A program made the translations under genes and the position numbers. Of a stretch of DNA of 64,000 nt, positions 1-64,000 are shown piece by piece. The DNA comes from Fibrisoma montanum (GTDB lineage Bacteria; Bacteroidota; Bacteroidia; Cytophagales; Spirosomataceae). The stretch's first letter is position 1. Every line of letters begins with the position of its first letter. The notes beneath the pieces were generated by a model, which did no database searches, was not told the origin of the DNA, and saw only the letters and a program-made list of their open reading frames with translations. The stretch lies in NCBI RefSeq assembly GCF_003583365.1, contig NZ_QXED01000003.1, forward strand, positions 186,001 to 250,000, in the 5' to 3' direction.

Positions 1-1
1 T

Positions 2-997
2 CTGCGCTGCGTGGCTACGGTGGACGTAGACGGAAAAGAATACCGGAATCTGACCACGGCGGCTTTTGAGCCGGAGAAAATACAGCCCACCGTTGCCAAC
101 CCGGCCGATTTCAAGGCGTTCTGGGACAAGGCCAAAGAGGATCTGGCCAAACTGCCCATCGACGCCCGGATGACGCTGTTGCCCGAGCGGTGCACGGAAA
201 ATACCAACGTCTACCACCTGAACCTTCAGAATATTGATAACTCGCGGTTCTACGGAATTTTATGCGTGCCCAAAAAAGAAGGCAAATACCCGGCCATTCT
301 GCGGGTGCCGGGCGCGGGCGTTCGGCCTTACGGGGGCATGATCGCCGAGGCCGACAAAGGGTTTATTACGCTCGAAGTGGGTATTCACGGCGTACCGGTC
401 AACATTGACCCGGGCGTCTATCTCGACCTGAGCCGGGGGCCGCTGCGGAACTACCAGCAGGCTAACCTCGACGACCGCGACCGGTACTACTACAAGCGGG
501 TGTACCTTGGCTGCGTCCGGGCGGTAGATTACCTGGCCAGCATGCCGCAGTTCGATGGGCAGAACCTCGCCGTAACGGGCGGAAGCCAGGGGGGCGCCCT
601 GTCTATCATCACGGCCGCGCTCGATCCGCGGATCAAATGGCTGGGGGCCTATTACCCGGCCCTCTGCGACGTAACGGGCTACCTGAACAACCGCGCCGGG
701 GGCTGGCCGCATCTGTTCGCCGGGACTAACCTGGAGCTGAACAACAAACCGGATAAAATTAAAACAACGGGCTACTACGATGTTGTTAACTTCGCCCGGC
801 TGGTGAACGTACCGGGCTACTACTCGTGGGGCTTCAACGACGAAACCTGCCCCCCGACGTCCATGTACGCGGCCTATAACGTCATACCGGGTAAGAAAAC
901 CCTTGAGCTCTTCCGGGACACCGGCCACTGGACGTATCCCGAGCAAACCGAAAAGCTGATGACCTGGCTGACGGCCCAGTTGAAAGGCGGTCGGTAG
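2..997 (+). CDS. Acetylxylan esterase / cephalosporin-C deacetylase family (CE7), 5' end outside window
   Basis: Alpha/beta hydrolase of the AXE1 (CE7) type, which removes acetyl groups from xylo-oligosaccharides and similar esters. The frame is open to the window edge, so the true start (and any signal peptide) lies upstream; the GTG at 11 is only the first in-frame start inside the window. Counted from that GTG, the nucleophile serine is about residue 192 in GGSQGG, the acid is in FNDETCPP near 279, and the base histidine is in DTGHW near 308. These three motifs together are diagnostic of CE7. The family usually has about 320 residues in the catalytic part, so most of the domain is present. 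The context (GH43 and GH106 elsewhere in the window) fits hemicellulose or pectin side-chain degradation. The exact substrate is not visible. Confidence 0.85.
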   Translation: MRCVATVDVDGKEYRNLTTAAFEPEKIQPTVANPADFKAFWDKAKEDLAKLPIDARMTLLPERCTENTNVYHLNLQNIDNSRFYGILCVPKKEGKYPAILRVPGAGVRPYGGMIAEADKGFITLEVGIHGVPVNIDPGVYLDLSRGPLRNYQQANLDDRDRYYYKRVYLGCVRAVDYLASMPQFDGQNLAVTGGSQGGALSIITAALDPRIKWLGAYYPALCDVTGYLNNRAGGWPHLFAGTNLELNNKPDKIKTTGYYDVVNFARLVNVPGYYSWGFNDETCPPTSMYAAYNVIPGKKTLELFRDTGHWTYPEQTEKLMTWLTAQLKGGR

Positions 998-1031
998 AAC
1001 AAGCCGCCCGTTCCGAAGTTACCACTATTGT

Positions 1032-1964
1032 ATGCTGATCTTTGTTTATACCCGCCTGAACGATACGACCCGCGCTGCTATCCGGCAGCAGGTGTCGGCC
1101 TTCGCCGACGTACAGTTCCGCTCCGAACTGCCCGAGCATGAGCTGGAGTCCACCTTTGAACGGGCCGACGTAGTGATGGGGAATGTCCCCCCGGCCTGGG
1201 TTGCCCGTGCGCCCCAAACCCTGCAGTTCTGGCAGCTCGACTCGGCCGGATTCGATGGGTACCAGAACCTCCGGCTGTCCGTGCCGGTAGCCAACATGGG
1301 CGATTTTTTCGCCTGGCCCTGCGCCGAAACCATCGTCGCCGGCATCATCGGTCTCTACCGGCATATCCACGAACTGGCCGTGCTGCAGCACCAGCGGAAC
1401 TGGGTAGGGGTACCTATCCGGTACAAGCTGGGGCTGCTGCGCCGGAAACGGGTCGTCATTCTCGGAACGGGCGCCATTGGGCAGGCCGTGCGAACCATGC
1501 TGACCGGCTTTGAGTGCGAGGTGAACATGCTCGCCCGCACAGACCCCCGGGCGGAACTGCATTCGGTTGACGAACTGAAAGCGATCTTACCCCAGACCGA
1601 CCTGGTCATCAATACCTTGCCCGGTACGGCCAAAGGGTTTTTCTCGGCCGACCTGATTCGGGCCATGCCCGCCGACGGCGTCTACGCCAACATTGGCCGG
1701 GGCAGCACCACCGACGAGCCCGCGTTGATCGAGGCCCTGCAACAGGGTCGGCTGGGCGGGGCCGTGCTGGACGTAACGGCCACGGAGCCCCTGCCGGCCG
1801 ATAGTCCGCTCTGGGCGATGCCGAACGTGATCCTGACGCAGCATACCGGGGGCGGACAGCAAACGGAAGACGAAGGTAAGGCCGCTCAGTTCCTGCGCAA
1901 CCTGCACCGATTCCGGAATGGAGAACCGCTGGAGAATCCGATTGATCTGTCGAAAGGGTATTAA
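1032..1964 (+). CDS. D-2-hydroxyacid dehydrogenase (phosphoglycerate dehydrogenase-like)
   Basis: A 310-residue NAD(P)-dependent oxidoreductase of the D-isomer specific 2-hydroxyacid dehydrogenase family, which interconverts 2-oxoacids and D-2-hydroxyacids. The dinucleotide-binding glycine motif GTGAIG lies at 145-150. The catalytic triad of the family can be placed at Arg223 (IGRGS), Glu252 (TEP) and His271 (TQHTGG). The catalytic domain is split around the NAD domain as usual. It starts with ATG 34 bp after the esterase stop, on the same strand, so co-transcription is possible. Substrate specificity (glyoxylate, hydroxypyruvate or other) cannot be read from the sequence. Confidence 0.88.
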   Translation: MLIFVYTRLNDTTRAAIRQQVSAFADVQFRSELPEHELESTFERADVVMGNVPPAWVARAPQTLQFWQLDSAGFDGYQNLRLSVPVANMGDFFAWPCAETIVAGIIGLYRHIHELAVLQHQRNWVGVPIRYKLGLLRRKRVVILGTGAIGQAVRTMLTGFECEVNMLARTDPRAELHSVDELKAILPQTDLVINTLPGTAKGFFSADLIRAMPADGVYANIGRGSTTDEPALIEALQQGRLGGAVLDVTATEPLPADSPLWAMPNVILTQHTGGGQQTEDEGKAAQFLRNLHRFRNGEPLENPIDLSKGY

Positions 1965-2157
1965 GCACGAAGGGCAGAAGCAATAGCGGTACGTATAGGA
2001 GATGGGTGTGCTATACTTGTATTAGGGTATGTTTGGGGAAAAACAGCCCGTAGTGCACGATTATCGCTATTTTTTTGTATCTTTAAGGAGTCATAGGGTT
2101 TGACGGCCCGTGGCTAATCCCGCCTTTTTGTCAACTGTAATAGTTCCGTAATAGTAC

Positions 2158-4872
2158 ATGATGAACGAAGAACAGCAGGAACCGATTGAAGACGGCCTGT
2201 CGTCATCCGACGATGCCGGCACTGATCAACCCGTTATAACTGATACCACAAACGAAGTCCTCCATGACCAGACCGTCGTGTCGGGTCTGTACGAAAATTA
2301 CTTTCTCGATTACGCATCGTACGTTATTCTCGAACGGGCCGTTCCGGCCGTCGAAGATGGGCTGAAGCCGGTGCAGCGCCGGATTCTGCACGCCATGAAA
2401 GAGATGGACGATGGCCGCTTTAATAAGGTGGCCAACGTGATCGGGCAGACGATGCAGTACCACCCCCACGGCGACGCGTCCATCGGCGAGGCTCTGGTAA
2501 ACATCGGCCAGAAAGAACTTCTTTTTGATACCCAGGGGAGTTGGGGCGATGTCCGTACCGGCGACGGAGCCGCGGCACCGCGTTATATTGAAGTACGGCT
2601 GTCGAAGTTTGCACACGACACGCTGTTCAACGACAAAACCACCGAGTGGCAGTTGTCGTACGATGGCCGGAAGCGCGAGCCGGTAACCCTGCCGGTCAAG
2701 TTTCCGCTCCTGCTGGCGCAGGGCGTAGAAGGCATCGCCGTTGGCTTATCGACTAAAATTCTCCCGCATAATTTCAACGAGCTCATCGAGGCTTCCGTTC
2801 AGATCCTGAAGGATAAGCCTGTGCAGTTGTTTCCCGACTTCCAGACGGGTGGCCTGGTGGACGTAACGAACTACAACGACGGCCACCGGGGCGGTAAAAT
2901 CCGGGTCCGGGCGCGCATCGAAGAGGTCGATAAGAAAACCCTGGCCATTCGCGACGTACCGTTTGGGGTGACCACCTCGCAGCTGATCGATTCGATTGTC
3001 AAGGCGGCTGAACTGGGCAAGATCCGGATCAAGTCGCCGGCCAAGAACGTAGCCGCCGTGGTCGACAATACGGCCAGGGACGTTGAGATTCTGGTACACC
3101 TGCAGCCGGGCGTTTCGCCGGACGTGTCCATTGACGCGCTCTACGCCTTCACCGACTGCGAAGTGTCGATTTCGCCCAACGCCTGCGTAATCATCGGCGA
3201 TAAGCCCCATTTCGTCAGCGTTACGGATATTCTTCGCGTCAACACGCACCAAACGGTACAGTTGTTGCAACGCGAACTGGAAATCCGGCGTAGTGAACTC
3301 ATGGAGCGGCTGCTGTACAGCTCGCTCGAAAAGATTTTCATCGAGAACCGGATTTACCGCAAGATTGAGGAGTGCGAAACGTTCGACGCCGTACTGCAGA
3401 CAATCGATAAGGCGCTGAAGCCGTTCAAGAAGCTGTTTTACCGCGACATCACCGAAGATGACCTGATCCGGCTGACCGAGATCAAGATCAAGCGGATTTC
3501 GAAGTACGACGGCTTCAAGGCGGAGGAGCTGATGCGGAAACTGGAGCAGGAACTGGCCGAAACTGAAGACAACCTGGCGAACATTACCCGTTATGCGATC
3601 GGCTATTTTCGCGACCTGCAGAAGAAATACGGCAAGGGCCGCGAGCGAAAAACCGAGATTCGGGCGTTCAACACCATCGCTGCGAGCGTGGTGGCCGCTG
3701 CCAACCAGAAACTGTACGTCGACCGGGAAGGTGGTTTCATCGGCTATGGGCTGAAAAAAGACGAATACGTCAGCGATTGTTCCGATATCGATGATATCAT
3801 TGTCTTCCGGCGTGATGGCAAGTGCATGGTGACGAAAATTCAGGAGAAAGTTTTCGTTGGTAAGGATATTCTGTACGTATCGGTCTTTAAGAAGAATGAC
3901 GAGCGGAAGATTTATAACCTGGTGTACCTGGATGGCAAGTCGGGGATCTCGATGATCAAACGGTTTCCGGTGACGGGGGTGACCCGCGACCGGGAATACG
4001 ATCTCACGATGGGAAACCCAAAGTCGAAGGTATTGTACTTCAGCGCGAACGATAACGGCGAAGCGGAAGTGATTACCGTCAATCTGACGGCACAGAGTTC
4101 GGCGAAAGTAAAGCAGTTTGACTTTGATTTTGCGACGGTCGGCATCAAAAACCGGTCGGCGCAGGGCAATATCCTGACGAAGTACCCCGTGCGGAAGATT
4201 ACGCAGAAATCGGCCGGTACGTCGACCCTCGGCGGAGTGGATATCTGGTACGACGATCACCTGGGTCGCCTGAACCGCGACGAGCGGGGCCGTTTGCTGG
4301 GTAATTTTGATGCCCGGGACAGTATTCTGGTGGTATATACCAACGGGGAGTACGAACTGACGAATTTCGACCTGACCAACCGCTACGAACCGGGCGATAT
4401 TACCATCCTGACGAAGTTCGATCCGGAAACGGTGCTGTCGGCGATCTACTACGAAGCCAACCAGAAGTCGTGGTACGTTAAGCGGTTCAAGATCGAGACG
4501 ACCTCGCTGGACAAGAAGTTCAGCTTCATCGGCGACACCAAAGGGTCGCGGCTGCTGGCGGTAACGGCCGACCGGTATCCACGCATCGAGATTGTGCACC
4601 AGGTGAAGGAGCGCGGACCGGTTGAGAAGATGGTGCTGGAGCCCGAAGGCTTCATTGAGGTCCGGGGGTGGAAAGCGCTGGGTAACAAGCTGCCGTTTGC
4701 TAAACTTAAAGATGTTAAGCTGCTGGCTCCCAAACCGGTACCTGCAGTACCGACGGATATAAAATCCGGCCATGCCAACGGTACACCGCTCGAAACGGTC
4801 TTACCGGAGGAAGTAACCGATACTGACGAACCGATGGAAAAGGAGTCAATTCAGTTAGGCTTATTTTCGTAA
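2158..4872 (+). CDS. parC: DNA topoisomerase IV subunit A (ParC-like)
   Basis: A 904-residue type IIA topoisomerase A subunit: the breakage-reunion domain is about 40-500 and the beta-pinwheel C-terminal domain about 510-850. The active-site tyrosine is Tyr143 in APRYIE. The quinolone-determining region reads HPHGDASIGE, so residue 107 is Ala where E. coli ParC has Ser80. The form with GSWGD and TGDGAAAPRY is the ParC type of Bacteroidota, clearly different from the GyrA at 46.2 kb in this window. The enzyme decatenates sister chromosomes together with ParE, but no parE is next to it here. Start ATG ATG at 2158; the upstream 190 bp carry a weak -7-like TATCTTTA at 2078-2085. The C-terminal tail after about residue 850 is low-complexity and acidic. 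Confidence 0.9.
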   Translation: MMNEEQQEPIEDGLSSSDDAGTDQPVITDTTNEVLHDQTVVSGLYENYFLDYASYVILERAVPAVEDGLKPVQRRILHAMKEMDDGRFNKVANVIGQTMQYHPHGDASIGEALVNIGQKELLFDTQGSWGDVRTGDGAAAPRYIEVRLSKFAHDTLFNDKTTEWQLSYDGRKREPVTLPVKFPLLLAQGVEGIAVGLSTKILPHNFNELIEASVQILKDKPVQLFPDFQTGGLVDVTNYNDGHRGGKIRVRARIEEVDKKTLAIRDVPFGVTTSQLIDSIVKAAELGKIRIKSPAKNVAAVVDNTARDVEILVHLQPGVSPDVSIDALYAFTDCEVSISPNACVIIGDKPHFVSVTDILRVNTHQTVQLLQRELEIRRSELMERLLYSSLEKIFIENRIYRKIEECETFDAVLQTIDKALKPFKKLFYRDITEDDLIRLTEIKIKRISKYDGFKAEELMRKLEQELAETEDNLANITRYAIGYFRDLQKKYGKGRERKTEIRAFNTIAASVVAAANQKLYVDREGGFIGYGLKKDEYVSDCSDIDDIIVFRRDGKCMVTKIQEKVFVGKDILYVSVFKKNDERKIYNLVYLDGKSGISMIKRFPVTGVTRDREYDLTMGNPKSKVLYFSANDNGEAEVITVNLTAQSSAKVKQFDFDFATVGIKNRSAQGNILTKYPVRKITQKSAGTSTLGGVDIWYDDHLGRLNRDERGRLLGNFDARDSILVVYTNGEYELTNFDLTNRYEPGDITILTKFDPETVLSAIYYEANQKSWYVKRFKIETTSLDKKFSFIGDTKGSRLLAVTADRYPRIEIVHQVKERGPVEKMVLEPEGFIEVRGWKALGNKLPFAKLKDVKLLAPKPVPAVPTDIKSGHANGTPLETVLPEEVTDTDEPMEKESIQLGLFS

Positions 4873-4886
4873 CTTTCGTACCATTA

Positions 4887-5606
4887 ATGAACCCGACGTT
4901 GTATACCACCGACTACAGCGGAGATAAACACCACGAGATGACGTGGGTGCGTGCGGTGAAACGACTGGTCAAGGGCGGCATCGTCCTTGGCTTTGTTGGT
5001 GTCACAACCGTACTGATCTGCAATTGGTGGGTGGTCTACAGCACCCGGGATCAAATCTACTTCAATATTGATCGGTTGCCGTCCAACGACGTAGGGCTGG
5101 TTCTGGGTACCAGCAAGTTTGTCAGGAGTGGTAAGGAAAATCTGTTTTTTCGCTACCGGATGGAGGCTACCGCCCGCCTGTTTAAGGAAGGCAAAGTGAA
5201 ATACCTGATCCTGAGCGGCAATAATGATTCTGAGTATTACAACGAGCCCGTGGATATGAAACGGGCGCTGCTGAAGCTGGGCGTTCCCGAAACCGTTATG
5301 CTGCTCGACTACGCCGGCTACCGTACGTTCGATTCGGTGGTTCGCTGTCGGGAGGTATTCAACCAGCAAAAGATCACCATCATCTCCCAGAATTTTCATA
5401 ACGCCCGGGCGCTCTATATCGGCAACCACGAAGGAATTGAAGCCGTAGCGTTTGCCGCCCAGGATGTCCCCGATGGTTATTCGCTCAGGACGTTGATCCG
5501 CGAGTACCTGGCCCGGCCATACGCTATCCTCGACGTACACATCGTTCGCCCGCAACCGGAAAAAGGGAACTGGGAGCGGAAGAAACCGTCGCCGGCGCAG
5601 CCCTGA
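4887..5606 (+). CDS. SanA/YdcF-like membrane protein (DUF218)
   Basis: A 239-residue protein with one N-terminal membrane segment at about 31-48, followed by a DUF218 domain that begins VGLVLGTSK and contains the typical HN, SGNN and nearby acidic residues. The family includes E. coli SanA, a protein linked to envelope barrier function and vancomycin tolerance at high temperature; the biochemical role is unresolved. It starts 15 bp after the parC stop, so it is probably co-transcribed with parC. It most likely sits in the inner membrane with its domain in the periplasm. The C-terminal tail is short and basic. Confidence 0.8.
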   Translation: MNPTLYTTDYSGDKHHEMTWVRAVKRLVKGGIVLGFVGVTTVLICNWWVVYSTRDQIYFNIDRLPSNDVGLVLGTSKFVRSGKENLFFRYRMEATARLFKEGKVKYLILSGNNDSEYYNEPVDMKRALLKLGVPETVMLLDYAGYRTFDSVVRCREVFNQQKITIISQNFHNARALYIGNHEGIEAVAFAAQDVPDGYSLRTLIREYLARPYAILDVHIVRPQPEKGNWERKKPSPAQP

Positions 5607-5815
5607 TTTTTCTGCCGGGCAATTCGGTCTGCGGTGGATATGGTTGATTTTCTTAGCTCATAGTAATAAAAAGAAGTAAATAAGCGCTCAACACAAGAAA
5701 ATTGTGATGAAAAGATATATTTTTAAATTTTTTTAAGAACGATCTGTTAACTTTTGGGCGTCCTACATACCCTGATCACCAGGATCGGTTGCCGACGAAC
5801 ATAAGCCCTACATGC

Positions 5816-7021
5816 ATGCAGGATAATGCCCTCTTTTCAGTAATTGACGCCAAGAAATACCGCCTGAAACGCCAGGTTTTAAACGAGTTGTATCAAGCTG
5901 GCCCTCAGTCGATTGCTCAGCTGGCGAAGTTGGTTCACAGTAGCGTGCCGTCCATGACCGCATTGATTGACGAACTGATTCTGGGGGGCTGGGTGCGGGG
6001 CATCGGTACCGGCGCTGCGCAGTTTGGCCGGAAACCGTCTTTGTTTGCCCTCAATCCGGAGCAATACGTCATCGTGGTTGTCGACAGTACCGTTCACGAC
6101 ACGAAATTATTCGTATTTAATCTTCTGAATAAGGTTCGGTACCGCGTCGATCTGCCCCTGCAGCTGACGAATTCCGCTCGTTTTGTTGAACAACTGGAAG
6201 CACCGCTGCAGACGCTTGCCGACCAGATCAGGGCCGATCGGCTGGTGGTGGTTGGGGTAGGGGCGGCCCTGCCCGGTCTTGTCAATCCGGTTCAGGGCGT
6301 TAATCATACGTATCCGGAAATCAGTCAGCCGGAGGGATCGTTGAACCAACTGCTGGAAACCCTCTTTAACGCGCCGGTTTTTTTTATCAACGACACCAAG
6401 GCGATTATGCTGGGCGAACACCGGTTCGGCCTGGCGCAGGGACGAAAACACGTCATATCGATGCTGATTGACTGGGGCGTGGGAATGGGCGTAATCATTA
6501 ACGGCTACATCCTGCAGGGAACCGCCGGCTTTGCGGGCGAACTGGGCCACATCCAGGTAGACCCGGACGGTGAACGCTGTTACTGCGGAAAAATAGGGTG
6601 TCTCGACACCCAGGTATCGGCCCCGGCGCTGATCCGGCGGGCGCAGGCCGGTTTACAAAATGGGCGGGTATCGCGGCTTGCCGGGTCCGAGGCCTTAACC
6701 ATTGAAACCATTATCGGGGAGGCCAACGCCGGCGACGCCTTTGCGATTGAGCTGCTTGACGAAGCCGGCCGGCAACTGGGGCGGGGACTGGCCATTGCCG
6801 TGCACTTGTTCAATCCCGAGCTGATCATTGTCAATGGGGTGCTGGCCCAGGCCGAACGGGCCATCATCCGACCCATTGAAGAAGCCATCGACACGTACTG
6901 TCTGCCCAACTACCGGGATAACCTGACCGTTGCACTGTCGCAACTGGGCGAAATGGCCAAGCCCTGCGGAGCGCAGGCGTTTGTGATGCAGCAACTGCTG
7001 GAGAATGAATTAATTCCCTGA
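5816..7021 (+). CDS. ROK family transcriptional regulator / sugar kinase-like
   Basis: About 401 residues. An N-terminal winged helix-turn-helix of roughly 60 residues (LNELYQAGPQSIAQLAKL onward) is followed by a ROK domain. The ROK signature is clear: GHIQVDP, then CYCGKIGCLD with the zinc-binding cysteines. NDTKAIMLGEHRFG and a GVGAALPG segment correspond to the sugar and phosphate sites. Proteins of this layout (NagC/XylR type) repress sugar operons and bind a sugar ligand; some keep kinase activity. I chose ATG 5816 over the upstream TTG at 5789 because no homologous sequence is expected before the helix-turn-helix. The TonB receptor and GH43 gene downstream are plausible targets, but this is inference. 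Confidence 0.85.
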   Translation: MQDNALFSVIDAKKYRLKRQVLNELYQAGPQSIAQLAKLVHSSVPSMTALIDELILGGWVRGIGTGAAQFGRKPSLFALNPEQYVIVVVDSTVHDTKLFVFNLLNKVRYRVDLPLQLTNSARFVEQLEAPLQTLADQIRADRLVVVGVGAALPGLVNPVQGVNHTYPEISQPEGSLNQLLETLFNAPVFFINDTKAIMLGEHRFGLAQGRKHVISMLIDWGVGMGVIINGYILQGTAGFAGELGHIQVDPDGERCYCGKIGCLDTQVSAPALIRRAQAGLQNGRVSRLAGSEALTIETIIGEANAGDAFAIELLDEAGRQLGRGLAIAVHLFNPELIIVNGVLAQAERAIIRPIEEAIDTYCLPNYRDNLTVALSQLGEMAKPCGAQAFVMQQLLENELIP

Positions 7022-7413
7022 TACGCGGGTACCGGGCTGACGACCCACCTCTTAGGTAGGGTAACCTTCTGACCTGTCGTCGAGATTCGGCCGGCTGACA
7101 AGCCAAACATACCGGTAGGACTACCGGTTAGGCATGATCTGACGGGCCATACCAGATACGTATCAACGTTACCAGATGTAAGCCGTTAGCCATTTTTCCT
7201 GATGGCCTTTCCCGGGGCCGCCGAGGGTATCCCCGCATCTGGAACGGCTCAATCGTTACCCGGCAGTCGGATACGTAGCAGCACAGTCATCCTGCTGGTT
7301 AGTCGGGCTGGGGTAAACTGGTAGTGAACCCAAAAATAAACTGGCGGGCTACCGCCTGTTCGTAGTAGTTTTGCCCCCCTGAAATTACCGGGTCCTCCAG
7401 TGGATTCACGTTT
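7022..7413. other. Intergenic region before the TonB-dependent receptor
   Basis: 392 bp without a convincing coding frame. The only element I can support is a possible -7 box TAGTTTTG at 7366-7373, 40 bp before the receptor start. No riboswitch signature such as a cobalamin box was recognised. Confidence 0.5.
7366..7373 (+). promoter_or_regulatory. Possible Bacteroidota -7 promoter box (TonB receptor)
   Basis: TAGTTTTG matches the Bacteroidota housekeeping consensus TAnnTTTG exactly, 41 bp before the ATG at 7414. No clear TTTG -33 box lies at the expected distance, so support is partial. Confidence 0.35.
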
Positions 7414-9729
7414 ATGCGGTTTCTGTCAACGCTCTTACTCATTTTCCTCAACGCATCATTCACGTTTGCTCACCTCGGCGGCATTACCGGAACCGTACGT
7501 AACGACGCCACCGGGCAACCCCTGCCGGGTGTAACCGTACACCTGACCGGACTGGGCCGGGCAACCGTAACCAACGAACTGGGTCAGTATCGGTTTGTGA
7601 ACCTGCCACCTGCACCGTACCGCGTCGAGCTTTCGTTCGTGGGCTACCAGACGCAAACCATTGTTGTGGAGGTGAAGGACGACGAGGTGACTACGGTACA
7701 GACCCGGCTCACCACCGCATCCATCGCCCTCAACGAAGTGACCGTATCGGCGCTGAAGGCCCACGACCAGCAACTCATCAGCAGTCTCGACATTCGGCTG
7801 CGGCCCATCACCAACTCGCAGGAAATCTTGCGGCTCGTGCCGGGGTTGTTCATCGGGCAGCACGCGGGGGGCGGCAAAGCTGAGCAGCTTTTTCTGCGGG
7901 GCTTCGACCTCGACCACGGCACCGACATCCGGCTTACGGTCGATGATATGCCGGTCAATATGGTGTCGCACGCGCACGGGCAGGGGTATGCCGACCTGCA
8001 CTTTGTTATTCCCGAACTAGTGGAAGGGGTTGATTTCGCGAAAGGACCGTACCGAACCGACAAAGGAAACTTCACCACGGCGGGCTGGGCCAACTTCCGC
8101 ACCCGCACCGCCCTCGACCGCTCCTTTGCTAAACTCGAAGTGGGCCAGTACAACACCATCCGGGCCGTGACAGGCCTGAACCTGCTGGGAGCGAATGGCA
8201 TATTTAGCAGGAACAAAAATGACGTAGCCCGGACCGGCGACCAGTCGGCTTACGTAGCGTCGGAGTATTCGTTCAGCGATTCGTACTTCGATGCTCCGCA
8301 GCACTTTAAGCGGGTCAACGTGTTAGGAAAATACCACGGCCACCTGTCGCCCGGTACCCACCTGACCCTGACGGCATCGACCTTCTGGAGCAAGTGGAAC
8401 CACTCGGGCCAGATTCCCGACCGGGCCGTTGCCGACGGGCTGATTGGCTTTTTCGGGGCCATCGACCCGACCGAAGGCGGAGAGGCCAGCCGGACCAACC
8501 TGAACGCGCAGCTCGTGACGGTGACGCCCCGCGGGCATACCCTCAGGAACCAGTTGTTCTATAGCAACTATAACTTCGAGCTGTATTCCAACTTTACATT
8601 TTTCCTCCGCGATTCCATCAACGGCGACCAGATTCGGCAGCGCGAACGGCGGAACCTGTTTGGCTACAACGGGAGCTATGCCATCCAGTCGCAGGTGGGC
8701 CGCAGCCAGTGGACAACTACGTTCGGGGCGCAGTATCGGCAGGACCTAACCGGTGCCGGCGCAACGCCCACCGAGTTGTCGTATACCCGCAACCGCACTG
8801 AAACCCTGGAACGGGTGCAGTACGGTACCATCAACGAACTCAACGCGGCCCTCTACGCTGATGAGGTGGTGCAGCTATCCGACCGCTTTACGCTCAACGC
8901 GGGCCTCCGGTACGACTTTTTCCGCAGCCGGTACACCGATTTACGCCAAAGTCCGGCTACAGGCCGCTCAACCACGCAGGGGATACTGTCGCCCAAGCTG
9001 AACCTGTACTACACAGCCAATCCGCGGCTGCAGGTGTATCTGAACACCGGCCGGGGCTTTCACTCGAACGATACGCGGGTGGTTGTGGCGCAGAATGGCC
9101 CGCTCCAGCGTACCGGCGAGATGCTGCCGCCAGCTTATGGGTCTGATTTGGGCGTAATTGTCAAGCCGTTTCCGAAACTGCTCATCAACGCGGCTGCCTG
9201 GTATTTGTGGCTGGCGCAGGAGTTTGTCTACGTCGGGGATGAGGGCTTGGTGGAACCCAGTGGTCGCTCGCGCCGGATGGGTATTGACGTATCGGCACGG
9301 TACCAGCTTACCCGCCACCTGTACGCCGACCTCGACCTCAACACCGCCCGGCCCCGGGCTATCGGAGCGGAAGCCGGCCAGGCGTATCTGCCCCTGGCGC
9401 CGGTGTTTACATCCGTGGGCGGGTTGTCACTGCAAAACGCGGGTCCGTGGAGTGGGTCGCTACGGTACCGCTACATCGCCGACCGACCCGCCAACGAAGA
9501 CAACAGCATCGTAGCGAAGGGGTATTTTGTGAATGACCTGCTGGTCAACTACAGCAGGCGCAAGTACATGCTGAGCCTGTCGGTGCAAAACCTGTTCGAT
9601 ACGCGCTGGAAGGAAACCCAGTTTGCCACCGAAAGCCGTTTGCAGGGCGAAGCGGCCCCAGTCGAGGAGATTCACTTTACACCCGGAACGCCGTTTTTCG
9701 CCCGCCTGAGCTGTACGTTCTTCTGGTAG
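7414..9729 (+). CDS. TonB-dependent outer-membrane receptor with carboxypeptidase-regulatory-like domain
   Basis: A 771-residue outer-membrane receptor. Signal peptide about 1-19; a carboxypeptidase regulatory-like beta-sandwich at about 21-105 (GITGTVRNDATGQPLPGVTV); plug domain about 125-235 (LFLRGFDLDHGTDIRL); then a 22-strand barrel ending in the aromatic TFFW. It takes up a ligand using energy passed from the inner membrane by TonB-ExbBD. The short length and lack of a SusD partner set it apart from SusC-type receptors; the His-rich start after the signal peptide and motifs such as SHAHGQGYADLHF resemble receptors for metals or small chelates as much as for sugars. It stands alone on its strand between a ROK regulator and a GH43 enzyme, so a sugar-related ligand is also possible. 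Confidence 0.88.
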   Translation: MRFLSTLLLIFLNASFTFAHLGGITGTVRNDATGQPLPGVTVHLTGLGRATVTNELGQYRFVNLPPAPYRVELSFVGYQTQTIVVEVKDDEVTTVQTRLTTASIALNEVTVSALKAHDQQLISSLDIRLRPITNSQEILRLVPGLFIGQHAGGGKAEQLFLRGFDLDHGTDIRLTVDDMPVNMVSHAHGQGYADLHFVIPELVEGVDFAKGPYRTDKGNFTTAGWANFRTRTALDRSFAKLEVGQYNTIRAVTGLNLLGANGIFSRNKNDVARTGDQSAYVASEYSFSDSYFDAPQHFKRVNVLGKYHGHLSPGTHLTLTASTFWSKWNHSGQIPDRAVADGLIGFFGAIDPTEGGEASRTNLNAQLVTVTPRGHTLRNQLFYSNYNFELYSNFTFFLRDSINGDQIRQRERRNLFGYNGSYAIQSQVGRSQWTTTFGAQYRQDLTGAGATPTELSYTRNRTETLERVQYGTINELNAALYADEVVQLSDRFTLNAGLRYDFFRSRYTDLRQSPATGRSTTQGILSPKLNLYYTANPRLQVYLNTGRGFHSNDTRVVVAQNGPLQRTGEMLPPAYGSDLGVIVKPFPKLLINAAAWYLWLAQEFVYVGDEGLVEPSGRSRRMGIDVSARYQLTRHLYADLDLNTARPRAIGAEAGQAYLPLAPVFTSVGGLSLQNAGPWSGSLRYRYIADRPANEDNSIVAKGYFVNDLLVNYSRRKYMLSLSVQNLFDTRWKETQFATESRLQGEAAPVEEIHFTPGTPFFARLSCTFFW

Positions 9730-10142
9730 TTTCCGGGTCAATGTCTGAAAAGGGGAAGATCATAGCTTAAAAACGCTAGTATCGACTCAATGATCCAACA
9801 GGCTATCCACCTAAGGTTGACCGACCGACTGGATAAGCTGAAGCCAGTCGACGTCTATACGATCAGGAGAAGAAAAGGCCGTAGCGCTTTTACCCCAGCC
9901 GGGTGGTTGCTGCTTTTTCAAAAGCAATGGCCTGATTGGTTTTACGACGGTAGAAATCGCGGCATCAGCTGGTCCGGCCAAATCCTCTATGGTAAACCAA
10001 ACTAGTGGACTGGGGCGCACCGGAATCAATACGAATACTTGCACATTTTGGTGGAACGGTCATGGTAGGTACCTATCTTCGGCTTTTGGGCAAGCATCTG
10101 TCAAATCAAGTATCAGCTACTCAATCATCAAGCCATCATCGG
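9730..10142. other. Intergenic region between receptor and GH43 gene
   Basis: 413 bp with no recognisable gene. A 71-codon frame at 9790-10005 has no family features and was not accepted. The reading frame of the GH43 gene is open up to 10005, but its signal peptide starts only at 10143. Confidence 0.5.
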
Positions 10143-11711
10143 ATGAGAAACGTTGTTCTAGTCGTTATTACTTTTTTTTCAATAGCCGCGCAGGCCTTCG
10201 CGCAATCATCTCCTGGCCCTGGGGTTACCTACACAAATCCGGTTATCGCGGGCGATTTTGCTGATCCATCCGTCGTTCGGGTTGGCGACAGCTATGTTGC
10301 CGTTGGTACGTCCTCGGAGTGGGGACCAGCTTATCCCATATATACCTCAAAAGACCTGGTGAACTGGACGTATGTTGGTCCGGTGTTTAACGAATTGCCT
10401 CCGTGGACGATGGGCAGCTACTGGGCACCGGAGCTTTTCTATCGGAATGGTACGTACTACGTGTACTATACGGCCCGGCGAAAAACCGACCAGCGTTCGT
10501 TTATCGGGGTGGCTACGAGCCGCGACCTGACGAAGGGGTTTACCGACCACGGCTTGTTACTGGAATGGACAAGCGAAGCGATTGATCCCTTTATCGTTGA
10601 GGAAGCCGGCCAACTCTTTATTACCTGGAAAGCGTACGGGCTGGATAAAGGCCGGGCTATTGAGATCCTGGGCGCTGAACTATCGGCTGATGGGCTCAAG
10701 GTTACGGGACAGGCGTTTTCACTCATACAGGCTGAGCAGGCCAATTGGGAAAAGGGGGGAGTTGAGGGGCAGGCAATTGTCAAACGAGGTCGCTACTATT
10801 ACATGCTCTATTCGGGCAACGCCTGCTGTGGAGCCCAGTGTAACTACCAGGTAGGTGTGGCTCGTGCCGAAAAACTGCAGGGCCCCTGGGAGAAATATGC
10901 CAATAACCCGATGCTGGTCGGTGATAAAAACTGGAAATGCCCGGGTCACGGAACCGTAGTGGTTACGCCCGATCAGCGTTACTTCTATTTACACCATGCC
11001 TACAACGGCGACGATTTTACGTTTACCGGTCGTCAGGGTGTGCTGAGTGAGCTGATTTGGGATGATAAAAGCCAATGGCCCGCTTTCCGGTATGGGCACT
11101 CAACGCCCATTCGGGCTGAGTCACCGCTTCAGGCAGCGCAGCAACGGAAGATAAACCTGTCCGCTGATTTTAGCCAGGCGGTCAACCCGGTGCCCTGGGT
11201 CTGGGATGTGAGTCGTCCCAAGCCAGCGTACAGGGTTCAGCAGGGGCAACTGCAACTGGTCAATGAGGGATCAGATCAGGCGGGTACGTTCCTGGGAGTG
11301 GTCGTCAAAAAAGGGACCTATACCCTGTCGGCCGCCATCGAACCCAAGGGGGACCTGCTTCAAAGCTTGTGTTTATACGGTGATGCGCAAAATCAGCTGG
11401 GCATCGGGATTCGGCCGGGCGGGGTTGAACTCTGGCAGATCAAAGGGGGAACGCGTCAGGTGCTGAAAACGCAGCCGGTAGCGAACAATAGTCCTTCGGT
11501 TACCCTACAAATACGGTGTCAGGGCGGCCGGGATTACGAGTTCGGGTGGCGCACCCGGGAAGGTACGTATGTCCCGCTGACGGATGCTCCGCTGGATGGC
11601 TCTTTTCTGCCCCGCTGGGACCGGGCTCCCCGGATCGGAATTGGTCTGAGCGGTAAAGACCAGGGGAGTAGTCGGATTCGTACCCTGACTCTTCGCTACG
11701 ACGAGTCCTGA
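10143..11711 (+). CDS. Glycoside hydrolase family 43 (arabinosidase/xylosidase-like), secreted
   Basis: About 522 residues from the ATG at 10143, which opens a good signal peptide (MRNVVLVVITFFSIAAQAFA). An earlier in-frame start at 10005 would place 46 non-family residues in front of it. The GH43 five-bladed propeller follows: catalytic base Asp41 in FADPSVV, the pKa-modulating Asp in AIDPFIV and the acid Glu in GVEGQAI. The C-terminal part (about residue 330 on) is a beta-sandwich of the kind that often follows GH43 domains and can bind xylan or arabinan chains. The enzyme likely releases arabinose or xylose from side chains in the periplasm or outside the cell. Exact bond specificity cannot be given. 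Confidence 0.88.
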   Translation: MRNVVLVVITFFSIAAQAFAQSSPGPGVTYTNPVIAGDFADPSVVRVGDSYVAVGTSSEWGPAYPIYTSKDLVNWTYVGPVFNELPPWTMGSYWAPELFYRNGTYYVYYTARRKTDQRSFIGVATSRDLTKGFTDHGLLLEWTSEAIDPFIVEEAGQLFITWKAYGLDKGRAIEILGAELSADGLKVTGQAFSLIQAEQANWEKGGVEGQAIVKRGRYYYMLYSGNACCGAQCNYQVGVARAEKLQGPWEKYANNPMLVGDKNWKCPGHGTVVVTPDQRYFYLHHAYNGDDFTFTGRQGVLSELIWDDKSQWPAFRYGHSTPIRAESPLQAAQQRKINLSADFSQAVNPVPWVWDVSRPKPAYRVQQGQLQLVNEGSDQAGTFLGVVVKKGTYTLSAAIEPKGDLLQSLCLYGDAQNQLGIGIRPGGVELWQIKGGTRQVLKTQPVANNSPSVTLQIRCQGGRDYEFGWRTREGTYVPLTDAPLDGSFLPRWDRAPRIGIGLSGKDQGSSRIRTLTLRYDES

Positions 11712-12031
11712 GTGGGGTGGTAAGTCCTGTTGTCTTAGCTCAGAGCACCATAGGTACACGTATCGATTCTGGTTTCAGAACGTACCCGACTACATTGATG
11801 CCTGTAACCCAGTGACGGTACATTAGCAAGCGTAGGTTACAACGTAATCCCCAACCCGTTACCGCTTTACGTGCTTTAGAATAAGCATGCAGCTAGTGTA
11901 CAGCTCTGCAATGTGAGTACATCAGGACACCCACCAATACAGAAAAGCCGTCCTGGAGGGGCGGCTTTTCTGTGTCAGTAAGTGATTTTCAGCACGCTTT
12001 AGAGCGTGATACAGCAAATAGTATTGATCTG
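11712..12031. other. Convergent intergenic region with a terminator
   Basis: 320 bp between the plus-strand GH43 gene and the minus-strand dienelactone hydrolase. Apart from the hairpin at 11941-11971 I see nothing coding or regulatory. Confidence 0.5.
11941..11971. terminator. Hairpin terminator between convergent genes
   Basis: Arms AGAAAAGCCG and CGGCTTTTCT are perfectly complementary around an 11-nt loop. The A-run and T-run flanks allow termination in both directions. Confidence 0.7.
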
Positions 12032-12919
12032 TTACGAAAGATTCGCTTTGAAAAAATCGACGGTACGGTTCCAGGCCAGTTCGGCGGCTGCTTTGTCATA
12101 CCGCGGGGTGGTGTCATTATGAAAACCGTGGTTGGCGTTCGGATACATGTGAGCCGTGTACGCCTTGTTGTTGGCTTTTAGTGCCGCTTCATAGGCCGGC
12201 CAGCCTTCGTTCACGCGTGTGTCGAGGGCTGCGTAGTGCAACAGCAGGGGGGCTTTGATGCTGGCTACGTCCTGGGCCGCCGGCTGGCCGCCATAAAATG
12301 GAACCGAGGCCGCCAGATTCGGGATGCGGACCGCCATCATGTTGGCAATCCACCCACCAAAACAAAAACCGACGACCCCAATTTTGCCGTTGCAGTCTTT
12401 GTTGCCTTTCAGGTAGTCGAAAGCCGCTATGAAGTCCTCCAGCATCTCGTCGCGGTTGCGTTTGCTTTGCAGTTCACGACCGGCGTCGTCGGTGCCGGGA
12501 TAACCACCCAGGGGCGTCAGGGCATCCGGCGCAATGGAGATAAACCCGGCCAGAGCCGCCCGTCGGCCTACATCCTCAATGTGCGGATTCAGGCCCCGGT
12601 TCTCATGCACGACAATGATCCCGCCCAACGGTTTCTGGGTATTGACCGGCTTCGACAGCAGGGCCTTGATCGAGCCGCCCCCTTTGGGCGATGGGTACGT
12701 AACGTAGTCTGATTTCAGACGAGGATCATCGGCTTTGACCTGAATCTGCCCCTTGTAATCGGGCATGAGAAAACTCATCAGGGAAGCCACTGTAATGCCG
12801 CCCACGGCGTAGGCCGACAGCTTTTGGGTGAAGTCACGCCGGTCGATGCGGTTGTGGGCGTAGTCATCATAGAGGTCAAACACTTCCTGCTTGAGGTCCT
12901 CTTTCTTGATTTGAGACAT
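12032..12919 (-). CDS. Dienelactone hydrolase family protein
   Basis: A 295-residue alpha/beta hydrolase. The family triad is visible: Cys186 in the nucleophile elbow GFCFGG, Asp233 in ALDTRVN and His264 in NANHGF. A cysteine nucleophile is the mark of dienelactone hydrolases, which open lactone or ester bonds in aromatic-compound breakdown; many homologues have unknown substrates. The first 60 residues are an extension with a hydrophobic stretch at about 37-52 after RIDRRDFTQKL, resembling a twin-arginine-like or membrane anchor segment seen in Bacteroidota homologues. It is followed on the same strand by nothing close; the upstream neighbour, a carboxylesterase, ends at 13033 and may be co-transcribed (113 bp gap). 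Confidence 0.87.
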   Translation of the reverse strand: MSQIKKEDLKQEVFDLYDDYAHNRIDRRDFTQKLSAYAVGGITVASLMSFLMPDYKGQIQVKADDPRLKSDYVTYPSPKGGGSIKALLSKPVNTQKPLGGIIVVHENRGLNPHIEDVGRRAALAGFISIAPDALTPLGGYPGTDDAGRELQSKRNRDEMLEDFIAAFDYLKGNKDCNGKIGVVGFCFGGWIANMMAVRIPNLAASVPFYGGQPAAQDVASIKAPLLLHYAALDTRVNEGWPAYEAALKANNKAYTAHMYPNANHGFHNDTTPRYDKAAAELAWNRTVDFFKANLS

Positions 12920-13032
12920 GGTCGTCTGCGGTACGTATTGGGTTGGATCGAATGAGTTATGGATGCTACTCTCAACGAAAAGCCCCGGTTGTTTTCCGGG
13001 ATAATCAAATCAAACAAAGCCTGATTCGGCGA

Positions 13033-14685
13033 TTAAGCCAGGGCCTTCCGGGCTTCACGATCAGGGTCGTTCATCAGCACCGGGGTGTCGTCCAGTACCA
13101 TCGTTTCGCCGTTCTGGCTGGAATAGGGTTTCCAGGTGGGCAAACCACCGCCGTTCGGATTGCCCGTTCGGGCGAAGTTGATAAACGAGCGGGCCATCTT
13201 TTCCGACAGCGCCCGGGGGCGTTTGCCACCGCCCGTGTGGGTCAGCATCAGATCGGTGTTGTAAAACCAGAAACAAATGTCGTCGCAGTGGAAAGCCCGC
13301 ATCCGGCCATCGAACAGGGGCGGCTGCCAGCCGAACCACGCTACGTACACGGGGGCTTTCTGCTGCGCGGCTTTGGCGTCGGCGGCTGCCACGGCGTTCT
13401 TGCGGTTCGAAACGACCAGCGACCAGATCTCGATCGGGCGGGCCTTCGGGAACGCTTTTGCGTAGGCATCCACGATGTCGCCGGCTTTATCCCCAAAACG
13501 AGGCTTCACTTTCTCTTTGACTTCGGCCAGCGAAATGGTTTCCAGAGCCGCATCCGTCCGGCTGGGGCTTTGTTCGTGGAAGGTAGAGCAGATCAGCAGC
13601 GGTATGTTGGCCGAGAAATGGCTTGGATCGCTGAAAAAGGGGCCATCGGCCAGCGTAGCGCCATCGCCCACGGGCGAGAACCCTCCGCGCTGGATGTTCA
13701 TCCGTTTGGCTTCGTCGGCCATTTTCTCAGCGGCCCGATTAGCAATGTCGATGTACTGCCGCCACGGAATCTGCTGAAGTTTGTCGATCTCGCCGGGCTT
13801 CAGGCCGGCTTCTTCCATGACCTTCATTCCCAGTTTTTCGGCGTACTCCCTGTTGGATCCGGCCAGCGAACTGCCGCTCAGGGCCACCGCTTTGTGGAAC
13901 AGGCCTTTTGCCGAGGGCATGTTCATCAGAGTCGTTACTTTGGCCCCGCCACCCGACTGACCGATGATGGTTACGTTGTTGGGGTCGCCACCAAAATTGG
14001 CAATGTTGTTCTTCACCCATTCGAGAGCCGCTACCATGTCCAGATTCCCGACGTTACCCGATGCCGGATGCCCACCGGCGGCTTTCAGGTGCGTGTACCC
14101 CAGCGGGCCGAGCCGGTGATTGAGCGAGCAGAACACCACGTTACCCAGCCGGGTCAGGTTTTCGCCGTGGTAGCCGTCCTGCTCAATGCCGTTGCCGTTG
14201 GTGAAACCTCCTCCGTGCAGCCAGACGACAACGGGGCGTTTCTGGGTATCCAGCGCCGGTGTCCAGACGTTCAGTTTCAGGCAGTCCTCCGACACATCGT
14301 CGTAGTTCCAGTGATCGACAAATGCAGCATACGGATTGGCGTACCGTTTTTCCATGATCTGCGGAGCGGAGTTGCCCCACCAGAGCGCAGGCCGGACATC
14401 GGTCCAGGGCGCTGGTTTCTGCGGGGGCATGAACCGGTTCTTGCCCGACGTATCAGCTCCGTAGGGAATGCCCAGAAACTGATGAATACCCCGAAGAATA
14501 AACCCCCGGACTTTACCGTATTCGGTGTTGGCAATGGCAATGGTATCGCCCACGAACAGGATTTGCTCGTCGGCGGCTGCCTTGGCCACTTTAGGCGGTT
14601 GCAGGGCGGAGGCTTCGGGGGCTACGCCCAGGCCGGCCACGCCAACCCCCAGCGATTGTAAGAAATTTCGTCTCGTCGGTTTCAT
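13033..14685 (-). CDS. Type B carboxylesterase (para-nitrobenzyl esterase-like), Tat-exported
   Basis: About 550 residues from the ATG at 14685 (complement CAT 14683-14685), chosen because it opens a twin-arginine signal, TRRNFLQSLGVGVAGLG. A longer frame reaches 14805, but the extra 40 residues precede this signal and lack family features. Family motifs: oxyanion-hole WLHGGGF, the nucleophile elbow GQSGGG, and EDCLKLNVW, which is the classic type B carboxylesterase signature 2. The protein hydrolyses carboxylic esters, probably in the periplasm; the substrate is unknown. It lies immediately upstream of the dienelactone hydrolase on the same strand, so the two may act on related esters or lactones. 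Confidence 0.88.
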   Translation of the reverse strand: MKPTRRNFLQSLGVGVAGLGVAPEASALQPPKVAKAAADEQILFVGDTIAIANTEYGKVRGFILRGIHQFLGIPYGADTSGKNRFMPPQKPAPWTDVRPALWWGNSAPQIMEKRYANPYAAFVDHWNYDDVSEDCLKLNVWTPALDTQKRPVVVWLHGGGFTNGNGIEQDGYHGENLTRLGNVVFCSLNHRLGPLGYTHLKAAGGHPASGNVGNLDMVAALEWVKNNIANFGGDPNNVTIIGQSGGGAKVTTLMNMPSAKGLFHKAVALSGSSLAGSNREYAEKLGMKVMEEAGLKPGEIDKLQQIPWRQYIDIANRAAEKMADEAKRMNIQRGGFSPVGDGATLADGPFFSDPSHFSANIPLLICSTFHEQSPSRTDAALETISLAEVKEKVKPRFGDKAGDIVDAYAKAFPKARPIEIWSLVVSNRKNAVAAADAKAAQQKAPVYVAWFGWQPPLFDGRMRAFHCDDICFWFYNTDLMLTHTGGGKRPRALSEKMARSFINFARTGNPNGGGLPTWKPYSSQNGETMVLDDTPVLMNDPDREARKALA

Positions 14686-14850
14686 CGGACTACTATGGTT
14701 AAGGTTGACAAGAAGCGCTACCTTCCTCTGACGCAGTTTAAGGTATGCGTATGTTGATAAAGCTATATCTCCCCCGTTTTTACTACTGCAGATTAATAGG
14801 GCCACTTTTCTAATCAGCTAAATAAATATTTGAAAGTGAACGGGTTATAT

Positions 14851-14890
14851 TGAGCTTGCAAGCTTAATGTTTGAATTGTTTCCAATTGGA
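14851..14890. promoter_or_regulatory. Two palindromes upstream of the AT-rich operon (operator candidates)
   Basis: 14851-14868 is a near-perfect palindrome centred on AGCTTGCAAGCT (12 bp perfect), and 14881-14890 is the perfect palindrome TCCAATTGGA. Both lie 40-80 bp before the first gene of the DUF4132 operon, where a regulator would bind. Confidence 0.35.
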
Positions 14891-14930
14891 GTAAATTTTT
14901 TATAAAGCTGACAAGACATCGGTTTGGTAG

Positions 14931-15473
14931 ATGCGATTTGACGAGCTAACATTAACCTTGTTAGGACAATCAAAAGAACCAATGTATGTTTACTGCTTCT
15001 GCTTTATACGTAAAAAGATCATTTGCCAGCAAAGAATGGTTATTCTGAAAACGCCCTCAACGCTTCTAGCAAAAAAGCGTTACGTAACTGCACTCAGGCA
15101 GTATCAATTTCATTCGTGCTTTGAATTGATAATTGCACTTTTTGCCCATTATACAAAGGGGAACAGCAATTGGGATGCTCTTCAACTGCTACTTGAGCAA
15201 ACAGAGTTTACCAATTTTTCAAATCTCGATGATAAACAAATGGTAGAACTACGCCAAACTGCACTTCATGTTTACAACGAATGGAGATATAACATGGACG
15301 TTGAACGCTTGAGCTATCTACTTGCTGGTGCCATAAATTGTGGAAAAGTTATACTGATCATCGATGGAATGAAAGTAAACGATATACAGCAGCCTGTTAA
15401 TTTAACAGATCAATCAGTAATTGCCTTTTTTGATGTAGACCACCTTAAAACTATATCTTTTTTTTCTTACTAA
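14931..15473 (+). CDS. Uncharacterised protein, first gene of the DUF4132 operon
   Basis: A 180-residue protein I do not recognise. The frame is much more AT-rich than the flanking core genes. Hydrophobic and aromatic runs are scattered, no signal peptide is evident, and the C-terminal part (about 120-180) alternates hydrophobic stretches (VILIIDGMKVND, SVIAFFDVDHL) in a way that suggests an alpha/beta fold. The stop at 15473 is 2 bp before the ATG of the DUF4132 gene, so the two are almost certainly translated from one message. The start could be the ATG at 14931 or Met36 at 15036, since the first 35 residues are cysteine-rich and atypical. A role as partner or regulator of the DUF4132 protein is inference from linkage only. 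Confidence 0.65.
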   Translation: MRFDELTLTLLGQSKEPMYVYCFCFIRKKIICQQRMVILKTPSTLLAKKRYVTALRQYQFHSCFELIIALFAHYTKGNSNWDALQLLLEQTEFTNFSNLDDKQMVELRQTALHVYNEWRYNMDVERLSYLLAGAINCGKVILIIDGMKVNDIQQPVNLTDQSVIAFFDVDHLKTISFFSY

Positions 15474-15475
15474 GT

Positions 15476-18400
15476 ATGGAAACCTTGAAACAAGTATTTG
15501 CTAACCTTAACTCATCTGATAAAGATATATTCACTGGAGAATTTTCTGATCTCATTTTAGATTGGTTTACGAATTCAAAGTTATCTATTGTAACTTTTGA
15601 GCAGAAGTTCTATGAGCCACTATTCAATTCGTGGAAACAAGAATCTTATTTAGGACAAAGAATTGCCAGTTCAAGTTCACTGCAGGCAGCTTATCATCAA
15701 TTAGCAGCTATTTTATATCTAACTTACCAAACTAAAAATCAGGTTTTTTTTGACCAGCTATTTAAGCAGCTATTTACGGAGAAATCCTACTCTGAGGAAA
15801 GGTCATTGATTTATGAATCAATACGGTCGTGTACATCGTTAGTAAGAGGGCTGCCTAATAATTCTTCCTTGCGTTCTTCTGTTGAACTAAGCCGGATGTT
15901 GCTTCGTGCTTATCATGCTCTTTGTATTAGAAAAGACCAAAATATTAGTACTCCGTACAATATCGCTTCATCGTTTGTTTATGAAAAGAGAGAACTAACA
16001 CCGTTAGATATAAATGATTATCTTATTTTTTTAGAAAATGTCAGAGCTCATGGAACTCCTTATATATTTTTAAGAATTGGGTCCGAATTACTTACACACG
16101 AACATATTCATCTTAAATCTTGTGTCAAATTCTATAATCAAACTCATCAACCGACACTGAGCACTGAAACTTGCATTCAACTGAGTAATTTTCTAACTTT
16201 TAAACAATTACCAATTTTCCTGCGAACCGATTGGAAACAACGTAAAAAGTTAAAAGCTAATAATATAGAAAACTTTGAAACATTTCTTACCTATAGTAGG
16301 CAGAATTGGGAAGAGATGTTAATTGCAATTAGTTATTTTTTGAATTATGAATATCTGCACGATGAAGTTAAAGGTATATGGGCAAGTGCTTTAAGTGAAC
16401 TGTTACGGGGAGTTCAACCACGTCGAGAATGGATGCTATCATTTCTTAGAGCTACACATAAGGTTGATAGCTTTATCATGCAGCATTTAGTGATTCCCTT
16501 ATTTACAAATATAGCCGATAAGCTGGAGTATACCGACGATTTAGTGTATGAGTTTGAACAGATGCTATTTCAGCCAAAATATTATGGGGAGATCATTTGT
16601 AGGCCTGAGGGTATACAAATTTTACGCCAACTAGCCACCCGTATTGACAATATTGATCTGAAGGCTTTGTTTCTAAATCGATTGAATCCATGCCGCATCC
16701 ACAGCCAGTCTGATACGTTAATATGGTATGAACTCGAGAGAGATAATAATGATAAGAAACACAGTTATTTCCGTAATTTATTAAATGATCTTAGTTTAAT
16801 AATACCGGCAGCTTTAACAAATGTAAAACGCCCTAATATTTATAATGAAGATGGGGGAACGCTCTTTCATATGAACGTAAATGGGGAAGACGTTCAGATT
16901 GACTTCCCGGTGCAGGATATTAATCAGGTATTAAGAAAACAACAGACCGGCTACCGGCTGATTATTATTCCGATTCGTCAGTTAACACTACGTACGCAAT
17001 ACACTGACGGGAAAACCTACACAATTGGCTCACTGGCTTTCATGGCAGAGTCGGAGTATCAATATTTTGTAAATACCTATCTGGCAGTACGGTTTCCAAA
17101 TTTGCTTTCATTAGACCTATATGCTCTACTTAATTTTGACAATCAAAATAAAATTCCGTTTCATCAACTTAAAGAGCAGGTTTTGCAACGGGTAGAACCA
17201 ACTAACTCTAATCGGTTCCTGAGTGATGTCAACTGGGGTTGGTTCAAGGAGCGCTACATAAATGGTCTAAATAGCAGGGAGAGTTGGTATAGAATTATGG
17301 ATTTCCTCATTAGCACTCCTGCTTCCAAATCTCCAACAATCAAATGGTTGACCGAAGCTAAACGCCATGTGACGCAATTCGGCGAGGAACGATTTTTCCA
17401 GGAGTTACGTGTTCTGATGACAGACTCGGGCAAGGAGGAATTTTGGTATCTGGACGTAAATCGAAACACAATCAAGGCATTTATCTGGCTATGTGTTCAT
17501 TACACCACCGAAAACTCGTTGCAGATTGTACGAATGATCGTCGAGGAGGCATACACTAAAATTAGCGGTATCGGCCCCCGTTGTACTTCCTTAGGAAATC
17601 TGGGTCTTGATAGCCTTGCCCGTTCTGGTAAACTAGCCGCGTTTGGAGTATTGTGTCTTATGAAGACAAAGTCACGGTATAACCGATTTACTGTTCAGAT
17701 AGAAAAAGCAATTGCTCTCTTTATTGCAAATTCAAACGTAGACGAAGAGTTGCTAAGCGATCAGTCAATTCCTGTTTATAGTTTTTCTGCTCAAAGCAGA
17801 AAAACTATTTTTTTGGAGGATTATCGCTTGGAGCTATCAGTTCGTGGTATGAAACTATACAAGGAGTGGTACGATCTGTCGGGAAAAAAATTAAAAACTA
17901 CTCCTAAACTTAAGCTTGACCTACGCGAAATTGATGCAGAAGTCAAACAGGTACATGGAGTACTCAGTGACATTCAAAAGCGATTACGGACATATTGGCT
18001 TAACGATCGTCGATGGAAAGGGGCTGATTGGAAAACGTATCTTTATTCTCATCCACTTGTTCGTCCGGTAATAACTCATATGATCTGGCGCAATCAGACA
18101 ACACAACAGGATTTTGTCATTGAAGACGCTGGGCTTTTCAGCCTAAGCGGAGAGCCGGTTGCACTACAGGATGATGACATAGTGTTATTGTGGCACCCTT
18201 TATTGAGTGACCGACAGACTATCCAGCAATGGCAACAACTCTTTTGGCAGCGTGAAATACTACAGCCTGAACGACAGGCCTTTCGTGAATTTTATCCTTT
18301 TTCAGAGACAGAAGCGAATTTGGTGAGCACAATGCGGTTTAGCGGCCATTTTCTACAGGTGAACAAATTAATGGCAATAGCTAATAATTTAGGTTGGACC

Positions 18401-19063
18401 TTTACTTATGTTCATGAAGGTGCAAGCTGGCCGCGTCGTTACGTTAAAGCACTAGATATAACGGCTCACCTAATTTGCGACTATGATCGAAATGACCTTT
18501 ATATTCCAACAAAAGAGCTTGTATTTACTAGAGGTAATACAGTTAAACTGGATGAATCAAGGTCTGCATGGAACCAAGTGCAAATTCGTGATTTACCACC
18601 AACAGCATTATCCGAATTATGCCGTGATATTGACTTATTTATTGCATCAACAAGCATTGCTGATGATTCAGTACTTTCTGGTAGCCGGTCAGATTTAGGA
18701 GCTTATCGGATTTCTTATCAATCTGGATTATTTTCAGAAAATGCATCAGGGAAAATTAGGCAGCAAATTCTGACTTGGCTTCTGCCGGAACTGGGTTTAC
18801 AGAATGTTAGTTTTCAGGGAAATTATTTATGCTTCAACGGGAAGTTAAATGCATACCGAATTAATTTGGGTAGCGGGTTTGCTCAAATAAAAGACAGCGG
18901 CAAGCACATAAATCTGTTACCGTCTCAGAATGCTAAACCCAGCAGTAAGATTCAGTTACCTATTGAAGATGATCCCACGTTGACAATTATTATAGCTAAA
19001 ACTTTATTCCTTTACAATGACTCATCAATCAAAGACGAATCTATCAAAAGCCAGTTAACTTAA
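15476..19063 (+). CDS. DUF4132 domain protein (MolR/YehI-like), large
   Basis: A 1195-residue protein close to the length of E. coli MolR/YehI. The N-terminal ~400 residues look all-helical. Family hallmarks lie in the C-terminal half: the segment around LGNLGLDSLARSGKLAAFGVL followed by IEKAIALFIANS (about 705-755); RPVITHMIW, then DDIVLLWHPLL and a W-rich linker to QPERQAFREFYPF (about 860-945); and a final beta-rich piece with HINLLPSQ and DPTLTIIIAKTLFLYND (about 1140-1185), which matches the conserved end of DUF4132 proteins. No WGR domain is seen. Homologues often travel with MoxR ATPase, VWA and SWIM genes, none of which is here. Biochemical function is unknown. AT-rich composition against GC-rich neighbours suggests horizontal transfer. 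Confidence 0.78.
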   Translation: METLKQVFANLNSSDKDIFTGEFSDLILDWFTNSKLSIVTFEQKFYEPLFNSWKQESYLGQRIASSSSLQAAYHQLAAILYLTYQTKNQVFFDQLFKQLFTEKSYSEERSLIYESIRSCTSLVRGLPNNSSLRSSVELSRMLLRAYHALCIRKDQNISTPYNIASSFVYEKRELTPLDINDYLIFLENVRAHGTPYIFLRIGSELLTHEHIHLKSCVKFYNQTHQPTLSTETCIQLSNFLTFKQLPIFLRTDWKQRKKLKANNIENFETFLTYSRQNWEEMLIAISYFLNYEYLHDEVKGIWASALSELLRGVQPRREWMLSFLRATHKVDSFIMQHLVIPLFTNIADKLEYTDDLVYEFEQMLFQPKYYGEIICRPEGIQILRQLATRIDNIDLKALFLNRLNPCRIHSQSDTLIWYELERDNNDKKHSYFRNLLNDLSLIIPAALTNVKRPNIYNEDGGTLFHMNVNGEDVQIDFPVQDINQVLRKQQTGYRLIIIPIRQLTLRTQYTDGKTYTIGSLAFMAESEYQYFVNTYLAVRFPNLLSLDLYALLNFDNQNKIPFHQLKEQVLQRVEPTNSNRFLSDVNWGWFKERYINGLNSRESWYRIMDFLISTPASKSPTIKWLTEAKRHVTQFGEERFFQELRVLMTDSGKEEFWYLDVNRNTIKAFIWLCVHYTTENSLQIVRMIVEEAYTKISGIGPRCTSLGNLGLDSLARSGKLAAFGVLCLMKTKSRYNRFTVQIEKAIALFIANSNVDEELLSDQSIPVYSFSAQSRKTIFLEDYRLELSVRGMKLYKEWYDLSGKKLKTTPKLKLDLREIDAEVKQVHGVLSDIQKRLRTYWLNDRRWKGADWKTYLYSHPLVRPVITHMIWRNQTTQQDFVIEDAGLFSLSGEPVALQDDDIVLLWHPLLSDRQTIQQWQQLFWQREILQPERQAFREFYPFSETEANLVSTMRFSGHFLQVNKLMAIANNLGWTFTYVHEGASWPRRYVKALDITAHLICDYDRNDLYIPTKELVFTRGNTVKLDESRSAWNQVQIRDLPPTALSELCRDIDLFIASTSIADDSVLSGSRSDLGAYRISYQSGLFSENASGKIRQQILTWLLPELGLQNVSFQGNYLCFNGKLNAYRINLGSGFAQIKDSGKHINLLPSQNAKPSSKIQLPIEDDPTLTIIIAKTLFLYNDSSIKDESIKSQLT

Positions 19064-19877
19064 AATATACTGCGGTAGCTAATGGGTTGGGGCGTCGCAA
19101 TTGTAAGAAAGTTGAGTTAAAAGAGTGGTACTAGGGGATCAAATATGCAACTCTTTAACTATCTTATATGATACTTGTGTTTTACAATTGCTACTCAATT
19201 GCGTCCGAAACTTTTACGAGCGAAAGTACTATATTTTTTTAAGAAACGGCTAAAGTAATTTGGGTGCTCGAAGTAGAGGACGCGACAATGTTGATTTTGT
19301 AGGTGAGGTACTTGCGGGCTTAGCTGACAAGGTGTTTCTCTGCACTAGTTGGGAGTCGGACTTGCCCACGATGAGTTTAGGTGCACTGGTGTAAAGGCCA
19401 TTTCGTCGGTAACTGGTCAGTGGTGAGTGTAGTTCTGCTGCTCTCATATCTGGTGCTGGATTTCCGTAAATACTGAGTATCGAGACTGGTGGAGATGCTT
19501 TGCCGCCAGAGCATAGTTCCAAAACCAAGCAGTAAGTGATGGGATGAGCTCTAGCTTTACTACATTGGCTATCAAGCTGGATGATATACAATATATACCG
19601 ACAAAGCCCGGGCGAAGCAACAGCGTTTCATCGAGATGTTCGCTTTGTACCCAACTAACAGCGTACACATTGACAGTAGTCGGTCTTAAATTGGAGGTAA
19701 TCTGAAGTGCACAAATACTGATTTGTAGCGGAGTACTGAGGCTTTTGATATAATAAGTGTTGTGTCTGGCGCAAGTTTTCCCAAATGTTCTTTAGGTGAA
19801 ATAACGATACGTAATTTGGTGTTCTGAATATATAGAGTTTATATTGTAGCCTTCCAACTATACGATTACGTTAGTCT
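19064..19877. other. Long AT-rich non-coding stretch after the DUF4132 operon
   Basis: 814 bp without an acceptable gene. On the minus strand two short overlapping frames (19250-19591 and 19444-19668) contain pieces such as YTSAPKLIV and TVNVYAVSW that faintly recall repeat units of large Cytophagales adhesins, so the stretch may be a decayed gene. The likeness is weak and interrupted by frame changes. Confidence 0.3.
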
Positions 19878-20489
19878 ATGAACAAATCAATTCTGGTGTC
19901 CGTAGTATCCCTGATGAGCCTGGCTGTGGCCTGTACCCAAAACTCGCAGGACCTGTCGACCCCGCAGCCGGCACCCGTAACGTCGTCCGTCTATACCGAA
20001 GCGACTGCGGAACCTGCCACCGCAGCACCGGCGCCATCCGGTGCGGGTGCCCGCACCGCCAACGCAACGACTGCCCAGCAGCAGGAGGTGTTGCAGTACA
20101 TCAACCAGGCCCGCTCCAAGCCCTGCCAGTGTGGTTCAACTACGTATCCGGCTGTGCCGTCCCTGACGCTGAACGCGCAGCTCAATGCCGCGTCGGACAA
20201 GCACGCTGTTGATATGGCGACCTACAATTACTTCAGTCACACCGGCCGGGATGGGTCGCGCCCCTGGGATCGTATGACGCGTGAGGGGTACGTCTGGCGG
20301 GCCGCCGGCGAAAACATTGCGGCCGGATACACAACTCCCCGGGCGGTGGTTGACGGCTGGCTGAAATCGCCGGGTCACTGCGCCAATATCATGAGCGCAA
20401 ATTTTAAAGAGATTGGTATCGGGTACGGCTACTCAACGACGAGTACGTATAAGCACTACTGGGTTACTGATTTCGGCACCAAACGGTAA
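19878..20489 (+). CDS. CAP-domain (SCP/PR-1 type) lipoprotein
   Basis: A 203-residue secreted lipoprotein. The signal peptide ends in a lipobox with Cys19 (SLAVAC), followed by a Pro/Ala/Thr-rich linker to about residue 65. The CAP domain then shows its marks: LNAASDKHAVDMA, YFSHTGRDG, GENIAAGY and WLKSPGHCANIM. CAP proteins in bacteria are extracytoplasmic, of mostly unknown activity; some bind lipids or act as proteases. GC-rich, like the core genome. It converges with the sigma factor downstream across a shared hairpin. Confidence 0.9.
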   Translation: MNKSILVSVVSLMSLAVACTQNSQDLSTPQPAPVTSSVYTEATAEPATAAPAPSGAGARTANATTAQQQEVLQYINQARSKPCQCGSTTYPAVPSLTLNAQLNAASDKHAVDMATYNYFSHTGRDGSRPWDRMTREGYVWRAAGENIAAGYTTPRAVVDGWLKSPGHCANIMSANFKEIGIGYGYSTTSTYKHYWVTDFGTKR

Positions 20490-20517
20490 ACCGTACCGGA
20501 CCTTCTTATTTATATAT

Positions 20518-20548
20518 GCCAACGCCCCGATGATGTCGGGGCGTTGGC
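20518..20548. terminator. Bidirectional hairpin terminator
   Basis: Perfect 13-bp arms GCCAACGCCCCGA and TCGGGGCGTTGGC around a 5-nt loop, between the convergent CAP lipoprotein and sigma-factor genes. There is no long T-run on the plus side; an AT-rich run follows on the minus side. Confidence 0.7.
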
Positions 20549-20570
20549 GTAGGTAGTCGGAAAGATAGGG

Positions 20571-21116
20571 CTATACGGACTGTTGTTCATACATCCGCCG
20601 GAGTTTGTCGCGCGTCCGTTTCAGCCGCATTTTTACCGTGCTTTCATTGAGATCAAGCCGTTGGGCAATGGTCCGGATGTCAAGTTCCTCCTCGTATCGT
20701 AGTCGCAGCAACTGTGTTTCCTCGGCTGAAATACCAGTCAGCACATACGCCAGTTGCTGTAGTTGCCCATGAACCGGATCGACTTCGGCGTCGGCCAGAT
20801 GATCATGTTCCTGGTCGAGCGCGATGGTTGTCGTCCGGTTGGCCTGGCGCAACTGATCCATGCAGTAGTTGTAGGAAATCGAGTACAGCCAGGTTGAGAA
20901 AGTCGATTTCTCCTGAAAACGCCCCAGGTTACCGAATACCCGCAGAAAAATGTCGTGGGTGAAGTCTTCCGCCTGCGTAGCATCCTTTGTCAGCGACAAA
21001 CACCGCCGGTAGACCTTGTTGACGTACCGGTTGTAGAGGGTTTCGAAATAATCGCTCTTCTGGGTGTTAAGGTACAAACGAATTAATTCTTCGTCTTTGA
21101 CCTGTGGACTAGACAT
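20571..21116 (-). CDS. ECF-type RNA polymerase sigma factor
   Basis: A 181-residue group IV sigma-70 factor. Region 2 (about 25-95) includes DFTHDIFLRVF and STWLYSISYNYCMDQLR, which bind core polymerase and the -10 element; region 4 (about 120-175) ends with the helix-turn-helix LNESTVKMRLKRTRDKLR for -35 recognition. No anti-sigma gene follows: the minus strand runs into the shared terminator after its stop. A perfect palindrome lies 30 bp upstream of its start and may be an autoregulatory site. Regulon unknown. Confidence 0.9.
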   Translation of the reverse strand: MSSPQVKDEELIRLYLNTQKSDYFETLYNRYVNKVYRRCLSLTKDATQAEDFTHDIFLRVFGNLGRFQEKSTFSTWLYSISYNYCMDQLRQANRTTTIALDQEHDHLADAEVDPVHGQLQQLAYVLTGISAEETQLLRLRYEEELDIRTIAQRLDLNESTVKMRLKRTRDKLRRMYEQQSV

Positions 21117-21145
21117 TCAGCTCAGTAATTAGGTTAGTTAACGTT

Positions 21146-21161
21146 TGTCAAAGTTTTGACA
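21146..21161. promoter_or_regulatory. Palindrome upstream of the sigma-factor gene
   Basis: TGTCAAAGTTTTGACA consists of perfect 7-bp arms around GT, 30 bp upstream of the sigma-factor start. The TTGAC half-site also resembles a -35 element. Operator or autoregulated promoter is inference. Confidence 0.4.
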
Positions 21162-21444
21162 GTCAGGCAGTACCGAAGTTGTTACGTTCGTTGAGCGGAT
21201 ACGGTGGAGGTTCAGGATCTTGTCCGACACAGCTGGAAACCAGACCGGTTTGAACTAAGGGCGGTCAATTCATCAAACGTGACAGCTAAAGTATACTATG
21301 GGTTACAAATCTGCAAGCTAATGGTTGTCAGCCCGGGTGAGAATTTTTTTTCTGGTAGTATAAGTAAACAGTGGATCGCTCGGCCGGGTGGCCGGAACCC
21401 TGTTTTTGCGGCTGTTTATGTTTCGCGAACGTTGATTAATAACG

Positions 21445-21452
21445 TACCTTTG
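21445..21452 (+). promoter_or_regulatory. Possible -7 promoter box for the DinB-like gene
   Basis: TACCTTTG matches TAnnTTTG exactly, 139 bp before the ATG at 21591. No good -33 box is seen at the normal spacing. Confidence 0.35.
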
Positions 21453-21590
21453 TTCGCCATTACCCGATCACGGGAGTGCCTGGGAAATGGGGAATGATTT
21501 CATTAATCTTGCCAGAACGCTCGAAGCTTTACGCTGCGAAACCGGACCGGCTTTTTTCTACTATTGACAATTCGGCTGTTTCAATACGAT

Positions 21591-22166
21591 ATGGTGCCTA
21601 ACGACGAACTGATACGAATCATTGATTTATTAAATACAACCTACGAGAGCGAAGAAGCCTGGCATGGCCCATCGGTTGTTGAGGTGCTGCGGGGCGTTAC
21701 GCCCGATATGGCCGGCCGACGAATTACACCGAATACGCATTCCATCGCTGAACTGGTTTTCCACATGACGAGCTGGCGGATCTTCTGCGTGAAAAAAATG
21801 CAGGGCGACGCTACGTTCGACATCACGACTCCTGAAAAAAACTTCGGTTCGTTTCCCGATAAGATCGATGATTTCGAGTGGGAGGCTTTACAGATGGAGC
21901 TGAGTCTGAGCCAGGAAGAACTGATTAATGAACTGGATAAACGCGACGACGACGAGTTTCTGGAAGATATTGTTCCCGGCCGCGACTATACGTATTATGA
22001 CATGCTGCACGGCATCGTCAACCATGACCTGTACCATACCGGCCAGATCATGATCCTCAAAAAAGCGCTGACTTTCAAAGGCGCCGGCTCCCATTTTCAG
22101 GATAGCGAAGGCGACGAATTCGGCCCGCAATACGGCGACGGTTTCGAACACGACGATTATTATTGA
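21591..22166 (+). CDS. DinB-like four-helix metalloprotein
   Basis: A 191-residue protein of the DinB/YfiT fold. The three metal-binding histidines expected of the family can be placed in ELVFHMTSW, GIVNHDLYH and the same NHDLYHTGQ segment. Members include damage-inducible DinB of Bacillus and thiol-dependent enzymes; most have unknown substrates. The ATG at 21591 is preferred to the in-frame TTG at 21564, since the helix bundle begins at NDELIRIIDLL. The C-terminal tail is rich in Asp, Glu and His. A long hairpin follows the stop codon. Confidence 0.82.
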   Translation: MVPNDELIRIIDLLNTTYESEEAWHGPSVVEVLRGVTPDMAGRRITPNTHSIAELVFHMTSWRIFCVKKMQGDATFDITTPEKNFGSFPDKIDDFEWEALQMELSLSQEELINELDKRDDDEFLEDIVPGRDYTYYDMLHGIVNHDLYHTGQIMILKKALTFKGAGSHFQDSEGDEFGPQYGDGFEHDDYY

Positions 22167-22176
22167 TACTCATGAT

Positions 22177-22246
22177 TGAAGGAAGGCATTGGTGCCTGAT
22201 TGAATCGGATCACAAACCGTCAGTTAGACACCAATGCCTTCCTTCA
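22177..22246. repeat. Perfect 18-bp inverted repeat between DinB-like and EVE genes
   Basis: Arms TGAAGGAAGGCATTGGTG (22177-22194) and its exact complement at 22229-22246 are separated by 34 nt. It begins 11 bp after a stop and ends 8 bp before the EVE start, so it may terminate one transcript or control the next. Confidence 0.7.
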
Positions 22247-22254
22247 TTCCTTTT

Positions 22255-22662
22255 ATGAACTACTGGTTAGTAAAATCCGAGCCGGATGCATACGGCTGGC
22301 ATCACTTCACCGAACAGGGGCGGGCCGTGTGGGACGGGGTCCGAAATTACCAGGCCCGCAATAACCTGCAGGCCATGCGTACAGGAGATCAGGTTCTGTT
22401 TTACCACAGCGTGACCGGTATGGCGGTGGTTGGTCTGGCGCAGGTCGTTCGGGAGGCTTATCCCGATCCGACCGTTCCCGATGATCCTCGCTGGGTCGTG
22501 GTCGAACTTGAGCCGCTGATGGCCTTTGATCGGCCCGTTCCCCTGGCCCGGATCAAGGCGGATCCGCTGCTGCAAAACATGGCCCTGATTCGTCAATCCC
22601 GGCTCTCGGTGATGCCCGTCCGCCCCGACGAGTTTGAGTTAATCCTGGCACTGGGAAAATAG
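22255..22662 (+). CDS. EVE domain protein
   Basis: A 135-residue EVE (PUA-like) protein starting MNYWLVKSEP, which is the usual N-terminus of the family, so I chose ATG 22255 over 22234. WDGVRNYQARNNL and GDQVLFYHS form the pocket that in studied EVE proteins binds modified bases in RNA or DNA. Family members are often near rRNA or tRNA modification genes, and a predicted rRNA methyltransferase is the next gene here. The stop at 22662 is followed at once by a GTTTGTGG-type repeat. Confidence 0.9.
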   Translation: MNYWLVKSEPDAYGWHHFTEQGRAVWDGVRNYQARNNLQAMRTGDQVLFYHSVTGMAVVGLAQVVREAYPDPTVPDDPRWVVVELEPLMAFDRPVPLARIKADPLLQNMALIRQSRLSVMPVRPDEFELILALGK

Positions 22663-22667
22663 GCTTA

Positions 22668-22789
22668 CAGTTTGTGGTTGAGTGGTTTGTAGTTAAGTAG
22701 TTTGTGGGTTGACGTTTCTGGTTCAGACTCAGCCTTCGCTTACCCACTACCTACAAACCATAAACCACAAACCGAGAACCGTAAACCAA
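22668..22789. repeat. GTTTGTGGTT-type inverted repeat element, copy 1
   Basis: Left arm: three variants of GTTTGTGGTT in tandem. Right arm: CTACAAACCATAAACCAC and further complementary units. A related element lies at 44281-44398. Both start within a few bases of a stop codon, so they may act as terminators or mark a mobile palindromic repeat. Confidence 0.6.
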
Positions 22790-22796
22790 CAATCGA

Positions 22797-23681
22797 TTGA
22801 TACAATTGCTTACCCCCGGGCCCTGGGCAGAGTACGAACTGCTCGACTCGGGTAATTTTCAGAAACTGGAGCGGTTTGGTTCCTACATTCTGGACCGGCC
22901 CGAGCCCCAGGCGATCTGGGACAAATCCCTGTCGGATCAGGAATGGGCGCGGCAGGCACACGCTACGTTCCGGCGCGACCGGCAGTCGCCCGAACGGGGC
23001 GACTGGCAAACCCGGCCCGATATGCGTGACCCCTGGTTTGTGTCGTTTCGCGAGGGCGAACTTGCTCTGCGGTTCAAATTGTCGCTGACGTCGTTCAAAC
23101 ACGTTGGGCTGTTTCCCGAGCAGGCCACCAACTGGACGTATATCCACGACAAACTCCGGGCGATGCCGGTGAACAGGCCCCGGGTGCTGAACCTGTTCGC
23201 CTATACCGGCGCGGCTTCGCTGGCGGCCCGGCAGGCCGGGGCCGACGTTACGCACGTCGATTCCGTTCGGCAGGTGATCAGCTGGGCCCGCGAAAATATG
23301 GATTACAGCAGTCTGGATAATATCCGCTGGGTGGTTGAAGACGCCTTGAAGTTCGTCCGGCGCGAAGTCCGGCGCGGAAACACGTATAACGGGCTGATTC
23401 TGGACCCGCCCGCCTACGGACGCGGCCCCGAAGGCGAGAAATGGGTGCTGGAAGAACACCTGAACGACCTGCTGAAAGCCTGCGCCGATCTGCTCGACCG
23501 CACGGATTTCTTTTTCATCATCAACCTGTACTCGCTGGGGTTTTCGTCGCTGATCGTCGACAACCTGATCCGGCAGGTGTTCGGCCAGGTGCCCAATGCC
23601 GAATGGGGGGAGCTGTATCTGGACGATTCCTTTCAAAAGCGACTGCCGCTGGGGGTGTTTTTTCGGTTTGCTTCCGTGTAA
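22797..23681 (+). CDS. Class I SAM-dependent methyltransferase, RlmI/RlmK-like
   Basis: A 294-residue methyltransferase. The SAM-binding motif I is NLFAYTGAAS (about 132-141); HVDSVRQ gives the acidic loop; the catalytic-site LDPPAYGRG lies near 200. This is the Rossmann-fold of the large-subunit rRNA (cytosine-C5 or guanine-N7) methyltransferases RlmI/RlmKL, but without an N-terminal PUA domain. The start is TTG at 22797, as no ATG lies in frame before the conserved GPWAEYELLDSG. RNA as substrate is inferred from the family. The neighbouring EVE protein may recognise similarly modified RNA. Confidence 0.8.
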   Translation: MIQLLTPGPWAEYELLDSGNFQKLERFGSYILDRPEPQAIWDKSLSDQEWARQAHATFRRDRQSPERGDWQTRPDMRDPWFVSFREGELALRFKLSLTSFKHVGLFPEQATNWTYIHDKLRAMPVNRPRVLNLFAYTGAASLAARQAGADVTHVDSVRQVISWARENMDYSSLDNIRWVVEDALKFVRREVRRGNTYNGLILDPPAYGRGPEGEKWVLEEHLNDLLKACADLLDRTDFFFIINLYSLGFSSLIVDNLIRQVFGQVPNAEWGELYLDDSFQKRLPLGVFFRFASV

Positions 23682-23767
23682 ATGTGTAAGTTTACGGTAT
23701 CCATAGCCGGGATAGAGCAAACCCCGGACTGGCCAGTCAACTCAGTCATTACGTTATCAAATCAATT

Positions 23768-24979
23768 ATGCGCGTTTATCTGCTGACCTTCCTGCTGGCT
23801 CTGGTGCTCGCAGCCTGTGGCAGCGATAACCGCCGGACGGCCCGGATTCCACCTCTGCCTCCGCCGGGCGACAGTACCCGGACGGCCGCTGCGCTGCGGG
23901 CCTTGACGCTGGCGATCAACCAGACCTCTCCGGCTTCGGCCTTTGCCAAGCGAGCCGTGCTGCTGCTGGCCATGGGGCGGGTCAACGATGCCCTTGAGGA
24001 CATCAACCGGGCCATCAGCCGCAACGACAACGTCGGGTCTTACTACCTGACGCGGGCGCAGATTCTGCGGGCGTTGCAGCAACCCGCCAAGGCCCTCGAA
24101 AGTGCGCAGCGGGCCGAAATCCTGGGCGTTGATACCCCCGAACTGTACACGCTTCAGGGGGATCTGCTGCAGCAGCAGAACGACTTCGGAAAGGCCCGGC
24201 TGTACATCGCCAAAGCCCTGCAAATGGCACCGTTTGAAGGTGAAGCGTACTTCTTCAATGGGCTGATCGCGGCCCGGCAGGGCGATACCACGCAGGCGCT
24301 GGCGCATTACCAGCAATCGCTCAGGCTAAAGCCGCGCTACCTCGAAACCTACAACCAACTGGCTGCGGTGTACCGGTCGCTGGGCGACCACCCCTCGGCG
24401 CTGGCGTATAATAACCGGGCTATCTCGTATTTTCCCGACAATCCCCGGCTGTACTACGGCCGCGGGCTGATCTACCACGTCGTCGGTGAACTCGACAGTG
24501 CCACGGTCTGTTATCAACGTGCGGTGCAACTGCAGCCGACCTATTATCAGGCCTTTTTTCAGCTTGGGCTGATCTTTCAGAAATACCGCAATTACTACGG
24601 CGCCCTGACGCATTACCAGCGGGTGCAGCAACTGCGGCCCCAATTCCCGCGAATCGATACGTACATCGGCTTCTGCCACGAACGGATGGGCCAGTTCGAA
24701 CTCGCGATTGCGTCGTACACAAAAGCGACCCGGAGCAACCCCGCTGATCAGCAGGCAGCCGCCGGCCTCGGGCGGTCGGAGCGCCGGATGTACGTGCAAA
24801 ACTCGTATAACTCATTATTTTTGCCGGAAACCAAGCCGGAAAAGGAACTGGCACCTACGCGATCGCGGCCCGTTCTGGACACGAGCCGGTTCCGGATTTC
24901 AACCATACAGCCGAAAGCCAGGCTATCGACCCGAAGCGATTCGCTTCAGCGTACGGTGCGACCCATCGGCGGAAACTGA
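23768..24979 (+). CDS. TPR-repeat lipoprotein
   Basis: A 403-residue lipoprotein: signal peptide with lipobox cysteine at about residue 17 (VLAAC), a short Pro-rich linker, then roughly nine tetratricopeptide repeats to about residue 340 (for example LYYGRGLIYHVVGELDSATV). TPR arrays mount protein-protein contacts, commonly in envelope assembly or secretion in Bacteroidota. The C-terminal 60 residues are basic and without repeats. No partner is clear from the neighbours, EVE/methyltransferase upstream and thrS downstream. Confidence 0.85.
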   Translation: MRVYLLTFLLALVLAACGSDNRRTARIPPLPPPGDSTRTAAALRALTLAINQTSPASAFAKRAVLLLAMGRVNDALEDINRAISRNDNVGSYYLTRAQILRALQQPAKALESAQRAEILGVDTPELYTLQGDLLQQQNDFGKARLYIAKALQMAPFEGEAYFFNGLIAARQGDTTQALAHYQQSLRLKPRYLETYNQLAAVYRSLGDHPSALAYNNRAISYFPDNPRLYYGRGLIYHVVGELDSATVCYQRAVQLQPTYYQAFFQLGLIFQKYRNYYGALTHYQRVQQLRPQFPRIDTYIGFCHERMGQFELAIASYTKATRSNPADQQAAAGLGRSERRMYVQNSYNSLFLPETKPEKELAPTRSRPVLDTSRFRISTIQPKARLSTRSDSLQRTVRPIGGN

Positions 24980-25117
24980 AGGATATAGGCTGTACGAGTG
25001 GGGGGGGCGGTTTATATGATTCCCTAACCAGCCGCTCTGCCTCGTGCCCTGTATATTCATACAAAGTGGCCTGCAGTTGTAGGTAGGCTGCGGATACCAA
25101 CTATAACAACCAAGTAC

Positions 25118-27079
25118 ATGACTGCGCAGGACGTAATGATCCGCGTGACGCTGCCCGACGGGAGCGTTCGGGAGTATCCGAAAGGGAGCACCGGCCTTGA
25201 GATTGCCGCCCAAATCAGCGAAGGACTGGCCCGCAACGTGCTGGCAGCCAAAGTGAATGGTGTCGTACAGGATGCGACCCGTCCGATTGATACCGATGCA
25301 ACGGTACAGTTGCTGACGTGGAACGATCCCGAAGGCAAAGCCACGTTCTGGCACTCGTCGGCCCACCTGCTGGCCGAAGCCCTCGAAAGCCTGTATCCCG
25401 GGGTAAAGTTTGGCATCGGTCCCGCCATCGAAACCGGTTTCTACTACGATGTTGACCTGAATGGGCAGCATTTTTCGCAGGACGATTTCAGGAAGGTAGA
25501 AGACAAAATGCTCGAACTGGCCCGGCAGAAAAACGCCTACGTGCGCAAGCCGGTTGGCAAGGCCGACGCCATTGCGTATTTCGAGGAGAAAGGGGATCCG
25601 TACAAGATTGATCTGCTGCAGGGCCTCGAAGACGGCAGTATTACGTTTTACACCCAGGGCGGCTTTACGGACCTGTGCCGGGGACCGCACATCCCCAATA
25701 CCGGTTTCATCAAAGCCGCCAGGCTGATGAACGTAGCGGGGGCCTACTGGCGCGGGGACGAAAAGAACAAGATGCTGACCCGCATCTACGCCGTTACGTT
25801 CCCGAAGCAGAAAGAACTCGACGACTACCTGCACCTGCTGGAGGAAGCCAAAAAGCGGGATCACCGCAAGCTGGGCAAGGAACTCGACCTGTTTGCTTTT
25901 TCGGAGAAGGTAGGTCAGGGTTTACCGCTGTGGTTACCCAAAGGAGCGCTGGTGCGTGAGCGGCTGGAAAACTTCCTGCGCCGGGCCCAGGTTCGTGCCG
26001 GTTACCAGCCCGTGGTGACGCCCCATATCGGCAGCAAGCAGCTGTACGTAACCTCGGGGCACTGGGAGAAATACGGTAAGGATTCGTTCCAGCCGATTCA
26101 TACCCCCGACGAGGATGAAGAGTTCCTGCTGAAGCCGATGAACTGCCCGCACCACTGCGAGATTTATAAGACCAAGCCCCGGTCGTACCGCGACCTGCCG
26201 CTGCGGCTGGCCGAATTCGGTACGGTGTACCGCTACGAACAGTCGGGAGAGCTGCACGGCCTAACGCGGGTACGGGGCTTTACGCAGGACGACGCGCACA
26301 TTTTCTGCCGCCCCGACCAGGTAAAGGACGAGTTCATGAAAGTGATTGACCTGGTGCTCTACGTATTCAAGTCGCTCGGCTTCAATGATTACAGCGCTCA
26401 GGTATCGTTACGCGACCCCGAAAACCGCGAAAAATACATCGGATCAGACGAGTTGTGGGAGCGGGCTGAGTCGGCCATTATCGAAGCGGCTGCCGAAAAG
26501 GGCCTGACTACGGTTATGGAACTGGGCGAAGCGGCTTTCTATGGCCCGAAACTCGACTTCATGGTACGCGACGCCCTCGGCCGGAAATGGCAGCTGGGTA
26601 CGATCCAGGTGGACTATAACCTGCCGAACCGGTTTGAACTGGAATACGTCGGGGCTGATAACCAGAAGCACCGGCCGGTGATGATCCACCGCGCTCCTTT
26701 CGGATCGATGGAGCGGTTCATCGCCATTCTGATCGAAAACACGGCCGGGAACTTCCCGCTGTGGCTGTCGCCGGATCAGATTGCGATCCTGCCGATTTCG
26801 GAGAAATACGAAGACTACGCGAACGACCTGTTCTTCGCCTTGCAGGAGCACGACATCCGGGGGTTTGTCGATTTGCGCGACGAGAAAATTGGCCGGAAGA
26901 TCCGGGATGCCGAAGTGAATAAAGTGCCGTATATGCTCATCGTCGGCGAGAAGGAGCAGGCTGACGGAACGATTTCGGTACGCCGGAAAGGCGGGGCCGC
27001 AACCGGGCAGGGGGGCGACCTGGGCAGCATGAGCGTCGATGCGTTTGTAGCCCTGTTTCAGCAGGAAGTGAAGCTGTAA
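25118..27079 (+). CDS. thrS: Threonyl-tRNA synthetase
   Basis: A 653-residue class II synthetase that charges tRNA-Thr. Domains: TGS at about 6-65; the editing (second additional) domain with [12 protein letters not shown] at about 74-85; class II core about 245-540 with motif 2 [17 protein letters not shown] and motif 3 [10 protein letters not shown]; anticodon-binding domain about 550-645. Zn ligands of the core fit NCPHHCE. It heads the thrS-infC-rpmI-rplT cluster common in Bacteroidota. A large hairpin lies between it and infC. Confidence 0.97.
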
Positions 27080-27093
27080 GTACAGAAGAAGCT

Positions 27094-27155
27094 GTTTGAG
27101 TGAATCGCCCTGGCCGTAAAGCGCGTTGCGTTTCCCGGCTAGGGCGAACTCAAAC
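27094..27155. promoter_or_regulatory. Large conserved-looking stem-loop between thrS and infC
   Basis: Outer arms GTTTGAGT (27094-27101) and ACTCAAAC (27148-27155) are perfect. Inner arms CGCCCTGGCCG (27106-27116) and CGGCTAGGGCG (27136-27146) pair with one G-U. No T-run follows, so it may be a structured leader of the infC operon rather than a simple terminator. Confidence 0.5.
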
Positions 27156-27362
27156 CGCTTCTGAACTCAATAGCCGCCAATTCCGCTGGTTTTCGCCGAT
27201 GAAGGAATCGGTAGCAACCGGCAAACACTGGCAATTGACATTTCATTAATTTAAACCCGCTTGTATTGCGCTGTATCAGGGAATTTTTTAGTTTACCGGA
27301 AACTTTTACAAACTCCCGACGTTATCACTGCAATTTTGTTTTTGTTACACTAAACACACTGT

Positions 27363-27917
27363 ATGGCATTACCCCAACGTAGACCACCCCGCCGGGAGGT
27401 TGAAGAACCTTATCGAATTAATGAACGAATCCAGGCCCGTCAGGTACGGGTGGTCGGAGAAAACGTAGAGCAGGGAATTTACGAAATAGATAAGGCCCGG
27501 GCGATGGCAAAAGCCCAGTCGCTGGATTTGGTCGAGATTTCGCCCAATGCCAGCCCGCCCGTCTGCCGGATTGTGGACTACTCAAAGTTCAAATACGAGC
27601 AGAAGAAAAAGCAGAAAGAAATTAAGGCGAACGCCCAGAAGGTTGTTATTAAAGAAATCCGGTTCGGTCCAAACACGGACGACCATGATTTCGAGTTCAA
27701 GCTCAAACACGCCATTAACTTCCTCAAAGAAGGCGCTAAGGTGAAAGCCTATGTGCAGTTTGTTGGCCGGGCCATTGTGTTCAAAGACCGTGGCTTTCAA
27801 CTGCTGGACCGCTTTGCCAAAGGACTGGAAGAATACGGCAAAGTCGAAGCTGAGCCGAAACTGGAAGGGAAGCGTATGAGCATGTTCCTGGCCCCGAAAG
27901 TAGTGATCAAGAAATAA
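27363..27917 (+). CDS. infC: Translation initiation factor IF-3
   Basis: A 184-residue IF-3, which binds the 30S subunit, prevents premature joining of 50S and proofreads start codons. N-domain about 17-85 ([31 protein letters not shown]), linker rich in Lys and Gln, C-domain about 95-180. It starts with an ordinary ATG rather than the AUU used for autoregulation in enterobacteria. The N-terminus carries a short basic-proline extension. The next genes are L35 and L20, as in most bacteria. Confidence 0.97.
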
Positions 27918-27927
27918 TGATTTAGGA

Positions 27928-28015
27928 GGAGGAAAGGAGAAAGGGTGGAAAGGAAGAAAAGGACGCGGGTGGTGTCTTTTCTCCCGCTCCTCCCTTTCTC
28001 CTTTCCTCCTTTTTT
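27928..28015 (+). terminator. Purine/pyrimidine hairpin after infC with T-run
   Basis: Perfect 18-bp arms GGAGGAAAGGAGAAAGGG (27928-27945) and its complement at 27992-28009, followed by six T (28010-28015). Looks like a terminator for infC placed just before the rpmI promoter. Confidence 0.65.
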
Positions 28016-28017
28016 CT

Positions 28018-28025
28018 TATCTTTG
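28018..28025 (+). promoter_or_regulatory. -7 promoter box for rpmI-rplT
   Basis: TATCTTTG is an exact TAnnTTTG match 41 bp before the rpmI start and directly after the infC hairpin. This would let L35-L20 be transcribed apart from infC. Confidence 0.55.
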
Positions 28026-28065
28026 CGGCCTGTTTACTTTTTACATCGCGAAACGGTTCAAAACA

Positions 28066-28260
28066 ATGCCTAAAGTAAAAACCAATTCCGCGGCCAAGAA
28101 GCGTTTTAAGCTGACCGGCACCGGGAAAATTAAGCGGAAGCACGCCTTCCACAGTCACATCCTGACGAAAAAGTCAACCAAGCAGAAGCGCAATCTGACC
28201 CATTCGACCCTGGTCGATTCGACCAACGAGACCCGGATCAAGGCGCTGCTGAACGTTTAG
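28066..28260 (+). CDS. rpmI: 50S ribosomal protein L35
   Basis: A 64-residue basic protein of the large subunit. The opening [20 protein letters not shown] and [14 protein letters not shown] are typical of L35. Its place between infC and rplT and its length match the family. Confidence 0.97.
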
Positions 28261-28369
28261 TTCGTCAACAAAAGACGCAGTTGCGTCTGGTTTCATGTTT
28301 CACCCGATTACTGGCCCATAAGCATCCGATACCGGGTCGCCAGTCGTCAAAAAACAAACTTATTATACA

Positions 28370-28714
28370 ATGCCACGTTCCGTCAATCACGTAGCCTCAC
28401 GGGCACGTCGGAAAAAAGTAATGAAGCTGGCCAAAGGATACTTCGGTCGGCGTAAAAACGTCTGGACGGTTGCCAAGAATGCCGTCGAGAAAGGATTAGG
28501 ATACTCGTACCGGGATCGTCGCCAGAAGAAGCGGGATTTCCGGTCGCTCTGGATTCAGCGGATCAACGCCGGTGCCCGCGAAAACGGCGTATCGTATTCG
28601 GTGCTGATGGGTGCCATCAATAAATCCGGGGTTCAACTGAACCGTAAGGTACTGGCTGATCTGGCCATGAACCACCCCGAGGCTTTTAAAGCCGTTGTTG
28701 AGCAGGTAAAGTAA
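28370..28714 (+). CDS. rplT: 50S ribosomal protein L20
   Basis: A 114-residue 23S-rRNA-binding protein needed early in 50S assembly. The N-terminal basic arm [16 protein letters not shown] and the globular part with [12 protein letters not shown] and LWIQRINA are typical. In several bacteria L20 represses its own operon by binding leader RNA; I cannot point to such a site here. A pyrimidine-rich repeat follows the stop. Confidence 0.97.
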
Positions 28715-28732
28715 ACAGGAATTTTTAAGCAG

Positions 28733-28851
28733 GAAGGGAGTAGGGAGGAAAGGAGAAAGGATCGGTCACCGGTTCTTTTTGCCCTGGCCTCCTTCCTCCC
28801 TTTCTGCTTTCCTCCTTTTCCTCCTTTATTCCCTTCTCCCTTTCCTCCCCC
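28733..28851. repeat. Purine/pyrimidine inverted repeat after rplT
   Basis: Left arm around GGGAGGAAAGGAGAAAGG, right arm CCTTTCTGCTTTCCTCC plus several more pyrimidine blocks. It shares most of its arm sequence with the hairpin after infC (27928-28015). It fills the gap between two convergent stop codons. Confidence 0.6.
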
Positions 28852-29259
28852 TTACGTCTCTATCACCTTCGTCTTGATTCCCACGCGTTCGCCGTTGGCC
28901 TGTTTGCCGATCAGCAGCAGATCCACTTCAATGGTGCCGACGCGGAAGACCTGCCGGTCCGTGAGGTGCTGTTCCAGTACCTGTTTGAGTTGTTGAAAGC
29001 GCTTAGTGCGGGCTTTTTCGGTGTCGTCGTACCAGTCCTGTTCGGTAATGACCGGTTGCCAGAACTGCTCTTCCGGAATTTCGTCTACGTATACTTCGGG
29101 CGGGACCATCTGCCAGTCTTTTATTTGACTGACGGTAAGCGGTTCCGGTTGGTCGAGGTAACAGCTAATCAATTCGACCGGCTCGTCGGATTCGCTCGGG
29201 TAATATAAATCCGTCAGGAGCGGGGAAATCTGATCGGTCAGGGACGGGTGTGTTTCCAT
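28852..29259 (-). CDS. Nuclease A inhibitor-like protein (NuiA family)
   Basis: A 135-residue small acidic protein matching the NuiA family by the start (SPLLTDLYYPSESDEPVE) and the body (PPEVYVDEIPEEQFWQP). NuiA of Anabaena binds and inhibits the DNA/RNA non-specific nuclease NucA. No nuclease gene is next to it. Homologues are widespread as single genes in Bacteroidota and may have other partners. Two direct copies of TTGCGTCAAA lie just upstream of its start. Confidence 0.75.
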   Translation of the reverse strand: METHPSLTDQISPLLTDLYYPSESDEPVELISCYLDQPEPLTVSQIKDWQMVPPEVYVDEIPEEQFWQPVITEQDWYDDTEKARTKRFQQLKQVLEQHLTDRQVFRVGTIEVDLLLIGKQANGERVGIKTKVIET

Positions 29260-29380
29260 GCAACGTTACGTTTGCGTCAAATTGCGTCAAAGTTGAGAAC
29301 AATGCCTCATTCAGGGGGTTAAACCTTCTGAATTTTTAAGTAAAATAAAGGCAAACCACCTTACGTAAACCCAGGTAATC

Positions 29381-29932
29381 ATGTTAGAAACCCTAATGAA
29401 CCTCGTGCGTCAGCAGTCAGGCGACGCGATCATCAACAATCCGGCCATTCCGAATCAGCAGAACGAAGATGCCATGCAGGCCGTTTCGAGCGGTATTCTG
29501 GGTGGTTTGCAGCAACAGGCGCAGGGCGGTGGCCTGGGTAACCTGCTGAGCATGGTCATGGGCCAGGGCGGGCAGGAACAGCAGGGCGCCGTTACACAGG
29601 GCGTGCAGCAGAACGTACAGCAAAACCTGATGGAGCGGCTTGGTATCTCCCCGCAGGTAGCGATGTCGGTGGCCTCGGCGGTCGTGCCCATCGTGCTGAA
29701 CAAACTGATGAACAAGGCACAGGACCCGAACGACAACAGCGTTGACGCCAATAGCATCATGGGAGCCGCTACGGGCCAGCAGGGCACCGACTGGATGAGC
29801 ATGGCGCAATCGGCAATGGCCGACGGCCGGCTGGACATGAGCGATCTGATGCGGGTCATGAACGGGGGCGGTCAGCAGTCGGGTAGTGGTGGCCTGGGCG
29901 GTATGCTCGGCGGCCTTTTCGGTGGCCGCTGA
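29381..29932 (+). CDS. DUF937 family protein
   Basis: A 183-residue, Gly- and Gln-rich protein without signal peptide. The repeated pattern of short helices separated by glycine (LGNLLSMVMGQGG, GGMLGGLFGG) and ISPQVAMSVASAVVPIVLNKLM in the middle are typical of DUF937. Function unknown. The C-terminus is almost entirely Gly/Ser/Leu/Met. It is followed by a strong terminator. Confidence 0.75.
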   Translation: MLETLMNLVRQQSGDAIINNPAIPNQQNEDAMQAVSSGILGGLQQQAQGGGLGNLLSMVMGQGGQEQQGAVTQGVQQNVQQNLMERLGISPQVAMSVASAVVPIVLNKLMNKAQDPNDNSVDANSIMGAATGQQGTDWMSMAQSAMADGRLDMSDLMRVMNGGGQQSGSGGLGGMLGGLFGGR

Positions 29933-29956
29933 CCCGTTGCGCAGCCGAAACAGAGA

Positions 29957-29990
29957 TGCCCGCTCCAACCGGTTGGAGCGGGCATTTTTT
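29957..29990 (+). terminator. Strong rho-independent terminator
   Basis: GCCCGCTCCAACC is perfectly complementary to GGTTGGAGCGGGC with no loop between the arms as written, followed by TTTTTT (29985-29990). Confidence 0.85.
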
Positions 29991-30164
29991 CAAACTGACA
30001 GAGTGGTCAACCGGATTCACAGGAACCCGGCCAGGTTGGCCCTTCGGCTCAGAATGCGCTGACAGATTGGCAGAAAACTGAACAAAATCGGGGGCTGGCA
30101 TATTGCTTGATAAAGAGTATACGTCTGTCAGCAACTAACATCACGATAGAACTAAACCAACAAT

Positions 30165-32099
<1,935 letters not shown>

Positions 32100-32116
32100 T
32101 AAAGATTAGTATATAG

Positions 32117-32146
32117 CCCCGCCAAGATTTCTTGGCGGGGTTTTTT
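32117..32146 (+). terminator. Rho-independent terminator of dnaK
   Basis: CCCCGCCAAG and CTTGGCGGGG form a perfect 10-bp stem around ATTT, followed by TTTTTT. Lies directly before the AT-rich ATPase-DUF4435 gene. Confidence 0.9.
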
Positions 32147-32177
32147 ATACACACATAAAAGATCAAAATAAACATCG

Positions 32178-33815
32178 ATGAGAAGGACTATAAACATTCC
32201 TTTTAGCAATAATTCATATGGCCAGTCTACAGCCTTAACGCTACCAGAAATCACTAATTCGATTGTTATTCTTGGAGCGAATGGCTCTGGTAAAACTAGA
32301 TTTGGTAGTTATATTGAAGAGAATAATCGTGATACTCATAGAATAACTGCTCAAAAGTCATTGATGATGCCTGATGTAGTAAATACTACCTCTTTAATTG
32401 TAGCAGAGTATAGTTTTTTATATGGTTATTACGATCCAAATCAAACGAGCGATTGGTTACAAACAACTGGTAAGAGAAGTCATCGATATCAAAACAACCC
32501 TAATACATATTTGACGAATGACTTTTATCCTTTAATGACGCTACTTTTCTCTGACGAGTTTGAAACATCTATTGAATTTAAGGAAAATTCTAAAAATGGT
32601 ACTCCACCAAATATCGATACTAAATTAGATAAAGTAATATCAATTTGGCAAGAACTCTTACCGCATCGGAAATTAAGAAAACGTAGTGGGGCCATTGAAG
32701 TTGCTTCGGTAAATTCATTTAGTAATACAATATATAACGGGTCGCAAATGAGTGACGGTGAACGAGTCATATTTTACTTAATAGCCGAAGCAGTTTGTAT
32801 AAAGCAAGAGTCAATACTCATTATAGACGAGCCTGAGCTGCATATTCATAAATCAATAATGAAAAATCTTTTTGATAAGATTGAAAAAACTCGCCCAGAT
32901 GTTTTATTCGTATATCTAACTCACGATATTGATTTTGCTGTATCACGCGTTGGTGCTTATAAACTGTGGCTTAAATCGTTTCATGGAGTAAATTTTTGGG
33001 AATATCAGCAAATTCAGCAGGACAGTAACATACCTGAAGAAATTTATCTTGAGATTCTTGGTAGCCGCAAGCCAGTATTATTTGTTGAAGGGCAAAGGAC
33101 AAGTATTGATTATCTATTGTACAGTGTACTTTTTCCCAATTATACTGTAACTCCTGTTGGGGGGTGTGAAGAAGTAATAGATGCAACCAAAACGTTCAAT
33201 GGGCTGAATTATTTTCATCATCTTGTTGCTAAAGGTATAGTTGACCGTGACCGCCGTACCGATGATGAGATTAGAAGGCTACAGGATCGTAAAGTAGAAG
33301 TATTGCAACTTGCAGAAATAGAGAATTTATTTTTGATAGAAGAAGTGGTGAAAGCAGTTGCAAATCATATGCACAAAGATGCTGAGGCCGTTTTTCAACA
33401 TGTGAAAAGTAAAGTGTTAGCTGCATTTAGTCAAGATTTAGAAGCACAAGTTATCGAGCGTACTATTCATCGTGTAAAGAAGACTATAAACCAAGCAACA
33501 AATAATAGAGTGGACGATTGGACCTCACTGGAGTCGGTGCTTAGTGATGCATTCAAAATAGATACATATCGTAGTATCTACGCTGATGTAAAATTGGAAC
33601 TTGAAAACCTATCTACGCAAGGTAGTTATTTGGAAATATTAAGAGTTGCTAATATTAAAAGATTGCTTGAGAGATCTGAGTTTGCAGCACAATGTGGATT
33701 AATCAATAATGGCGACATGATAAGAGATTTTATAATCAGTATTTTGAAAAGTCAATCTCCAAGCAGCCAAGTGATCAGGCAATTTATGAAGAGTTACGTT
33801 AGTGGAAATTGGTGA
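32178..33815 (+). CDS. ABC-type ATPase fused to DUF4435 TOPRIM domain (PARIS-like candidate)
   Basis: A 545-residue two-domain protein. N-terminal ABC/SMC-like ATPase: Walker A GANGSGKT (33-40), signature region MSDGERV (191-197), Walker B ILIIDEPE (213-220) and the switch histidine in LTHD (249). C-terminal DUF4435 of the TOPRIM fold: PVLFVEGQR with Glu304, a PVGGCEEV motif, GIVDRDRR with Asp356 and Asp358, and ENLFL. In PARIS anti-phage systems the ATPase AriA holds the TOPRIM nuclease AriB, and the two can be fused in one protein; this gene has that order. OLD-family nucleases are the alternative, but the DUF4435 motifs favour PARIS. The gene is AT-rich and alone between dnaK and GC-rich genes, which suggests transfer. 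Activity is inference. Confidence 0.82.
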   Translation: MRRTINIPFSNNSYGQSTALTLPEITNSIVILGANGSGKTRFGSYIEENNRDTHRITAQKSLMMPDVVNTTSLIVAEYSFLYGYYDPNQTSDWLQTTGKRSHRYQNNPNTYLTNDFYPLMTLLFSDEFETSIEFKENSKNGTPPNIDTKLDKVISIWQELLPHRKLRKRSGAIEVASVNSFSNTIYNGSQMSDGERVIFYLIAEAVCIKQESILIIDEPELHIHKSIMKNLFDKIEKTRPDVLFVYLTHDIDFAVSRVGAYKLWLKSFHGVNFWEYQQIQQDSNIPEEIYLEILGSRKPVLFVEGQRTSIDYLLYSVLFPNYTVTPVGGCEEVIDATKTFNGLNYFHHLVAKGIVDRDRRTDDEIRRLQDRKVEVLQLAEIENLFLIEEVVKAVANHMHKDAEAVFQHVKSKVLAAFSQDLEAQVIERTIHRVKKTINQATNNRVDDWTSLESVLSDAFKIDTYRSIYADVKLELENLSTQGSYLEILRVANIKRLLERSEFAAQCGLINNGDMIRDFIISILKSQSPSSQVIRQFMKSYVSGNW

Positions 33816-33937
33816 ATTATGGAGCGTTTGCCAAACTTGTGACACAGTTTGGCTGGCAATAGCAATCAAAAGGGTTGTTGGTGAAAAGCATAGTAACGTT
33901 AATGTATATTTCTGACTGTGTAGGTAACTGCACAACG

Positions 33938-33971
33938 CAAACGCCCCGGCTGGTAACGGCCGGGGCGTTTG
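33938..33971. terminator. Bidirectional hairpin terminator
   Basis: CAAACGCCCCGGC and GCCGGGGCGTTTG are perfect 13-bp arms around an 8-nt loop, between the plus-strand ATPase-DUF4435 gene and the minus-strand gene ending at 33990. Confidence 0.75.
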
Positions 33972-33989
33972 TCTGTTTAGAGCAGCCGG

Positions 33990-34487
33990 CTACCCCCGCT
34001 TCAACTCGGGTTTGCGGTTCAGCAGGGCGAACACCACCGTAGTGATAGCAGCTCCGATGAGTACCTTCTGTACCAGCCCCTTGCGGTCGTATTTCCAGTC
34101 ACCGCCCCAGCCTTTCTCGGCGAAAATGTTGGGTACGTGGCCCTGTCTGATGTCGTCGATGATACCCTCCACGACGTTGACCCGGTCGGCCAGCAGCAGG
34201 GGAATCCAGTGACCAAAGCTCGATTCGCTGTATTTAAACGCGTACCGGCGAAGCTGGCCGCTCAGGCCCGTCGGGGGCGCCGACGTACCAAAGACGGCGC
34301 TGACGTTGGGCCGTTCGTTGGAATGCAGTACCTCGATGTTGACAGGCTGCTGGGCCGGGCGCTCCCAGGTATAGCCTTTTTCTTCCTCCTTTTCCCGGTG
34401 GCGCATGGGGTACGTCGGATCGTTTTTCGGATCGGCGTCGATACCCCAGCCTTTGATGTGCGCAAAGTTTTTAGCTAAATCTTCCAT
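33990..34487 (-). CDS. Uncharacterised protein with C-terminal membrane segment
   Basis: A 165-residue protein I do not recognise by family. The N-terminal half is polar and rich in Lys, Glu and Pro; a PTGLSGQLRRYAFKYSES segment precedes an aromatic helix (GHWIPLLLADRVNVVEGIIDDI), and the last 25 residues form a probable membrane helix (VLIGAAITTVVFALL) with a basic end. It starts 11 bp after the alcohol dehydrogenase stop on the same strand, so the two are co-transcribed and may work together at the membrane. Function unknown. Confidence 0.75.
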   Translation of the reverse strand: MEDLAKNFAHIKGWGIDADPKNDPTYPMRHREKEEEKGYTWERPAQQPVNIEVLHSNERPNVSAVFGTSAPPTGLSGQLRRYAFKYSESSFGHWIPLLLADRVNVVEGIIDDIRQGHVPNIFAEKGWGGDWKYDRKGLVQKVLIGAAITTVVFALLNRKPELKRG

Positions 34488-34498
34488 GACGGCTGTGA

Positions 34499-35653
34499 TT
34501 ACAGTTTGGCTGATGGGGGAATTAAGACAGGTTTGATGCAGTTGTCGAGCTTGGCCGAGAAAATGTGGTACGCTTCGGACACTTCTTCGAGCGGCACCCG
34601 GTGCGTAATCATCGCCTTGGGGTCAAGAATGCCGTTTTTGATGTGCTCGATCAGCCGGGGCAGCAGCCGCTTCACCGACGCCTGGTTGGCCCGGATCGTG
34701 ATGCCTTTGTTAACGACATTCCCGATGGGGATCAGGTTGCCCGTAGGCCCGTATACCCCAACGATGGACACAATGCCTCCTTTTTTAACGGAATTGATCG
34801 CCCAGTGGAGCGCCGTAGCCGAACCAGCCTGGAGCAGCAGTTTCCGACCGGTGATGGTCTGCATGGCGCTGCCGGCCGCTTCGGCCCCTACAGCGTCGAT
34901 GCAGACATCGGCACCCAGCCAGTCGGTAGTCCGCTTGACGAATACGACGGGGTCGTCAATCTCCTTGAAGTTATACGCTTCGCAATGGGCGTAATTCCGG
35001 ACAAATTCAAGCCGGTAGTCAACGTGGTCGAAGACGATGACGCGGGCCGCGCCGAATAGCCAGGCGCAGCGGGCCGCCATAATCCCCACCGGACCAGCGC
35101 CGAACACTACGACCGTATCGCCGGGCTGAATCCCGCCCATTTCAGCGGCCTGGTAGCCGGTCGGCACGACATCGGTCAGCAGCACGGCATCGTCGGGGTG
35201 CATCCAGTCGGGAATAACCGTCGGGCCGACGTTGGCGTAGGGAACCCGGACGTATTCGGCCTGCCCGCCGTCGTAGCCACCGGCCGTGTGCGAATAGCCG
35301 AAAATGCCCCCCACGGCCGTCGCTTCCGGATTGGACTCGTGGCAGTTGCCGTACAGCCCCTGTTTGCAGAAGACGCATTTGCCGCAGGCGATGTTGAAAG
35401 GGACAATGACCTGGTCGCCTACCTTGATCATGTGCACGTCGGCGCCGACTTCTTCCACCACCCCAATAAATTCATGCCCAAACGTGGACCCCACCCGGGT
35501 GTCGGGTACGTTGCCATTGTAGAGGTGCAGATCCGACCCGCAGATGCAGGAGCGGGTAACCCGAACGATGGCATCTTCCGGATGCAGGATTTCAGGCATG
35601 GGTTTGTGATCGATGCGAACCCGCTGGGGGCCGCGGTAATTCATGGCGAGCAT
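34499..35653 (-). CDS. Zinc-dependent alcohol dehydrogenase
   Basis: About 384 residues from the ATG at 35653; a longer frame to 35761 adds 36 residues lacking family features. Medium-chain dehydrogenase: catalytic-zinc residues in CICGSDLH and GHEF, structural-zinc cysteines in CGKCVFCKQGLYGNC, NAD-binding GAGPVGIMA. It oxidises or reduces small alcohols or aldehydes; the insert and length resemble formaldehyde-dehydrogenase-like members. Followed on the same strand by the small membrane protein at 33990-34487. Confidence 0.9.
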   Translation of the reverse strand: MLAMNYRGPQRVRIDHKPMPEILHPEDAIVRVTRSCICGSDLHLYNGNVPDTRVGSTFGHEFIGVVEEVGADVHMIKVGDQVIVPFNIACGKCVFCKQGLYGNCHESNPEATAVGGIFGYSHTAGGYDGGQAEYVRVPYANVGPTVIPDWMHPDDAVLLTDVVPTGYQAAEMGGIQPGDTVVVFGAGPVGIMAARCAWLFGAARVIVFDHVDYRLEFVRNYAHCEAYNFKEIDDPVVFVKRTTDWLGADVCIDAVGAEAAGSAMQTITGRKLLLQAGSATALHWAINSVKKGGIVSIVGVYGPTGNLIPIGNVVNKGITIRANQASVKRLLPRLIEHIKNGILDPKAMITHRVPLEEVSEAYHIFSAKLDNCIKPVLIPPSAKL

Positions 35654-36109
35654 GGGAATCGTTTTTGGGTGTACGACAATGAACCAAACCCCGTACCGGA
35701 TAGCCTGCCACGCAGCCTGCGTACGGATCGGGGTATAATGCATTCTGTAACCCAAATGCAAAACACTTGTTCTACGGTAGGCATACGAGAGTATTGATAT
35801 GTAGGGGCTGTCTGCCCGTCGGCTGGTGGGTTTTGCCCGATTATCAGAGGGCTTTTCGGCACTGGAGGGGTGGTTTGACCAGACGCTAAGAATTCGCGTC
35901 GATTAGCCAACGGGGCGCTGTGGTCCGTTTGCTCAGGGTTGCAGGACCGGCGGTTGCGGAGTACGCGCTGGCTGGCGAGCCGGCGTACGTCGGGATAGTG
36001 CAGGATGCGTTCGTGCTCCAAACGTGATTAATTGACTATACAACCCCCGTGGCCATGCGCATGAACGCCTTTCGTTGGTGGTCACGCCTTTCGCTTACCC
36101 GTAGACCCT
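35654..36109. other. Intergenic region before the GH106 gene
   Basis: 456 bp between divergent genes. A minus-strand frame at 35641-36021 has no recognisable features and overlaps the dehydrogenase start. No promoter box with an exact match was found. Confidence 0.4.
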
Positions 36110-39100
36110 ATGCTTACCCGTCGTACCTCATGGCTGAAAGTAGTGGCCTTGCTGACGCTGCTCCGTATTCCGGCCGTTTCGCAGTCCGTTAACGCCTTAC
36201 AGGCCGGTTTTCAGCAGCCGCCCGCATCAGCCCGCCCCCGGGTCTGGTGGCACTGGATGAACGGCAATATTTCAAAAGAAGGCATCACTAAAGACCTGGA
36301 ATGGATGAAACGGGTTGGTATTGGTGGTTTTCAGAACTTTGATGCCAGCCTGTTTACGCCCCAGGTGGTGGCCCAAAAACTGGTGTTTATGACCCCCGGC
36401 TGGAAAGAAGCCTTCCGCCACGCAACGGATCAGGCGGGCCGGCTGCAACTGGAGATGGCCATTGCCGGATCGCCGGGCTGGAGCGTTACGGGTGGTCCGT
36501 GGGTGCAGCCGCAGGATGGGATGAAGAAATACGTCTGGACAGAAACGCGGATCAGCGCCGGGCAGCCGTTTCAGGGAAAATTGCCCCGGCCGCCGGCGAT
36601 AACGGGGCCGTTTCAGCAGGTGGAGATGCCCAAATCGTCGTTGCTCTCCCAGCGGGAAGCGCAGCTGCCGACGTTCTACCAGGATGCAGCCGTGATGGCT
36701 TACCGGCTGCCTGCTACGGACCGGGTCTTTACGGCCCTGCAACCGACCGTTACGTCGAGTGGCGGCTCGTTTGACCTGAATCAGCTAACCGATGGGGACG
36801 TGGCCACGACCCGTTACCTGCCGCCCACGGCCGTCGGCGAGGAGATGTGGATTCAGTACGCCTTCGATACTCCGCAGACATTCAGGGCGTTTACCATTGC
36901 CGGCGCGAGCCACGTGGCGCTGGAAGAATTCAACGGAGGGCCGCAGAACCGTTCGCTGACAGTCAGCGATGATGGGGTGAATTTCCGGGCCGTCGTGGCC
37001 ATTCCGGGCAGTATCGTTCCGCAGAATACCCTGAGCATTCCGCCCACCACGGCCCGGTATTTTCGGTTTACGTTCACAACCCTGCCCCCGCAGGTCAATA
37101 TGTTCGCGGCCATGGCGGGGTTGAAGACGGAGCCGCCCAAACCCGAGGGCGTGAACGTAGCGGAACTGGTTCTGCACACCACCGACCGGATTCACCTGTT
37201 CGAAGACAAGGCTGGTTTCAACCCCTGGAACGAGGAGCCTGCGTTACCGACTTCGCCCGGGGCCGACGCCATTCCGGCAGAGGATGTGGTCGATCTGACC
37301 GACCGTATGCAGCCCGACGGTACCCTGGCGTGGACCCCACCGGCGGGTCGGCCGGGCGACTGGGTCATTGTGCGGCTGGGCTATTCGCTGACGGGCCGGC
37401 AGAATCACCCGGCCTCGCCCGAAGCCACTGGTCTCGAAGTGGATAAACTCGACAAAGGAGCCGTCCGAAACTACATCAATACGTACCTCGATATGTACCG
37501 CGAGGCTACCGGCGGACAGATGGGGGCCAAAGGGCTTCAGTACATGGTGCTTGACAGTTACGAAGCCGGCCACATGACCTGGACCAGAACCCTGCCGGAC
37601 GAGTTTGCCCGTCGGCGCGGGTACGACCTCAAACCCTGGATCCCAGTGCTGACGGGCCGGGTCGTGAACAGCACGGAAGCCAGCGAACAGTTCCTGTGGG
37701 ATTTTCGAAAAACCATCGGGGAACTTATCGTTGACAGTCACTACGACGTCATCGGCGACGCCCTGCACCAGCGGGGCCTGAAACGGTATACCGAATCGCA
37801 CGAGAACAAGCGGATTTACCTGGCCGACGGCATGGATGTAAAACGCCGGGCCGATATTCCGATGTCGGCCATGTGGACGCCGGGGAGTCTGGCTGGGGGG
37901 GCAGACGAAGAAATCCGCAGCAAAGCGGATATCCGCGAGTCAGCGTCGGTGGCGCACCTGTACGGGCAGAACCTGGTCGCGGCCGAGTCGATGACCTCGG
38001 TCGGGAATGCGTTCAGTTTTCATCCGGAAAAGCTGAAGCGCACGGCGGATATGGAACTGGCTTCGGGGCTGAACCGCTTCGTGATTCATACGTCGGTACA
38101 CCAGCCGCTGGATGATAAGCAGCCGGGGTTTTCGCTGGGGCCCTTTGGTCAATACTTTACCCGCCACGAGACCTGGGCTGAGCAGGCCAGACCCTGGGTC
38201 GATTACCTGAGTCGGAGCTGCTACCTGCTCCAGCAGGGGCGACCCGTGGTAGATGTGCTGTATTACTACGGCGAAAACCAGAACATTACCGCGCTGTTTG
38301 CCAGGCAGTTGCCGCCCATCCCGGCCGGGTATGAATACGACTTTGTGAATGCTACGGCCGTCAAAACGGCCCTCAAGGTGGCCAACGGCAAGATTGTAGC
38401 ACCGAGCGGGCAGACCTACAGCCTTATGGTGCTGGACCCGTCGGCCCGGCAGATGACCCTGCCGGTGCTGAAAACGCTCCGGGATCTGGTCAAAGCCGGG
38501 ATTAAACTCACCGGCACGAAGCCCGAACGCTCACCCAGTCTGAGCGATAACCCCACCGAATTCCAGGCGGTGGTCAACGAACTCTGGCGGCATCCGAACG
38601 TCATCGATAAACCCATCGATGCGGTGCTGGCCGCGTTGAGTCTGCCGAAGGATGTGGCCGTATCGAACGCGAAATCCGAGGTGCTGTATGTCCACCGCCG
38701 GCTCGACAATCAGGATGTGTACTGGCTCAACAGCCGGAGCGACGCGCCCAACGAAGCCGTGGTGAGTTTCCGGGTACTGGGAAAAGTGCCGGAACTATGG
38801 CATCCGCAGACGGGCCGGATCGAAGCAGTGTCCTATGAAATCAAAGACGGCCGGACCCTTATTCCGCTGACGTTTGACCCCTGGGATGCGTATTTCATCG
38901 TGTTCCGGCAGAAGGCCACAGCAGCCTCCTTTACCAAACCGACCCTGTCGACGGCGGAAGTTGCGCAGGTTGAGGGGCCCTGGACCGTGCAGTTTCAGGC
39001 CGGTCGGGGTGCACCGGAGCAGGCTACGTTCCCGCAGCTGACATCCTGGACGGACAATGCCGACGCCGGAATTAAGTTTTTCTCCGGTACGGCTACTTAC

Positions 39101-39448
39101 AAGAACGCGTTTGACCTGCCGACGCTGGATAAAACCGGCCGCTACGTCCTGAATTTGGGTGAGGTCAAAAACATCGCCGAGGTCATCGTCAACGGAAAAG
39201 CCGTGGGCACCGTCTGGAAAAAACCGTTCCGGCTGGACGTCACCGACGCCCTCAAACCGGGCCGGAATGCCATCCAGATCAACGTAACCAACCTGTGGGT
39301 CAATCGCCTGATCGGGGATGCGCAGCCGGACGTAACCCGGAAAATTACCTTCACGACGATGCCGTTCTACCAGGCCAATGCCCCTCTGTTGCCCGCCGGA
39401 CTGATGGGCCCGGTTACGGTTTCGGTGAGGAAACAGACAGGGTTATAA
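36110..39448 (+). CDS. GH106 alpha-L-rhamnosidase-like glycoside hydrolase, secreted
   Basis: A 1112-residue exported enzyme with a signal peptide at about 1-26. The N-terminal hallmark RVWWHWMNGNISKEGI followed by DLEWMKRVGIGGFQNFDA is typical of GH106, which removes L-rhamnose from pectin-like polysaccharides (rhamnogalacturonans). The catalytic region runs to about 750 (with MVLDSYEAGHMTW and EDGHFDP-like context around ESHENKR), a beta-sandwich follows, and a galactose-binding-like domain ends the protein (about 985-1105: GRYVLNLGEVKNIAEVIVNG). It stands alone here, without a SusC/D pair. Confidence 0.88.
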   Translation: MLTRRTSWLKVVALLTLLRIPAVSQSVNALQAGFQQPPASARPRVWWHWMNGNISKEGITKDLEWMKRVGIGGFQNFDASLFTPQVVAQKLVFMTPGWKEAFRHATDQAGRLQLEMAIAGSPGWSVTGGPWVQPQDGMKKYVWTETRISAGQPFQGKLPRPPAITGPFQQVEMPKSSLLSQREAQLPTFYQDAAVMAYRLPATDRVFTALQPTVTSSGGSFDLNQLTDGDVATTRYLPPTAVGEEMWIQYAFDTPQTFRAFTIAGASHVALEEFNGGPQNRSLTVSDDGVNFRAVVAIPGSIVPQNTLSIPPTTARYFRFTFTTLPPQVNMFAAMAGLKTEPPKPEGVNVAELVLHTTDRIHLFEDKAGFNPWNEEPALPTSPGADAIPAEDVVDLTDRMQPDGTLAWTPPAGRPGDWVIVRLGYSLTGRQNHPASPEATGLEVDKLDKGAVRNYINTYLDMYREATGGQMGAKGLQYMVLDSYEAGHMTWTRTLPDEFARRRGYDLKPWIPVLTGRVVNSTEASEQFLWDFRKTIGELIVDSHYDVIGDALHQRGLKRYTESHENKRIYLADGMDVKRRADIPMSAMWTPGSLAGGADEEIRSKADIRESASVAHLYGQNLVAAESMTSVGNAFSFHPEKLKRTADMELASGLNRFVIHTSVHQPLDDKQPGFSLGPFGQYFTRHETWAEQARPWVDYLSRSCYLLQQGRPVVDVLYYYGENQNITALFARQLPPIPAGYEYDFVNATAVKTALKVANGKIVAPSGQTYSLMVLDPSARQMTLPVLKTLRDLVKAGIKLTGTKPERSPSLSDNPTEFQAVVNELWRHPNVIDKPIDAVLAALSLPKDVAVSNAKSEVLYVHRRLDNQDVYWLNSRSDAPNEAVVSFRVLGKVPELWHPQTGRIEAVSYEIKDGRTLIPLTFDPWDAYFIVFRQKATAASFTKPTLSTAEVAQVEGPWTVQFQAGRGAPEQATFPQLTSWTDNADAGIKFFSGTATYKNAFDLPTLDKTGRYVLNLGEVKNIAEVIVNGKAVGTVWKKPFRLDVTDALKPGRNAIQINVTNLWVNRLIGDAQPDVTRKITFTTMPFYQANAPLLPAGLMGPVTVSVRKQTGL

Positions 39449-39500
39449 CGGTCCGCCCGTGAGTGGATACTCCGGTGGCTGAACTGATCGCCTGCGGCCG

Positions 39501-39537
39501 AAAAAGAGCAGCCTGCCGCAAGTTGGGGCAGGCTGCT
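39501..39537 (-). terminator. Terminator of the DUF4142 lipoprotein gene
   Basis: Perfect 11-bp arms AGCAGCCTGCC (39507-39517) and GGCAGGCTGCT (39527-39537). Read on the minus strand, the stem is followed by TTTTT (39505-39501), 24 bp after the DUF4142 stop. Confidence 0.75.
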
Positions 39538-39560
39538 TGGTATGGCGTCAACCGGACCTA

Positions 39561-40136
39561 TCAGTCCATGTTTTTGTCCAGCGTGGTTACCCGCTCCAGG
39601 TGCTTCTGCAGGGTGGGGAGGGTCTTGGCCGCAAACGCTTTCATGTCAGCATCGTCGGCGTCGTCGGCCGCTTCTTTGAACAGCTTGACGTCTTCCTCGT
39701 GGTCTTCAACCATCAGGTCGATGTATTTCTTATCGAACTCCGCGCCCGATAGCCGGCTGAGTTCGTCGACGTGCTTCTGAGCGTCCTCACCCAGGGTTGT
39801 GGGCAGGGTGATGTTCTTCTGAGCGGCCAGGGCTTTCAGTTCCTGATTCGCTTTCTGGTGTTCTTCTACCATCATGGCACCAAACGCCTTTACGTCGGCG
39901 TTCTGGGCTTTCTCCTGGGCGAGCCGCCCGAGCTCTACTTCGAGCAGACCACCGTTGGCGGCCTTCACGGCAAAGTCGTTGACGTCGTCGTCCTGACCCG
40001 AACCGGCCTGTTCTTTCATATCATTGGCGTCGTGGGCATTCTCGACGCTGTCGTCGCTGTCTTTCTTGTTTTCGTTGCAGGCCTGGAACGTCAGACTGCT
40101 GAGCGCCAGGAGCCAGATTAAGCTTGTCTTTTTCAT
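39561..40136 (-). CDS. DUF4142 lipoprotein
   Basis: A 191-residue lipoprotein with lipobox Cys20 (SLTFQAC), an acidic linker (about 21-50) and a DUF4142 helical bundle of the ferritin-like kind: GGLLEVELGRLAQEKA, AFGAMMVEEHQKANQELK and YIDLMVEDHEEDVKLF. Members are common in Bacteroidota and Rhizobiales, sit in the periplasm and are of unknown function, sometimes stress-linked. It is divergent from the epoxide-hydrolase-like gene. Confidence 0.9.
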   Translation of the reverse strand: MKKTSLIWLLALSSLTFQACNENKKDSDDSVENAHDANDMKEQAGSGQDDDVNDFAVKAANGGLLEVELGRLAQEKAQNADVKAFGAMMVEEHQKANQELKALAAQKNITLPTTLGEDAQKHVDELSRLSGAEFDKKYIDLMVEDHEEDVKLFKEAADDADDADMKAFAAKTLPTLQKHLERVTTLDKNMD

Positions 40137-40274
40137 ACCGTTGTGCTAATTGAGTCTATGTGAGTTTGTCGGTAAAACTACGCTCTCCGCTTATGGTTGG
40201 TCAACGGGGAGAAACCTTATTAAATGGGCAGGCTGTTCGCAGGCCGGTCGGTGGTCTGCTGCGTTACGTAGTAT

Positions 40275-41213
40275 ATGAACCATTTTTTTGTCCAAACGAA
40301 AACTGAACGGAGCGCGGGCGTACGGCTGCACGTAGTGGCCGCCGGCCCGGCCGATGGACCGCTGGTGATTCTGCTGCACGGATTTCCGGAGTTCTGGTAC
40401 GGCTGGCGGAAGCAGATCGACGACCTGGCTGCGGCCGGCTACCGGGTCTGGGTGCCCGATCAGCGGGGGTATAACCAAAGCGAAAAGCCCGCCGGCGTAG
40501 CCGATTACCGCGTCGATGCCTTGGTTGAGGACGTGATCGGTCTGATTGACGCGGCCAGGGAGCCGCAGGCATTCATCGTGGGACACGACTGGGGGGGACT
40601 GGTCGCCTGGCGGCTGGCCATGACCCATCCCGAACGCATCCGACGGCTGGTGATTCTGAACGTACCGCATCCGGGCGTGATGGCCCGGTTCATCGCCACC
40701 AGCCCGCGGCAGGCGCTCCGAAGCTGGTATATCTTCTTTTTTCAGGTACCCAGGCTGCCGGAGTGGGTCTTGCGGCTCGGCAACTGGCGGGCCATGTCGC
40801 GGGCTATGCACCGCAGCAGCCGACCCGGTACGTTCTCTGACGAGGACATGCGGTACTACCGCGAGGCCTGGACCCAGTCCGACCGCTACGGCATGACCGC
40901 GTTCAGAGCAATGATCAACTGGTATCGGGCCGCGTTCGGTCAGACCAGACGTAGCCCGACCGCGGGGCAGCAGTCGACCGCAAACCAACCAGGCGCGGCC
41001 CGGCCGAACGCGGCCCGACGCATTACCGTGCCGACGCTGCTACTCTGGGGCGCCCGTGACCAGTTTCTGCACCGGGATATGGCTCAGGCCAGTATCGAAC
41101 GCTGCGACCACGGCCGGCTGGTATATCTCGAGGAAGCTACCCACTGGGTTCAGCACGAAGAGCCAGCCCGGGTAAACGACCTGCTGAAGACGTTCCTGCG
41201 GGACGAATCCTGA
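40275..41213 (+). CDS. Alpha/beta hydrolase, epoxide hydrolase-like
   Basis: A 312-residue hydrolase. HGFPEFW (35-41) gives the oxyanion site, the nucleophile is Asp105 in VGHDWGG, the acid is in GARDQFL (about 257) and the histidine in EATHWVQHEEP (about 289). An aspartate nucleophile separates epoxide hydrolases and haloalkane dehalogenases from esterases; the HGFPE motif and the two aromatic cap residues favour an epoxide hydrolase. The stretch between about 225 and 250 (SPTAGQQSTANQPGAARPNAAR) is an unusual low-complexity linker inserted in the cap region. Substrate unknown. Confidence 0.83.
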   Translation: MNHFFVQTKTERSAGVRLHVVAAGPADGPLVILLHGFPEFWYGWRKQIDDLAAAGYRVWVPDQRGYNQSEKPAGVADYRVDALVEDVIGLIDAAREPQAFIVGHDWGGLVAWRLAMTHPERIRRLVILNVPHPGVMARFIATSPRQALRSWYIFFFQVPRLPEWVLRLGNWRAMSRAMHRSSRPGTFSDEDMRYYREAWTQSDRYGMTAFRAMINWYRAAFGQTRRSPTAGQQSTANQPGAARPNAARRITVPTLLLWGARDQFLHRDMAQASIERCDHGRLVYLEEATHWVQHEEPARVNDLLKTFLRDES

Positions 41214-41265
41214 AACTATCAGACAATTTTCTTGGTTGTATGGACAAAATTCTGATATTTGTGCC

Positions 41266-41649
41266 ATGCTATTACAGGACCGTACCGCCATCGTTTTTTC
41301 TGCCCTGAAAGGGGTGCCGGCTACCACGTTTTTCGAGGTGGCCGATCTGACCGGCTACCGGCGCGAACAGCTCGCCGAAGTGTTTGATACGTCGCTGAAG
41401 ACCTTTCAGCGGTACGAACGCGAACAAAAGAGACTGAATCCGCAGGACAGTGAGAAGGCACTGAAAATCATGGCGCTGTTCCAGAAGGGGCCGGAGGTGT
41501 TCGGGTCGATGGATGCGTTCCGGCGCTGGATGGACAAACCCGCCTACGGGCTCGGCAATCAGGTGCCGTTCGATCTGCTCCACACCTCGGGTGGGATCGA
41601 CCTGATTATGGACGAACTCGTCCGGATTGAATACGGTGACCTGGCGTAA
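41266..41649 (+). CDS. Xre/MbcA/ParS-type antitoxin of a RES toxin-antitoxin pair
   Basis: About 127 residues from the ATG at 41266; an in-frame TTG at 41236 would add ten residues. The N-terminal part holds a degenerate helix-turn-helix (REQLAEVFDTSLKTFQRYERE), and the C-terminal part matches the DUF2384 toxin-binding domain (AFRRWMDKPAYGLGNQVPFDLLHTSGG). Such antitoxins bind and block RES toxins and repress the operon. The RES gene begins 3 bp after the stop. An imperfect inverted repeat ACAAA...TTTGT at 41244-41262 could be the operator. Confidence 0.9.
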   Translation: MLLQDRTAIVFSALKGVPATTFFEVADLTGYRREQLAEVFDTSLKTFQRYEREQKRLNPQDSEKALKIMALFQKGPEVFGSMDAFRRWMDKPAYGLGNQVPFDLLHTSGGIDLIMDELVRIEYGDLA

Positions 41650-41652
41650 CGC

Positions 41653-42102
41653 ATGCGGGTATACCGAATTACCAAAGCCATATACGCTGACCGACTGGTG
41701 GCATCCGGTGGGGCGGCCCGCTGGAACGCGCGGGGCCGGTTTGTGATCTACACCGCGGCTACGCGGGCGCTGGCCTGTCTCGAAAACGTCGTGCATCGCA
41801 GCGGGGAGGGGCTTCAGGACGTGTTCCGGGTGATGGTGATCGACATCCCCGATACGTTGCCCATCGAACCCATCGCACCGGCGAGTTTGCCGCCGAACTG
41901 GTTTGACTTTCAGAACTACGTGTACTGCCAGCAACGGGGTGAAGAATGGCTGCAGACCGGCAAAACGGCGGTCCTGCAGGTGCCATCGGCCATCATTCCG
42001 AACGAGTGGAACTACCTGCTGAATCCCGGCCACCCCGATTTTTCGACAATTCAGCTCGTCCGCACCGAGCCGTTCGTGTTCGATCCGCGCATTAAGCAAT
42101 AG
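41653..42102 (+). CDS. RES domain NAD-degrading toxin
   Basis: A 149-residue RES-domain protein. Known RES toxins hydrolyse or phosphorylyse NAD+, starving the cell. The conserved core is visible: RWNARGRFVIYTA with Arg27 and Tyr33, Glu44 in LACLENVVH, and the C-terminal SAIIPNEWNYLLNPGHPDF that carries the last active-site residues. It follows its antitoxin by 3 bp, the usual order. The length is typical, so the toxin looks intact. Confidence 0.92.
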   Translation: MRVYRITKAIYADRLVASGGAARWNARGRFVIYTAATRALACLENVVHRSGEGLQDVFRVMVIDIPDTLPIEPIAPASLPPNWFDFQNYVYCQQRGEEWLQTGKTAVLQVPSAIIPNEWNYLLNPGHPDFSTIQLVRTEPFVFDPRIKQ

Positions 42103-42185
42103 CCCTACAGCCCCTCGCAATCGCCTGCACAAGCCCGGGGCGGTTAACCCAATGGCTGCTGAGGTCGATCAGCCGGCAGCCGGCC

Positions 42186-43100
42186 TTACAGCACCAGAAA
42201 CTGGCTCAGGTAATTCCGGGCGGTTAGGATAGCCGTCTGTACGTCGGCCGGGCTGCTTTCGTAGGCTTTGTCTTCCACTTCGATACAAATCGGCCCGCGG
42301 TACCGTACATCCGTCAGGGCCGCAAAAAAGTCGCGCCAGCGAACGTCGCCCAGTCCGGGCAGCTTGGGCGAATGATACTCCAGCGGATTGGCCATGATGC
42401 CCACGCGGTTGAGCTTGTCGCGGTACAGCTTTACGTCCTTGAGGTGAATGTGGTGCAGCCGGTCCCTATAGTCGTAGAGGGGCCGCACTTCGTCCATCAT
42501 CTGCCAGATCAGGTGCGAGGGGTCGTAGTTCAGGCCCAGCGCCCGCGACGGAATGATCTCGAACATCCGGTCCCAGATAGCCGGCGTGGTGGCGAGGTTC
42601 CGGCCGCCCGGCCATTCGTCGTTGGTGAACCACATCGGGCAGTTTTCAATCCCGATCGTTACGTTGGCCGCTTCGGCTTCCTGCACAAGGGCGGGCCAGT
42701 GGTCGGCAAACCGCTTCAGGTTGTCGGTGATGGTCAGCGCCGGATCGCGACCGATGAACGTATTGACGACCGGTACGTCCAGCGCAGCCGCGGCCCGGAT
42801 TACTTTCTTGATGTGCTCGCGGTAAAACCCGGCCTTCTCCGCGTCGGGGTCGAGGGGATTGGGGTAGTACCCCAGTCCGGAAATAAAAACGCCGTACTGC
42901 TGCTGGAGTGCCTTGACGTGGGCTACGTTGAGGTTGTCGACATCAATGTGAGTAACCCCCGCGTACCGGCGGGTATCGCTGTTGTCGGTGGGCCAGCACA
43001 TCACTTCCACGCACTGGAAGCGGTGTTCGGCGGCAAATTTGAAGACCGATTCAAGATCATAATCGGCCAGGATGGCGCTGACAAAGCCTAACTGAAGCAT
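42186..43100 (-). CDS. Sugar phosphate isomerase/epimerase (TIM barrel)
   Basis: About 304 residues from the ATG at 43100, which opens MLQLGFVSAILADYDLE; a longer frame to 43142 adds 14 residues. AP endonuclease 2-like TIM barrel used by xylose-isomerase-like sugar isomerases and epimerases. Metal ligands are expected at the Glu in GIENCPMW, Asp/His in LNYDPSHLIW, His in DRLHHIHLKD and Glu in CIEVEDKAYE. Last gene of the minus-strand operon with a kinase, deoC and a GntR regulator. Substrate unknown. Confidence 0.87.
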   Translation of the reverse strand: MLQLGFVSAILADYDLESVFKFAAEHRFQCVEVMCWPTDNSDTRRYAGVTHIDVDNLNVAHVKALQQQYGVFISGLGYYPNPLDPDAEKAGFYREHIKKVIRAAAALDVPVVNTFIGRDPALTITDNLKRFADHWPALVQEAEAANVTIGIENCPMWFTNDEWPGGRNLATTPAIWDRMFEIIPSRALGLNYDPSHLIWQMMDEVRPLYDYRDRLHHIHLKDVKLYRDKLNRVGIMANPLEYHSPKLPGLGDVRWRDFFAALTDVRYRGPICIEVEDKAYESSPADVQTAILTARNYLSQFLVL

Positions 43101-43141
43101 AGGGTTTTGGTTTGGGAAAAGGCAAAAATAAGGGAATGCCA

Positions 43142-44275
43142 TTAGTTGGAGGCTACCTCAGTCAGCCAATTGTCGAGGTAGGTCATCAATTGACCAGGGT
43201 CCGGACTAACGCCGGTTTCGATGTAAGCCCCCGAGGTGGCCATGCCCAGCAGCAGACAGTCCGCCAGGGAGAAGCCGTGCAGCAGGCCCCAGCAGTAGCC
43301 CGCGTTGAGGTTGTCGCCCCCGCCGGTGAGTACTTTGGGCACCGGGACCAGTCGGCCGGGCATGGCCACTACCCCGACGTCCGTGGCTACCAGCGAGCAA
43401 TCGATGGGATGAATCATCACCGCCGGAATCGTCGTTTTCTCCCGGATACACCGGGCAATCTCGGGCAGGTCCGGCGTCTGAGCCAGCCGCAGCGCGTCGG
43501 CGGGGCTGTGATCGTGCAAGGCCAGGTAAATGCGCCGGGCCTCGTTCTCGTTCATACCCAGCGTGACGTGGCCGTAGGGCGCGTACTGAGCCACGATCGC
43601 CAGGGCCTGCCGGATCGAGTCGGCCGACCGTTTGGTGGGGTCGCAGAGATCGAAAAACAAGTGTCGGCCGGGGTCGGTCGGCGCCGGTTGAACGACCTCG
43701 CGCAGATACTGTGCCCATACGTCAAGGCTGTGCGGCAGGTTGGCCCAGTCCACAAACGCGACCAGCTGGCTTTCGGCGTATTGCCGACGAAGCAGATCGA
43801 TACCTAGTTGCTCTACCAGAAACGACCAGCGCAGCCGGTCAAAAACCGATACTTCCGAAAAGATGAGTTTCCCGTCGCCGAACTCCAGGGCGTTGGTTTC
43901 GGCCGGCGGACCAAGCGAGACCAGTTCGCAACCGCGGTGCATTCGATCGAATACCGGATCGCTCAGGGTACCGATGCAGCGATTCGATACGCCCAGCGAT
44001 GCCAGCGCCTGCGCCATAATGGGTGCGTTCCCGCCGATCTTGGTTGCCAGCGTCACGAGTTCGATCTGGCCGCTTTTGCCGGCGAGGGTGTGCAGCAGGT
44101 CGGCCAGTTCACTGATCTGGCCGAAGTAGTCGTTGCCGTCGGGGCGTTTGGCCCGGACCACCTTCTGAATCTTATCGACGTACCCATCGAGCCCCACAAA
44201 CGCCTTGTAGGGCGACTGCGGGCCGGTGGTCCGTAACCGGTCGAGGAGCGATTGTAGGCGGGCGGATAGGTGCAT
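43142..44275 (-). CDS. PfkB-family carbohydrate kinase (atypical)
   Basis: A 377-residue kinase. The PfkB end motif is present in variant form, LTGGGDNLNAGYCWGLL, with the catalytic Asp in GGGDN where most members have GAGD. The start has LDGYVDKIQK and IGGNAPIMAQALASLG, the substrate-side signature 1. It phosphorylates a sugar or sugar derivative using ATP. Lies between the isomerase (41 bp downstream) and deoC (119 bp upstream, filled by a GTTTGTGG repeat). A deoxyribose or related kinase is a reasonable guess from context, no more. Confidence 0.85.
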   Translation of the reverse strand: MHLSARLQSLLDRLRTTGPQSPYKAFVGLDGYVDKIQKVVRAKRPDGNDYFGQISELADLLHTLAGKSGQIELVTLATKIGGNAPIMAQALASLGVSNRCIGTLSDPVFDRMHRGCELVSLGPPAETNALEFGDGKLIFSEVSVFDRLRWSFLVEQLGIDLLRRQYAESQLVAFVDWANLPHSLDVWAQYLREVVQPAPTDPGRHLFFDLCDPTKRSADSIRQALAIVAQYAPYGHVTLGMNENEARRIYLALHDHSPADALRLAQTPDLPEIARCIREKTTIPAVMIHPIDCSLVATDVGVVAMPGRLVPVPKVLTGGGDNLNAGYCWGLLHGFSLADCLLLGMATSGAYIETGVSPDPGQLMTYLDNWLTEVASN

Positions 44276-44280
44276 CGTAC

Positions 44281-44398
44281 GGTTTGTGGTTTTTCGGTTT
44301 GTGGTTTATGGTTCAGGGCGTGAAGTCTCGCCACGGTATGAATGATGGTGTATCGTATACAGAAGCCACAAACCGATAAACTACAAACTACAAACTAG
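44281..44398. repeat. GTTTGTGGTT-type inverted repeat element, copy 2
   Basis: Left arm GGTTTGTGGTTTTTCGGTTT and following units, right arm CACAAACCGATAAACTACAA and following units reaching into the deoC stop codon. Same family as 22668-22789. Confidence 0.6.
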
Positions 44399-45162
44399 TA
44401 CCCTTTCGATTCCTGAACCGGCTTGGTGGGAGTGTCTGCGCCCACGACGCCGAAGCGACGATAAGCGTCTTCCATGATGGTGGCCGTTGCGCTGGCCCCC
44501 AGGCGCGTAACGCCCATCGCTTTGACGCGCAGCAGGCCGTCCAGGGTCCGGACACCGCCCGCGGCTTTGACCTGAATCCCCGGCCCGACGTGATCGAGCA
44601 TCAGCCGCAGGTCATGCTCCGTGGCTCCTTCGTACGAATACGTCCCGTCGGGCCCCTTCACGAAGCCATAGCCGGTCGAGGTCTTGACAAACTCCGCTTT
44701 AACGGCCGTGCAGATGTCGCACAGCCGGATCTTGTAGGCATCGTCCGGGAGGTAGTCGTTTTCAAAAATGACCTTCAGAATGGCCCCGTGTTGGGTGCAG
44801 GCGTCTTTAACGGCCTGGATTTCCGCCTGAACGTAGTCCCAGTCGTTGCCGAGGACCTTGCCGATGTTGACGACCATATCAATCTCAACGGCCCCGTCCC
44901 GGCAGGCTTGTTCGGTTTCGGCGACCTTTACGTCGATGGTACTGTTGCCGTGGGGGAACCCAATGACCGTACCAACCAGGACGTCGGAACCGGCCAGCAG
45001 TTCGGCCGCCATCCGGACGGCGTACGGTTTGATGCAGACGGACGCGACGTCGTAGCGTCTGGCGAGTTCGCAGCCGTCGCGCAGTTCGGCGTCGGTCAGC
45101 GTGGGGTGAAGAAGCGAGTGGTCAATCAGTTTGGCAATCTCGCGGACAAGGGTCTGGCTCAT
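44395..45162 (-). CDS. deoC: Deoxyribose-phosphate aldolase
   Basis: A 255-residue class I aldolase, splitting 2-deoxyribose 5-phosphate into glyceraldehyde 3-phosphate and acetaldehyde. The Schiff-base lysine lies in FVKTSTGYGF (about 155-164); the second active-site lysine in VKAAGGVRT (about 198-206); the loop DHSLLHPTLTDAE at the N-terminus carries the proton-relay Asp. In an operon with a GntR regulator upstream (29 bp) and a PfkB-type kinase downstream, fitting salvage or catabolism of a deoxy sugar. Confidence 0.95.
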   Translation of the reverse strand: MSQTLVREIAKLIDHSLLHPTLTDAELRDGCELARRYDVASVCIKPYAVRMAAELLAGSDVLVGTVIGFPHGNSTIDVKVAETEQACRDGAVEIDMVVNIGKVLGNDWDYVQAEIQAVKDACTQHGAILKVIFENDYLPDDAYKIRLCDICTAVKAEFVKTSTGYGFVKGPDGTYSYEGATEHDLRLMLDHVGPGIQVKAAGGVRTLDGLLRVKAMGVTRLGASATATIMEDAYRRFGVVGADTPTKPVQESKGY

Positions 45163-45190
45163 GAGTACGAAGAAAAAAGAGTCGGGATGA

Positions 45191-45907
45191 TTACAGAATA
45201 TTACTGATGGCGTACTGCTCGGTATGGCAGTAGAGCAGACTGTACACGTAGAAATCCGGCAGGCTGGTCAGGTACCGCCGTTCGATGTAGAGCAGGGGGG
45301 TATTGCGTCTGCAACCGAAAATCGTGGCCTGTTCCGGACGGGCGGCTACGGCGCGCAGACTCTGTTCCAGGTTGCGGATGTCGATCTGGTGCCGCACGCT
45401 CAGGGTCCGAAACAGCGAACCGTCCAGAAACGGCTCCGTCAGCAGCGATGCTGTCGCGTTCTGAATCGGTACGAAGGTGTGTTCCAGCATCACCGGTACG
45501 TCGTCGGCGTAGCGCAGGCGGTTTATGGCGATGCAGCCGGCCTGCTGCTCGTCGGCCGATAGCGGATAAACAAACGGAGCCGGCCAGTCGGCCGGCGCGG
45601 GTGGATTCAGGAACGTAGTCCGTACCTGGTGGCTGGTGTTACCCACTACGTCCGAAAACCCCCGGAACGACAGTAAGCCCAGCGACGGTCGGGTAGAGGT
45701 CACGAGGCTGCCCTTGCCGTGCCGCCGTTCGATGAACCCATCCCGCACGAGTTCGTTCAGCGCCTGCCGAACGGTCATCCGGGTGGTTTGGAACGTCGCG
45801 CACAGCTCGTTTTCCGACGGAAGCAGACTGCCGGTTGGATAAACGCCCTGCTGAATCTCCTGTTTCAGCGTGTGATGGATCTGTTGGTAGTGACGTAGCC
45901 TGGTCAT
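45191..45907 (-). CDS. GntR/HutC-type transcriptional regulator
   Basis: A 238-residue regulator: winged helix-turn-helix at about 5-70 (LLPSENELCATFQTTRMTVRQALNELV) and a UTRA effector domain at about 95-235. UTRA domains bind sugar phosphates or other small metabolites. It is the first gene of the operon with deoC, the kinase and the isomerase, and its own upstream region has a palindrome of the HutC-operator kind (45934-45945). Confidence 0.92.
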   Translation of the reverse strand: MTRLRHYQQIHHTLKQEIQQGVYPTGSLLPSENELCATFQTTRMTVRQALNELVRDGFIERRHGKGSLVTSTRPSLGLLSFRGFSDVVGNTSHQVRTTFLNPPAPADWPAPFVYPLSADEQQAGCIAINRLRYADDVPVMLEHTFVPIQNATASLLTEPFLDGSLFRTLSVRHQIDIRNLEQSLRAVAARPEQATIFGCRRNTPLLYIERRYLTSLPDFYVYSLLYCHTEQYAISNIL

Positions 45908-45933
45908 GACGCCATGAAAGTAAGCAAGGAATC

Positions 45934-45945
45934 TTGTATAGACAA
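45934..45945. promoter_or_regulatory. Candidate GntR/HutC operator
   Basis: TTGTATAGACAA is a near-palindrome of the GTATAGAC/GTCTATAC type bound by many HutC-subfamily regulators, 27 bp before the GntR gene. A 9-bp match, TTGTCTATA, lies in the gyrA promoter at 46132-46140. Confidence 0.45.
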
Positions 45946-46126
45946 CTTTTTGGCAATTATTTAATTCTGCAACGGAGCTGCAAATTGTACTTGCCCAAGG
46001 AAACCGATCAGTTTATAATATGAACGAAATACACCATAATACAGGTCTGGACGGCAGGGCAGGAGGGGAGTAGAAAGCGAACGCGTGGGATGACAGCCGT
46101 TATTTTTATTTTTGCCGGAAAATTTG

Positions 46127-46134
46127 TATATTTG
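46127..46134 (+). promoter_or_regulatory. -7 promoter box of gyrA
   Basis: TATATTTG is an exact TAnnTTTG match 67 bp before the gyrA start, with a T-rich run in the -33 position. Confidence 0.6.
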
Positions 46135-46200
46135 TCTATAGCCCGGCGTATACGTCATGTATGCGCTGAAATAGTAAATTTTTGCGAAACCCCTTGTTAT

Positions 46201-48720
46201 ATGACGGACGAAACGCCCGATCTGGAATCCCCCAGCAATATCATTCCCATTAACATTGAGGACGAGATGCGTGGTGCCTACATCGATTACTCGATGTCGG
46301 TAATTATCTCGCGTGCCTTGCCCGATGTTCGCGACGGTCTGAAGCCTGTGCACCGCCGGGTGCTCTTCGGTATGGCCGAGCTGGGGGTGAACTACAACAA
46401 ACCATATAAAAAATCCGCCCGTATCGTCGGGGAGGTGCTTGGTAAGTACCACCCGCACGGCGATGCGTCGGTCTATGATACCATGGTCCGGATGGCCCAG
46501 GATTGGTCGCTGCGGTATCCGCTGGTCGACGGTCAGGGGAACTTCGGCTCCATCGACGGCGATTCGCCGGCGGCCATGCGGTATACCGAGGCCCGTCTGA
46601 AGCGCATCGCCGAGGAAATACTGACCGACATCTACAAAGAAACGGTCGATTTTCAGCCCAACTTCGACGACTCGCTGGAAGAGCCGTCGGTGATGCCCGC
46701 CAAACTGCCGAACCTGCTGCTCAACGGCTCGTCGGGGATTGCCGTGGGTATGGCTACCAACATGGCTCCTCACAACCTCTCGGAGGTAGTCGACGGGATC
46801 GTGGCGTACCTGGATAACACCGACGTTACGGTGGAGGAACTGATGGAGTACGTCAAGGCGCCGGACTTCCCGACGGGGGGAACCATCTACGGTATGGAAG
46901 GGGTGAAGTCAGCCTTCCGTACGGGTCGGGGCCGGGTGGTGATCCGGGCCAACGCGACCATCGAGGAAAATCGGGGCAAAACCCAGATCATCGTCACGGA
47001 GATTCCGTACATGGTCAACAAAGCGGTAATGCTCGAAAAGACGGCCGATCTGATCAACGAAAAGAAGATTGAGGGCATCTCGGCGTTCCGCGACGAGTCG
47101 GACCGTGACGGACTGCGGGTGGTATACGACCTCAAGAAGGACGCCATTCCCAACGTGGTTCTGAACAATCTGTATAAGCATACGTCGCTGCAATCGTCCT
47201 TCGGGATCAACAACGTCGCGCTGGTGAAAGGCCGCCCGATGGTGCTGAATCTGAAAGACATGATTCGCTACTACGTTGAGCACCGGTTCGAGGTTGTTAC
47301 CCGGCGGACGCAGTACGAACTTCGCGAAGCCGAGAAGCGGGCGCATATCCTCGAAGGTCTGCTCATCGCGCTTGACAACATCGATGCGGTGATCGAACTG
47401 ATCCGGGGGTCACGCGATCCGGAAGTAGCCAAGAACGGTCTGATGACCCGCTTTGAACTGAGCGAGGTGCAGGCCAAGGCGATTCTGGAAATGCGTCTGC
47501 AGCGCCTGACGGGACTGGAGCGGGATAAACTCCAGGCTGAGTTCGACGAACTCATGAAGCAGATTGCCGACCTGAAGGCGATCCTCGCCAGCGAAGAGCG
47601 CAAGCGGCAGGTAATCAAAGACGAACTGATCGATGTTCGGGCCCGCTACGGGGATCTGCGCCGGACGCAGATCAACCCCCTCGGCGACGGCGATATCGAC
47701 GATCTGTCGCTGATTGCGGACGAGGAAATGCTCATTACCATCTCCCACGAAGGCTACGTAAAGCGGACTCCGCTGAGCGAGTATCGTACGCAGGGGCGGG
47801 GTGGTGTAGGGGCCAAAGCCGTGGTGACCAAAGACGAGGACTTTACCGAGCACCTCTTTACGGCCACCATGCACAACACCCTGCTGATTTTTACCCAGAA
47901 GGGCCGGTTGTACTGGCTGCCGGTATACAAGCTGCCGGAAGGAAGCCGAACGGCAAAAGGGCGGCCATTGGCGAACTTCATCAACATTGAGTCGGACGAT
48001 ACCGTTCGGGCGGTGATCAATGTGAAGAGCCTCGACAACGACGATTACATCAACAATAACTACGTCGTGATGTGTACCCGCCAGGGCACCATCAAGAAGA
48101 CCCTGCTCGAAGCGTATTCGCGGCCCCGGCAGAACGGCATCATCGCCATCACCATCGATGAGGATGATCAACTGCTGGCGGTGTGTCTGACCAACGGCGA
48201 CAACGAAATCGTCATTGCGTCCAGCGCCGGTAAGGCGGTGCGTTTCCACGAAAGCCGGGTGCGTCCGATGGGTCGTACGGCCGCCGGGGTGCGGGCCATT
48301 ACCCTCGACGACGAGGATTCGACCGACCACGTTATTGGTATGGTGTGCATCGGCTCGGATAATCCGCAGCTGCTGGTCGTTTCGGAGAAAGGGTACGGCA
48401 AGCGGTCTGATATCGACGAATACCGGGTAACCAACCGGGGCGCTAAAGGCGTTGGTACGCTGAAGGTGACCGATAAGGTTGGTAAACTGGTGGCCGTACT
48501 TGACGTAACGGATAACGACGACCTGATGATCATCAACAAATCGGGGATCGCCATCCGGATGGCCGTCAGTAACGTGAGCGTAATTGGCCGCAATACCCAG
48601 GGCGTTCGGCTGATTCGCCTGAACGAAGGCGACGAAATTTCGTCCGTAACAAAAATTGAGAAAGAAGAAGGGGAGGAGGGTCCCGCGGTCGTTGCTGAGC
48701 CCCAATCTCTTGACGAATAG
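46201..48720 (+). CDS. gyrA: DNA gyrase subunit A
   Basis: An 839-residue gyrase A subunit. I start at ATG 46201 ([20 protein letters not shown]), since the upstream extension to 46090 overlaps the promoter. The cleavage domain has the catalytic Tyr128 (AAMRYTE) and [11 protein letters not shown] in the quinolone region, where residue 89 is Ala at the place of E. coli Ser83. The C-terminal pinwheel carries a GyrA box, QGRGGVG, at about 540. With GyrB it introduces negative supercoils. gyrB is not in the window. Confidence 0.97.
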
Positions 48721-48861
48721 GTCTTTATAGGGACCGGCGTTGAGCCGTTCGTGGTGGCTGACCGACATCATGAACGGCTCAAACAATTTAGGCACTGTCA
48801 TGCTTATACGGATGGATTCCGTAATTTCGTTCTTGAAAACAAAAAACATAACCACTTACTC

Positions 48862-50334
48862 ATGAAAAAAACTGCTTTAGCGCTGCTGGTTTGTTTACTA
48901 TCGGCGGGGGTATACGCTCAGAATCAGGGGCAGAACCAGCAGGGGCAAAGCGCTCAGGGCGCCAATGCGCTGGACGCTGCCATGAAAGAATCCCTTAAAA
49001 AGGATAAGGAAAAAAGCGACAAAGCCATTACGGAAGAAAAAACGGCCGCCAAAGCGAATACGTGGCTGGACCGGGCCAAGACGTACCAGAACATAGCGGC
49101 TCAGGCCCCTGAAATGGATCCGAATGCGGCTATGGTGGCGTATGATTCGTACAAAAAAGTCGTGGAGCTGGATAAGGACAAGAAAGGTGGTCCGGGCCGT
49201 CTGGCCAAGGAAGCCGACGAAGCCCTGAAAGGCCAGAGCATGTACGCAACCCTGATGAACGCCGGAGCCGCAAAATACCAGGCCAAGGAATTCGGTGAGG
49301 CCGTGAAACTGATGCGCATGGCCGGCGACATTATGCCGAAGGATACGACGGCTGCGCTGTTCACCGGTATTGCTGCCCAGCAGAACCAGGACAATACCCT
49401 GGCCAAGGAAGCGTTCGAGCGCTACGCTGCCAACGGGGGTAAGGACCCCAGCGTGTACTATTCACTGGCTACGCTGTACCGCAACGATAAAGAAACCGAC
49501 AAGGCGATGGCGGCTCTGGATAAAGGACTGGTTGCCCTGCCGGGTAACAAGGACCTGCAGGCCGAAAAAGTCAACATCATGCTGTCGTCGGGTCAGACCG
49601 AGCAGGCCATTGCCAGCATGAAGGAACTGGTTGCCAAAGATCCGAACAACGTGCAGAACCTGCTGAACCTCGGTATCCTGTATGATAACGCAGCCGGTAA
49701 GTTAAGCGAGCAGATCCGGAAGGCAGAAGGCGAATCCCGGAAAGGTGGGGATGTTCAGAAGAAGCTGGCCGACGACAAAGCGACCCTGGATGTGTATACG
49801 TCGGAGATTGCCCGTCTGAGCGCAGCGCTGAAGAAGCAGCCGAAGAATGCCGCTGAACTCCGTCGTCAGCTAACGGACGTGCAGAACAAGCAGAAGGAGC
49901 TGAAAGCAAGCGTAGCTCAGGCCGAGACGGAAGCGAAGCAGGCGGCTGCTACGCCAGCCTCGGGTGGTGCTGGTCAGTTAGCTGATCTGAAGAAGCAGTT
50001 TGAAGAGCAGCGGTCGCAGGCCAAAGAATACTACGATAAAGTATTAGCCATTGAGCCGAATAACTACGACGCCAACTTCAACCTGGGCGTTTTCTATTTC
50101 AACGAAGCGGTTGAGCTGAAGAAAACCGTTGACCAGATGAGCATGGCCGATTATCAGAAGAATGGTAAGCAAATCGATGGCCAGGTATGCGGTAAGTTCA
50201 AGCAGGCGGAGCCGTACTTCCTGAAAGCAAAAGCGGTGAAGGAAGAAGCTGACCTGACCGAAAACCTGAATACGCTGCAGAACGTACTGAAGCAATACGA
50301 GCAGAATAAAATCGTCTGCGTAGAAAGCAAATAA
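48862..50334 (+). CDS. Exported TPR protein
   Basis: About 490 residues from the ATG at 48862, which begins a clear signal peptide, KKTALALLVCLLSAGVYAQ; the longer frame to 48751 adds non-signal residues. A Gln/Gly-rich spacer is followed by TPR repeats (about 65-260 and 390-440) split by a coiled-coil with many Lys, Glu and Ala (about 290-375). Probably a periplasmic or surface scaffold protein. It follows gyrA on the same strand by about 140 bp, with no clear terminator between them. Confidence 0.85.
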   Translation: MKKTALALLVCLLSAGVYAQNQGQNQQGQSAQGANALDAAMKESLKKDKEKSDKAITEEKTAAKANTWLDRAKTYQNIAAQAPEMDPNAAMVAYDSYKKVVELDKDKKGGPGRLAKEADEALKGQSMYATLMNAGAAKYQAKEFGEAVKLMRMAGDIMPKDTTAALFTGIAAQQNQDNTLAKEAFERYAANGGKDPSVYYSLATLYRNDKETDKAMAALDKGLVALPGNKDLQAEKVNIMLSSGQTEQAIASMKELVAKDPNNVQNLLNLGILYDNAAGKLSEQIRKAEGESRKGGDVQKKLADDKATLDVYTSEIARLSAALKKQPKNAAELRRQLTDVQNKQKELKASVAQAETEAKQAAATPASGGAGQLADLKKQFEEQRSQAKEYYDKVLAIEPNNYDANFNLGVFYFNEAVELKKTVDQMSMADYQKNGKQIDGQVCGKFKQAEPYFLKAKAVKEEADLTENLNTLQNVLKQYEQNKIVCVESK

Positions 50335-50354
50335 GGAACGGGATCTACGAGAGG

Positions 50355-50384
50355 AGGCAGTCATCGAAAGGTGACTGCCTTTCT
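50355..50384 (+). terminator. Terminator of the TPR gene
   Basis: AGGCAGTCA (50355-50363) pairs with TGACTGCCT (50372-50380), loop TCGAAAGG, followed by TTTCTT. Confidence 0.75.
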
Positions 50385-50523
50385 TCTGAAAACTTTACTT
50401 AACATAATATAAATTATACAACAAATTGTATGGCCCAGGAATAGCTTACTAGGCTTGGTACCCGGACCTGACCAACGTACCGACAGCCTGCCTGGTAGAA
50501 GCTGAAGGGATGGGCTAACCCAC

Positions 50524-50567
50524 CTGTCCGCAAGTGGACGAGGATCTGTCCGGCAGCGGACGAGGAG
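50524..50567. repeat. Two tandem 22-bp units, each a small palindrome
   Basis: The units begin CTGTCCG and end GGACGAGGA; 18 of 22 positions agree. Each contains GTCC...GGAC, a short inverted repeat. Could be a REP-like element or a paired regulator site. Confidence 0.5.
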
Positions 50568-50663
50568 TGAACAGCCGATTGCGAATCCGACCAGAAAACG
50601 CCGATTCTGCGGACTGGCAAACTATTTGGGGGGTGTTACTCAACCGCTCCCTTCTGAACGACT

Positions 50664-53033
50664 ATGCTACGCCATTTCTTTACGGTTGCGCTTCGACAGC
50701 TGACCAGACAATCGCTCTTTGCCGGGTTTAATCTATTCGGGATTGCAACGGGCATTGCCTGCTGCATCGTTGTCTATCTTTTGATTCAGCATCATTACTC
50801 GCTGGATGCTTTTCATAAGAACGCGCCGAGCCTGTTTACCATCAATCACGTGCGGACGACAAACGGTCAGGCCGAATTGTGGGCTGGCTCCCCGGATGCG
50901 CTCGGGCCGGCCCTCCAGAAGGACTTGCCACAGATAACCCGCGTGGTTCGCTACGATGGCGCCAACGCCGTTGTTAAATACGGTTCAACTGTATTCCACG
51001 AATTTATACGTCTGGCCGATCCGGAGTTTTTCAGGATGTTCAGTTTTCCGTTGCAGGCCGGCCAGGCTGATCCCCTGCGAGATGTATCGGGCATCGTTTT
51101 ATCCGATGCGATGGCCCGAAAATACTTCGGGGATAAACCCGCCGTCGGCAAATCGCTGACGGTACTCTTCAACGGCAATACGCGCCGAACCTTTACCGTG
51201 ACGGCCGTGGCGGCTCCGTTTCCCAACACAGCCAGTTTCAGCTTCGACCTGCTGGTACATTATAAAGTTGGTAACGCCCTGGGCTGGTCCGGCAACGACT
51301 GGAAGCGGACCGTACAGGCAACGTTCATTCAACTGGCTAAACCAACTGACGCCGGTGCGGTAGCCAGGGCCCTGCCATCGTATACCAGGCTGCACAACGC
51401 CATCAATGACCAGGCGCCTATTCGGTCGTTCTACCTGGAAAACGTAACCGAGATTTCGCTTAGCTCCTATAAGACCCGGCATTCGTTAAGCGGAGGGACA
51501 TCCCCTACCGGTCTGATTGTGCTGGGCGTGCTGGCCGGTCTGGTGCTGATCATGGCCTGTTTCAATTTCATGAATTATACCCTGGCCACGTCGACGACCC
51601 GCTTTCGGGAAATTGGGGTGCGAAAAGTACTGGGCAGTACGCGCCGGCAGCTCATCTATCAGTTTATCGGTGAGAATGTATTGATGGGTAGCCTGGCCCT
51701 GGTGACTGGCCTGGTGCTGGCCAAAACGCTGTTCCTGCCTACGTTCAGCCGACTCATTGACTATTACCAGCTGGAGTTTAGTCTGAGCGGCAACTGGCAG
51801 CTGATCGTATTCCTGCTGGGACTGATCCTGCTCATTGCGCTTTTATCGGGGGTTTACCCGTCGCTGTACGTGAGTAGCTTCAGCCCCATCACGGTATTGA
51901 GCGGTCGGCAGCGGATTGTCAGCCGGAACGGACTGATGCGGACGTTGCTAGGGCTTCAGTTTGGCCTGGCTATGTTTACGATTTCGTCGGCCCTGCTGAT
52001 GACCCGCAACGCGCAGTTTCTGCGCCGGATGGACATTGGGTATACCCCCTCCGATCTGCTGGTGCTTCGTACGCCCGATGCGCAGGGGTTTACCCGGCTC
52101 CGCGACGCGGCCGTCCGACTGGCCGGGGTAACGCGGGTGGCGGGTTCGCAGGACCAGATTGGCCGATCAGCCGATCAAATCGTAACCCTGGAGGAAGGCG
52201 TTACCAAAACAACCGCCGATCTGCTGCGCGTGAGTGCCGACTACCTCAGTACGCTGGGTATACGGATTCAGGAGGGACGTAGTTTTGTGCCCGACTCCCC
52301 TGCCGATGCTGCCCAGGCCATTCTCGTGAACAAAGCGTTGGTCAAAGCGATGGGCTGGACAACGGCGGTTGGCCGACAGCTACGTATGCAGGATAAACTA
52401 TACCGGGTGGTGGGTGTAGTCGATGACTTTAACTACCGCTACTTCTTCGTAAAGATTGCGCCCTGTGTGTTGCGGTTGAATGTACCCGAGGAAAATCGGG
52501 TGTTAACGATAAAGGTGCGTTCGGATGAGGTCGAAGCGGTGACGGAGCGGATGAAAGCGGCCTGGCAGCAAGCCATACCGGATGTTCCCTTTGACCTGTC
52601 GCGGCAGGAGGATGTGTATGCGATCAGCTTCGATGAGTCGCGCCGGGTAAAGGACGTATTTACGTACGTGGCCTTACTCACATTGATTATGTCGACCATG
52701 GGACTGTTTGCGCTGGTATCGCTGAACATTGCCCGTAAAACTAAGGAGATCGGAATCCGGAAAGTCCTGGGTGCATCAGACCTGACTATTGCCGGCCTGC
52801 TGAACCGGGAGTTCTTGGTGCTGATTGCCGTAGCGGGTGGTATCTTCCTGCCGTTGGCGTACTACGCGCTGTCTGCCGTCCTGGATGCCAACTACGCCTA
52901 TCACATTCCGGTTACGCCGGGGGTATTCTTCAGCACACTGGTAGGGATGCTCTTGCTGGCTACCGGACTAATCAGCGTCCTGGTGTACCGAGTTGTTACG
53001 GCTGCTCCTGTACAGGCACTCCGTTCAGAATAA
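50664..53033 (+). CDS. MacB/FtsX-type ABC transporter permease
   Basis: A 789-residue permease with two FtsX modules. An N-terminal membrane segment (about 20-42) precedes a periplasmic MacB-type domain (about 45-270), then membrane segments at about 285, 335 and 380; the second half repeats the pattern, ending with three segments at about 675, 730 and 760. Conserved IGVRKVLGSTRRQLIYQF and IGIRKVLGASDLTIAGLL are the twin FtsX signatures. Such double-permeases in Bacteroidota move lipids, peptides or signals and need an ATPase, not present here. Confidence 0.9.
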   Translation: MLRHFFTVALRQLTRQSLFAGFNLFGIATGIACCIVVYLLIQHHYSLDAFHKNAPSLFTINHVRTTNGQAELWAGSPDALGPALQKDLPQITRVVRYDGANAVVKYGSTVFHEFIRLADPEFFRMFSFPLQAGQADPLRDVSGIVLSDAMARKYFGDKPAVGKSLTVLFNGNTRRTFTVTAVAAPFPNTASFSFDLLVHYKVGNALGWSGNDWKRTVQATFIQLAKPTDAGAVARALPSYTRLHNAINDQAPIRSFYLENVTEISLSSYKTRHSLSGGTSPTGLIVLGVLAGLVLIMACFNFMNYTLATSTTRFREIGVRKVLGSTRRQLIYQFIGENVLMGSLALVTGLVLAKTLFLPTFSRLIDYYQLEFSLSGNWQLIVFLLGLILLIALLSGVYPSLYVSSFSPITVLSGRQRIVSRNGLMRTLLGLQFGLAMFTISSALLMTRNAQFLRRMDIGYTPSDLLVLRTPDAQGFTRLRDAAVRLAGVTRVAGSQDQIGRSADQIVTLEEGVTKTTADLLRVSADYLSTLGIRIQEGRSFVPDSPADAAQAILVNKALVKAMGWTTAVGRQLRMQDKLYRVVGVVDDFNYRYFFVKIAPCVLRLNVPEENRVLTIKVRSDEVEAVTERMKAAWQQAIPDVPFDLSRQEDVYAISFDESRRVKDVFTYVALLTLIMSTMGLFALVSLNIARKTKEIGIRKVLGASDLTIAGLLNREFLVLIAVAGGIFLPLAYYALSAVLDANYAYHIPVTPGVFFSTLVGMLLLATGLISVLVYRVVTAAPVQALRSE

Positions 53034-53082
53034 GGGGTGCCTTATAGGATGATTACCTGGCTTTAATCATGGTTTTACGGCG

Positions 53083-53114
53083 TAGTCCACAGCATTATCC
53101 ACAAGTTATCCACG
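53083..53114. promoter_or_regulatory. Cluster of DnaA-box-like sites
   Basis: TTATCCACA (53095-53103) is a perfect DnaA box, TTATCCACG (53106-53114) differs at one position, and TAGTCCACA (53083-53091) at two, all in the same orientation. About 100 bp of AT-rich DNA follow at 53200-53290. Possible DnaA binding; an origin is only a hypothesis. Confidence 0.4.
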
Positions 53115-53160
53115 TGGAACACTAAAGTATTGCTTTACAGCGGGTTAGGAAGATCGTAGT

Positions 53161-53196
53161 AAAAACGGCCAAATTGACCCATACAGGCCGTTTTTT
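53161..53196 (+). terminator. Terminator of the permease gene
   Basis: AAAAACGGCC (53161-53170) pairs with GGCCGTTTTT (53186-53195) around a 15-nt loop, ending in a T-run; the flanking A-run makes it work in both directions. Confidence 0.75.
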
Positions 53197-53293
53197 ATAA
53201 AGTCAAATCCGATTAATAGCCGAGTAATTCAAGTAGCACTTCACTCGATTAGGAGTGAATAATGTAAAATTTATTATATTTAATCAGTCTAAA

Positions 53294-53776
53294 TTAAGAT
53301 AAACTGGGTGAGTATTCCCGAAACGTACCATCCGTATAAAAGATCAGAATTCGCTCCACTCGCTTCTCGCCGGATGCAGACGGCGCAGGGGCGGACGTTT
53401 CATGGGGGAATGGGGGTTGAATGTCGGCGGGGGTTGGAGCGATTTCACTACGTTGGCTGCGAACCAGAGTCGGAACCGATGCCTGACCAGTGGTCCGAAA
53501 GGCAACGGGCCGTTCTGAACGCTCCTCAGTCGGGCGATTAGCCGGACGACTGTACCCGGCCTGGGCACCTCCCATCGCTTCATCTTCCATAATCCATTCA
53601 TACCCTAACTCAGGAAACCGCCGGATTATCTTCTGAATAATGTCGAAGCTGGGGCGATTCCGGCCCGAAAGAATGTGGGAGATACTGGATCGCTGGACGC
53701 CGATTTCGTCGGCGAAATAAGAAGGAGACAGATTTTTGTCAATCAGTATCTGTTTAATCTTGTCATTAATAGTCAT
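53294..53776 (-). CDS. Xre-type helix-turn-helix regulator
   Basis: A 160-residue protein. The N-terminal 65 residues form a cro/C1-type helix-turn-helix (SPSYFADEIGVQRSSISHIL). A Pro/Arg-rich linker of some 70 residues follows, and the C-terminal VERILIFYTDGTFREYSP recurs in Bacteroidota regulators of this kind. No phage or plasmid genes are beside it. The upstream region (53777-53947) is AT-rich and carries a striking inverted repeat, so it may control its own or dapD transcription. Confidence 0.85.
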   Translation of the reverse strand: MTINDKIKQILIDKNLSPSYFADEIGVQRSSISHILSGRNRPSFDIIQKIIRRFPELGYEWIMEDEAMGGAQAGYSRPANRPTEERSERPVAFRTTGQASVPTLVRSQRSEIAPTPADIQPPFPHETSAPAPSASGEKRVERILIFYTDGTFREYSPSLS

Positions 53777-53864
53777 ACTATTTAATAAAGTTAATCAGAG
53801 ATAGTCCTAAAGAATGTATACAAATATAGATTATTAATTTAAATCAAATAGCACATGATGTAAA

Positions 53865-53929
53865 TTATCACAAAGTTCAATTGTAAACGATATTGTAAAC
53901 TTCTTTCCATCAATTGAACTTTGTGATAA
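53865..53929. repeat. Perfect 19-bp inverted repeat with nested direct repeats
   Basis: Arms TTATCACAAAGTTCAATTG (53865-53883) and its exact complement (53911-53929). The region between and overlapping the left arm holds ATTGTAAAC twice, 12 bp apart (53881 and 53892). It lies between the dapD stop and the promoter side of the Xre gene. Confidence 0.7.
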
Positions 53930-53947
53930 AACTATATTATTACAGAG

Positions 53948-54763
53948 TTAAACAGATACGTTGTTCTCGCGGAGGGCGTCGTTCAGGGATGTTTTTAAAT
54001 CCGTCGATTCTTTTCTTTTCCCAATGATGATGGCACACGGTACCTGAAAGGAGCCGGCCGGGAATTGTTTAGTGTAGCTGCCAGGGATGACAACGGAATT
54101 AGCAGGAACATACCCTTTATACTCGATGGGTTCGTCGCCGGTGACGTCAATGATTTTTGACGAACCCGTAATGGTTACTCCGGCTCCCAACACGGCGCGT
54201 TTGCCGATGTGAGCGCCTTCAACGACAATGCAGCGTGATCCGATAAAGGCGCCATCTTCCACAATAACCGGTGCGGCCTGAGGGGGCTCCAGAACGCCCC
54301 CGATTCCTACGCCCCCACTGAGATGCACATCCTTTCCAATCTGGGCGCAGCTGCCGACGGTCGCCCAGGTATCGACCATAGTCCGTTCATCTACGTAGGC
54401 ACCAATGTTCACATACGACGGCATCAGTATAACCCCCGGTGCCTGGAATGATCCGTAGCGGGCTACGGCCGGCGGAACGGCCCGAACCTTTGCTTCTACA
54501 AAATTTGTCTTGAGTGGAATCTTGTCGTGGAAGGAAAAAATGCCCACCTCCTCGGGTTGCATCGGTTGACTGACAAAGTAGAGGAGAATGGCTTTTTTCA
54601 CCCACTCGTTTACCGTCCAGGGTTCGTCGTCGGCTGCGGGCGGGGTGGCAACCCGGAGTTCTCCCCTATCCAATTTGTTGATTATAGTATCAATCAACGT
54701 ACGGTTCTCGGGGTCGTTCAATAACGATCTGTCTTGCCAGATTCGGTCAATAGCATCCTGCAT
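53948..54763 (-). CDS. dapD: 2,3,4,5-tetrahydropyridine-2,6-dicarboxylate N-succinyltransferase
   Basis: A 271-residue left-handed beta-helix acyltransferase in the lysine and diaminopimelate pathway. N-terminal helical domain (1-~105), then hexapeptide repeats (about 106-230: PGVILMPSYVNIGAYVDERTMVDTW, VGSCAQIGKDVHLSGGVGIGG), and C-terminal VPCAIIIGKRKESTD. Trimeric enzyme using succinyl-CoA. A short inverted repeat lies just upstream of its start. Confidence 0.95.
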   Translation of the reverse strand: MQDAIDRIWQDRSLLNDPENRTLIDTIINKLDRGELRVATPPAADDEPWTVNEWVKKAILLYFVSQPMQPEEVGIFSFHDKIPLKTNFVEAKVRAVPPAVARYGSFQAPGVILMPSYVNIGAYVDERTMVDTWATVGSCAQIGKDVHLSGGVGIGGVLEPPQAAPVIVEDGAFIGSRCIVVEGAHIGKRAVLGAGVTITGSSKIIDVTGDEPIEYKGYVPANSVVIPGSYTKQFPAGSFQVPCAIIIGKRKESTDLKTSLNDALRENNVSV

Positions 54764-54794
54764 AGCTTAAAGAAATAATTCACTTAAAAAGCAA

Positions 54795-54820
54795 TAACAC
54801 CCTGGTAATCATGGGTGTTA
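54795..54820. repeat. Short inverted repeat upstream of dapD
   Basis: TAACACCC and GGGTGTTA, perfect 8-bp arms separated by 10 nt, 32 bp upstream of the dapD start (minus strand). Leader hairpin or operator. Confidence 0.4.
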
Positions 54821-55489
54821 CGAGGTTAAACAAAATAATGTTTGGCAGTAATTAGAGAAGCTGTTTATGAGCGATTACTGCTCATGCAAAGGTAATTAAG
54901 GGACTTATATAAATAAAATATATTCGTTTCGAATCCTTGGTCTGTAAAAAAGAATGCCCCCCTTAACCAGTCATTCTGCGCAGCCGGGTTCTCAAGTCCA
55001 ATCTATTCCTGGGTGGGGAAGCCGGAACAGTTGGCTACAAAGCTGGGTAGATAATGACACATCGTTGTAGACGCATTGTCAAGGCACGCCTGACGGCTGC
55101 TGAGATACACCCAGGTACGAATAGGTAAGGCAAAAGTCGAGCCAATGTATAAGGCTGCATAAACCAAAAGAAAACCATCAAGCCGAATGTCCGTATGGTG
55201 GGTTGGAAGGGAATGATTGTGTAGTACTAGTTATAGGAATGAAAATGCAAAGTCAAGTCTATTCGATCCGGACCAGTACTAAATTAGAGAAAGATCATTT
55301 TCGTGAAAGAGACTAGGAGGATACTGTCAGAAGCAGGAGATCTACGTCCGAATGAACCTTAATTCTTCTCATGTCATAGCTTCCTAATTGATAGGATGTA
55401 TTGGTGAGGTTCAGACAAGGCGAAGATTGACTTGACATCATACTAATTAATGAAGCTATTTACGATTTACTTCTGAGCGTGTTTTTATC

Positions 55490-55562
55490 ATTTCGACATC
55501 AAGAGGAATCGTCTGTAGCTCGAAGAGTGGTTATCCGCGAAGATTTCCTCCTGGGTCGAAAT
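55490..55562. repeat. ATTTCGAC-type palindromic element
   Basis: ATTTCGAC...GAGGAATC (from 55490) is matched, with an indel and a few mismatches, by GATTTCCTC...TCGAAAT (55542-55562). Elements with ATTTCGAC ends and a GAGGAAATC-like inner arm are common dispersed repeats in Bacteroidota genomes (from memory, not searched). Confidence 0.45.
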
Positions 55563-55712
55563 AACAAATACGTCCTCTTGAGAAAGACTGTAAAAAGGTT
55601 ACTGACTAGCGTAGAATAGCCTGCTAGGTGGAATAAGTGTAGACTATAAAAAGAATGTAAGGATTGAGTGGATTAAAAGCTAAGGAATAATAGCATCACA
55701 AATCGATATATA

Positions 55713-56990
<1,278 letters not shown>

Positions 56991-57002
56991 AAAGAGTTGA
57001 TT

Positions 57003-57057
57003 TGTAAACCGATAACATTTTATTTTCAATTGTACATTGGTTTACATTTATAAATGT
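57003..57057. repeat. Nested palindromes after gap
   Basis: TGTAAACC (57003-57010) is complementary to GGTTTACA (57039-57046), and ACATTTATAAATGT (57044-57057) is a perfect 14-bp palindrome. Confidence 0.5.
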
Positions 57058-57060
57058 CAC

Positions 57061-57093
57061 AAAAGGGTGTGGTTTTGTAAACTACATCCTTTT
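57061..57093. terminator. Bidirectional hairpin between gap and trmB
   Basis: AAAAGGGTGT (57061-57070) pairs with ACATCCTTTT (57084-57093) with one G-U. The right arm covers the last codons of trmB. A and T runs on both sides fit termination in both directions. Confidence 0.6.
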
Positions 57094-57738
57094 GCATTGT
57101 AAATAGTTAATTGTAAATCCTTTGTCAAAAAACAATTGTTCGTACTTTGTCTTTATACCAAAGTGAATTGAGTTTAATGAAGACTTATATAAATCAGTTG
57201 TATATTGTAAATCAGTGAAGCCGTGCGCCGGCAGCGTTTGTAAACTATAGGCAAACAGTTCAGGATTATCCGTCTTCAGATGAAGCGTCCCCTGAGGCAC
57301 GAGAATTTGTTTGTACAGATTTAAAAATGAAGGATACGTCAGCCGGTGTTTCTCCTGCTTCGGCCGGGGCTGCGGATCGGGAAACGTAATCCAGATTTCA
57401 TTCACCTCCCCCTCCTCGAAAAACTCGAGCAGATACTGGATGTCGGTCCGCAAGAACGCTACGTTTGTTAAACCCCGTTCGATGGCCGCCTGCGAACCCC
57501 GGGCAATCCGGTCACCTTTGATGTCGATCCCGATGAAGTTTTTTTCGGGGAACGCCTGGCCCAGTCCTACCGTATATTCTCCTTTTCCGCAGGCCAGTTC
57601 AAGTACAATAGGCTGTTGATTCTGGAAATACTCGTCGCGCCAGCGGCCTTTGCACGTTTTGTAAAATGGTTTACCAAGCTCAATTACGTTGGCACTTTCC
57701 TGGTTTTGTAAAAATCGGTGTTGCTTTCGGCGGGTCAC
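57082..57738 (-). CDS. trmB: tRNA (guanine-N7-)-methyltransferase
   Basis: A 218-residue enzyme that methylates G46 of tRNA. SAM-binding LELACGKGEYTVGL (about 47-60), GIDIKGDRI, and the family motif WITFPDPQPRPKQEKHR near 118-134. It starts with GTG at 57738, overlapping the TAG stop of folC (TAGTG), so translation is coupled. The last residues are AT-rich in sequence. Confidence 0.95.
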   Translation of the reverse strand: MTRRKQHRFLQNQESANVIELGKPFYKTCKGRWRDEYFQNQQPIVLELACGKGEYTVGLGQAFPEKNFIGIDIKGDRIARGSQAAIERGLTNVAFLRTDIQYLLEFFEEGEVNEIWITFPDPQPRPKQEKHRLTYPSFLNLYKQILVPQGTLHLKTDNPELFAYSLQTLPAHGFTDLQYTTDLYKSSLNSIHFGIKTKYEQLFFDKGFTINYLQCKRM

Positions 57739-59027
57739 TAGATCTTGTCAGTTAATTCGGCAATAATGTAATTACTCCCTGTAATCAGGATTAGGTCGTC
57801 GGTAGTCGCGGTACGTATCGCTGCATCGAGGGCCTCGTTTACGTCGATAAATGCCTCCCCTGCCAACCCCAGTTCTGCGGCCTCCCGCTGCAATACGTCC
57901 GCAGGCAGGGATCGGGGGGTTTGGGCCTGGCAGAAATAATAGCGGGCCGACGAAGGTAGCAGCCGCAGTACGGCAGAACGGTCCTTATCCGCTACCATAC
58001 CGATGACCAGGTGTACCGTCCGGTGCGGTATGGAATCAACCGCCGTAAGGACCGCCTGTATCCCGGCCTGGTTGTGGGCCGTATCGGCCAGGACGATCGG
58101 GCGTTCATTCAGCCGTTGGAAACGGCCCTGTAAACCGGTTTGTTTAACCACGGCGGCCAGCCCGGCGGCCACCGCATCCCGACCAACGGGCCATTGCGTC
58201 TGTAACTGGTCCACCGTACCTAATACGCCCGGGAGATTCCGTACCTGATACGGGCCGGTCAAATCCAGGACAAAGGCGTCCGCTTGCCCGGTTACGCTGG
58301 TAACGCGTACCTGCCGAACTCCATCCACCAGTCCATCGTCCACGACGGTATAAACCTGATCGGCGAAGGTGATGCGCGCCTGCTGCTGATCCGCTACCGT
58401 TTGAAATACGGATTTTGTTTCCGCCTGGGTTTCGCTGATCACCACCGGCACCCCCGGTTTGATAATCCCCGCTTTCTCACCCGCAATCTGCGGCAGCGTG
58501 TCCCCCAGTACGTCCTGGTGGTCGAAACTGATGTTGGTAATAACCGACAGCTCAGGCGTAATGATATTGGTCGAATCGAGCCGGCCACCCAGGCCCACTT
58601 CGATAACAGCCAGGTCGACCTGCTGTCTGGCAAAATAGTCGAAGGCCATGGCCACCGTTACTTCGAAGAACGACGGCTCCACGGCTTCGATCAGGGATTG
58701 GTACGTGGTTACGAATTCGGCGACGTCGGCTTCCGCAATGGGGGTTCCGTTCAACCGGATCCGCTCGGTAAAGGATTTCAGGTGCGGAGACGTGTACAAC
58801 CCCACCCGGTAGCCAGCCGACTGGTAAATGCTGGCAAGCATGTGGGAGGTACTCCCCTTACCATTCGTTCCCGCTACGTGTATCGAGCGGAACAGCTGGT
58901 GCGGATTGCCCAGAGCCGCACTCAGCCGTTCAATATTGGCCAGTCCAGGTTTGAGCGCCTTCGCACCAATCCGGTGAAAGACCGGCAATCGACTATATAA
59001 ATACGCGAGTGATTCACTATAGTTCAT
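57738..59027 (-). CDS. folC: Folylpolyglutamate synthase / dihydrofolate synthase
   Basis: A 429-residue Mur-ligase-family enzyme that adds glutamate to folates and makes dihydrofolate. P-loop GTNGKGSTSHML (about 54-65), TSPHLKSFTERI, the family motif NISFDHQDVLGDT, and a C-terminal ligase domain with DTAHNQAGIQAVL. Middle gene of the minus-strand run tonB-like/folC/trmB; starts 4 bp after the TonB-like stop. Confidence 0.95.
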   Translation of the reverse strand: MNYSESLAYLYSRLPVFHRIGAKALKPGLANIERLSAALGNPHQLFRSIHVAGTNGKGSTSHMLASIYQSAGYRVGLYTSPHLKSFTERIRLNGTPIAEADVAEFVTTYQSLIEAVEPSFFEVTVAMAFDYFARQQVDLAVIEVGLGGRLDSTNIITPELSVITNISFDHQDVLGDTLPQIAGEKAGIIKPGVPVVISETQAETKSVFQTVADQQQARITFADQVYTVVDDGLVDGVRQVRVTSVTGQADAFVLDLTGPYQVRNLPGVLGTVDQLQTQWPVGRDAVAAGLAAVVKQTGLQGRFQRLNERPIVLADTAHNQAGIQAVLTAVDSIPHRTVHLVIGMVADKDRSAVLRLLPSSARYYFCQAQTPRSLPADVLQREAAELGLAGEAFIDVNEALDAAIRTATTDDLILITGSNYIIAELTDKI

Positions 59028-59031
59028 ACGT

Positions 59032-59973
59032 CTACCTGGCGCTGATATTAATCGTCAGCGTACCGGTTGCCACACCGGCGGGGGTAGCCGATCCTTTCGG
59101 CCGTAGCTTAAAGCGGAGCACCTGCCGCCGGTAAAAACTCTCCACGGCGGGGCTGACCGTCTGCTGCACGGGCCGGGCCGTTACGATATTGCCGTCGCCG
59201 TCGACCTGCACCCGGTACACAATCTTTCCGTCTTCGTCGGAATCGTCGCGGCTCAGATTGTTATTCCCGAATACCCAGCCGGATACGTTCAGCGCCACCC
59301 CCGAACTGGCCCCACCGGGTTTACCGTAGTATTCTTTCGCATCCAGCTTACCGTCCGGATTGCCTTTATCGCCGACCCCACTGGCGTCGTCGCCGTTGTT
59401 ATTGCCGCCCGTACCCGACGCCCGGCCGACGGTTCCATTGGAGCCACCGCCCCCCGACGACCGTTTATAAAGCGCATTCGGATCAACGGTTTCTACTTTT
59501 TTGACCGGTTCCGCACGGGGGGGCGCCGGGGTAGGTTTTGGGGCCGTAGCCTCGACTTTTTTCGGTTCGGCCTTTTCCGGCACACTCACCGGACTTTCGA
59601 CCTTACTGGCGATGTCGGGTTTTTCGGCAATGGTTTTGCTCGTTTTGGCCTCTACCACCTTAGGCACCGGGGCCACCGGCGTCCGTTCGACCCGCGGGGT
59701 GGTCGTCACTTTGGGATTCGGCCGGTCCTCCGCTTTTTTTACGTCTTCGGCCCGGGGGGATGGGTTTGGCCGGTTGAGGGTCTGGATGCGGCCACTCCCA
59801 ATGGCATCGGTACCGAAATTCACTTCCACAAACTGGATAGGTGGCGGCTGGGGCACGGAATTCGACAGGTGGACCAGCAGCAGAATGGCCAGCACCAGCA
59901 GGTTAATGGCCATAGCCCCCGCCAGCGCTTTCACCCGGACTTCTTTTTCGTTCTCGAACGTAATGCGGTTCAT
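59032..59973 (-). CDS. TonB-like energy transducer
   Basis: A 313-residue protein with one membrane helix at about 16-37 (MAINLLVLAILLLVHLS), a long Pro/Lys/Glu/Val periplasmic linker (about 60-205) and a Gly/Asn-rich segment, ending in a TonB-like C-terminal domain (about 225-310: VSGWVFGNNN, GKIVYRVQVDGDGNIV). It would pass proton-motive force to outer-membrane receptors. ExbB and ExbD are not in the window. First gene of the folC-trmB operon. Confidence 0.85.
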   Translation of the reverse strand: MNRITFENEKEVRVKALAGAMAINLLVLAILLLVHLSNSVPQPPPIQFVEVNFGTDAIGSGRIQTLNRPNPSPRAEDVKKAEDRPNPKVTTTPRVERTPVAPVPKVVEAKTSKTIAEKPDIASKVESPVSVPEKAEPKKVEATAPKPTPAPPRAEPVKKVETVDPNALYKRSSGGGGSNGTVGRASGTGGNNNGDDASGVGDKGNPDGKLDAKEYYGKPGGASSGVALNVSGWVFGNNNLSRDDSDEDGKIVYRVQVDGDGNIVTARPVQQTVSPAVESFYRRQVLRFKLRPKGSATPAGVATGTLTINISAR

Positions 59974-60166
59974 GCGGTCGTCGCTTGAGTTTTGTTAGTA
60001 ACGCTGAATTTGACCGGTTCGTTTATCGACTACCGTATCGTTGACCGGTTCCTGTCGACAAAGAAACAAAAATTCCGGCAGGCGCCACGGGTACGGCCTG
60101 CAACGAGGGGAACAGTGAGCAGACATTTTGGTTATACTTGCGCCCACAATTCCTGTACACTGCCGT

Positions 60167-61912
60167 ATGCCCATCCTTCAGCCCATCGTCAACCTCGCCG
60201 AACTGCTGTTTCAGAAAGGAATCACCGATGTGGTCGTTTCGCCGGGTTCGCGCTCGGCTCCCCTGACCCTCGCGGTGGCCCGCCACGGCCGGCTGCGCGT
60301 CCGGGTGATGGCCGACGAGCGGGCCGCCGGGTTCGTAGCCCTAGGCATGGCGCAGCAAAGCGGTCGGACCGTTGCCGTCATCTGCACATCGGGCAGCGCC
60401 GTGTACAACCTCGCCCCGGCGGTGGTGGAAGCCTTTTTTCAGGAAGTCCCGCTGTTGCTGCTCACCGCCGACCGACCCCACGAATGGCTGCACCAGCGCG
60501 ACGGGCAGACCATCGACCAGCCTGGTCTGTACGGGACCCACGTCAAACGAAGCTATGATCTCCCCGCCGATAACACCCATGCGGATGCGCGCTGGGCCAT
60601 TGACCGGTCGGTAAACGAAGCAGTAAACCTGAGCCAGCTTTTACCAAAGGGCCCGGTTCACATTAACGTACCCCTGCGCGAACCGTTTTATCCGGCTTCG
60701 GACGAGCCGTTTCGGTACGAACGCCCCCGGATTGTGGAGGTACTGCCGGCTTCTGCGCAACTGGCCGCCGAAACCTGGCACCAGCTGCAGGACGACTGGG
60801 AACGGGCCGACCGTAAACTGATTGCCGTAGGGCAGTTGCCCCGCGATCCGGCGCTGCTGACCATTCTGCGGCAGATCAGCGACGAATGGGGGGTTCCGGT
60901 CGTGGGTGAAATCATCAGTAACCTCCCCCGCAATGACTCGTTCATTACCCGAACCGATACATTTTTAGCCGGAATGTCCCCGGAGCAGGCCGAAGCGTTT
61001 CGGCCGGACCTGCTGCTGACCTTCGGCGGGTCCTTTCTGACCCGTTCCCTGAAAACCTTCTTCCGGCAGTACCCACCCCGGCAGCACTGGCACGTACAGC
61101 CGGGCGTCGACCGGGTCGTTGATCCGTTTCAGGCGCTGACCCGTCTGATTCCGGGGGAGCCCACGCCCTTTCTGCAAAAGCTATTCGCGGATCTGGACTA
61201 CCAGCATTTTCTGCAGGGCGACGATGAAGAGGATTCACGGACGTTCCTGCATCATTGGCAGACCGCCGATCGGCAGGCCGCCCGACTCGTCCACCAGACC
61301 GTGTCGGATACGGACAGCCCGCTGACCGACTGGAGTGCGACGCAGCAGGTACTGGACCACCTCCCGACCAGCTCGGTGCTGCACCTGGCCAATAGCATGC
61401 CCGTACGATACGCTAACCTTTGCGGGATTGAAGAACGCCAGCAGATCGCGGTGGCGGCAAACCGGGGCGTTAGTGGGATCGACGGTTGTCTGAGCACGGC
61501 CATGGGAGCGGCTCTGGCCACCGATCAGCTGGTTACACTCCTGATCGGCGACGTAGCGTTTTTCTACGACCGAAACGCCTTCTGGTCGGCCCCGGTCCCG
61601 CCAAATTTACGCATTGTACTGCTCAACAACGACAGTGGGCATATTTTCCGGATGATCGACGGGCCGGGCCGCCAACCCGAGCTGGAAACGTACTTTGAAA
61701 CTCCGCACGGCTACACCGCCCGGAACACGGCCGACGACGCCGGGCTTATGTATATGGTTTGCAGCACGAAGGCTGAACTGGCTTCCCGCCTGCCCGACTT
61801 CTTCCAACCGGGCGACCGGGCCAAACTGCTGGAGGTTACGACCGATAAACTGGCCAACCAGTCGGAGTTCGCCAACTATAAACAACGGCTGGCTTCCCTA
61901 CTAGCTGAGTAA
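60167..61912 (+). CDS. menD: 2-succinyl-5-enolpyruvyl-6-hydroxy-3-cyclohexene-1-carboxylate synthase
   Basis: A 581-residue ThDP-dependent enzyme of menaquinone biosynthesis, joining isochorismate and 2-oxoglutarate. ATG 60167 is preferred to TTG 60128 because it opens PILQPIVNLAELLFQKG. PYR domain with VVVSPGSRSAPLTLA and ADERAAGF; the C-terminal PP domain holds GDVAFFYDRNAFW and NNDSGHIF for ThDP and Mg binding. Menaquinone is the usual respiratory quinone of Bacteroidota. Confidence 0.96.
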   Translation: MPILQPIVNLAELLFQKGITDVVVSPGSRSAPLTLAVARHGRLRVRVMADERAAGFVALGMAQQSGRTVAVICTSGSAVYNLAPAVVEAFFQEVPLLLLTADRPHEWLHQRDGQTIDQPGLYGTHVKRSYDLPADNTHADARWAIDRSVNEAVNLSQLLPKGPVHINVPLREPFYPASDEPFRYERPRIVEVLPASAQLAAETWHQLQDDWERADRKLIAVGQLPRDPALLTILRQISDEWGVPVVGEIISNLPRNDSFITRTDTFLAGMSPEQAEAFRPDLLLTFGGSFLTRSLKTFFRQYPPRQHWHVQPGVDRVVDPFQALTRLIPGEPTPFLQKLFADLDYQHFLQGDDEEDSRTFLHHWQTADRQAARLVHQTVSDTDSPLTDWSATQQVLDHLPTSSVLHLANSMPVRYANLCGIEERQQIAVAANRGVSGIDGCLSTAMGAALATDQLVTLLIGDVAFFYDRNAFWSAPVPPNLRIVLLNNDSGHIFRMIDGPGRQPELETYFETPHGYTARNTADDAGLMYMVCSTKAELASRLPDFFQPGDRAKLLEVTTDKLANQSEFANYKQRLASLLAE

Positions 61913-61929
61913 TACGTAATCAAGTACAC

Positions 61930-62463
61930 TTATTTCAAATCAAAGTGTGTTAACGCTTCGGCTTCTACTCGCTTTATCCATTCACTTTTGCACTGGCTAT
62001 ACGACTGCGAATCGTTGGCATGAAGTTGCTGACAGCGGGTTTTCTCCCGAAGGTAGGCTTGAGCTACATCTGGCCGGTCGAGCAAATAATCTCGAAACGC
62101 TACATGACGGTCAATCTCCGGTGAACCTATACTATAAAAATGCAGGTGAATCAATTTGCGCCCAGTAGCCGGATCGGCCTTCGTGCAGTATCGACGCCCC
62201 ACTAGCCCATACTCTCCTCGCCACTGATAGCCAATCCCCTCCATCCTTGTTCTGTACCGATCAAACTCTTCCAGGCTTCTCACCACAGGTATCAAATCCA
62301 GGATTGGTTTGGCTGCTATTGTTGGGATTGCGGTCGATCCTATGTGATGGACAGTGATCAATTGATCCCCTAATACATTGGCTAATAAGCTACCTTCCTC
62401 TTTAGCCAGTAAGTTCCACCGAAAATTATGAGCTACTAATTCTACGTTGATTTGGTTACCCAT
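61930..62463 (-). CDS. GrpB family (UPF0157) protein
   Basis: About 177 residues from the ATG at 62463, the usual family start; a frame to 62508 would run into the transposon end. Nucleotidyltransferase-like fold with VHHIGSTAIPTIAAKPILDLI, the core motif of the family. Function unknown; not the co-chaperone GrpE. Its start is only 12 bp from the end of the Tn3-type element, so the insertion may have replaced the native promoter region. Confidence 0.85.
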   Translation of the reverse strand: MGNQINVELVAHNFRWNLLAKEEGSLLANVLGDQLITVHHIGSTAIPTIAAKPILDLIPVVRSLEEFDRYRTRMEGIGYQWRGEYGLVGRRYCTKADPATGRKLIHLHFYSIGSPEIDRHVAFRDYLLDRPDVAQAYLREKTRCQQLHANDSQSYSQCKSEWIKRVEAEALTHFDLK

Positions 62464-62474
62464 AACAGCCAATA

Positions 62475-62512
62475 GGGTAGTTTTGCCGAAACGGAGATAA
62501 TTCGTCATTTGA
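62475..62512. mobile_element. Putative terminal inverted repeat of the Tn3-family transposon
   Basis: The 38 bases start with GGGTAGTTTTGCCG and contain the transposase stop codon (62505-62507). Tn3-family terminal repeats are about 38 bp, begin with a G run and commonly overlap the end of tnpA. The other end is outside the window. Confidence 0.5.
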
Positions 62513-63845
62513 CTTTTCTAACTAGTCGCATGTTTCGGGACAGGGGTAAGTTCATCAGCGCCTTTAGATCGAAAAGATCCGCCGGTTGGGTCGAGTCAGA
62601 GAAATCATATTCTCCGCCCAAGTTGATATGATGCCAGGTGTGTGTGGAAGACTTCAGAATCGTCCCCAGCAATTCATGCCGGTCGGCTTCGCTGATACAT
62701 TGGCGTAGCTTTTCCGATAGATAAAGCAAATTATAGAAGTTGATGGCATTCATAATGACCATCTTGCAGCCGGCCGCAATCGTTCGTTCCCGTTCGGTGG
62801 CCCACCTAAACGCCTGATTGTTACCCAACGTGACGGCGCTGCTAAACTTGTTGCTGTGCTCGACGCGGGTTAGCATGCCTTCCACGCTGGCCCGCAGATC
62901 GGGATCATGCACGTAGCGCAGGATGTAGTCCGTTTTGTAGAGTCGGCCCAGGTCTTTCAGCGCCCGGTAGAGCGGGTGCTGACGAGCGTACGAGTTGAGC
63001 CGTTTCAACAGCGTCGAAGGCTGGGTGTAACCCAACCGCATCGTGGCCAGAAAACAGAGCAGATTGTCGCCCTGCTCGATGAGGTTTTCGTAATCAATGC
63101 GGGCGGTGGGCACAATGCGATACCCCTGCTCTTTGTAGGTTGAAACGGCGTCAATGCTGTAAAGTTGCTGGCGATGAATACTAGCAAAGCGGGGTCGAAA
63201 CTCAACGCCCAGCAGACTCGTCAGGGCGAAGTTGACCTCCGAAAAGCCGTGCATATCCGTCGCGTGAGCGTCCGTTTGAATAACCGGATTATGCAGGATT
63301 ACGTCCAGCACGTAGGGCGATTCGCGCTCGGCCGCATTAATAACGACCGTATAGATGAGCTGACCCGCTTCGTCTAACCCCGAATAGATGCTGATGCCTT
63401 CCCCGTTACCAAAGTATTTGAACGAAGCCGACGCCCGGAGCGACGGGGCCGACACGTCATACTTCTGCCCGTCGCTGCCGGTCATGATCAGGCCTTCCTG
63501 ACGCCGGAACAAATCCGTCAGGGGCAGCGTGTTGCTGTGGGCCACGATGCAATCGCTGGCCTCTAAGATCATCTCGGGCGAAAAGTAGTGAGTAGCCACC
63601 GTTTCTAAGGCGTTGGACGAGATCGACCGCGAGATCAGCGCCATCTTTCGAATGCCGATGTTTTCACCGTAACCAATCAGGGCCGCCAGCAGCAGCCGCG
63701 TATCGGGACGACTGGGCTTGTGGAGAAAGTTCTGGTGCCGAAACTTGCCCAGAAAGCCCGTCAGACGATCAACCTGAAGCAGGACGTCCCGTAGGGCGAT
63801 GACCCGGCTGACCGGATACAGCGGATGGCGTCGCGCACGGCCCAA
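62505..63845 (-). CDS. tnpA: Tn3 family transposase, C-terminal part
   Basis: A 446-codon frame of a Tn3-type DDE transposase; complete family members have about 950-1000 residues. Catalytic-region marks: ATHYFSPEMILEASD, LIMTGSDGQKYDVS (first Asp), INAAERESPYVLD, TDAHGF-type TDMHGFSE (second Asp) and EHSNKFSSAVTLGNNQAFRWATERER (Glu region). The frame opens with TTG only because the reading frame changes there: family-like sequence continues upstream in another frame (63761-64000). The N-terminal half is beyond the window. Confidence 0.85.
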   Translation of the reverse strand: MGRARRHPLYPVSRVIALRDVLLQVDRLTGFLGKFRHQNFLHKPSRPDTRLLLAALIGYGENIGIRKMALISRSISSNALETVATHYFSPEMILEASDCIVAHSNTLPLTDLFRRQEGLIMTGSDGQKYDVSAPSLRASASFKYFGNGEGISIYSGLDEAGQLIYTVVINAAERESPYVLDVILHNPVIQTDAHATDMHGFSEVNFALTSLLGVEFRPRFASIHRQQLYSIDAVSTYKEQGYRIVPTARIDYENLIEQGDNLLCFLATMRLGYTQPSTLLKRLNSYARQHPLYRALKDLGRLYKTDYILRYVHDPDLRASVEGMLTRVEHSNKFSSAVTLGNNQAFRWATERERTIAAGCKMVIMNAINFYNLLYLSEKLRQCISEADRHELLGTILKSSTHTWHHINLGGEYDFSDSTQPADLFDLKALMNLPLSRNMRLVRKVK

Positions 63846-64000
63846 AATAAAAGCACTTTGTAGAGCGAAACACGCAGTTTACCGCCTGCCGTGAAGACGT
63901 GCTGGCGCTCAGCCATATCCAAAAAGTCGACCGGTAAACCGGGTGAGCTTAGTTCACCCCCGCGTTCCTGGAAGTACAGCAGCGCTTTCAGCAGATGCGG
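63761..64000 (-). pseudogene. Upstream piece of the same transposase in another frame
   Basis: Read from the window end, this frame gives LLKALLYFQERGG, FTAGGKLRVSLYKVLLFWAVRDAI and then loses family likeness, ending at 63761. The likeness continues after AVRDAI in the frame of 62505-63845 (LYPVSRVIALRDVLL). So the gene seems broken by a one-base shift near 63815-63825, or uses a frameshift. Confidence 0.6.

Follow-up and report, generated by a model that had tools for sequence, protein, structure and literature searches.

The 3' side of dnaK in a 64-kb stretch of Fibrisoma montanum DNA (hereafter the window) carries a single gene whose 545-aa product combines an ABC-type ATPase with a TOPRIM domain of the DUF4435 type; the protein is a further member of the known but poorly understood fused form of the PARIS defence system, not a new kind of system. 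We think it probable that this is a fused PARIS (AriAB) gene standing on its own, gained by horizontal transfer and encoding a sensor-gated TOPRIM tRNase that acts by abortive infection. The gene's integrity, domain order, family, conserved key residues, presence or absence with an empty site and occurrence on mobile elements are read directly from the data below, and its function would follow, by analogy, from the family assignment.

An intact AT-rich gene beside dnaK

As the original prediction held, ATPase and DUF4435 TOPRIM domain lie in one chain, encoded by a single ORF (32178..33815, + strand) that runs from an ATG start to a TGA stop without an internal stop codon. The ABC-type ATPase half, resembling the AriA sensor, spans residues 1–291 (32178..33050, +) as judged from the AriAB model and conserved residues, and the TOPRIM half, resembling the AriB effector, spans residues 292–545 (33051..33812, +) as judged from DUF4435, the AriAB model and conserved residues. 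The contrast expected between an AT-rich gene and a GC-rich dnaK is evident (35% versus 58% G+C): the fused gene has a G+C content of 0.352 and a GC3 of 0.266, against 0.581 and 0.713 for dnaK (30165..32099, +), the core gene on its left flank, and a G+C of 0.539 for the window. Only 9 of 624 sliding 1638-bp windows are more AT-rich than the fused gene, one overlapping the gene itself and eight falling in a second island (starts 14701–15401). This second AT-rich island (14931–19063, about 35–41% G+C) holds a 180-aa ORF without a match beside a 1195-aa protein with DUF4132 and DUF7737, and no PADLOC match was found in it.

Strong terminators had been expected on both sides of the gene, and the upstream one is clear, a 12-bp stem followed by a T run forming an intrinsic terminator 3' of dnaK (32115..32142, +). 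The downstream counterpart is less certain: a palindromic hairpin at 33938..33971 (−35.4 kcal/mol) was not called by the terminator scan despite its high stability, and it is common to a congeneric genome (G001), which makes it part of the old flank rather than cargo. The right-hand neighbour of the fused gene is a convergent 165-aa ORF (33990–34487) without a Pfam match. In the 35 bp that separate the first hairpin from the start codon, the scan found no promoter of the sigma-70 type, the one type that it covers, and no Rfam element reached its gathering score in the 64-kb window.

Assignment to the fused PARIS family

The domain pair that characterizes fused PARIS, AAA_15 or AAA_21 together with DUF4435 in one protein, is present above the Pfam cut-offs: DUF4435 scores 67.6 bits (cut-off 27; 1.8e-18) over residues 297–506, and AAA_21 scores 33.9 bits (cut-off 27; 4.6e-8) over residues 189–250. 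The 2022 report on PARIS, which places AriAB in 5.2% of genomes, in two-gene or fused single-gene form, defines two-gene systems by the same Pfam thresholds and fusions by its own AAA_15 or AAA_21 plus DUF4435 profiles (PMC9122126). Among PADLOC models, the fused AriAB model PDLC02982 is the top match (439.6 bits, E = 4.3e-132, residues 24–541) and outscores every other defence family listed. Next among the best 25 of 52 families come a second AriAB model (57.2 bits), AriB (51.5), PDC-M01A (42.5), AriA (38.9) and AbiLi (37.1), with GajA at 23.2; the highest non-PARIS model among the matches listed is thus PDC-M01A, and the distance between 439.6 and 42.5 bits supports the proposed fused PARIS reading as a family assignment. 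Searched separately, as had been suggested, the two halves agree: the N-terminal 295-aa fragment matches the fused AriAB model at 3.3e-77, the C-terminal 250-aa fragment matches DUF4435 at 3e-19 and AriAB at 1.3e-48, and the C-terminal half matches the AriB profile at 7.1e-15. The PADLOC AriA and AriB models are nearly equal in length to Pfam AAA_21 and DUF4435 and probably not independent of them, and we count the two sources as one line of evidence; the AriAB model, for its part, describes the fused family itself, whose PARIS name rests on domain make-up (PMC9122126). NCBIfam gave 11 matches of the whole protein, none reaching its cut-off.

In domain order, single chain, length and motifs, the protein agrees with fused AriAB of the AAA_21 plus DUF4435 type (PDLC02982; PMC9122126), and we saw no feature that sets it apart from other fused AriAB except its new site 3' of dnaK. 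Single-gene PARIS was noted in 2022 (PMC9122126), a later review leaves undecided whether this form works as the two-gene form does (PMC10568477), and our literature search, conducted mostly without subscription papers, found no experiment on fused PARIS.

The same review is also undecided whether single-gene AriAB form a separate OLD class or work differently (PMC10568477), which raises the alternative that the protein belongs to a wider OLD group of ATPase–TOPRIM proteins and acts like OLD or Gabija, its TOPRIM domain nicking phage or host DNA with no tRNA cleavage. Its domain order is indeed that of OLD and GajA, in which an ABC ATPase is likewise followed by a TOPRIM domain in one chain (PMC12409363), and the folds matched by the whole model include 6p74, 8u7i and 8x5i. 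The C-terminal half, however, for which a best match to an OLD-family or unrelated TOPRIM protein would have pointed away from PARIS, matches DUF4435 but none of the OLD TOPRIM models, and GajA, at only 23.2 bits against 439.6 for AriAB, is ruled out with OLD as the better family. We regard OLD-like action as unlikely. AbiL shows a fainter likeness, its AbiLi ATPase model reaching a weak 37.1 bits here, but AbiLi and AbiLii are separate genes.

Key residues are conserved across fused AriAB proteins

All of the motifs named in the original prediction are present: Walker A GANGSGKT (K39), IIDEPE (D217–E220) and LTHD (H249) in the ATPase half, and VEG (E304), DRDRR (D356, D358) and ENLFL (E382) in the TOPRIM half, with an additional signature motif, SDGE, at S192–E195. 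We examined them in two collections. Alignment A3 (and A4) comprises the 545-aa protein and 31 of 42 related loci from genome and IMG/VR contigs, the invariance counts holding for this chosen set; L063, whose protein is identical to that of L064, was left out, as were L056, L058, L059, L072, L073, L074, L076, L077, L078 and L079, which are short or distant. Alignment A1 comprises 19 fused proteins, the 545-aa protein and 18 of 19 fetched loci from genomes, plasmids and one phage, leaving out a relative split across two ORFs (L023), and its counts likewise hold for the set as chosen. G33, K39, S192, E195, P219, H249, E304, D356, D358 and E382 are the same residue in all 32 A3 sequences and in all 19 of A1, an invariance which argues that the motifs are not chance. 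Within A3, a single sequence departs at each of N35, G36, G38 and E220 (31 of 32 kept), and three at each of D193 and D217 (29 of 32).

Residue 218, next to the Walker B Asp, is more variable (Glu in 22 of the 32 A3 sequences, Asp in 7, Ser in 2 and Thr in 1; Glu in the 545-aa protein). We take it to be the position usually held by the catalytic glutamate of ABC ATPases, and its variation suggests that some fused AriAB members may hydrolyse ATP slowly. The catalytic residues expected of PARIS are otherwise intact, the protein having Walker A, signature, DEPE, His, TOPRIM Glu and DxD, whose roles here are presumed. In E. coli AriB, the TOPRIM Glu E26 is required for cleavage (PMC12409363); E304 would be its presumed counterpart.

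A shortened ATPase and a short junction

Compared with the two-gene PARIS of E. coli B185, in which AriA forms a hexamer and AriB is a tRNase, the protein shares the ABC ATPase motifs and the DUF4435 TOPRIM domain, but it is one chain with a shorter ATPase half and a short, nearly constant junction, and its comparisons with AriB in sequence and fold are not significant. K39 and S192 are 153 residues apart here and 114–163 apart across the 32 sequences of A3, whereas in AriA (8ux9_B, 464 aa) Walker A K39 and the signature SSGE, which begins at S367, are separated by ~328 residues as read from the HMMER alignment, so that over the interval between these two motifs the fused AriAB clade is about 175 residues shorter than AriA of two-gene PARIS. 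ABC ATPases of the AriA kind often carry an arm or oligomerisation domain in this interval; in the predicted model of the fused protein, the interval holds helices of at most 23 residues.

The junction between the halves is equally compact. The spacing from His249 to Glu304 is 54–60 residues in 32 of 32 sequences of A3 and 53–73 in the 19 of A1, a near-constancy indicating that no long flexible linker separates effector from ATPase and making simple effector release unlikely; the separate, released effector of two-gene systems is not found here, where one ORF encodes both halves. These features raise the possibility, which we put forward tentatively, that the fused AriAB clade is a distinct ATPase–TOPRIM class with no long interlobe segment, its effector fixed close to the ATPase and with no AriB-style sequestration and release. 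The shortening may bear also on what is sensed. What the ATPase half recognizes may be a host state, or some phage product outside the Ocr-like anti-restriction proteins, a proposal compatible with our main reading of the effector; the loss of about 175 AriA residues would be in keeping with such a change, yet the missing segment may be a mere oligomerisation arm, and we give a different trigger somewhat less than an even chance. One fused AriAB, on a plasmid of Rhizobium sp. BT04 (L021, 4992–7214), has ~190 extra C-terminal residues that align with no other member.

Direct comparison with AriA and AriB

The predicted model of the whole protein had a mean pLDDT of 90.7, and the C-terminal half folded alone one of 92.8. 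Searched with Foldseek, the whole model gave 131 PDB matches at E ≤ 0.001, headed by retron PtuA (7.0e-8); the ATPases of cohesin, OLD (6p74) and GajA (8u7i, 8x5i) were among the best 50 of these 131, all of them, PtuA included, with low TM-scores, and no AriA was among the same 50. By sequence, AriA was within reach: a profile of 19 fused proteins found AriA chains (8ux9_B, 1.8e-7), and profile comparison of the ATPase half with its two-gene counterpart gave a Prob of 92.9. The solved AriA chains (8ux9, 8v45–8v49) are, we assume, those of E. coli B185 PARIS.

For the C-terminal half, Foldseek against the PDB returned 0 of 468 matches at E ≤ 0.001, and phmmer against PDB sequences gave nothing meaningful, neither search finding a solved AriB. 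An hhalign comparison with one Paraburkholderia two-gene AriB, used as a single-sequence template, had a Prob of 1.1, its short aligned piece spanning the DxD-like and IEN motifs. As a control, the Paraburkholderia AriB was itself searched by sequence against the PDB and recovered no AriB chain, which marks the sequence test as insensitive. The AriB comparisons do not support a close link of the C-terminal half to characterised AriB, and of the structural resemblance to AriA–AriB assemblies that was to be looked for, what emerged is the AriA relationship in sequence profiles, with no AriB fold and no AriA among the best 50 of 131 folds.

An empty site in a congeneric genome and sporadic spread

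G001, the one other genome of the genus compared, lacks the fused gene although its dnaK is 99% identical and its flanking DNA 89% identical. Between the dnaK stop and the common hairpin it has 19 bp, against 1.84 kb here, and the matching flanks define an inserted segment (32100..33938) that includes the terminator at 32115–32142, directly 3' of dnaK. The fused gene thus appears, from this comparison, to have been acquired horizontally. Carriage by a transposon or integron was considered and rejected: there are no edge repeats, no tRNA in the 64-kb window and, by inspection, no integrase among the neighbouring ORFs. Adjoining the PARIS locus, a GH106 alpha-L-rhamnosidase gene (36110–39448) lies between flanks (35278–39565) that are only ~0.36 kb apart in G001; by the same sequence comparison it is apparently a second gain or loss.

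A presence/absence comparison, which had been proposed as a check, shows the fused family to be sporadic among relatives. Some match to the protein occurs in 9 of 59 relatives (its own genome included), with long matches in three besides its own; the family model finds 7 of 198 genomes (own included; one partial, 5.0e-31), and class-wide the count is 3 of 295, again including its own. Together with the clean empty site in G001, the 7 of 198 rules out a core gene present in all relatives, the outcome that would have spoken against the original prediction.

Further afield, 53 plasmid records from several phyla match, 27 of them covering at least 80% of the query and 16 being from Campylobacter, many near-identical. 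Of 12 plasmid stretches, ten have a single annotated CDS, one has no annotation and one has two CDSs; integrase, recombinase, transposase, relaxase or defence-like genes lie nearby in 6 of the 12, and two of the single-CDS stretches have metabolic genes and no mobile genes around them. One fused relative is carried on a 5.8-kb mobilizable Psychrobacter plasmid and others on conjugative plasmids, and Oenococcus phage phi9805 carries one 3' of its lysin and holin genes. An alignment-based search recovered at least 20 related loci in IMG/VR viral contigs and at least 22 in genome contigs, where a search with the single protein found nothing in either. On a Paraburkholderia sabiae plasmid (L080, 7538–11813), a two-gene AriA/AriB pair is followed directly, in tandem, by a fused AriAB; GTPase-associated genes, a PDDEXK nuclease gene and an integrase gene lie near them.

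A single gene of sporadic occurrence on mobile elements might also be selfish addiction cargo, toxin–antitoxin-like and without a role in phage defence, and a commentary does group PARIS with toxin–antitoxin systems (PMC11455837). The ATPase sensor residues are nevertheless conserved, and the 2022 report states that deleting either gene of two-gene PARIS is non-toxic, its authors excluding a toxin–antitoxin pair (PMC9122126). We consider addiction very improbable.

How a fused PARIS protein might act

Under the fused PARIS reading, the ATPase half would assemble through ATP-bound nucleotide-binding domains and keep the TOPRIM half idle, until a protein of phage origin, plausibly a DNA mimic or one that counters restriction, attaches to the ATPase half. 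The resulting rearrangement would pair or unmask two TOPRIM domains in place; the paired domains would cut host tRNAs in the anticodon stem, halting translation, and the infected cell would cease growth before the phage can spread. Sensing, tRNA cleavage and abortive infection are carried over here by analogy with the two-gene E. coli system, while activation in cis, without effector release, we infer from the anatomy of the protein. The E. coli effector AriB is described as released and dimerised (PMC12409363; PMC11455837), which is hard to picture in one chain with a short junction; the authors of the E. coli work themselves suspect that AriB activation goes beyond simple release (PMC12409363). 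With its short junction, its shortened ATPase and a relative that has the empty site, this compact fused gene opens the question of release to direct testing. Should the fused protein protect uncut, release would not be required, and the hint about AriB activation in PMC12409363 would be strengthened; otherwise the locus adds another entry to the records of a widespread defence gene.

The host may have restriction of the kind that a phage could inhibit, with four N6_Mtase matches, two of them strong (5.7e-66 and 1.4e-56), on contigs that carry ResIII genes as well (18 matches in the genome). N6_Mtase occurs as well in 13 of 14 control genomes, and restriction being near-universal there, its presence in the host is only compatible with PARIS sensing. 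The mark of a PARIS effector is cleavage of host tRNA between positions 40 and 41. In our survey of host tRNAs (40 matches, 30 loci read), both tRNA-Lys(UUU) genes read UAAUG|U and lack the E. coli AriB site, so that the chief target in E. coli may not be one here; the host tRNA loci bearing on this are L101, L102, L103 and L107. In E. coli, cleavage affects tRNAs that carry UAAUC|A and barely the one that carries UAAUG|C, but the site by itself does not suffice (PMC12409363). If the fused effector keeps the E. coli site preference, its targets in this host would be Thr and Asn tRNAs, the candidates being tRNA-Thr(UGU) and tRNA-Asn(GUU).

The 3' side of dnaK in related genomes

Of the 61 genomes of the family that were searched, 59 gave a dnaK match at E ≤ 1e-200, and the surroundings of dnaK were scanned in 58 loci (L155–L212) of the 59 genomes, L148 being too short. 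Dropping ORFs longer than 900 aa, together with L198, reduced the set to 56 loci carrying 111 downstream ORFs and 57 loci carrying 104 upstream ORFs. Matches to DndA/SspA and ZorB were set aside as resembling housekeeping genes; PDC-S04, PDC-S09 and SoFic each had one match that remained unplaced; and 20 ORFs were rescanned singly. Six downstream loci were placed with a PADLOC match at 1e-15: AbiTii (L164), PDC-M55, which is GmrSD by Pfam (L178 and L180), an AbiLi plus AbiLii pair (L183), a kinase of the PD-T4-6 kind (L184) and the fused PARIS gene of this study (L212). Upstream of dnaK, at most two loci matched (PDC-S03, SoFic), and the downstream excess is not significant (Fisher p = 0.16; p = 0.27 without our own gene, at 5 of 55). 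In eight within-genus comparisons of right flanks, a common gene behind differing cargo was clear in two (G031/G361 and G009/G367), with two distant or rearranged matches and four with none; with right flanks common in only two of eight, several of the differences beside dnaK may be rearrangements rather than insertions at one site. Together these observations are no more than suggestive of a defence hotspot 3' of dnaK. In a further locus (L181), a HEPN AbiV gene, recognized by Pfam only, lies 3' of dnaK, and three genomes of one genus (G002, G349 and G364) carry three different defence-like genes there.
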